In this document: piece by piece, positions 1 through 27,766 of the stretch
How the letters are laid out: every line of letters starts with the position of its first letter
Position numbering within the stretch: the first letter of the stretch is position 1
IMG/VR virus record: IMGVR_UViG_3300044673_000074
Coordinates: 1-27,766 of that record
Origin: a virus
Length of the DNA stretch: 27,766 nt
Direction: 5' to 3' (one strand)
Notes under the pieces: model-generated
The model's database searches: none
What the model saw: only the letters and a program-made list of their open reading frames with translations
Told to the model about the DNA's origin: nothing
Made by a program: the position numbers and the translations under genes

Positions 1-14
1 AGGAAATTCAGCTC

Positions 15-3000
15 ATGCTGAACGACTTCCCGAAGTACGTCGAGAATATGAGAAACTCCTACAAGCCAGCTGACGCTGCCGACAAAGCACGTGTCCAGAA
101 GCAGTGGGGCCTAAAGAAGTTTGCTGGCGAAAACTCGATTATTGCTGCGGGCGAGGCCGAGAAGCCTATGACCCCCGACACTTCTGACGTTCCACCAAAA
201 TACCTTGCTCTAGTTTCTCCTGACGACTTGACTGCAGTTATGGATTTAGTAGCGCTAGTTCCTGCATCTGCTACAAGCACTATGCCAGCAATTTACGAGC
301 GTAAAGATGGCCAGTGGGTTCAGAACAATCAGATTCTTGCTGACCTAAAGTCAGCTTCCCCACCTCCTGTGATCAAACTAGATGACAAAGAGATTCTAGA
401 CGACGTCCTCAAGCAGGTAGACGGCATTGCAACTGTGAGTGCCTCTGCTTACGATTTCGCTATCTTCTGGGAGAAAGTAGTAGAGCCTCTACTTGCAGCT
501 GGTGGCGTAGACCGCAACCGCGGCAATGCCGAGGAGCTTCGTCGCTACTGGACTCGCGGTAAGGGAGCCCTTAAAATTCGTTGGGGCACTCCTGGCGACT
601 GGACTCGCTGCGTTCGTCAGCTTTCCAAGTACATGGGTAACCGTGCAAAGGGCTACTGCCAGCTTCGTCACAAGGAAGTTACTGGTGTCTACACCGGTAG
701 CAGCAAGAACCCAGGTCGCGACAACAAGAAAAACTTCAACATTGACGAGATCTTTGCTTCCGAGGATGACTTTACTACAAAGGTTCTTGAGCAGGCAAAA
801 CTATCTGCAATGGCTGCAAACGCTAAAGAGCGTGTAGCCCTTACAGCAGCCTCTGGCGACTCATCTGGCTCTAAGTTCTACATCCCGATGTTGATCCCTG
901 AAGAAGTAGAGTCCGGCGACGGACGTAAGTTCAGAGCTAACTCTATCTCCATGCGTGAACTACCAGTCCCGCTGCTATGGCAGATTAAAACTGGTGAGGG
1001 GCACAACGGTTCTGTTGTAGTCGGACGTATCGACTATATCGAGCGTATCGAAGGCGGTATGGGCAATGCTTATGGCGTTTTCGACAACGGACCTTACGGC
1101 CGTGAAGCAGAGCGTCTAGTTAGAAATGGCTTCCTTCGTGGTGTTTCTGTAGACCTTGACCAGTTTGAGGCCAAGGAAGAGAAGAGTCCTAAGCAGGAAA
1201 TGGCAGAGGACGACGCTCAGGAGTTCGGCAAGGATAAACTCACAGTAAATAAGGCACGCATAATGGCTGCTACAATTGTAGCTAAGCCTGCATTCCAAGA
1301 GTGCACTATTTCTATTGAAGGGGACCAGGAGGAAGTCATGACCCCGGAAGACGGCGTCTATGAGGAATCTCTAGAGTTGTTTGCTGACCTAGAGCCAGTA
1401 ACTGCTTCTGGCTTCCTAAAGTCTGAAGTCCCTATGATGCCACCAGTTGACTGGTTCAAGGACCCTAAGCTCACTAAGCCAACTCCTCTGACTGTAGACG
1501 AAGATGGCCGAATTTACGGTCACATTGCTGCATGGAATGTTAGCCACATTGGTCTGCCACGTGCAACCAAGCCACCACGCTCACGTAGCAAGTACACTTA
1601 CTTCCACACCGGAGTTGTACGCTGCGAAGATGGTACAGACATGCCAGTCGGTCAGCTGACCCTTGCTGGTGGTCACGCCCCTTTGAACGCTGACGCTCGT
1701 TCTGCTGCAAAGCATTACGACGACACTGCCTCTGCTGTTGCTGACATTCACGTTGGGGAAGACCAGTACGGAATTTGGTGCGCAGGATCAATTCGCCCAG
1801 GGCTAGACGAGATGCAGATTCGCGCACTTCGTGCATCTGCTCCATCCGGTGACTGGCGTCCAATTAACGGCTCACTGGAGCTAGTTGCTATCTGCCAAGT
1901 TAACGTTCCTGGATTCCCGACTGCACGCGCAATGGTTGCATCTGGAAAGATCATGGCTCTAGTTGCTGCTGGTGCATCTCAGATGGCACTTATGAAGAGC
2001 CAGGCTGTTGGAACTTTGGTGGCTAAGTCAGACTTGCTGAGCCAGCTATCTGCTAGCGCACCTAACCTAAAGAACCGTGTCAGGGAAGCAAAGAAGCGCC
2101 TTCGTGAAGCAAACCTAGAGGCAATCACCGCTAGTGCTTCACAGATGCGCGAGAAAGCTCTTATTGCAGCTGCTGTAGCTGAGCTTGCAAAGATCTCCAC
2201 CGAAGAGCGCATGGCTCTTGCTAAGGAGGGTAAGGCTCTGTCAGACGGTGCCTACCCAATTCGAAACGTTGAAGATCTTAAGAATGCAATTCAGGCTTAT
2301 GGTCGCTCAAAGCCATCAGAGCGTAAGGAAGTTAGAAAGCACATCATCAAGCGTGCTCGTCAGCTAAAGAAGTCTGACCTGATTCCTGCAGAGTGGACGA
2401 CAGCTGCTTCTATGGAGGCAGCCCAGACTGTTGCGTCTCTACGAGCACGTATCGAGGCTGTAGTAGCTGCTGCTCCTGTCGAGGAGGAGATCTCTGAGGA
2501 AGAGCTAGAAAAGCTTCGTAAGGCTAAAGAAGAAGCTGACAAGCAGACCGAAGAAGAGATCAAAGCCGCCGAGGAAGTACGAGCAAATCGAGGCAACCTA
2601 CCAGAGCGCGACGAAGAAGGTCGCATCAAGTACGTTTCTGGAGTGAACCAGCCTCGTGATGCTAAGGGCAAGTACCGCAAGGTTCTAGCTCGTCTAAAGC
2701 AGGACCTAGGTGTTGCTGGTCTCTCTCGCGCACTCAAGAAGGTAGAAGAAGCCGAGAACCTCGACTTCGCGGGAGACTACGCGGCTTCTGCTGGCGCTAG
2801 CTCAGAGCTTCTAAGCATGATTGACCGTCTAGACACTAAAGCTCTGAACCCAGAGGCTCTAGAAAATGTTCGACTAACTGCAGCCGAGCTAGGAAAGACT
2901 ATTGCCAACCTTCCACTGCCATTCGGCAAGGAAGCTTCAAAAATTAGATTTAGCGATCTACCAGCTGGACTCAAGGACCTCATCGATTCGATGATTACTC

Positions 3001-3137
3001 GAGTTGAGTCAAAGATCGGTAAAGAGGACGCAGACATTGCCACTAAGAGTCTGAAGTCCTACATGTCGGGGGCTGACCTCTACTCTCAGGGTGAAGTTCA
3101 GTCTGAGATGAGCAAGCTCCTCCGACTCCTTACCTAA
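15..3137 (+). CDS. Capsid maturation protease, large multidomain protein (possibly 5' partial)
   Basis: Cleaves the capsid precursor during head assembly. Residues about 320-390 match the HK97 prohead protease (S78) pattern: candidate catalytic His330 (GEGHNGS) and Ser378 (GVSVDL) are 48 residues apart, close to the HK97 spacing. Upstream, residues about 170-230 form a basic Trp/Arg-rich domain (WGTPGDWTRCVRQL) common in actinophage proteases. Residues about 488-652 form a second protease-like region (YGHIAAW, GGHAPL, SGDWRPINGS). Residues about 743-793 carry the basic helical motif YPIRNVEDLKNAI. The C-terminus is a charged helical, scaffold-like stretch. The first ATG has AGGA ten bases upstream, but the frame is open to the window edge (GAA ATT CAG CTC precede the ATG), so the true start may lie outside. 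The major capsid gene follows directly, which fits the role. At 1040 residues it is far longer than the roughly 225-residue HK97 protease. Confidence 0.85.
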   Translation: MLNDFPKYVENMRNSYKPADAADKARVQKQWGLKKFAGENSIIAAGEAEKPMTPDTSDVPPKYLALVSPDDLTAVMDLVALVPASATSTMPAIYERKDGQWVQNNQILADLKSASPPPVIKLDDKEILDDVLKQVDGIATVSASAYDFAIFWEKVVEPLLAAGGVDRNRGNAEELRRYWTRGKGALKIRWGTPGDWTRCVRQLSKYMGNRAKGYCQLRHKEVTGVYTGSSKNPGRDNKKNFNIDEIFASEDDFTTKVLEQAKLSAMAANAKERVALTAASGDSSGSKFYIPMLIPEEVESGDGRKFRANSISMRELPVPLLWQIKTGEGHNGSVVVGRIDYIERIEGGMGNAYGVFDNGPYGREAERLVRNGFLRGVSVDLDQFEAKEEKSPKQEMAEDDAQEFGKDKLTVNKARIMAATIVAKPAFQECTISIEGDQEEVMTPEDGVYEESLELFADLEPVTASGFLKSEVPMMPPVDWFKDPKLTKPTPLTVDEDGRIYGHIAAWNVSHIGLPRATKPPRSRSKYTYFHTGVVRCEDGTDMPVGQLTLAGGHAPLNADARSAAKHYDDTASAVADIHVGEDQYGIWCAGSIRPGLDEMQIRALRASAPSGDWRPINGSLELVAICQVNVPGFPTARAMVASGKIMALVAAGASQMALMKSQAVGTLVAKSDLLSQLSASAPNLKNRVREAKKRLREANLEAITASASQMREKALIAAAVAELAKISTEERMALAKEGKALSDGAYPIRNVEDLKNAIQAYGRSKPSERKEVRKHIIKRARQLKKSDLIPAEWTTAASMEAAQTVASLRARIEAVVAAAPVEEEISEEELEKLRKAKEEADKQTEEEIKAAEEVRANRGNLPERDEEGRIKYVSGVNQPRDAKGKYRKVLARLKQDLGVAGLSRALKKVEEAENLDFAGDYAASAGASSELLSMIDRLDTKALNPEALENVRLTAAELGKTIANLPLPFGKEASKIRFSDLPAGLKDLIDSMITRVESKIGKEDADIATKSLKSYMSGADLYSQGEVQSEMSKLLRLLT

Positions 3138-3146
3138 AAAGTAAGG
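3128..3146 (+). other. Short inverted repeat at the protease stop codon
   Basis: CCTTAC (3128-3133) pairs with GTAAGG (3141-3146) around a seven-base loop that contains the stop codon. No T-tract follows, so it is a weak terminator candidate. It is immediately followed by TAAAAT (3147-3152). Confidence 0.3.
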
Positions 3147-3260
3147 TAAAATTAGTGGTGGGTCGAGCGCCTCACGTTTTATATACGTAGAGTCCCTCAA
3201 CCTTGACTGTAATCACGGGCGCTAAATGACGTCCAAAAACTAACTGGCCTAGGAGGTACA
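3138..3260 (+). promoter_or_regulatory. Intergenic leader of the major capsid gene
   Basis: This is the longest gap without a gene in the window. It contains GGTAAAATTAG (3145-3155), whose TAAAAT resembles a -10 box but has no good -35 at the proper distance, and TTGACT (3203-3208), which lacks a good -10. GCGCC (3167-3171) can pair with GGCGC (3218-3222), and an ACGT/ACGT hairpin lies between them, so the transcript may fold. It ends in a strong ribosome-binding site, AGGAGG at 3251-3256, four bases before the GTG start at 3261. The gap fits a late promoter or leader driving high capsid expression; this is inference. Confidence 0.4.
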
Positions 3261-5327
3261 GTGTACGACCAGATTAAAACTCAGCTGGACACCATCGCTG
3301 AGCTTAGCGACGATCAAGTCGCAGAGCTTCAGGCAGATATTGTCTCGCAGTTTGAAATGGTTGAGGGTGAGGACCCAACTCCTGAGACAGTTGATGCTAT
3401 GACGTCGCTAGCCGATTCTCTTGACATTGTTCGAGGCGAGCTTTCTCGCCGCGAAGCTCTGGCTGCAGAGCTTGCAGCAAAGGCCGCTGAAGCCGTTGCT
3501 CGTGTTAAGGGCCAGGCTGACGACGCAGGAGAGGAAATGGCTATGACCGAAGACGAGCCAATGGAGGCGGAGGTTCCTGTAGAGGAGACTCCAGCTGAAG
3601 AGGTCCCTGTAGAGGAGACACCTTCAGAGCCTGAGGCCGAAGTCGAGGTAGAGGCTGACGAGGAGGACAAGGAAGACGAGGATGAGGCTATGAAGGCTTC
3701 AGCTGAGACTTCTGAGGAGACCCCTGAGCTTATTACCGAGGCTCCAGTCGAGGCCGAAGCATCTGTAGACAGCGAGGCAGTCGTTGAGACTGTTGAGCCA
3801 GCTGCAGAGTTGTCTGAGGCTACCGAGGATGTTGCAGAACTTGCAACTTCTGAGGAGACCGTTGCCGAAGCATCAACCAATCAGGAAGACGGTTCCGAAC
3901 TATCAACCGCAAACGAAACCCCAGCAGAGACTACTGAGCTAGCAACCGAGGTTGCAGAGGGCTCAGAAGCTTCTGTTCAAGAAAACATCGAATCACCAAT
4001 CGCTCTTGTAGAAGAGCAGGAAGAGCAGGCCCCAGTGACCGCCGCAGCAGAACAGCCTTTCGAGGCCCCAGCTGACCGTCAGCCTGTTGTTCAGGTTACC
4101 GCAGCTCCAGTGGCAATTACCGCTGGCGCTGACATTCCTGGTTACACAGCTGGCAGCACAATCAACGACATGTACGAGGTAGCTTCGGCTATGGAGAAGC
4201 GCATCCACTCGCTTCGTCGTGTTAACGGTGGAGACGGAGAGCAGCACATTGTTGCATCCATCACCACTCAGTACCCAGAGGAGCGCACCCTCTCAACCGA
4301 CGCTGAGTCAAACATGGCTAAGATCGATGCAGTTGTAGGCCAGGATGCACTTGTTGCTTCTGGTGGACACGCTGCACCTTTCGAGGTTAAGTATGACATC
4401 TACTCGATCGGTTCTACCACTCTACGCCCAGTTCGCGATGCACTGCCTCGCTTCCAGGCTGACCGCGGTGGTATCCGTTTCGTAACCCCACCAAGCTTCG
4501 CTTCAGGCGACTACGCTAACGCTGTTGGTGTATGGACTGCTGCAGTTGACGCTGACCCACAGTCTGCTACTAAGACTAGCTTGACTGTTACCGCAGCTGG
4601 TGAGAACACCGTATCAACTGACGCTGTAACCCTACAGCTACAGTTCGGTAACCTCATGACTCGCGCTTACCCAGAGCTGATCTCTCGTCACAACGAGCTA
4701 GCTCTTGTACAGCACGCACGTGAGGCAGAGCAGAACTTGCTAAGCAAGATCTCTGCTGGTTCTACCGCTGTTACCACTTCGTCTCTGATCGGTTTCGGTC
4801 GTGACTTCTTGGTACAGGTTCGCCGCGCTGCAACTGCTTACCGTTCACGCCACCGTATCTCCCCAGATGCTCGCCTAAAGGTGATCATTCCTGCGTGGAT
4901 CTACGATGCAATGGCAGCTGACCTAGCTCTTGCTATGCCAGGTGACGGTACTCTATCAGTATCGAAGTCTGAGATCGAGGGCTACCTAGCTTCACTAAAC
5001 GTGGACCTAGTAACTTCGCTAGACCAGAACGTCTTCGGCGCTCAGGGTGCAGCTGCACTTCTTGAGTTCCCAGACAGCTTCACCTGGTACCTATTCGCAG
5101 AGGGCACCTTCCTATTCTTGGACGGCGGCACTCTAGACCTAGGTATCATCCGCGACAGCTCGCTTGTTGGAACTAACGACTACAAGATGTTCGTTGAGAC
5201 CTTCGAGAACGTTGCCAAGGTTGGTATTGAGTCTCTAGCAATCACCTCGACCATCTCGGTCAACGGTGTTGCTGCAGCTCTACGCGACACCACTGGTGGC
5301 GCAACCGCAGCCGCAATCGAGCTCTAA
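3261..5327 (+). CDS. Major capsid protein (HK97 fold) with scaffold-like and acidic N-terminal region
   Basis: Forms the head shell. The capsid core is about residues 290-688, with typical HK97-fold features: an N-arm/E-loop region ending in a stretch that covers the inner shell (PFEVKYDIYSIGSTTLRPVRDALPR split across segments), a spine-helix-like segment (QFGNLMTRAYPEL), and a C-terminal beta-rich domain ending in the Asp/Thr region near DLGIIRDS. Residues 1-85 are helical (ELSRREALAAELAAKAAEAV) and look like a delta/scaffolding domain. Residues about 90-265 are extremely rich in Glu, Ala, Thr and Val with a cluster of Asp/Glu near DEEDKEDEDEA. At 688 residues it is much longer than the usual 300-400. 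The start is GTG at 3261 with a strong AGGAGG. It lies next to the protease that would remove the N-terminal part. The assignment to capsid is firm; the boundaries are estimates. Confidence 0.88.
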   Translation: MYDQIKTQLDTIAELSDDQVAELQADIVSQFEMVEGEDPTPETVDAMTSLADSLDIVRGELSRREALAAELAAKAAEAVARVKGQADDAGEEMAMTEDEPMEAEVPVEETPAEEVPVEETPSEPEAEVEVEADEEDKEDEDEAMKASAETSEETPELITEAPVEAEASVDSEAVVETVEPAAELSEATEDVAELATSEETVAEASTNQEDGSELSTANETPAETTELATEVAEGSEASVQENIESPIALVEEQEEQAPVTAAAEQPFEAPADRQPVVQVTAAPVAITAGADIPGYTAGSTINDMYEVASAMEKRIHSLRRVNGGDGEQHIVASITTQYPEERTLSTDAESNMAKIDAVVGQDALVASGGHAAPFEVKYDIYSIGSTTLRPVRDALPRFQADRGGIRFVTPPSFASGDYANAVGVWTAAVDADPQSATKTSLTVTAAGENTVSTDAVTLQLQFGNLMTRAYPELISRHNELALVQHAREAEQNLLSKISAGSTAVTTSSLIGFGRDFLVQVRRAATAYRSRHRISPDARLKVIIPAWIYDAMAADLALAMPGDGTLSVSKSEIEGYLASLNVDLVTSLDQNVFGAQGAAALLEFPDSFTWYLFAEGTFLFLDGGTLDLGIIRDSSLVGTNDYKMFVETFENVAKVGIESLAITSTISVNGVAAALRDTTGGATAAAIEL

Positions 5328-5348
5328 GCCGATAGCAAACCAAGTGAA

Positions 5349-5374
5349 GGGGGAGGTCAGAAATGGCCTCCCCC
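5349..5374 (+). terminator. GC-rich hairpin after the major capsid gene
   Basis: GGGGGAGG (5349-5356) pairs perfectly with CCTCCCCC (5367-5374) around a ten-base loop, 21 bases after the capsid stop. An A-rich rather than T-rich tail follows, so it may act as a partial terminator or as a 3' barrier that stabilises capsid mRNA. Confidence 0.6.
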
Positions 5375-5400
5375 AACACAAAAATAATTAAGGATTTTAA

Positions 5401-6276
5401 ATGGCTTTCACAAAGACTGGTGTAGTAACGGCACCGAAGATTGTGCCTTCGGCTTTTGGACTGCTTGCCGTAGTTAAGCCAGAGAATGGCCCAAGCGAGG
5501 ATCAGTGGATCCGAGGATTTTCTCAGGAGTGGGAGACCACCCTATATTCAGCTACCAACTGGGACGACACCGACTCGACTAGTGGCCAGGTAGTTGCTTC
5601 TGGAACCCCTACCTACTACACCGAGATCAAGCCTTTCTTTATTGAAGCAGAGGAGCTTCGCTCTACTCTAGGTTTTAACGGTCTTGACCGTATGGAACGC
5701 CTGAAGCGACAGCTTGAAGGCGTAACTCAGCACGCTATGGAAGTAGAGCTTTGGGATGGCGCTGTCCGCAAGGGCGAGAGCCACGCAAATGTTGCTCTTT
5801 CAGATGCCACTGCAACCATTCTTAACTCTGGTACTGCCCTCTCACCTCGCCGTGCACTTGCTCTTTTAGAGCACTCAATCGGTCTGGCTTCAGACGGTGG
5901 CGAGCAGGGTATCATTCACATGACTCGCGATGTTGCAGCACTTCTTGCTAGCAACTCAAACATGCTTTTCCACGAAGCTGGCAAGGAGCACCTACAGACT
6001 CTAGGTGGCACTCCAGTTATCGTTGGTTCCGGGTACTCAGGTACTGGACCAGATGGAGCTACAGGAGCAGCTGCAACTGTAGACAACAAATGGATTTACG
6101 CCACAGGAACCGTCCGCACCTATGTGGGCGAGATTGATGTCGTAAACGACAATCTAAGCCAAGCTTATGATGTGTCGGGCAATCAAAATGACATGCGTCT
6201 CAAAGCAATCCGCCCTGCCGCGGTTTACTTTGACACATCCATCCACCTCGCTGTTCGGGTCGACCTAACAGCCTAA
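5401..6276 (+). CDS. Second capsid-like structural protein (possible pentamer or minor capsid protein)
   Basis: 291 residues. The C-terminal half reads like an HK97-type capsid P/A domain: a helical segment with SPRRALALLEHSIGL, then GEQGIIHMTRDVAALL, then LGGTPVIVGSGYSGTGP, then a strand containing ATGTVRTYVGEI. The N-terminal half has WIRGFSQEWETTLYS. Actinophages with two capsid-like genes next to each other are often annotated as having hexamer and pentamer subunits, and this gene sits directly after the major capsid gene, so a vertex or minor capsid role is my inference. AAGGA at 5389-5394 lies seven bases before ATG. No signal peptide or membrane segment is seen. It could instead be a head decoration or completion protein. 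Confidence 0.55.
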   Translation: MAFTKTGVVTAPKIVPSAFGLLAVVKPENGPSEDQWIRGFSQEWETTLYSATNWDDTDSTSGQVVASGTPTYYTEIKPFFIEAEELRSTLGFNGLDRMERLKRQLEGVTQHAMEVELWDGAVRKGESHANVALSDATATILNSGTALSPRRALALLEHSIGLASDGGEQGIIHMTRDVAALLASNSNMLFHEAGKEHLQTLGGTPVIVGSGYSGTGPDGATGAAATVDNKWIYATGTVRTYVGEIDVVNDNLSQAYDVSGNQNDMRLKAIRPAAVYFDTSIHLAVRVDLTA

Positions 6277-6297
6277 AAACATAAGGAGAATAGCTAG

Positions 6298-7407
6298 ATG
6301 GCTACTCAAGAATATGCTGCCAGCATTCAGGGTGTGTCAATTCGTGTCACCCGCCTAGATGCTGCCGGCAACCTGATGACAGGACCAGCTGACAGTTACA
6401 CAACTTCAGCTTTTATGCGTATCTCTTTCACCCCTGAATATGAAGAGGGCGACGAGATCACCGAGAAGGGCGCTAACGGCGTTGTCTGTGTGACCTACAA
6501 GGCTCCAGACACCCTAAAGCGTATCACCATGGAGCTTGCTATCTGTGAGCCAGACCCAGAGCTGTCTGCTCTAATTTCCGGTGGTCTGCTTCTTCGTAAG
6601 AACCTAGGAACCGCAGGTCAGCCAAACCACAAGTCTATCGGTTGGGCTGCTCCAGGCGTTGGTGACGACCCTGCCGGTAACGGTGTTGCTATTGAAGCTT
6701 GGTCGCACGCCGTTAAGGACGGAAAGCGTGCCGGAGTTCTTCCATATTTCCACTGGGTATTCCCATACGTGAAGATGCGTCAGTCTGGTGACCGCGTTAT
6801 CGAGAATGGCCTATTGGCTAACACCTTCGAGGGCTACGGTCTAGGAAACGCTAACTTCCAGTCTGGTATCGACGGCCGTTGGGAGTTCCCAATTGCTGCA
6901 GAGCGTCCATACGCTTATGCACGTGCTGACTGGGCTCCAACCGGCCTAAACGGATTCTACACTTGGACTGATGGCACTGGACCTGTTGTCTTCACTGCAG
7001 CTGGTGCTAAGGAGCCAACTGCTATCACAATTAGCTCTGCTACAGCAACTGTGACTGACACCAAGGCTAACATCACCTTCAGCGCTGACCCAGAGATTGA
7101 AGTAGGCGACGAGATCTACGTACAGAACCTAGGAACCTTGTTTAATGGTACCTGGACTGTCGCTAGCAAGTCTGGTAACGCAGTCAGCTTCGTTAACTCT
7201 GCAATCACTGCAGACGTTACCGCGACTGTCGGAAACGGAGCCCGCGTGACTGTTGTTGACAGCGGTGACGAGGGTGCCTACCCAACTCCAGTTGCAACTA
7301 CCACTAGCCAGATTGGTACTGGCGGCAGCACCTTCAACGTTCCTGGAAACATCAACTACAACGCTGATGTAGCGATCGACAACATCATCGCTTCGAACGA
7401 GAACTAA
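6298..7407 (+). CDS. Major tail protein (tail tube subunit) with C-terminal beta module
   Basis: Polymerises to form the tail tube. Residues about 35-90 carry the actinophage tail tube pattern: FMRISFTPEYEEGDEI, then VCVTYKAPDTLKRITMELAI, then DPELSALISGG. Residues about 150-215 hold the second half of the fold (GVLPYFHWVFPYVKM, GIDGRWEFPI). Residues about 241-320 look like an extra surface beta domain (VGDEIYVQNLGTLFNGTWTVAS), similar in pattern to modules in the hub and fibre proteins downstream. AAGGAG lies before the ATG. A strong hairpin follows the stop, as expected for a highly expressed virion gene. The gene lies upstream of the connector genes rather than after them, an order seen in some actinophages. 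Confidence 0.85.
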   Translation: MATQEYAASIQGVSIRVTRLDAAGNLMTGPADSYTTSAFMRISFTPEYEEGDEITEKGANGVVCVTYKAPDTLKRITMELAICEPDPELSALISGGLLLRKNLGTAGQPNHKSIGWAAPGVGDDPAGNGVAIEAWSHAVKDGKRAGVLPYFHWVFPYVKMRQSGDRVIENGLLANTFEGYGLGNANFQSGIDGRWEFPIAAERPYAYARADWAPTGLNGFYTWTDGTGPVVFTAAGAKEPTAITISSATATVTDTKANITFSADPEIEVGDEIYVQNLGTLFNGTWTVASKSGNAVSFVNSAITADVTATVGNGARVTVVDSGDEGAYPTPVATTTSQIGTGGSTFNVPGNINYNADVAIDNIIASNEN

Positions 7408-7418
7408 TAGTAGTAACG

Positions 7419-7460
7419 ACGGGTGGCGGCTTGAGCAAAATAGCTTAGGCTGCCACCCGT
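7419..7460 (+). terminator. Strong hairpin after the major tail protein gene
   Basis: A twelve-pair stem (one G-T wobble) joins 7419-7430 (ACGGGTGGCGGC) to 7449-7460 (GCTGCCACCCGT read from 7450, plus one G). The loop can form a further small stem (GAGC/GCTT). The tail is TAAAATTATC, with only a short T-run, so it may slow rather than fully stop transcription into the adaptor gene. Confidence 0.7.
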
Positions 7461-7482
7461 TAAAATTATCTAAGAGGTAGAA

Positions 7483-8592
7483 ATGACAAACAATCTGTGG
7501 ATTCAGCCCGAAGAAATGGGCGACTACTCCTACACTGAGTACACCCTCGAGGCTGCTCAGACTGCGTCATACCTACTCTGGGCCATGTCTGGCCGCAAGT
7601 ACACAGGAGTTACTACTGTAACCGAGCGTTATACATGTACTCTTCGTAACAATCGAATTGGCCCTTCCACTAAAACTACTAGCCCAGTTCTTTTTGGTGG
7701 AGATGTTTACAACATTCCTTCTGGAGACTATGACGAGTACTCGGAACTTACCGCTGACGGTATGTCACCAGACTCAAGGATCAAGCTTCGTGGTCGTCCA
7801 GTGACTCAGATTCACTCAATCAGAAATAGAGTTGGTCAAGTTCTTGACCCTTCTAGCTACTATTTAGTGGATCACTCCACCGTGCATATCAAGGCCGGAA
7901 CTCCTTGGACCCCTTGCAACACTGAGATCACATACTCCTATGGAACACCAGTCCCTATTGCCGGAAAGATGGCAGCTCGTAAACTTGCAATTGAGTTTGC
8001 TCGCTTATGGTCTGGAGATGAGAACTGTGAGCTGCCTCAGCGTGTTACCTCTGTATCCCGTCAGGGCGTCTCTTATACCATTCTTGACAACCAGGAGTTT
8101 ATCGACGAACTTCGCACTGGTCTCTATGAGATCGACCTGTTCCTAAAGGTTGTTAATCCAGATAACGCTCGCCGCAAGGCAAAAGTTTTCTCTGTAGACA
8201 CTCCTCGCGCTCGCCGCTACAGCCCTAAAGCGCCAGTACTAACTGCCGATGCCGACTACGACATTACTTTGGTAAAAGGAGCCAGCGAGACTTGGTCTTC
8301 TACAGGCACCACAACTAACTTAAGCAACTTTTTTCCTGACACTGGCTGGGAGCCTCAGGTTCTCCTTAGAAGCTACTCTGGCATAAAGTCAGTAGAATTG
8401 GATGCTGCTTCGATTACGTTGAATCCGTCGCCAGCATCTATCTCATTTACCGTCCCCTACGACAAAGCTTTAGCAGCCCTGGGAATGGTAGATCCAGGTA
8501 CCTGGGTTCTTTATGCAACTAAAGAGATTAACGGCGTACCTAACCTTGTAGAGCTTGCTTCTGGAAACCTCCAGATCAAGATGTATTCGTAG
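7483..8592 (+). CDS. Head-to-tail adaptor (neck protein)
   Basis: Joins the portal ring to the tail. The N-terminal two-thirds matches the actinophage adaptor family: a helical start (EAAQTASYLLWAMSGRKY followed by VTTVTERYTC), an LRGRPVTQIHSIRNRVG stretch, the DPSSYYLVDHSTVHIK strand pair, and a helix (AARKLAIEFARLW) before a conserved CELPQRVTSVSRQGVS segment. Residues about 255-369 form an extra beta-rich C-terminal domain (ADYDITLVKGASETW and onward) of unknown role, perhaps exposed on the neck. The ribosome-binding site is AAGAGG before ATG at 7483. The gene starts just after the major tail protein hairpin and is followed by tail terminator and connector genes. Confidence 0.75.
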   Translation: MTNNLWIQPEEMGDYSYTEYTLEAAQTASYLLWAMSGRKYTGVTTVTERYTCTLRNNRIGPSTKTTSPVLFGGDVYNIPSGDYDEYSELTADGMSPDSRIKLRGRPVTQIHSIRNRVGQVLDPSSYYLVDHSTVHIKAGTPWTPCNTEITYSYGTPVPIAGKMAARKLAIEFARLWSGDENCELPQRVTSVSRQGVSYTILDNQEFIDELRTGLYEIDLFLKVVNPDNARRKAKVFSVDTPRARRYSPKAPVLTADADYDITLVKGASETWSSTGTTTNLSNFFPDTGWEPQVLLRSYSGIKSVELDAASITLNPSPASISFTVPYDKALAALGMVDPGTWVLYATKEINGVPNLVELASGNLQIKMYS

Positions 8593-8604
8593 AAAGAGAA
8601 TAAA

Positions 8605-8793
8605 ATGGCAGAAATCATGACTAACTTCCGTGCAGTAGATATGCCTGGAACAGTTAAGCCAAAGCCAGTCGCTAAGACTAAGGCTCCAAAGGTACAGGCA
8701 CCAAAAGTTGTAGAGCCTGTAGTAGTTGAAGAGCCAGTAGTTGTGGTTGATGAGGTAGAGGTTGTAGAAGAGCCTACTCCAGCAGCTGAGTAA
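8605..8793 (+). CDS. Small Pro/Val/Glu-rich protein of unknown function
   Basis: 62 residues, mostly low complexity: a Lys/Pro-rich stretch (KPKPVAKTKAPKVQAPK) followed by an acidic Val/Glu stretch (VVEEPVVVVDEVEVVEE). It starts 12 bases after the adaptor stop with a purine-rich AAAGAGAA ahead of the ATG, and ends three bases before the next gene, so it sits neatly in the operon. No known domain. Likely disordered, and perhaps a linker or assembly factor of the neck. An overlapping antisense reading frame is a composition artefact. Confidence 0.6.
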   Translation: MAEIMTNFRAVDMPGTVKPKPVAKTKAPKVQAPKVVEPVVVEEPVVVVDEVEVVEEPTPAAE

Positions 8794-8796
8794 CCT

Positions 8797-9300
8797 ATGA
8801 GCTTAATTGACAACTCCGGAGTCCTAGAGGATGCCACCAACCTCCGGGACATGATGGATGGAATTCTAGAGCGTGTGGAGGCTGTTTTTCAGGCCTACAA
8901 CGTCGAGTTGCCGCAGCGTCGCTACTGGACTATTGGCCAGCCAGCTATTGACTGCGAGCAGGTTGTAGTTTCGTTCATTCAAATGTACCTAGGAGCGCCT
9001 GGCGATGAGGCTACTAGCCCTCAGCGTTGTCACGTTCCCAGGAGTGCGGTTGTCAGCATCTCGATTGCCAGAGCTGTGCCAATTGTGGGAGTAAACGGTC
9101 GTCCACCTAGCCCGGAAAAAATCCAACAAGCAGCTGCCGTATCTACTATCGATGCTTGGGTCCTTATGGATGCTGTAAAGCTTTTCGATATGTGGGACGG
9201 TAGTGGATATGGTGTTGGCGTTATTGCGACTGTTGACATAACTCCTGCCGAAGGTGGATTCCAGAGTGTCAATATGAACCTAACCTTGGCGGTTCCATAA
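8797..9300 (+). CDS. Probable tail terminator protein
   Basis: 167 residues. The order of elements fits actinophage tail terminators, which cap the tail tube and join it to the neck: an N-terminal helix (LRDMMDGILERVEAVFQAY), a CEQVVVSFIQMYLG strand, HVPRSAVVSISIARAVP, a helix around IDAWVLMDAVKLFDMW, and a final strand pair (AEGGFQSVNMNLTLAVP). The position between adaptor and gp10-like connector supports this. The ATG follows the previous stop by three bases with no clear ribosome-binding site, suggesting translational coupling. A later start at the Met-Met pair (residues 19-20) is less likely because it would remove the first helix. Confidence 0.6.
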   Translation: MSLIDNSGVLEDATNLRDMMDGILERVEAVFQAYNVELPQRRYWTIGQPAIDCEQVVVSFIQMYLGAPGDEATSPQRCHVPRSAVVSISIARAVPIVGVNGRPPSPEKIQQAAAVSTIDAWVLMDAVKLFDMWDGSGYGVGVIATVDITPAEGGFQSVNMNLTLAVP

Positions 9301-9301
9301 A

Positions 9302-9817
9302 ATGTATGGCTTACCAGACAGTGTTGCGGGTCATTACGCAAAGAAGATGCTCAAAAAGGGCAGCTACACACGGCGTAGCGCCCCAGCTAGAGGCATAACT
9401 TACGGCTACAAGTTAGTCAATGTGACTATAGATAAGGGGCAGTTGCATCTGGTTTTGAACACTAGAGCTGGAAATCTTTGGGACGCATTAGACCGAAGAG
9501 GTAGGGCTATAGTCTCCGACGCAAAAAAGAGGGTTGGAGTAAAGACTGGGGCACTGCGGTCATCTATCCACATGCGCCACTTGGGGAATGCTACAGGCCA
9601 GTATCTTTGGATCGGATCTAAGAAACACTATGCCTATGCCCACCACGAAGGAACTAGGCCGCACGTAATTACCCCAGACAAGGCTCCGCTTCTTGTATTT
9701 AGGTCTGGCACGAGGGTTATCAAAACACCTATAGTAAATCACCCGGGCACCAGACCAAACCCATACTTAACAGCTGCTATGCGCAGCAACCTGACTAGAC
9801 CAATAATAGTCCGCTAA
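9302..9817 (+). CDS. HK97 gp10-like head-to-tail connector / tail completion protein
   Basis: 171 residues. The central part carries the gp10-like pattern: a helix ending in AKKRVGVKTGALRSSI, the strand QYLWIGSKKHYAYAHHEGT, a short loop (PHVITPDKAPLLVF), and the C-terminal HPGTRPNPYLTAAM. These proteins take part in joining head and tail. The N-terminal 50 residues are basic (KKMLKKGSYTRRSAPARG) and poorly typed. The ATG begins one base after the previous stop, so translation is probably coupled. It closes the connector block; a gap with a hairpin and a -10-like box follows before the tail chaperones. Confidence 0.72.
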   Translation: MYGLPDSVAGHYAKKMLKKGSYTRRSAPARGITYGYKLVNVTIDKGQLHLVLNTRAGNLWDALDRRGRAIVSDAKKRVGVKTGALRSSIHMRHLGNATGQYLWIGSKKHYAYAHHEGTRPHVITPDKAPLLVFRSGTRVIKTPIVNHPGTRPNPYLTAAMRSNLTRPIIVR

Positions 9818-9826
9818 TACTTCGGG

Positions 9827-9832
9827 TAGAAT
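9827..9832 (+). promoter_or_regulatory. Possible -10 box (TAGAAT) before the tail module
   Basis: TAGAAT lies in a GGTAGAAT context that recurs at 3145 and 14668. No convincing -35 lies 16-18 bases upstream, so it is only a candidate late promoter element. Confidence 0.25.
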
Positions 9833-9835
9833 AGT

Positions 9836-9858
9836 AATGCTGATATATTCAGCATTTT
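9836..9858 (+). terminator. Hairpin followed by T-run before the tail chaperone genes
   Basis: AATGCTGA (9836-9843) pairs perfectly with TCAGCATT (9849-9856) around the loop TATAT, and the T-run continues to 9858. It is AT-rich and short, so a weak terminator or an operator-like dyad are both possible. Confidence 0.45.
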
Positions 9859-9871
9859 ACGACAAATACTA

Positions 9872-10228
9872 ATGAATAAAGGACACAAATTGAGCTCTAG
9901 ATATAAAGACTTTGGTGCTGGTCAGGATACTGAAAAAGACCCTATTGTTTTTGCTTTGCACGGTGAAGAGTTCACCTGCCTACCTGTAATCCAAGGTAAG
10001 ACTCTAATGGATCTAGTGACTCGCTCTCAGTCGAAAGATCCAGTCGAGGCTATGGCTGTAGTTAACGACTTTTTTGACAAGATTCTTGTCGAAGAGAGTT
10101 TAGAGCGATTCAACAATCTTCTAGAGGACAAGAATCGAATCGTAACCATGGAAACTCTTGCAGATGTTATTTCTTGGCTAATTGAGGAGTACTCTGCACG
10201 CCCAAATCAGCAGCCAGAGGAATCCTAA
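9872..10228 (+). CDS. Tail assembly chaperone, upstream frame (gpG-like)
   Basis: 118 residues, mostly helical and acidic in its second half (VEAMAVVNDFFDKILVEESLERF split over helices). It sits directly before the tape measure gene and ends at a -1 frameshift site, the hallmark of the G/GT chaperones that hold the tape measure protein while the tail tube is built. ATG at 9872 has no clear ribosome-binding site. A TTG at 9890 has AAAGGA six bases upstream and may be the real start, giving 112 residues. Sequence identity among such chaperones is low, so the call rests on position, size and the frameshift signal. Confidence 0.85.
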   Translation: MNKGHKLSSRYKDFGAGQDTEKDPIVFALHGEEFTCLPVIQGKTLMDLVTRSQSKDPVEAMAVVNDFFDKILVEESLERFNNLLEDKNRIVTMETLADVISWLIEEYSARPNQQPEES

Positions 10229-10249
10229 TCTGGGCGGATGACCTCTGGC
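10201..10249 (+). promoter_or_regulatory. Programmed -1 ribosomal frameshift signal (CCCAAAT plus stem-loop)
   Basis: The heptamer C CCA AAT (10201-10207) is in the correct phase for the upstream frame (codons CCA AAT). Five bases later, GCCAGAGG (10213-10220) pairs perfectly with CCTCTGGC (10242-10249). ATCC/GGAT inside the loop can extend the stem. The -1 frame is open only from 10186 (after a TGA at 10183), and the zero frame stops at 10228, so the shift must happen in this 43-base stretch. This is the only heptamer in it that fits. Confidence 0.93.
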
Positions 10250-10614
10250 CATATGTGAACGGTAAAGCCTTGGCAAACGGAATTAAACTACTAGAAATGG
10301 AGGCAGCAGAGATGACCGACTTGCTGCACTATTTCTTTGAAGAGGATATGAGATATACCTCTGCCGAGGAAGCCGAAGCTGTAAGTGCCTATCGTACCCA
10401 ACTGTATTTGATGTATGGAAAAACATACTCGTACGGGGTATCCAGTAAGAACCAAAATGGAAAGTCATACGTACCTAAAAATGCGTCAGACGATTTTGGA
10501 TTCGAAGATCCATTGATGGCACCTACCGAGCTAAAGCCTTATGTTCCACCAACAGAGTTCAATCCTAACTCTGCTATGCCATTCGGTTCAGTGTTAGATG
10601 CACCTCTAGGCTAG
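10207..10614 (+). CDS. Tail assembly chaperone, downstream frame (gpT part of the G-T fusion)
   Basis: It has no good start of its own and is made as a fusion: codons 9872-10207 of the upstream gene, then a one-base backward slip and codons 10207-10611, giving about 247 residues (112 + 135). The first GTG in this frame is at 10255, with no ribosome-binding site. The T part contains an acidic helical segment (MEAAEMTDLLHYFFEEDM) and a Pro-rich C-terminus (MAPTELKPYVPPTEF). In other siphophages the T domain contacts tail tube subunits and the G domain contacts the tape measure. It ends seven bases before the tape measure ATG. Confidence 0.85.
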   Translation, partial: SAARGILIWADDLWPYVNGKALANGIKLLEMEAAEMTDLLHYFFEEDMRYTSAEEAEAVSAYRTQLYLMYGKTYSYGVSSKNQNGKSYVPKNASDDFGFEDPLMAPTELKPYVPPTEFNPNSAMPFGSVLDAPLG

Positions 10615-10621
10615 GCGAAAA

Positions 10622-13438
10622 ATGGCAGTTGTAGGTGAAGCGCACGTACTTGTTAAAGCTATAACAACAGGCTTTGACAAGGATCTGAGGCGACAGCTTC
10701 AAGGGATGACTGGTGCTGTCTCTTCCTCAGGTAGAGCTGCCGGTGAATCTCTAGGTAGTGCGTTTAACCGAGGCTTCAACAGGTCTGCCGGAAACGTCTT
10801 CACTAAAGTTGCTGAAGGCATTGCAACCATGGTTCCTGAAGCGGATGCCGCGAGAGTGGCATTCCGCTCTATGGTCCGTACCGGTTACACTTTGGGTACA
10901 GCTCTAACATCTGTAATTGGTGGTGTTAGCGCACTTATTGGTGGTCTAATTACCTTAGTTGGAGCTGTCGGGCAAGCCGCCCCTGCTTTGTTTGGGCTGG
11001 TAACCGCATTTGTTCAAATGCGAGTTGCAATAAGCTTGGCTCAGTTTGCTTTGGGCGGTATTGGAGCAGCCGTAAGTAGAGCTACCCAGGCTCAGGGTGG
11101 TCTAGGCGACACTCTAAAACGTGTAAATGAGCAATTCAAGCAACTAAGGCGAGACGCTGAGTCCGCTGCAATGAGCGAGAAGCGTGCAGCCCTTGAGTTG
11201 GAGAAAGCTCGCAACAACTTAGCTCGTATGCAGGACTTGCCACCAAACAACATGGCACGCCGTGAGGCTGAGCTTGCACTGGAAGAAGCTGAGCTAAACT
11301 ACCGCCAGGCTAAAGAGCGTAGCAAAGACCTAAATGATGAGCTCAAAAAAGGCAAAAAAGGCCTTATGGATGCCGCTGGCGTTGACCCATACGCTGGCCT
11401 CACTAAGAGCCAAAAGGCCTTTGCACAGTTCTTGGTAAAGCTGAATCCTAAGCTAAAAGACCTTAAAGAAGCTGTTGCATCAGGATTCTTACCTGTTCTT
11501 CAAACTCAGATCCAAAAGTTAGTTGATGAATATTTCCCTGACTTGCTAGGAAAGTTTAAAGATGTTGGAGATGCTCTAGGCCAGGGTGCTATAAACATTG
11601 CTGACAATTTCTTGGACCCTAAAACTAAGGCGGAAGTTCTTACTTTCTTCGACAACTTAACTAAGAACATCCCGACTATTGGATCGATCTTCGGTGAGAT
11701 CGGGGAAATCTTATTTAAAGTCTTTAACGATGCTGATGGAATTGCAACAAAGTTCCTAGACTTTGTGCTGAAGACTCTAGAAGACTGGAACAAGCAGCTA
11801 GACGAAGTCGGGCTGGAACAGTTCTTTGCTGACGCATATGAAACTGGATCTCAGCTATTCGGAATACTTGGAAACATCTTCAACGGTCTTGGCGACTTCT
11901 TCAAAATCCTCAAGGACAGCGGAGCTATGGACACGGTCCTAGGCTACCTAACTGACATTACAGAAGCATTCGCTGGAATTGGAGAAAACAAAGAGACCGG
12001 AAAAGCCATTGGAGACCTATTCTCTGGTCTAGCAAACAACTTTGGTCCGGTCATGAACTTCCTTGGCCAGCTCGTAACATCTTTCTTAAAGCTTGGTGCT
12101 AATCCAAACATTGGTAAGACTTTCGAGATTCTTGCTTCCCCCGAAAATGCTGCCAACTGGGACACAATCTTTAAAGCGTTCGCTGATGCAGGCCCGTCTT
12201 TGGCCACTCTAGCAACTAGCCTTGGAGAGCTTCTTGCCGGTTTTGCAGACTCTGGTGCGCCTAAAGCATTCTTTGACACACTGAACTCACTGCTTCAGCC
12301 TTTTATTGCGTTTATTCAGGACCCAAACAACAAAGCATTTGTTGACACTCTAGGTCGAATCTTTGCAGTTGTCTCCGCTATCTCCCTAGCCTTTGGTGGC
12401 CTTAAGTTTGCGTTCATGGTTCTATTTGGCAATATCGGAGCTATTTTTGGTCTTCTAGGTGGCCTAGGCACTAAAATCGGCGCAGCGTTCGAGTTCTTTA
12501 AGCCTGGTAAGGGATTTGATGGGCTACGTCTACGTATCTGGTACTTCTTTGAGGGACTTCAAAAGTTCTTTGTCGGCATTGGTGCAAAGGTTGGTCCGAT
12601 ATTCACAAAGATAGCAACTACAGTAGGCGGAGTATTCACCAGAATTGGTGGTGCAATCGGAGGATTCTTCACCAAGATTGGTGGAGTAATTCTTAATCTT
12701 GCCAGAACTATTGGTATTGGACTGAGGCTGGCTTTTGCGGCTAACCCTATTGGCTTTATCATTACAGCCATCATGATTGTGATTAGTGCCCTAACTTACT
12801 TCTTCACTCAGACCGAGATCGGTAAGCAGATTTGGGCTGGATTTACTCAGTTTGTAGAGGACTCCTTGAAGAACATCGGAGACTTCTTCAACACAATCTT
12901 TACCAACATTGCCCAGGGGTGGGAAGATACCGTTAAATTCTTCCAGTCTATTAACTTAGGCAATATCTTTAAGGGTCTATTGAATGGGATTATTGGAGCC
13001 TTTGAAGGTCTGATAAACAACATTATTATTGGATGGAATAACGGACTTCTTAAGGTAATTAATAGCTTTAAGCTAGATATTCCTCAATGGGTTCGTGATG
13101 CAGCCAAGGCAGTTGGTATGAGCTTGCCAGCTAGCTTCTCATTCAACCTACCACCTGCAAAAACACTTAGGATCCCGAGACTGGCAGACGGTGCAACTGT
13201 CATGCCTAGCCCGGGTGGCTCTATTGTTAACGTAGCTGAAGCAGGCCGACCAGAGCGTATCGAGCCGCTTGATCCAGATGGACTGTCTCAGCGCGATAAG
13301 GCAATTATTAAGGAGCTTTCTGGCGGAACTAACGGCATGACTATTAACGTTTACCCATCTGCTGGCATGGATGAGAAAGAACTAGCAGATCTAGTTTCTC
13401 GCCGCATTGCTTTCGAAATTCGTAAAGGCGTCTACTAA
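10622..13438 (+). CDS. Tape measure protein
   Basis: 938 residues; sets tail length and is threaded through the tube. Pattern seen: a Gly/Ser/Arg-rich N-terminus (SSSGRAAGESLGSAFNRGF), hydrophobic segments at about 93-137, 583-617 and 700-727 (ANPIGFIITAIMIVISALTY), a charged coiled coil at about 163-247, and repeated Phe/Gly/Asn-rich helical stretches. The C-terminus has GGSIVNVAEAGRPERIEPLD, usual in actinophage tape measures. By the usual 0.15 nm per residue this predicts a tail of roughly 140 nm. It directly follows the frameshifted chaperones. No lysozyme or peptidase motif was recognised. The stop overlaps the next ATG by one base. Confidence 0.95.
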   Translation: MAVVGEAHVLVKAITTGFDKDLRRQLQGMTGAVSSSGRAAGESLGSAFNRGFNRSAGNVFTKVAEGIATMVPEADAARVAFRSMVRTGYTLGTALTSVIGGVSALIGGLITLVGAVGQAAPALFGLVTAFVQMRVAISLAQFALGGIGAAVSRATQAQGGLGDTLKRVNEQFKQLRRDAESAAMSEKRAALELEKARNNLARMQDLPPNNMARREAELALEEAELNYRQAKERSKDLNDELKKGKKGLMDAAGVDPYAGLTKSQKAFAQFLVKLNPKLKDLKEAVASGFLPVLQTQIQKLVDEYFPDLLGKFKDVGDALGQGAINIADNFLDPKTKAEVLTFFDNLTKNIPTIGSIFGEIGEILFKVFNDADGIATKFLDFVLKTLEDWNKQLDEVGLEQFFADAYETGSQLFGILGNIFNGLGDFFKILKDSGAMDTVLGYLTDITEAFAGIGENKETGKAIGDLFSGLANNFGPVMNFLGQLVTSFLKLGANPNIGKTFEILASPENAANWDTIFKAFADAGPSLATLATSLGELLAGFADSGAPKAFFDTLNSLLQPFIAFIQDPNNKAFVDTLGRIFAVVSAISLAFGGLKFAFMVLFGNIGAIFGLLGGLGTKIGAAFEFFKPGKGFDGLRLRIWYFFEGLQKFFVGIGAKVGPIFTKIATTVGGVFTRIGGAIGGFFTKIGGVILNLARTIGIGLRLAFAANPIGFIITAIMIVISALTYFFTQTEIGKQIWAGFTQFVEDSLKNIGDFFNTIFTNIAQGWEDTVKFFQSINLGNIFKGLLNGIIGAFEGLINNIIIGWNNGLLKVINSFKLDIPQWVRDAAKAVGMSLPASFSFNLPPAKTLRIPRLADGATVMPSPGGSIVNVAEAGRPERIEPLDPDGLSQRDKAIIKELSGGTNGMTINVYPSAGMDEKELADLVSRRIAFEIRKGVY

Positions 13439-14667
13439 TGGCTATCTATACAATAACTTTTAAGAAGAACGATGGCTCCGGGGCGTCTGACGTTGTCAGA
13501 ACTATTGACGATTCTGGCAGACCAACCTATGAAAACTATCTAGCTAGTCCTACTGGACCACTACCAGTAGAGCTTGCTCTGAGTGCTATCAATACTGGAT
13601 TTACTAGAACTGGGTTCACATTACGTGGCTGGTCTTACGAAAAGACTGGAGACACTATCAAGCTGTTTGTTCCTGAAGAAGGAACTACGGCATACACCGT
13701 CTACGCCCAGTGGGACCAAGAGTTTATTGACTCAAATAAAACAACAAGTGCGGATGCTCAGGCTGAAGAAAATAAGCTAGTAAATAAGGCTCTAACAAAG
13801 TTTCCTATTCCTCAGTACTCGGGCCTAAAACTTCAAGCCGATATCAAGCTAGGCAACCTGACGTTAAACACTATCGATAACGATAACGTGGTATGGGTGT
13901 GTACTGATGTTGATGGTTGGTGGAACTTCCCAGAGCCTCAGTTGCCTGATCTTATTCGTGGTTGGGGAGATGGCTCCTATGATGCCCGTGGACGCTGGGC
14001 CTCCAGGTCTATTACTCTTAAAGGCGTATTTTTGACTCAAGACCCGAGTCAGGTCCCAGCTGCCAGAGCAAAGCTTATTGAAGCTGCAAACCTTGTCTAT
14101 AGAGGTGGTTGGTTGATTGTCAACGAGGGTCCTTGGAAAGGCTCTTTTGTCAGATTAAGTGGGCGTCCAGATATTGCTACAGTAAGTCCTAGAGGTAGAA
14201 CAGAGTTTTCAATCGGCCTTAAAGCGGCAGACCCAATCAAGTATGAATATATTGACGGAGTCGAGGATGGCTATAGGACTACATCTCTAACTCCATCTTC
14301 ACCATCCGTAACAATTAATAACACTGGAAATACTCCCGTTCCCATTCAGATAGAGCTTTCTAAGGGGTTCACCGTAGCTAACGTAAGCACCCCACCTACA
14401 ATCACTAATGCTCAGAATGACCAAGTAATGAAGATTATTGGTGGAACTACTGCAAATAATCAGCTAGAAATTGACACCTACAACAGAGAAGTTCTTGACG
14501 TTGAATATGATGGCACTGACGTTGTGAATGTGGAGAATGGTAGAGCTAAACTCTCTGTACTAAGTGACTGGATCTACCTAGAGCCAGGATCTAACGCTTT
14601 TACTATCTCTAACTTCCCAGCCGGAAGCACGTGCACAATCTACTATCGCTCTGGTTGGATCGGCTAA
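13438..14667 (+). CDS. Distal tail-like minor tail protein with N-terminal internalin-type B-repeat
   Basis: 409 residues. Residues about 115-270 match the actinophage distal tail (Dit-like) family, which links the tail tube to the tip: NVVWVCTDVDGWWNFPEP, a long loop, ARGRWASRSITLKGVF, a helix with VPAARAKLIEAANLVY, and SPRGRTEFSIGLKAADP. Residues about 285-409 form a beta-sandwich-like C-terminal domain. Residues 1-93 look like a Listeria-Bacteroides (InlB B) repeat: YTITFKKNDGSG, then GFTRTGFTLRGWS, and YTVYAQW at the end. This domain is usually found on bacterial surface proteins. The ATG overlaps the tape measure stop by one base. Identification of the Dit core is fairly firm; the B-repeat rests on motif reading. 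Confidence 0.75.
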   Translation: MAIYTITFKKNDGSGASDVVRTIDDSGRPTYENYLASPTGPLPVELALSAINTGFTRTGFTLRGWSYEKTGDTIKLFVPEEGTTAYTVYAQWDQEFIDSNKTTSADAQAEENKLVNKALTKFPIPQYSGLKLQADIKLGNLTLNTIDNDNVVWVCTDVDGWWNFPEPQLPDLIRGWGDGSYDARGRWASRSITLKGVFLTQDPSQVPAARAKLIEAANLVYRGGWLIVNEGPWKGSFVRLSGRPDIATVSPRGRTEFSIGLKAADPIKYEYIDGVEDGYRTTSLTPSSPSVTINNTGNTPVPIQIELSKGFTVANVSTPPTITNAQNDQVMKIIGGTTANNQLEIDTYNREVLDVEYDGTDVVNVENGRAKLSVLSDWIYLEPGSNAFTISNFPAGSTCTIYYRSGWIG

Positions 14668-14699
14668 GGTAGAATTAGGGAAAGACATAAAGGCCGAAA
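14668..14699 (+). promoter_or_regulatory. Gap with GGTAGAATTAG motif and ribosome-binding site
   Basis: TAGAAT (14670-14675) directly follows the stop codon and matches the -10-like motif before the capsid and chaperone genes. No -35 is evident. AAAGG lies about six bases before the ATG at 14700. Confidence 0.25.
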
Positions 14700-16769
14700 A
14701 TGACAGCATTCTCCAATAGAAACTTAGTTGCAGAGTATAGATACTTTGCATATGATTTGCTCACTAATGAGCTGCTAGCCGAGCTGCCGCTAACTGGAGT
14801 ATCTTACGGTCGCTCACTGCGCGAAGCTGGATCATTTAGTGGCTCTATTGTTGCAAATGAGAACACTTTTAATCTAAATCTATACGCTAACACTCTTCCT
14901 GGTAAGACTGCTCTCTATGTAACCAGAAACGGCATCTGCGTTTGGGGCGGTATCATCTGGAGCAGGTCATACAACATTGTTGACAAATCTTTAGAGATTA
15001 GTGCATCTGAGTTTACAAGCTACCTATACAAGAGAGTTCTTTGGAAAACATGGAGCAACGCTTATCAAGCTTCGATTGTAGTCTCTAATGGCGTTGCAAA
15101 CGTGACGTTAGATCTTGCTAAATACGACTTTGCTCCTAATATGCCTCTCTACATTGACTGGGGGTCTGACCGAGCAGCGTACGCTGGCTACTACACAGTG
15201 CTTTCTTCTCCTGCACCAGGAGTTAATAGCGAAGACCGCTCTACTTTCAGCGTGAATGCTACATACGTAAACGCCAAGGGTCAGTCAAAAACAATTCCGA
15301 ACTTAACCGTAGAAGGTGGAGCTACTGTAGAGATTCGTCAAGACACTTATGACTACGCTAGAGACTTATTGTCTGAGCTGGTGAGCGATCTTTATGATTT
15401 TGATTTCCCTAATGATGATATTCGTCCTGGTATCGATATCTTCAATGAAATTACGTCTTACTCACGCTCGGGCAATTTAGCCTTGATAAATACTGAAGAC
15501 CCCCATGCTCTAGTCCCCGGTCAAAAAATCAGTATTACAGATGTTGGCAGCGGATTCGATGATGAAGAAGCGGTTGTTTTTAGTGCCCCGACTACTACCA
15601 GTTTTACATATGAAAATACCGGACCCGATGTGTCCACAACCAATGCCACGCCTACTCAGGTAGGAATTGTAAACTTCCAGCGTAGATCTAACGTTGTTAC
15701 ATTTACTACAGAGTCGGCTCCTGGATTTGCAAAAGGAGATATCGTCTTTATTGAAGATCTAAATGCTTCAATTGACGGATTCTATAAGGTGTATACGGTT
15801 GGAACCCCAACTAGTAATAGTTTTCAAGTAGTGAGCATAGGTTCTAGACTCGATTTGAGCTACTCAGATCCAGACGAAGCAAAAGCAACTGTAGCTCCTG
15901 CAGTATCGTATGCAACCTGGGGAGAATTTACTGACAACGGCGACTTAGGTATAGACTACTCTACTTCTGCTAGAAGTCAGAAGAGGCAGAGAAACAAGCT
16001 CTACAGAGGCTTCGAGCTGAGCACAATTGGGGAGATTTTAGAAGAATATTCAAACGTTCCTGACGGCTTTGAGTATCGAATCGACTGCACTTATGACGAT
16101 GCAACTAGTCGATTTAAGAGGACTTTCGTATTCTTACCTATCAAACCAACCAGTCTCACTAACTACATAAACAGCTTGCCTGGAGGTAAACTACCCTCCG
16201 GTCAGTTTGCACCAGTGAGTGCGTATGGGGCAGACAAGATTGTCTTTGAATATCCGGGCAATGTTTTAGATGCCTCATTGGAGGAGAACGCTCAGGATGC
16301 TGCCACTCGTTTTTGGGTTCAGGGAGATGACCCTGAATTAAGCTCGGAAGCCAGCCAACCGTATGCTGGTGCAGCCGATGTTGACCTTCTTCTACGTGGC
16401 TGGCCAATTCTTGAAGAGGTCGAGAAGGTAGAGAATATTGCAGAAGAGAACACTCTTCACACTTATGCTGAGCGATTCCTGGCCGAGTCTAGACCTCCAA
16501 TTAGTAATTTTTCCATCACTGTTAACGGATCTCTAACTCCCGAGGTCGGGTCCTACAAACCAGGAGATTGGTGTTCGGTTATAATTAATGATGACTTCGT
16601 AAGACTGCGTCTAACAAGTTACATTGAATTGAATGACGGAACCGGAAGAGAAGTTCTTCTTCGAAAAATTGACGCTTTTGAAGTTACTGTTCCAGATAAT
16701 CCGTCCTTCCCCGAGCAGGTATCCCTGCAGCTAGTTACTGAAGCAGAGGTGGACAAGATTGGCGATTAG
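14700..16769 (+). CDS. Minor tail protein, tail hub / baseplate-type
   Basis: 689 residues. The N-terminus matches the actinophage hub-type minor tail family (AEYRYFAYDLLTNELLAELP, then GVSYGRSLREAGSFSGSI, then TALYVTRNGICVWGGIIW). The C-terminal third continues the hub-like fold (FLPIKPTSLTNYINSLPGGK, YPGNVLDASLEENAQDAATR, HTYAERFLAESRPPISNF), ending with strands like those of tail-tip proteins. Inserted at residues about 254-308 and 320-400 are two small beta modules (NVVTFTTESAPGFAKGDIVF, FYKVYTVGTPTSNSFQVVS) similar to one in the major tail protein. It probably forms the tail tip that carries the fibre. The stop overlaps the start of the fibre gene by 11 bases. Confidence 0.78.
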   Translation: MTAFSNRNLVAEYRYFAYDLLTNELLAELPLTGVSYGRSLREAGSFSGSIVANENTFNLNLYANTLPGKTALYVTRNGICVWGGIIWSRSYNIVDKSLEISASEFTSYLYKRVLWKTWSNAYQASIVVSNGVANVTLDLAKYDFAPNMPLYIDWGSDRAAYAGYYTVLSSPAPGVNSEDRSTFSVNATYVNAKGQSKTIPNLTVEGGATVEIRQDTYDYARDLLSELVSDLYDFDFPNDDIRPGIDIFNEITSYSRSGNLALINTEDPHALVPGQKISITDVGSGFDDEEAVVFSAPTTTSFTYENTGPDVSTTNATPTQVGIVNFQRRSNVVTFTTESAPGFAKGDIVFIEDLNASIDGFYKVYTVGTPTSNSFQVVSIGSRLDLSYSDPDEAKATVAPAVSYATWGEFTDNGDLGIDYSTSARSQKRQRNKLYRGFELSTIGEILEEYSNVPDGFEYRIDCTYDDATSRFKRTFVFLPIKPTSLTNYINSLPGGKLPSGQFAPVSAYGADKIVFEYPGNVLDASLEENAQDAATRFWVQGDDPELSSEASQPYAGAADVDLLLRGWPILEEVEKVENIAEENTLHTYAERFLAESRPPISNFSITVNGSLTPEVGSYKPGDWCSVIINDDFVRLRLTSYIELNDGTGREVLLRKIDAFEVTVPDNPSFPEQVSLQLVTEAEVDKIGD

Positions 16770-19737
16770 AAGACGTCGTAAGACACTAACTAACCTTCTG
16801 AGTACCATGGAACGCCGCGTAACTGCGGTAGAGCTTCGCCCAATTAACTTGCTGACTACTTCTCAGGTTGCTGGTGCTACATCTGGAGAAGATGAGACTT
16901 TAGATCCGGGTCCTGACTCGGTCGTCTCGATTGATGCTCCTAACCAATATAAAGCAATTGTTGATGGGTTCTTTTATAGCACAAACGTCACTGGCGGGAA
17001 GCCTCTAGTCGAGTTATACTTCGAGACTGATCCTGGTTTAGAGGTCGGTAAGACTATTCGAGTCAGCGGAATAACTAAGCTAATCCGTGGAAGTACTGCA
17101 GTAAATTTTGACATTTCCAAAGACCACAAAACTGTAGCTATCGATACTGAGCCCTACACTGGCAGAGCCAGCTATGGCGGTCAGCGCGACACACCGGGTA
17201 GTACCATTGCAAGTACAGCAATGTTTAACTTGTCAACAGGATTAACTGACTCAGTTGCCAGAAGATTAGTAGTTAAAAGGAGAATCTCTACTGTAGAGGC
17301 TACTACTACTACTGCCAAGATTGTATTTACTTCACCTAACTACTTTAAGGTCGGGCAGATTGTCTATGTTGGCATGCCTAGCGACAGCGTTTATTACGGT
17401 AGAGATGGATTATTTAGGGTCAAAGAGGTCGGCTCAAACTTTATTACCTACGATTTTGACTCTGCTCTAGAAGAACCAATCAACGTTGCAAACGTTACGG
17501 ATGAGCTGTACGTCCATGCCGTGGCTCAGTCTTACATTCGTGACGGTGCAACTTGGTTCGATACTTCTCAGACTCCTGATGTTGCATATGTCTGGAAAGA
17601 TTACAGATGGGTTGTATACGGTAGCTCAGATGTTACTGATGACAACATAAATCCTAGTCCGGTAACAAACCTAACTGCCGAAGACGAGAACGACACCCCT
17701 CCAGGTAGCGCAACAGGTCAGAGCAGAATTACCCTTAAATGGAACGCCCCGACAACTAATGAAAATGGTACTCCGCTAGTTGACCTAATTGGTTATACAA
17801 TTTGGTATCGACAGACTCCATTTCAGGAGTGGGACAAGGTGGACATTACTGGCCTAGAAACTACCTGGGCTAAGAGTGGATTCCAGCAAGGTGAACCAGC
17901 CTATTTTGCAGTTTTTGCTCGAGATAGTGGTCTTAATAGATCTGCCCCGGTCGAGATAACCCACACTACTGGGGTTTTTGCGCCCGAGGTCTCAAAACCT
18001 AAAGCACCAGCGGTTACAACTTACCTGGGGACTATAAAAATCGCTTATGACGATCTAGCTGAGTCTGGCGTAATCCAACCCGCCACGGCTAAATCAATTG
18101 AAGTATATTTCTCCGATGTTCCAGGATTTACTCCAGGTCCTACAAATTTTTACGGAACATTTCCTGCCGGTAAGGGAAGCTACATAATCATCCCCGGTAC
18201 TGAGCTAGTTCAAAACAATCCAGAGGCAGATGGCACTGATTACTACGTAAAAATTAAAGTCAGAGACATCTATGGGAACGTAACAGAATCTTCAGAGCAG
18301 CGAACAGTTAGAGTTAAGCTTTCTAATATAGTCACCTTTGACATGATCGATGTTGGAAGCTTAACAGCCCAGTCCATCGTAGGTCTACAAATTGACAGCC
18401 ACGCTAACCCGTCGGTAAATGGTGGAGTGTCAATTAATAGAGATGGTATCACTGCATATTCCAAACCTATTCCTGGAGTTAAGCCTGCATCTGAGACGTT
18501 TAGATTAAATGCTGGAGATGGCTCGATATCTATTGGTGGATATCTGAAGGAAGCCGACGCTGCAGGACTTTACTTGAACAAGCAGACTGCTGACAAAGCT
18601 TATGCTTCTATATCTACTGCTGAAGGTCTTGAACTAGTAAAGGGCGATCTTGAAGATTTAGTAGATGAATTTGACATCTTAAATGGTGATTTTGGTGACT
18701 TAACCGCTGCTACTGGAATTGGCCCCGGTCGAATTGTTACCTTCAAAAAAGATCAAGTCATCAAGAGCCTAAACTCTGGCACTGCAAATGCGGCTAACGT
18801 CACTGAAATTGATGGTGGAAACATTATCACTGGCACGCTGAGCGCCAACAAAATTACTACTGGAACCCTTGACGCATCTAAGGTTTCAGTTAGAAATATT
18901 AACGCTAACAACATTGACGTTGGAACTCTTAGCGGTAGAACAGTGCAGACTAGAGGTTCTGGTCAAAGAATTGTCATAGACTCGGACCCAACTGACGGAA
19001 ATAGGATCAGAGTTTATAACTCTGATGGCGCTCAGGTAGGTCAAATTGTAGGTGGAGCGGCCACAACATCCGGACTGAGGCTTCTATACTCTACCGGAAC
19101 AGAAGTAAATTTGTTCAGCAACTCCGTGTTCTTAGAGACTTCTAATGCTTCAGTTTCTCTAATTGGTTCTTCGGTCAGAACTTCTTCTTCTTTCAACGTT
19201 AATGCTGGAATTGTTAGGTTCTATGACTGGGCAGTTGCCGGAGCGAATACCGTAACCCAGACTAATGGCTTTGGAGTTTCGTACGGAAAAAGCTTAGCAA
19301 GCACGAGCACTAAAACAGTGTATGCTGCATCTGATGGAGTCCTTACATTAGTTCCTTCTGACCAAAGAAGGAAGAAGTCAATTAAGGATCTTCAGCTTAG
19401 TGTTGAATTTATCAATAAATTACGTCCAGTAGCTTTTAGGTGGAAGCAGCCAGATATGGCTATTTTTGATCCTAAAATTCACTACAGTATTGACTCAGAT
19501 GACACCCAAAACTTGGGGCTTATAGCTCAAGAAGTTAAAGAAGTTTTAGATGAGTACGGCATCGAGGATTACAGTCTTGTTGCAGCGGATCCCGCTGAGA
19601 ATCATCGACCATATTTAGATGAGAACGACCAGGATCCAATTTTGAGTGTTGACTATATTCAACTTGTGCCGGTACTAATTAAAGCAGTTCAAGAGCTATC
19701 TGCTAGGATAGAAGAATTAGAGAGACGGAAAGAGTAA
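16759..19737 (+). CDS. Tail fibre with fibronectin III domain and S74 self-cleaving chaperone domain
   Basis: 992 residues; likely receptor-binding fibre. The start is TTG at 16759 with GAGGTGG six bases upstream, overlapping the hub gene; the first ATG (16807) would remove a basic, helical N-terminus that may anchor to the tail. Two small beta modules lie at about 60-130 and 175-240, a fibronectin III domain at about 297-400 (ITLKWNAPTTNENGTPLVDL), and a second Fn3-like domain follows. A fibre shaft at about 600-720 has TGTLSANKITTGTLDASKV-type repeats. The C-terminus is an S74 intramolecular chaperone: SDQRRKK gives Ser867 and Lys872, then INKLRPVAFRWK, LGLIAQEVKEVL, and a final coiled coil (KAVQELSARIEELERR). 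Self-cleavage before Ser867 would release about 126 residues after trimer folding. Confidence 0.88.
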   Translation: MAIRRRRKTLTNLLSTMERRVTAVELRPINLLTTSQVAGATSGEDETLDPGPDSVVSIDAPNQYKAIVDGFFYSTNVTGGKPLVELYFETDPGLEVGKTIRVSGITKLIRGSTAVNFDISKDHKTVAIDTEPYTGRASYGGQRDTPGSTIASTAMFNLSTGLTDSVARRLVVKRRISTVEATTTTAKIVFTSPNYFKVGQIVYVGMPSDSVYYGRDGLFRVKEVGSNFITYDFDSALEEPINVANVTDELYVHAVAQSYIRDGATWFDTSQTPDVAYVWKDYRWVVYGSSDVTDDNINPSPVTNLTAEDENDTPPGSATGQSRITLKWNAPTTNENGTPLVDLIGYTIWYRQTPFQEWDKVDITGLETTWAKSGFQQGEPAYFAVFARDSGLNRSAPVEITHTTGVFAPEVSKPKAPAVTTYLGTIKIAYDDLAESGVIQPATAKSIEVYFSDVPGFTPGPTNFYGTFPAGKGSYIIIPGTELVQNNPEADGTDYYVKIKVRDIYGNVTESSEQRTVRVKLSNIVTFDMIDVGSLTAQSIVGLQIDSHANPSVNGGVSINRDGITAYSKPIPGVKPASETFRLNAGDGSISIGGYLKEADAAGLYLNKQTADKAYASISTAEGLELVKGDLEDLVDEFDILNGDFGDLTAATGIGPGRIVTFKKDQVIKSLNSGTANAANVTEIDGGNIITGTLSANKITTGTLDASKVSVRNINANNIDVGTLSGRTVQTRGSGQRIVIDSDPTDGNRIRVYNSDGAQVGQIVGGAATTSGLRLLYSTGTEVNLFSNSVFLETSNASVSLIGSSVRTSSSFNVNAGIVRFYDWAVAGANTVTQTNGFGVSYGKSLASTSTKTVYAASDGVLTLVPSDQRRKKSIKDLQLSVEFINKLRPVAFRWKQPDMAIFDPKIHYSIDSDDTQNLGLIAQEVKEVLDEYGIEDYSLVAADPAENHRPYLDENDQDPILSVDYIQLVPVLIKAVQELSARIEELERRKE

Positions 19738-19742
19738 TAATA

Positions 19743-20057
19743 ATGGCAATTGAAATAAAGTACATTATCGAAACCGCCGAGGCTTTAGGAATTAACTTTC
19801 CTAAGATATATAAAATCGTTCTCGAAAACGAGGTTGAGTCTTTTAGGGCAGCCCCTACATTAACTGAAATTGCTAGTAATGATCCGACAATTGTTGCTGA
19901 ATATTACGAGATAGTGAAAGAGTTCGTGGCAAGTAAGCTAAATGATCTGCCTTCTGAGGGGTTACCAACTAGAGAGCAAATGTCTTCAGTGGCATTGGCT
20001 GCAAATATTTTAGATGACTTGTATCAAATTGCTCCAAAAATAAATCTGAGCGAGTAA
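19743..20057 (+). CDS. Small helical protein of unknown function
   Basis: 104 residues, helical by composition (EIKYIIETAEALGINFPKI; TREQMSSVALAANILDDLYQ). No motif recognised, no signal peptide or membrane segment. It starts five bases after the fibre stop and ends six bases before the next gene, so it is in the same transcription unit. Its place at the end of the tail module could mean a minor virion or assembly protein, but that is a guess. Confidence 0.6.
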   Translation: MAIEIKYIIETAEALGINFPKIYKIVLENEVESFRAAPTLTEIASNDPTIVAEYYEIVKEFVASKLNDLPSEGLPTREQMSSVALAANILDDLYQIAPKINLSE

Positions 20058-20063
20058 TTTTCA

Positions 20064-20534
20064 ATGTTTGAGGTTAAAGATGGAAATAGGACACTTCAGT
20101 TCAATGGAAAGCTGCTAGGCAAATCCAGTTCTAGAAGAGGGGATTCCACTAGGTGGATCGAGTTTGAGCTGTATAAAACAGAAAGCGGCTCATACATCCT
20201 ATCTAGGGTGGGAGTATCTATTCTCTACCACGGCGCTGCGTGCTTTTTAGTCAGAAAGTATGGACTGGAAGAGGTTGATTACTACACTCTTTCTGGAGAC
20301 TATATCCCGTGCGAAGAGTGTAACCCCACCGAGGAAGCAGATTTAGTTTTTCCTGAAAAGTACCGCTACTGGGCTCAGGTATCTGAAGAGCCTTCAGCCG
20401 TGCTAGATGCTCTATATAAGTATGATGATGGCGGAGCCAGGTATCTCACGAATGTGGCTCAGAGGCTTTTAGAAGAGGCTTCTCGACACGACACGAAAAT
20501 TGCAAAGGCATACCGATTTGAAATAATTCCATGA
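20064..20534 (+). CDS. Conserved actinophage-type hypothetical protein
   Basis: 156 residues. The pattern resembles a protein I associate with actinobacteria and their phages: a basic strand pair (KSSSRRGDSTRWIEFELY), YILSRVGVSILYHGAACFLV, a Cys pair (PCEECNP), FPEKYRYWAQVSEEP, then DALYKYDDGGARYLTNVAQRLL. The Cys pair plus the earlier Cys of GAACF could bind metal, though that is not shown. It is the last gene before the replication-module promoter, whose -35 lies inside its last codons. Function unknown. Confidence 0.65.
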   Translation: MFEVKDGNRTLQFNGKLLGKSSSRRGDSTRWIEFELYKTESGSYILSRVGVSILYHGAACFLVRKYGLEEVDYYTLSGDYIPCEECNPTEEADLVFPEKYRYWAQVSEEPSAVLDALYKYDDGGARYLTNVAQRLLEEASRHDTKIAKAYRFEIIP

Positions 20535-20546
20535 TTTTGCTATAGT
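20518..20546 (+). promoter_or_regulatory. Sigma70-like promoter with extended -10 before DNA polymerase
   Basis: TTGAAA (20518-20523), a spacer of exactly 17 bases, then TATAGT (20541-20546) preceded by TGC, which makes an extended -10. Transcription would start near 20553, leaving a leader of about 17 bases before ATG at 20570. It marks the change from virion genes to replication genes. Confidence 0.75.
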
Positions 20547-20569
20547 GACATTCCAGTAGAAAGACGAAA

Positions 20570-22393
20570 ATGACATCAGGACTTGAAAACGTTCGCCTAG
20601 AGCTAGTTGATAGCGTAGATCAGGCAGGAAAATTTATCTCTTGGCTTGGGGAACGCCGACCATTCAATGCAATCGCGATTGACACAGAGACTGGCGAACT
20701 GCCTGGCAACCCTAGAGATCACGCTCTATCTCCTTGGCATGGCCGATTGCGTCTAGTTCAAGTAGGTGATGGTATGACTGGATGGTCAATTCCATGGGAA
20801 GACTGGAAGGGCGTCTTCTACGAGGCAATGCGGAAGTTTGATGGCCCGATCGTCTGTCACAATGTCGCTTTTGAAGCTAGATGGTTTGAAGTTCAGTCAG
20901 ACTGGTCTATGCCTTGGCACAGAGTTCACGACACTATGATTATGGCTCAGCTCTTGGATCCGCTAGGATCGGGAGCACTCAAAAAGCTTACACAGCAATA
21001 TATTGACCCTCAAGCTGCTAGCTTGCAGCGAGTCCTAGACGATGGTCTAATTACGAATGGTTGGACTTGGGGTACCGTTCCGATCAACTTTGAGCCTTAC
21101 TGGGCGTATGGTGCCCTTGACCCTGTACTTACTATGCGCCTCTGGGAGAAGTTCTGGGAGAAGTGTGGACCTGGTGGAGCATATAGTCGACCATACGAGC
21201 TAGAGATGAATACTCGTAGGATCGTTACTCGCATGGAGCTTAACGGTGCTCGAATTGATTTGGACTACTCTCAGCGGAAATATGATGAGCTAGTCTCTTA
21301 CACTGATCAAGTCAAAGAGTGGGCGAAGACTTCTTACAACGGGCTACAGATTGGAAGTAATCAACAGCTTGTATACCAGTTCGAAAAGATGGGCGCAGAG
21401 ATTACAGAGCTCACCGACACCGGCCAGAAATCGGCTTCTGCAGATCAGCTAAAACTCCTCACTATTCACGGCTCTCCAGAAGTTAAGCAGCTTGCAGAAA
21501 CTACCTTGAAGTATCGTAAGGCTGGAAAGCTTGCTAGCACGTACTTCCTCAACTTTATTAAGGACAATGTAAACGGATTTGTCCACCCGTCAGTCAAGAC
21601 TCTTGGTGCTCGAACTGGTCGTATGTCCATTCAGAATCCTGCTCTGCAGACCCTACCTAAGGGTGATGATACTGTTCGCCGTGCATTTCTCCCAAAGGAC
21701 GAAAACCACGTGATTATCACTTCTGACCTTGATCAGGTAGAGTTCCGCATGTTTGCATCTCTGTCTAGGGACCCGAATCTGATCCAGCTTTTTAATCTGG
21801 CAGATGCCAGTGGATCTGATCCATTCACTGAGATCGGCCGTGAGATCTACCAAGACCCTACAATGGTCAAGTCCGATAAGCGTCGTGCCCTAATTAAGGG
21901 CGTGGTTTATGGACGTCTATATGGTGCTGGTGTTGCTAAGCAGGCTCTGACTGCGGGGGTTCCAGAAGAGCAGATGCGTGCTGTATCTAACGAGTTTGAC
22001 AAGAGATTTCCCGGTATGCAACAGTTCCAGAGGGAGATTGAAGACAAAGGCATGCGTCGTCTACGTTCAGAAGGTCAAGGCTACGTAAATACATGGACTG
22101 GTCGCAGAATCCCCTGCGACGATGAGCGTGTCTACACGCTAGTCAACTATTTAATTCAGGGTGGAGCAGCAGAGGTATTTAAATCAAACCTAGTAAAGCT
22201 TGATCAAGCGGATTTGACAGAATATCTGATTGTCCCTGTGCATGACGAAATTGTGCTAAATGCCCCTAGAGAGCACGCTGAAGAGTTCAAGAGGCTCGCT
22301 CGAGAATGTATGACAACTACTGAGGGCTGGTCAGTGCCTCTAACCGCAGATGTTGAAGGTCCTCTAGAGAACTGGGGTGCTAAATATGCCTAA
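20570..22393 (+). CDS. polA: DNA polymerase, family A (Pol I-like), with 3'-5' exonuclease domain
   Basis: 607 residues; replicates phage DNA. The proofreading domain has Exo I (IDTETG; Asp38, Glu40), Exo II (CHNVAFE; His97 to Glu102) and Exo III (YGALDPV; Asp184). The polymerase domain has motif A (DLDQVEFRM; Asp386), motif B (RRALIKGVVYGRLYG; Lys443, Tyr447, Tyr451) and motif C (VPVHDEIVL; His558, Asp559, Glu560). There is no N-terminal 5' nuclease domain, as in T7 polymerase and many phage enzymes. Tyr447 takes the place of E. coli Phe762, as in T7 (Tyr526). ATG at 20570 follows the promoter; the ribosome-binding site is weak (AGAAAGA). The end overlaps the resolvase gene by eight bases. 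Confidence 0.95.
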   Translation: MTSGLENVRLELVDSVDQAGKFISWLGERRPFNAIAIDTETGELPGNPRDHALSPWHGRLRLVQVGDGMTGWSIPWEDWKGVFYEAMRKFDGPIVCHNVAFEARWFEVQSDWSMPWHRVHDTMIMAQLLDPLGSGALKKLTQQYIDPQAASLQRVLDDGLITNGWTWGTVPINFEPYWAYGALDPVLTMRLWEKFWEKCGPGGAYSRPYELEMNTRRIVTRMELNGARIDLDYSQRKYDELVSYTDQVKEWAKTSYNGLQIGSNQQLVYQFEKMGAEITELTDTGQKSASADQLKLLTIHGSPEVKQLAETTLKYRKAGKLASTYFLNFIKDNVNGFVHPSVKTLGARTGRMSIQNPALQTLPKGDDTVRRAFLPKDENHVIITSDLDQVEFRMFASLSRDPNLIQLFNLADASGSDPFTEIGREIYQDPTMVKSDKRRALIKGVVYGRLYGAGVAKQALTAGVPEEQMRAVSNEFDKRFPGMQQFQREIEDKGMRRLRSEGQGYVNTWTGRRIPCDDERVYTLVNYLIQGGAAEVFKSNLVKLDQADLTEYLIVPVHDEIVLNAPREHAEEFKRLARECMTTTEGWSVPLTADVEGPLENWGAKYA

Positions 22394-22856
22394 AAAATAC
22401 ATTTTGGCTGTTGATCCAGGAAAGGTCACTGGAATAGCTCTAATTAGCCTAGAATCGGGCTCTGAACCGGTTTTAGAATGGTCAGGGGAATTTACACAGG
22501 AAGAATATGCAAAGCCCATCAGAGAGACTCTATGGGCTCCTGAGATAAAACAAACTCTAGAGGTAGTTTGCGAGCGATTTACCATAAATGCTCAAACTGT
22601 AAAGAACTCTCAGGCCCCTTACTCTCTAGAGCAGATTGGAATTTTAAAGCAGTGCTTAATAGACGCTGGAAGGTCTGCAGAGGGCATTATCTTTCAATCT
22701 CCAGCCGATGCTAAGTCAATATTTCCCAACGAAGCATTAAAGCATCTAGGCTACTGGCATCGTGGTGGCGCTGGTCACGCGCTGGATGCAATCCGACACG
22801 CCTTGCTTCGGGCTGTTAAAAGTGGCTGGAAGCCAGTAAGATTGCTAAATAAGTAG
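22386..22856 (+). CDS. RuvC-like Holliday junction resolvase
   Basis: RNase H-fold endonuclease that resolves branched DNA before packaging. Visible acidic motifs, numbered from ATG at 22386: LAVDPGKVTGIA (Asp10), VVCERFTI (Glu63), and GHALDAIRHALL (Asp134, His138), the usual RuvC order. It is 156 residues, normal for the family. A GTG at 22377 is also in frame and would add three residues; I prefer the ATG, which lies nearer to the usual family start (KKYILAVDPG). The gene overlaps the polymerase end, so the two are coupled. A palindrome with a promoter follows its stop. Confidence 0.85.
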   Translation: MPKKYILAVDPGKVTGIALISLESGSEPVLEWSGEFTQEEYAKPIRETLWAPEIKQTLEVVCERFTINAQTVKNSQAPYSLEQIGILKQCLIDAGRSAEGIIFQSPADAKSIFPNEALKHLGYWHRGGAGHALDAIRHALLRAVKSGWKPVRLLNK

Positions 22857-22858
22857 TT

Positions 22859-22899
22859 ATTATCAAAAATTTACACCTAATAGTGTTTTTTCTGATAAT
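22859..22899 (+). promoter_or_regulatory. Imperfect palindrome overlapping a promoter before the helicase gene
   Basis: ATTATCA (22859-22865) pairs with TGATAAT (22893-22899). Inside, AAAA pairs with TTTT, and ACAC (22873-22876) with GTGT (22883-22886). The same bases hold a promoter: TTTACA (22870-22875), 18-base spacer, GATAAT (22894-22899). It could be an operator over the promoter or an A/T-flanked bidirectional terminator. Confidence 0.6.
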
Positions 22900-22933
22900 A
22901 TGTAGATAGACAAAGTGACGAGATGGAGGCTAA

Positions 22934-24745
22934 GTGCCAGTATATGTAGAGCTCGATGAGACGGGCGAACGTATCCAAATCAATGCCGAGTGGCGTTTGA
23001 AGGAAATTTGTAGAGCCTTGCCTGGCTCTTCCTACAGCAGCAGAGAGCAGATGTGGAGTGTTCCCGTGTCTTGGACTGGGTGCCTAGCTCTTCGCTCTAC
23101 TTTTAAGGCAGAGCTTCAAATTGGACCTCGCCTTGCAGAGTGGGCTAAGAATGAGCGAGCCAATCGTATTGACCCAAGCAACCTCCTTAGGGATGTAGAA
23201 ATTGCAGAAGATGGCGATGAAGACTTGTTCCCTCACCAGCGAGCTGGTGTTAAGTTTCTGACTACAGCTAGGCGTGCACTACTTGCTGATGAGCCTGGTC
23301 TAGGTAAAACCGCTCAGGCAATTCGATCTCTGAAGAGATTGCACGACTCGGGCGAGGAGATTTTTCCTGCACTTATTGTCTGTCCAAACACTCTAAAGAA
23401 GAACTGGGAGCGTGAGTTCGATAAGTGGTGGCCTGGAGTAAATGTCTCGGTAATCAATGGTAGTGCTGTTCAACGTAAGAAGGCTTTTGAGGATCAGGCT
23501 GACGTCTACGTCATTAACTGGGAATCACTGAGAACCCACTCAAAGCTAGTAACTTATGGCTCTATGGCATTGGCAAAGTGTAACGACTGCGGTGGTCACG
23601 ACTCAAAGATTACTCCTGCAAGATGCGAGGTACATACTCGTGAGCTAAATAACATTGACTTTAAGGCTGTAATCGCTGATGAGATCCACCGTTCAAAGGA
23701 TCCTCGCTCGAAGCAGACTAGAGCATTGTGGGCGGCTACTGATAAAGCAGATATTCGTTTTGCTCTCACGGGAACACCTATTGCAAACGATGTAGTAGAT
23801 TTGTGGCCTATTTTGCACTGGCTAGACCCTAAGGAGTGGCCAAGCAAGACCAAATGGATTGATCGCTACGTAAACACCATGATGAATGCTTTTGGTGGTC
23901 TTATGGTGATTGGCCTAAAGCCAGAAATGACTGACGAGTTTTATGCCGGAATTCATCCTCGCATGCGTCGCATGCTCAAGCAGAAGGTGCTTCCTTGGCT
24001 ACCCCCTGTAATCACCGAGCGCCGCGATGTAGAGATGGGTGCCAAGCAAGAGAAAGCTTACAGACAGATGGCAGAAAATATGATTGCCCTTCTGGAAAAA
24101 GACACCGAAGACTTTTCCGGTGAAGCCATCGTGGCACCTAATCCGCTAACGCAGGCGTTACGTTTGTTGCAGTTTGCTAGCTCTTACGCCCAGATTGAGA
24201 TTACAGAGACCGGCGAAGAAAAAGTCACTTTGTCAGACCCATCCTGTAAGGTCGATGCTCTGATAGATGACATGAAGAATGGCGATTTCGGTGACGACTC
24301 AGTAGCAGTCTGCGCCGTATCTCGCCAGCTGATTGAGATTCTTAGTGCTCGCCTAACTAAAGAAGGTATTGCTCATGGTCTAATTACTGGCTCAATTAGT
24401 GCTGATGATCGCCAGCAGGCCATCGATGACTTCCAGTCGGGTAAAACTAAGTGGATTCTTTTCACCGCTCAGGCTGGTGGTGTAGGTGTCACCTTGACAG
24501 CTGCAAGAAGATTGATTATGCTTCAAAGACCATGGTCTCTTGTTGACTACAAGCAGGCACTAGACCGTGTCCACAGAATTGGTTCGGAGGTGCACGACTC
24601 TGTGATTATCACTGACTATGTGACCGACGGAACTATCGAAGAGCGTGTAATTCAGGCTCTAGATGTTAAATCAGAAAACTTCGAGGAAATTGTTCGAGAC
24701 AAGGACAAGTTGCTCGAGATCCTAAAGAAAGGGGCAAAAAAGTAA
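22934..24745 (+). CDS. SNF2-type DNA helicase / translocase
   Basis: 603 residues, superfamily 2. Motif I is DEPGLGKT (Asp119 to Thr126), motif II DEIH (249-252), motif III LTGTPI, and the C-terminal lobe has FTAQAGGVGVTLTAARRLIM and QALDRVHRIGS (Asp544 to Ser550), which is typical of SNF2/SMARCAL1-like proteins. Residues 1-70 (MWSVPVSWTGCLALRS) resemble a HARP-type DNA-binding start. A Cys/His cluster (Cys216, Cys219, Cys231, His234) between motifs Ia and II could bind zinc. Start is GTG at 22934 with GGAGG four bases upstream. It probably remodels forks or anneals strands. The stop overlaps the exonuclease ATG by one base. Confidence 0.9.
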   Translation: MPVYVELDETGERIQINAEWRLKEICRALPGSSYSSREQMWSVPVSWTGCLALRSTFKAELQIGPRLAEWAKNERANRIDPSNLLRDVEIAEDGDEDLFPHQRAGVKFLTTARRALLADEPGLGKTAQAIRSLKRLHDSGEEIFPALIVCPNTLKKNWEREFDKWWPGVNVSVINGSAVQRKKAFEDQADVYVINWESLRTHSKLVTYGSMALAKCNDCGGHDSKITPARCEVHTRELNNIDFKAVIADEIHRSKDPRSKQTRALWAATDKADIRFALTGTPIANDVVDLWPILHWLDPKEWPSKTKWIDRYVNTMMNAFGGLMVIGLKPEMTDEFYAGIHPRMRRMLKQKVLPWLPPVITERRDVEMGAKQEKAYRQMAENMIALLEKDTEDFSGEAIVAPNPLTQALRLLQFASSYAQIEITETGEEKVTLSDPSCKVDALIDDMKNGDFGDDSVAVCAVSRQLIEILSARLTKEGIAHGLITGSISADDRQQAIDDFQSGKTKWILFTAQAGGVGVTLTAARRLIMLQRPWSLVDYKQALDRVHRIGSEVHDSVIITDYVTDGTIEERVIQALDVKSENFEEIVRDKDKLLEILKKGAKK

Positions 24746-25680
24746 TGACTGATGTCCAACCAATAAGAATCTCAAACTCGGAGATTCAAACGTTTAAAGA
24801 TTGCCGTCGACGCTGGTGGTTTACCTATTATCGTCGTCTTCAGCCAAAGATGAAAGATTTTACTGGAGCGCTTGCTCTTGGTTCTAGAATTCACGAAGCC
24901 CTGGATATGCACTACTCCAAAGGCATCCCTCTGCTAGACGCCCACGCTGAGCTAGTAGCTAAGGATATGAAGACACTCACTGACGACTACCGTGACACTT
25001 CTACTCTAGAAACTGAAGCTGAGTTAGGTCGAGTAATGCTCGAAGGATATCTAGAGTGGGTAGAGATGAACGGTATCGACTCCGAGCTGGAGATGATCTC
25101 CACTGAAGAGATTATCGAACGTCCAATGATGAATGGTCGAGTAACTCTGCAGGGAAAGATTGACATGCGCGTACGTCGCAAGATTGATGGCGTACGTATG
25201 TTTCGTGACTTCAAGACCGTCGGCGGATCATTTACCGACTTTGGTTCTACTGCCCACATGAACGAGCAGATCCTCACATACATGGTGCTAGAAGAGGCTC
25301 AAAACCAGGATGGAGAGCGTTCTGAGGGCGGAATCTTTACCATGCTTCGCAAAGTCAAGCGCGGTGCTTACGCTAAGCCACCGTTCTACGACCAGATCGA
25401 GGTTCGTCACAACAAGTTTGCACTTCGCTCCTTTTATCAGAGATTGGAGGGTACGCTAGAGGACATTCTCCGAGTAAGAGATGGTCTCGACGCTGGCGAG
25501 AGCCACTACAAGCTTGCGTACCCGAAGCCTTCTCGTGATTGCAAGTGGAAGTGCCAATTCTTCGCTATTTGCCCGTTGGTTGACGACGGAAGCGCCGCAG
25601 AGGCTGCAATTAGCGATGCGTTCGAGGTCGCCGACCCGTACGGTTATTACCTATCAAATGAACAGAAAGGAAGTGAGTAA
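24745..25680 (+). CDS. Cas4-like PD-(D/E)XK exonuclease with Fe-S cluster
   Basis: 311 residues. The nuclease core is seen as a His near residue 50 (GSRIHEALD), Asp140 (GKIDMRV), Asp155 and Lys157 (FRDFKTV), and Gln175 followed by Tyr179 (NEQILTY). Four cysteines fit a [4Fe-4S] cluster as in Cas4, AddB and RecB-type nucleases: Cys20 at the N-terminus and Cys266, Cys270, Cys276 near the C-terminus (DCKWKCQFFAIC). It likely makes 3' or 5' single-stranded ends for recombination. It is coupled to the helicase gene by a one-base overlap and sits before the Sak4-like ATPase. There is no CRISPR array in the window, so a role in spacer capture is not supported. Confidence 0.9.
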   Translation: MTDVQPIRISNSEIQTFKDCRRRWWFTYYRRLQPKMKDFTGALALGSRIHEALDMHYSKGIPLLDAHAELVAKDMKTLTDDYRDTSTLETEAELGRVMLEGYLEWVEMNGIDSELEMISTEEIIERPMMNGRVTLQGKIDMRVRRKIDGVRMFRDFKTVGGSFTDFGSTAHMNEQILTYMVLEEAQNQDGERSEGGIFTMLRKVKRGAYAKPPFYDQIEVRHNKFALRSFYQRLEGTLEDILRVRDGLDAGESHYKLAYPKPSRDCKWKCQFFAICPLVDDGSAAEAAISDAFEVADPYGYYLSNEQKGSE

Positions 25681-25682
25681 GC

Positions 25683-26447
25683 ATGTCGGAAGTCGATCGC
25701 AGTTTAACAATTATGGTTTATGGCGAATCGAAGGTTGGTAAGTCAACTTTTGCCGTTACAGCACCTTACCCACGTCTGATGCTGGATGTTGAGGGTGGAC
25801 ATAGGTTCCTACCCATCAATGTCAAGTATTGGAATCCTCTGACTGAAGAGCCCCCACAGGCTGACGGAACCTGGGACACTGTTGTGGTCCAGGTTCGTGA
25901 CTACGATGTAGTCATGAAGGCCTTCCAGTGGCTTCAGTCGGGTAAACACCAGTTCAAGTCCTTGATTATCGACTCCATTTCGGAGCTTCAGGTCAAGTGC
26001 ATGGACAACATCGCAGGTACAGAGCAGATGAAAATGCAGCAGTGGGGCGAGCTACTTCGCCACATGGGTGCACTACTTCGTGACCTCCGTGACCTTACGA
26101 TGCACCCAACCCAGCCTCTTGAGGCTGTGGTACTGACCGCTATGGCACGTAAGGGTCAGGATGGCGTATACCGTCCTTACCTACAGGGCCAGCTAGCGAT
26201 TCAGGCCCCGTATTTCTACGACATTCTAGGCGCAATCACGGTGGAGACGATGCCAAATCCAGACCCACTACAGGCCCCATACAAGGTTCGACGTATGTAC
26301 GTCGAGCGCACACCTGAGTATGAGGCTGGAGAGCGTGTACAAGGACGTCTAGGTAAAGTAGTAGAGCAGGGCGACCTCGGTGTAGAACGCATGCTCGACA
26401 TGGTCTTCGGTGCGAAGGCCGCAACATCAAATAAGAAGGCAAATTAA
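25683..26447 (+). CDS. RecA-fold ATPase, Sak4-like recombinase
   Basis: 254 residues, single RecA-fold domain. Walker A is GESKVGKST (Gly14 to Thr22), and Walker B ends in LIIDS with Asp97. A Lys/Arg-rich C-terminal half follows (YKVRRMYVERTPEYEAGERV). This size and motif spacing match Sak4-type phage proteins, which act with SSB in strand annealing. It begins two bases after the exonuclease stop with AAAGGAAG upstream, and the SSB gene follows eight bases on. A different AAA-family role, such as helicase loading, cannot be excluded. Confidence 0.8.
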   Translation: MSEVDRSLTIMVYGESKVGKSTFAVTAPYPRLMLDVEGGHRFLPINVKYWNPLTEEPPQADGTWDTVVVQVRDYDVVMKAFQWLQSGKHQFKSLIIDSISELQVKCMDNIAGTEQMKMQQWGELLRHMGALLRDLRDLTMHPTQPLEAVVLTAMARKGQDGVYRPYLQGQLAIQAPYFYDILGAITVETMPNPDPLQAPYKVRRMYVERTPEYEAGERVQGRLGKVVEQGDLGVERMLDMVFGAKAATSNKKAN

Positions 26448-26455
26448 GGAGCCAA

Positions 26456-27013
26456 ATGAGTACCATCAATTGGGCAGACCTCGTCAAGAACGCTGGCGAC
26501 GCTGCATCAAACACTAACTACGAGCCACTGCCAGACGGTGACTACGAGTTGAAGGTAATCCAGGTTGAGACCAAAACAACTCAGACTGGTAAGACCATGT
26601 TCAAGATCACAAATGAGGTAAATGGCGGTCCATATGCCAAGCGCCGCATTTGGGATCAGCTAGTAGTGACCCTAGACAACAAGAAGGCTATGGAAATGTT
26701 CTTCTTGAAGACTGACGCCATGGGAATTCCTCGCAACTTCTTCGAGGCTAACCCTTCTAATGCTCAGATTGAGCAGGCACTAACTGGTCGCACCTACCGA
26801 GGAACTCTCGGAAAGCGCACCTACAACGGTAAGGAGAGTAACGAGATCAAGCGTTACTATGCTATCCAGACCGCGACAGCAGCCACCCCATATGCAGCCC
26901 CAACTACTGCAGGTGCAGCTGTACCTCCACCTCCACCAGCTCCTAGCGCAGCACCAGCCCCGGCACCAGCCCCGGCACCAGCTGCACCAGTGAGCTCAGA
27001 AGAGCCATTCTAA
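26456..27013 (+). CDS. ssb: Single-stranded DNA-binding protein with Pro/Ala-rich linker and acidic tip
   Basis: 185 residues. Residues 1-135 look like the OB-fold domain of a phage SSB (LPDGDYELKVIQVETKTTQ; MFKITNEVNGGPYAKRRIW; GRTYRGTLGKRTYNGKES). The linker is Pro/Ala-rich (about 145-178), partly from a 12-base tandem repeat at about 26951-26986. The last residues (SSEEPF) resemble the conserved acidic SSB tip ending in Pro-Phe that recruits partner proteins. It directly follows the Sak4-like ATPase, a usual partnership. Good AAGGAG before ATG. A strong terminator follows. Confidence 0.82.
   Translation: MSTINWADLVKNAGDAASNTNYEPLPDGDYELKVIQVETKTTQTGKTMFKITNEVNGGPYAKRRIWDQLVVTLDNKKAMEMFFLKTDAMGIPRNFFEANPSNAQIEQALTGRTYRGTLGKRTYNGKESNEIKRYYAIQTATAATPYAAPTTAGAAVPPPPPAPSAAPAPAPAPAPAAPVSSEEPF
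26951..26990 (+). repeat. Short tandem repeat in the SSB linker
   Basis: The 12-base unit GCACCAGCCCCG occurs twice in a row, followed by a partial third unit (GCACCAGCT). It encodes Ala-Pro pairs, and changes in copy number would alter linker length without shifting the frame. Confidence 0.6.
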
Positions 27014-27029
27014 ACAAAAGCAATAAGCG

Positions 27030-27059
27030 GCGGTGGGGTGTCTTCGGGCACCCCACTGC
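27030..27059 (+). terminator. Strong intrinsic terminator with UUCG tetraloop
   Basis: A 13-pair stem (27030-27042 with 27047-27059; G-T wobbles at two positions) is capped by C(TTCG)G, an exceptionally stable tetraloop in RNA. A pyrimidine-rich tail (TCTTCCTT) follows. It closes the replication module. Confidence 0.9.
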
Positions 27060-27076
27060 TCTTCCTTAGGAGAGAC

Positions 27077-27766
27077 GTGAAAGTTCTATTTACTGGTATG
27101 GCTTCCAGTCACTGTAAAAAGCCCTCAAACACTACTTTCTTTTCTACACTTGCAGATGTTGTCTCTGAATTTGCGGAAGTAGTTTGGGAAACCCCGAAGC
27201 TCTCTTGGGTAAAAGAAGATTTAGATCAGTTTGATCTAATCATTTTTGGAATGACACCGCCGACAGCACTTAGTGCAAATAAAATATACGGAGCAATGCA
27301 TCTTCTTGGCTTGATGTACCACTCCTCTAAACTTCGACTTGTCGTCGATGGCCAGCAGATGTGGCAGTACAAAAACAGCCTAGAGGCTGTTAAAAGAGAC
27401 GTTGAAGTCTTGTTTTCAAAATTTTTTTCAAAAAGAACCGGATACTCAGAAGCAAAAAACCACAGAAGAAAGTATATAGACCTAGCAGCTTCCTATCTAT
27501 CTTCTGGGTACTGGCCAAAGACGTACTACCCAAGCGTGCCTTGGAAGAGTACTGAAAAAGTGTCTGAAGTTTTGGGGTTCATCCCGACTGGAAGACTACA
27601 GGGTCTAAATCTAGACTCTATGCTGATTCTCCCTGAACCAGCTGCTCAAAGGTCTAGGCTCAATTCATGGGCTATAGAAGACGTAAACAGATCTTGGTAT
27701 GTTGATCTTCAGCCAACTCTCAGATTTCCTGGTATTGATGTCAGGCTTTCTAAATTTAGCAATGAC
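27077..27766 (+). CDS. Possible GT-B-type glycosyltransferase-like protein, 3' end cut by window
   Basis: Open for 230 codons to the right edge with no stop. Start is GTG at 27077 with AGGAGAG seven bases or less upstream. The N-terminus (KVLFTGMASSHC) and DLDQFDLIIFGMTPP followed by LRLVVDGQQMW read like alternating strands and helices of a Rossmann-type, GT-B-like N-terminal domain. A basic helical stretch follows (FSKFFSKRTGYSEAKNHRRK), then an Asn/Leu/Asp-rich part (LQGLNLDSMLILPE). I recall similar hypothetical or glycosyltransferase-annotated proteins in actinophages but am not certain. It lies beyond the terminator and so is likely a separate unit, perhaps a host- or DNA-modifying enzyme. 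No activity is shown. Confidence 0.45.
   Translation, partial: MKVLFTGMASSHCKKPSNTTFFSTLADVVSEFAEVVWETPKLSWVKEDLDQFDLIIFGMTPPTALSANKIYGAMHLLGLMYHSSKLRLVVDGQQMWQYKNSLEAVKRDVEVLFSKFFSKRTGYSEAKNHRRKYIDLAASYLSSGYWPKTYYPSVPWKSTEKVSEVLGFIPTGRLQGLNLDSMLILPEPAAQRSRLNSWAIEDVNRSWYVDLQPTLRFPGIDVRLSKFSND

Follow-up and report, generated by a model that had tools for sequence, protein, structure and literature searches.

A putative −1 programmed ribosomal frameshift in the tail assembly chaperone genes of an actinophage: constant first slippery codon, interchangeable second codon and a hairpin that usually moves along

Comparison with related phages makes it almost certain that the G and T tail assembly chaperone genes of an actinophage are joined by −1 programmed ribosomal frameshifting. 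The genes lie in a virus record of 27,766 bases with a GC content of 48%, which was analysed over its whole length (the window). By itself, the predicted element in the window is an ordinary, well conserved tail-chaperone frameshift of a long-known kind. What appears to be new is found at the level of the family, where the first slippery codon is constant, the second is interchangeable, and the spacing of the downstream hairpin usually switches along with it.

The genes of the window run from a portal/protease-like gene through the major head protein gene and head-tail and tail genes to G and T. Downstream of T follow the tape measure gene, distal and minor tail genes, and genes for a DNA polymerase, a helicase, an exonuclease and a Sak4-like protein. 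The tape measure gene was identified by PHROG tape-measure matches (E 5e-25) and by tblastn matches to annotated tape measure proteins; the distance from the T stop to its start is 8 nt. A single ORF of 1040 aa at positions 15-3137 has matches to portal as well as to head maturation protease families (PHROG 859, 18402). The closest named phages are the Microbacterium phages Cece, Pumpernickel, Big4, Zooman and A3Wally, and Actinomycetia phage DSL-LC01 from a lake; the host is likely to be found among aquatic actinobacteria. A profile scan of prokaryote genomes with T gave zero confirmed relatives, and T was thus not detected as a prophage gene. No tRNA genes were found in the window, so a phage tRNAPro was not seen in this fragment. 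The features of the G/T region are as follows.

9872-10228, plus strand: gene G (tail assembly chaperone), ORF with stop codon TAA at 10226-10228
9878-9883, plus strand: Shine-Dalgarno-like AAAGGA for G, 6 nt from TTG 9890
10184-10189, plus strand: Shine-Dalgarno-like GAGGAG, possible upstream stimulator, 11 nt before the heptamer
10186-10614, plus strand: T frame (−1), coding after the shift from 10207 to 10611, stop codon at 10612-10614
10201-10207, plus strand: slippery heptamer C_CCA_AAT (CCC AAA in the −1 frame; zero-frame codons CGC CCA AAT)
10208-10212, plus strand: spacer CAGCA, 5 nt, between heptamer and stem
10213-10220, plus strand: stem 5' arm GCCAGAGG, pairing with 10242-10249
10222-10225, plus strand: arm ATCC of a possible inner helix, pairing with GGAT at 10237-10240
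10242-10249, plus strand: stem 3' arm CCTCTGGC, wholly outside G and inside T
10622-13438, plus strand: tape measure protein gene

In the proposed mechanism, most ribosomes would translate G and terminate at 10226. A minority would be held up by the stem (10213-10249) and slip back one base on C_CCA_AAT, with tRNAPro and tRNAAsn re-pairing with CCC and AAA in a presumed tandem slip. Slipped ribosomes would continue in the T frame, at a presumably low frequency, and make a G-T fusion protein 241-247 residues long. If what is known of G and GT in phage lambda (PMC5009743) applies here, the tape measure protein would be coated by G, and recruitment of the tail tube protein would fall to the T part. 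At the level of the family, the invariant part is the tetramer C.CCN. Where the second codon can re-pair (CCCAAAT, CCCGGAA), the stem stands 5 nt past the heptamer; with second codons unable to re-pair, as in CCCTACN, CCCGACT and others, it is usually extended toward the site, most often to 2 nt, and so begins about 5 nt after C_CCN.

The sequence of the window bears out the geometry described in an earlier note on this DNA. The heptamer CCCAAAT is exactly in phase, and the frames overlap by 43 nt, the −1 frame being open from 10186 and G ending at 10226-10228. C_CCA_AAT has the X_XXZ_ZZN form, in which both tRNAs are able to re-pair, and two overlapping frames, the second in −1, lie directly upstream of the tape measure gene as in G/GT pairs. 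Eight perfect base pairs (10213-10220/10242-10249) begin 5 nt after the heptamer, the A at 10212 (base 12 from the heptamer start) blocking any extension of the stem toward the site, and the loop can indeed pair further through ATCC and GGAT. The minimum free energy (MFE) of the region downstream of the heptamer is −19.5 kcal/mol. Among shuffled sequences, 122 of 2000 reached the stem length and 84 of 2000 the MFE, so that the evidence from the window alone is modest. It is conservation across 194 distinct relatives, drawn from the best 80 per scan, that turns this modest local evidence into a decisive case.

Upstream of the slip site, the duplex predicted with the anti-Shine-Dalgarno sequence reaches −5.65 kcal/mol over 97 representatives; from synonymous codons one would expect −3.92 kcal/mol, and control windows give −2.26 kcal/mol. 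GAGGAG resembles the upstream stimulator of E. coli dnaX, but an element of this kind is absent from some family members and is thus not universal.

In total, 21 in-phase XXXYYYZ heptamers occur in the window. Besides CCCAAAT, one leads into a long −1 frame: AAAAAAG at 24736-24742, located just 5' of the stop of the helicase-like ORF and reading into the exonuclease-like ORF. As the latter starts at its own ATG (24745), ordinary translational coupling is likelier there, and the site was set aside as a second frameshift candidate.

G comprises 118 aa if translated from ATG 9872 and 112 aa from TTG 9890. The TTG is more likely to be the start, because it is preceded by AAAGGA and aligns with the Met of relatives. 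The fusion length of about 247 residues given in the earlier note is obtained only from ATG 9872; the likelier start gives 241 aa. The identification of G as a tail chaperone, also made there, is upheld by synteny, G standing directly before the tape measure gene, by identities of 25-53% with annotated chaperones, whose names are database names and not functional tests, and by a weak fold similarity. The highest identity (53%) is to Microbacterium phage Cece gp78, a 'tail assembly chaperone'. Pfam Phage_TAC_16 was matched by three of 17 family members (best E 5e-4), and searches of PHROGs and Pfam with the window's own G and T gave no match. An AlphaFold (AF2) model of G (pLDDT 81) had its three best fold matches by VIA-align with 3FGX (Z 7.5), 5IR0 (Z 5.1) and 2OB9 (Z 4.5), the last being the HK97 chaperone, which ranked third among 444 chains. 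Such similarities, with Z between 4.5 and 7.5, are only suggestive, and Foldseek returned nothing below E 0.001.

Profile scans of IMG/VR detected more than 500 confirmed relatives of G; the best 80 from each scan were taken further. After removal of duplicates, 181 distinct shift regions were obtained, and 194 with the last scans. T is open in the −1 frame beyond G in every one of these best-scoring relatives (181/181, then 194/194). T opens no more than 3 nt 5' of CCC in several members, and the G stop of one member (L164) lies 3 nt past the heptamer. Because both ends of the overlap vary and thereby bound the site, the shift could be mapped to CGC-CCN-NNN with no motif assumed; given a single homologous site throughout the family, it must be there.

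The T residues W11, W16 and G21 after the shift are nearly invariant, while the neighbouring non-Trp codons have mostly free third bases, and the conserved residues stand beyond the G stop in nearly all members. No ATG, GTG or TTG precedes T codon 21 in 117 of 146 distinct members; in these, only ribosomes arriving from G can read the conserved stretch. The claim that the downstream frame has no start of its own nearly holds for the window. There is an in-frame GTG at 10255; it lies within the conserved motif, and no ribosome-binding site was seen before it.

In public records, G and T are annotated as two separate genes with no joined feature in eight phages: Cece (gp78/79), Pumpernickel (gp92/93), Big4 (84/85), Zooman (80/81), A3Wally (95/96), DSL-LC01 (WJZ48522/WJZ48523), Atuin (83/84) and Mimi (88/89). 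All eight have both frames in this −1 relation, the site being CCCGGAA or CCCTACG, and the conserved part of T begins upstream of most annotated starts.

The strongest constraint was found at the Arg codon preceding the slippery Pro codon. In the 194 relatives from the best 80 per scan it is CGC in 191 and CGT in three. CGC makes up 245 of 1365 Arg codons (18%) elsewhere in the same ORFs and precedes Pro in 26 of 193 cases in other genes of the same loci. As CGC is the sole Arg codon with a final C, the constraint acts on C.CCN. This sequence allows tRNAPro to re-pair with CCC after a backward slip, and the three CGT cases still permit a G.U pair.

The remainder of the motif is variable. Among the same 194 sequences, CCCGGAA was found 60 times, CCCAAAT 46, CCCTACG 45, CCCTACC 8, CCCTACA 8, CCCGACT 6 and CCCGAAC 5 times, in addition to rarer motifs. 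On CCCAAAT, conventional re-pairing is open to the second tRNA as well. On CCCGGAA, tRNAGlu can re-pair via a G.U pair, as noted by the authors of PRFect (PMC10885494). On CCCTACN, CCCGACT and the like, re-pairing of the second tRNA would be impossible by the base-pairing argument; this concerns about 86 of the 194 sites, mostly CCCTACN. Loss of the heptamer from relatives that have both frames had been named in the earlier note as grounds for giving up the signal, and taken literally such loss is what was observed, as CCCAAAT is kept in only about a quarter of relatives (46/194). The nearest relatives of the window keep it, and the loss limits what can be claimed for the family but leaves the claim on the window intact. 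The mechanism survives because C.CCN is kept (191/194), the rest is swapped, and the hairpin spacing usually changes along. Heptamer (X_XXZ_ZZN) and tetramer (Z_ZZN) motifs thus seem to alternate in one gene family.

Further support comes from the stem, whose conservation in relatives the earlier note had wanted checked. Its first six pairs are 93% paired over the unselected set of 146 distinct sequences, compared with 24-51% when the pairing is slid, and are present in all 42 distinct CCCAAAT sequences, as expected of a conserved structure. In an alignment of 81 stem-bearing sequences, from which members already known to lack the stem had been left out, pairing in the outer helix amounts to 94.4%, and none of 500 shuffles reaches the covariation score. 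The inner 4-bp helix (ATCC/GGAT) is paired in 53% of cells of this alignment; it is not conserved and was rejected as a necessary part of the signal. Most stem pairs are invariant or vary on one side and few change on both, so that support for the stem rests mainly on synonymous constraint; covariation is modest because the stem bases also code. Leu15 of T, in the 3' arm and outside G, is encoded by CTC in 113 of 126 sequences, compared with 15% of Leu codons elsewhere in T. Ala5 is GCC in 124 of 127 compared with 15% elsewhere (199/1302), dual coding in the overlap also contributing to this figure. The stem is lacking in 20 divergent members of the 146. In the CCCGGAA class, 11 members, Microbacterium phages included, are without it and have other possible hairpins only. 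A separate 8-bp hairpin, located 3 nt 3' of CCCTACG, is present in the Arthrobacter-phage type (Atuin, Mimi). An Rfam search around the slip site gave nothing credible.

Position of the stem and identity of the second codon are associated. Among the relatives from the best 80 per scan, the stem is extended toward the site in none of 96 members in which the second codon re-pairs, and in 61 of 75 in which it does not, 14 of the latter having no extension. Of the extended stems, 48 are longer by exactly three pairs, the last being G.U, which leaves 2 nt. A move of about 3 nt equals one codon, and the stem thus stands about 5 nt past the last re-pairing codon (AAT or CCN, depending on the class). 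The first codon differs as well: non-re-pairing relatives are mostly C_CCY (72/86) and re-pairing ones nearly all C_CCR (106/108), with C_CCG in 14 non-re-pairing members as exceptions to the C_CCY trend. Such a split fits the tetramer activities measured in E. coli, where C_CCU and C_CCC shift, C_CCA and C_CCG barely do so, and the stimulator is 5 nt past the tetramer (PMC4066793).

As phylogeny inflates raw counts, independent pairs were compared on separate paths of a tree built from concatenated G, T, the upstream gene and the tape-measure N-terminus (171 rows). This tree replaced a smaller one (94 rows) that had too few supported branches and gave two pairs. With supported branches, there were six pairs, of which about five agree, none oppose and one is a tie. 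With all branches, there were ten pairs, of which about nine agree, none oppose and one is a tie (sign p 0.004). The evidence for a joint switch of motif and stem is accordingly good but not final, some branches being weak and the association having been noticed before testing. We lean slightly towards the view that one orthologous element switched about ten times between heptamer and tetramer slippage, the hairpin register moving by about one codon. In that event the hairpin would be placed relative to the last re-pairing codon.

Four other explanations were weighed. Independent translation of T by re-initiation or coupling, e.g. at GTG 10255, with no fusion made, would agree with that in-frame codon and with the separate T gene in most public annotations of relatives. 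It is very improbable, since the conserved motif AAR..L..W..DLWPY.NGKA precedes every common start codon in 117 of 146 members, the GTG lacks a visible ribosome-binding site, and CGC (191/194) and the stem would be left unexplained. The chance that heptamer and stem are a functionless coincidence is vanishingly small: the modest local statistics (stem reached by 6%, MFE by 4% of shuffles) leave room for it, but conserved frames in 194/194 and CGC in 191/194 of the relatives from the best 80 per scan contradict it. A −1 frameshift is the reading strongly supported by the comparison, on grounds of phase, stem, conservation, codon constraint and synteny.

The remaining two explanations concern how and where the slip occurs. 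It is doubtful that even in the window only tRNAPro slips, on the tetramer C_CCA, so that the fusion residue after Pro would be Lys (AAA) and not Asn. C.CCN is the sole part kept throughout the family, and slippage of one tRNA while the A site is vacant has been described as a −1 pathway (PMC7282821). However, C_CCA is a barely active tetramer in E. coli, where C_CCU and C_CCC are active (PMC4066793), and members with CCA always have AAT and a 5-nt spacer (46/46), as expected if the whole heptamer works. A shift of the CCCTACN relatives elsewhere in the overlap, with CGC kept for codon or peptide context, is quite unlikely. Many of them do have a wider overlap, the G stop being mostly 33 nt past the site, but in some CCCTACG members T opens just 3 nt 5' of CCC, and in others G ends 12 nt past it. 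Within the interval so bounded C.CCN is the only conserved stretch of slip-prone bases, and before Pro codons in other genes there is no preference for CGC (26/193).

The closest known system is G-GT of phage lambda, one case of the −1 frameshift conserved among tail assembly chaperones of long-tailed phages (Xu, Hendrix and Duda 2004, per PMC5009743), with the same overlapping gene pair before the tape measure gene. Both have a −1 shift on a heptamer near the end of G (PMC5009743), GGGAAAG in lambda and CCCAAAT in the window. In lambda the short protein is made in excess over the long fusion (PMC5009743), and a similar ratio may be expected here. Unlike the lambda-type chaperones, the window proteins match no described family by sequence, and the stem is conserved in the family of the window. 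Compared with X_XXZ_ZZN heptamers in general (Sharma et al. 2014, PMC4066793), C_CCA_AAT is an exact fit, with a stem after a 5-nt spacer; CCCAAAT is not among the most efficient motifs named for E. coli, while C_CC.A_AA.G is (PMC4066793), and many relatives of the window leave the heptamer pattern. The CCCTACN relatives share C_CCU, and a stem about 5 nt past it when extended by 3 bp, with the Z_ZZN tetramers of IS1/IS3-family elements (PMC4066793). Known Z_ZZN cases are mainly transposase genes with A_AAG or U_UUY (PMC4066793), whereas here tetramer and heptamer forms seem to alternate in one orthologous phage gene. No description of C_CCT frameshifting in phage tail chaperones was found in the openly accessible literature. 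CCCGGAA, the commonest site in the wider family, is identical to the 'threetwotwo' motif of PRFect, which its authors call hypothetical and annotation-derived (PMC10885494). CCCTACN matches none of PRFect's eight backward motifs, judged by motif names (PMC10885494).

If these readings hold, annotation would have to be corrected, in that G and T of the window would yield a fusion, as would probably those of at least eight public phage genomes in which T is annotated separately. The family provides several hundred natural variants in which the first slippery codon is kept, the second is swapped and the hairpin is usually moved to match. They may serve as matched constructs for one- versus two-tRNA slippage and for the reference point of the stem distance. 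Should the joint switch be real, the family would be an experiment of nature on the ribosomal site of −1 slippage. The counts also suggest that frameshift finders requiring XXXYYYZ miss a large part of tail chaperone frameshifts. Finally, the Gordonia phages GMA2 and Phendrix, which carry more distant G homologues, have no Arg-Pro site and show in-phase GGGAAAC and AAAAAAA heptamers instead.
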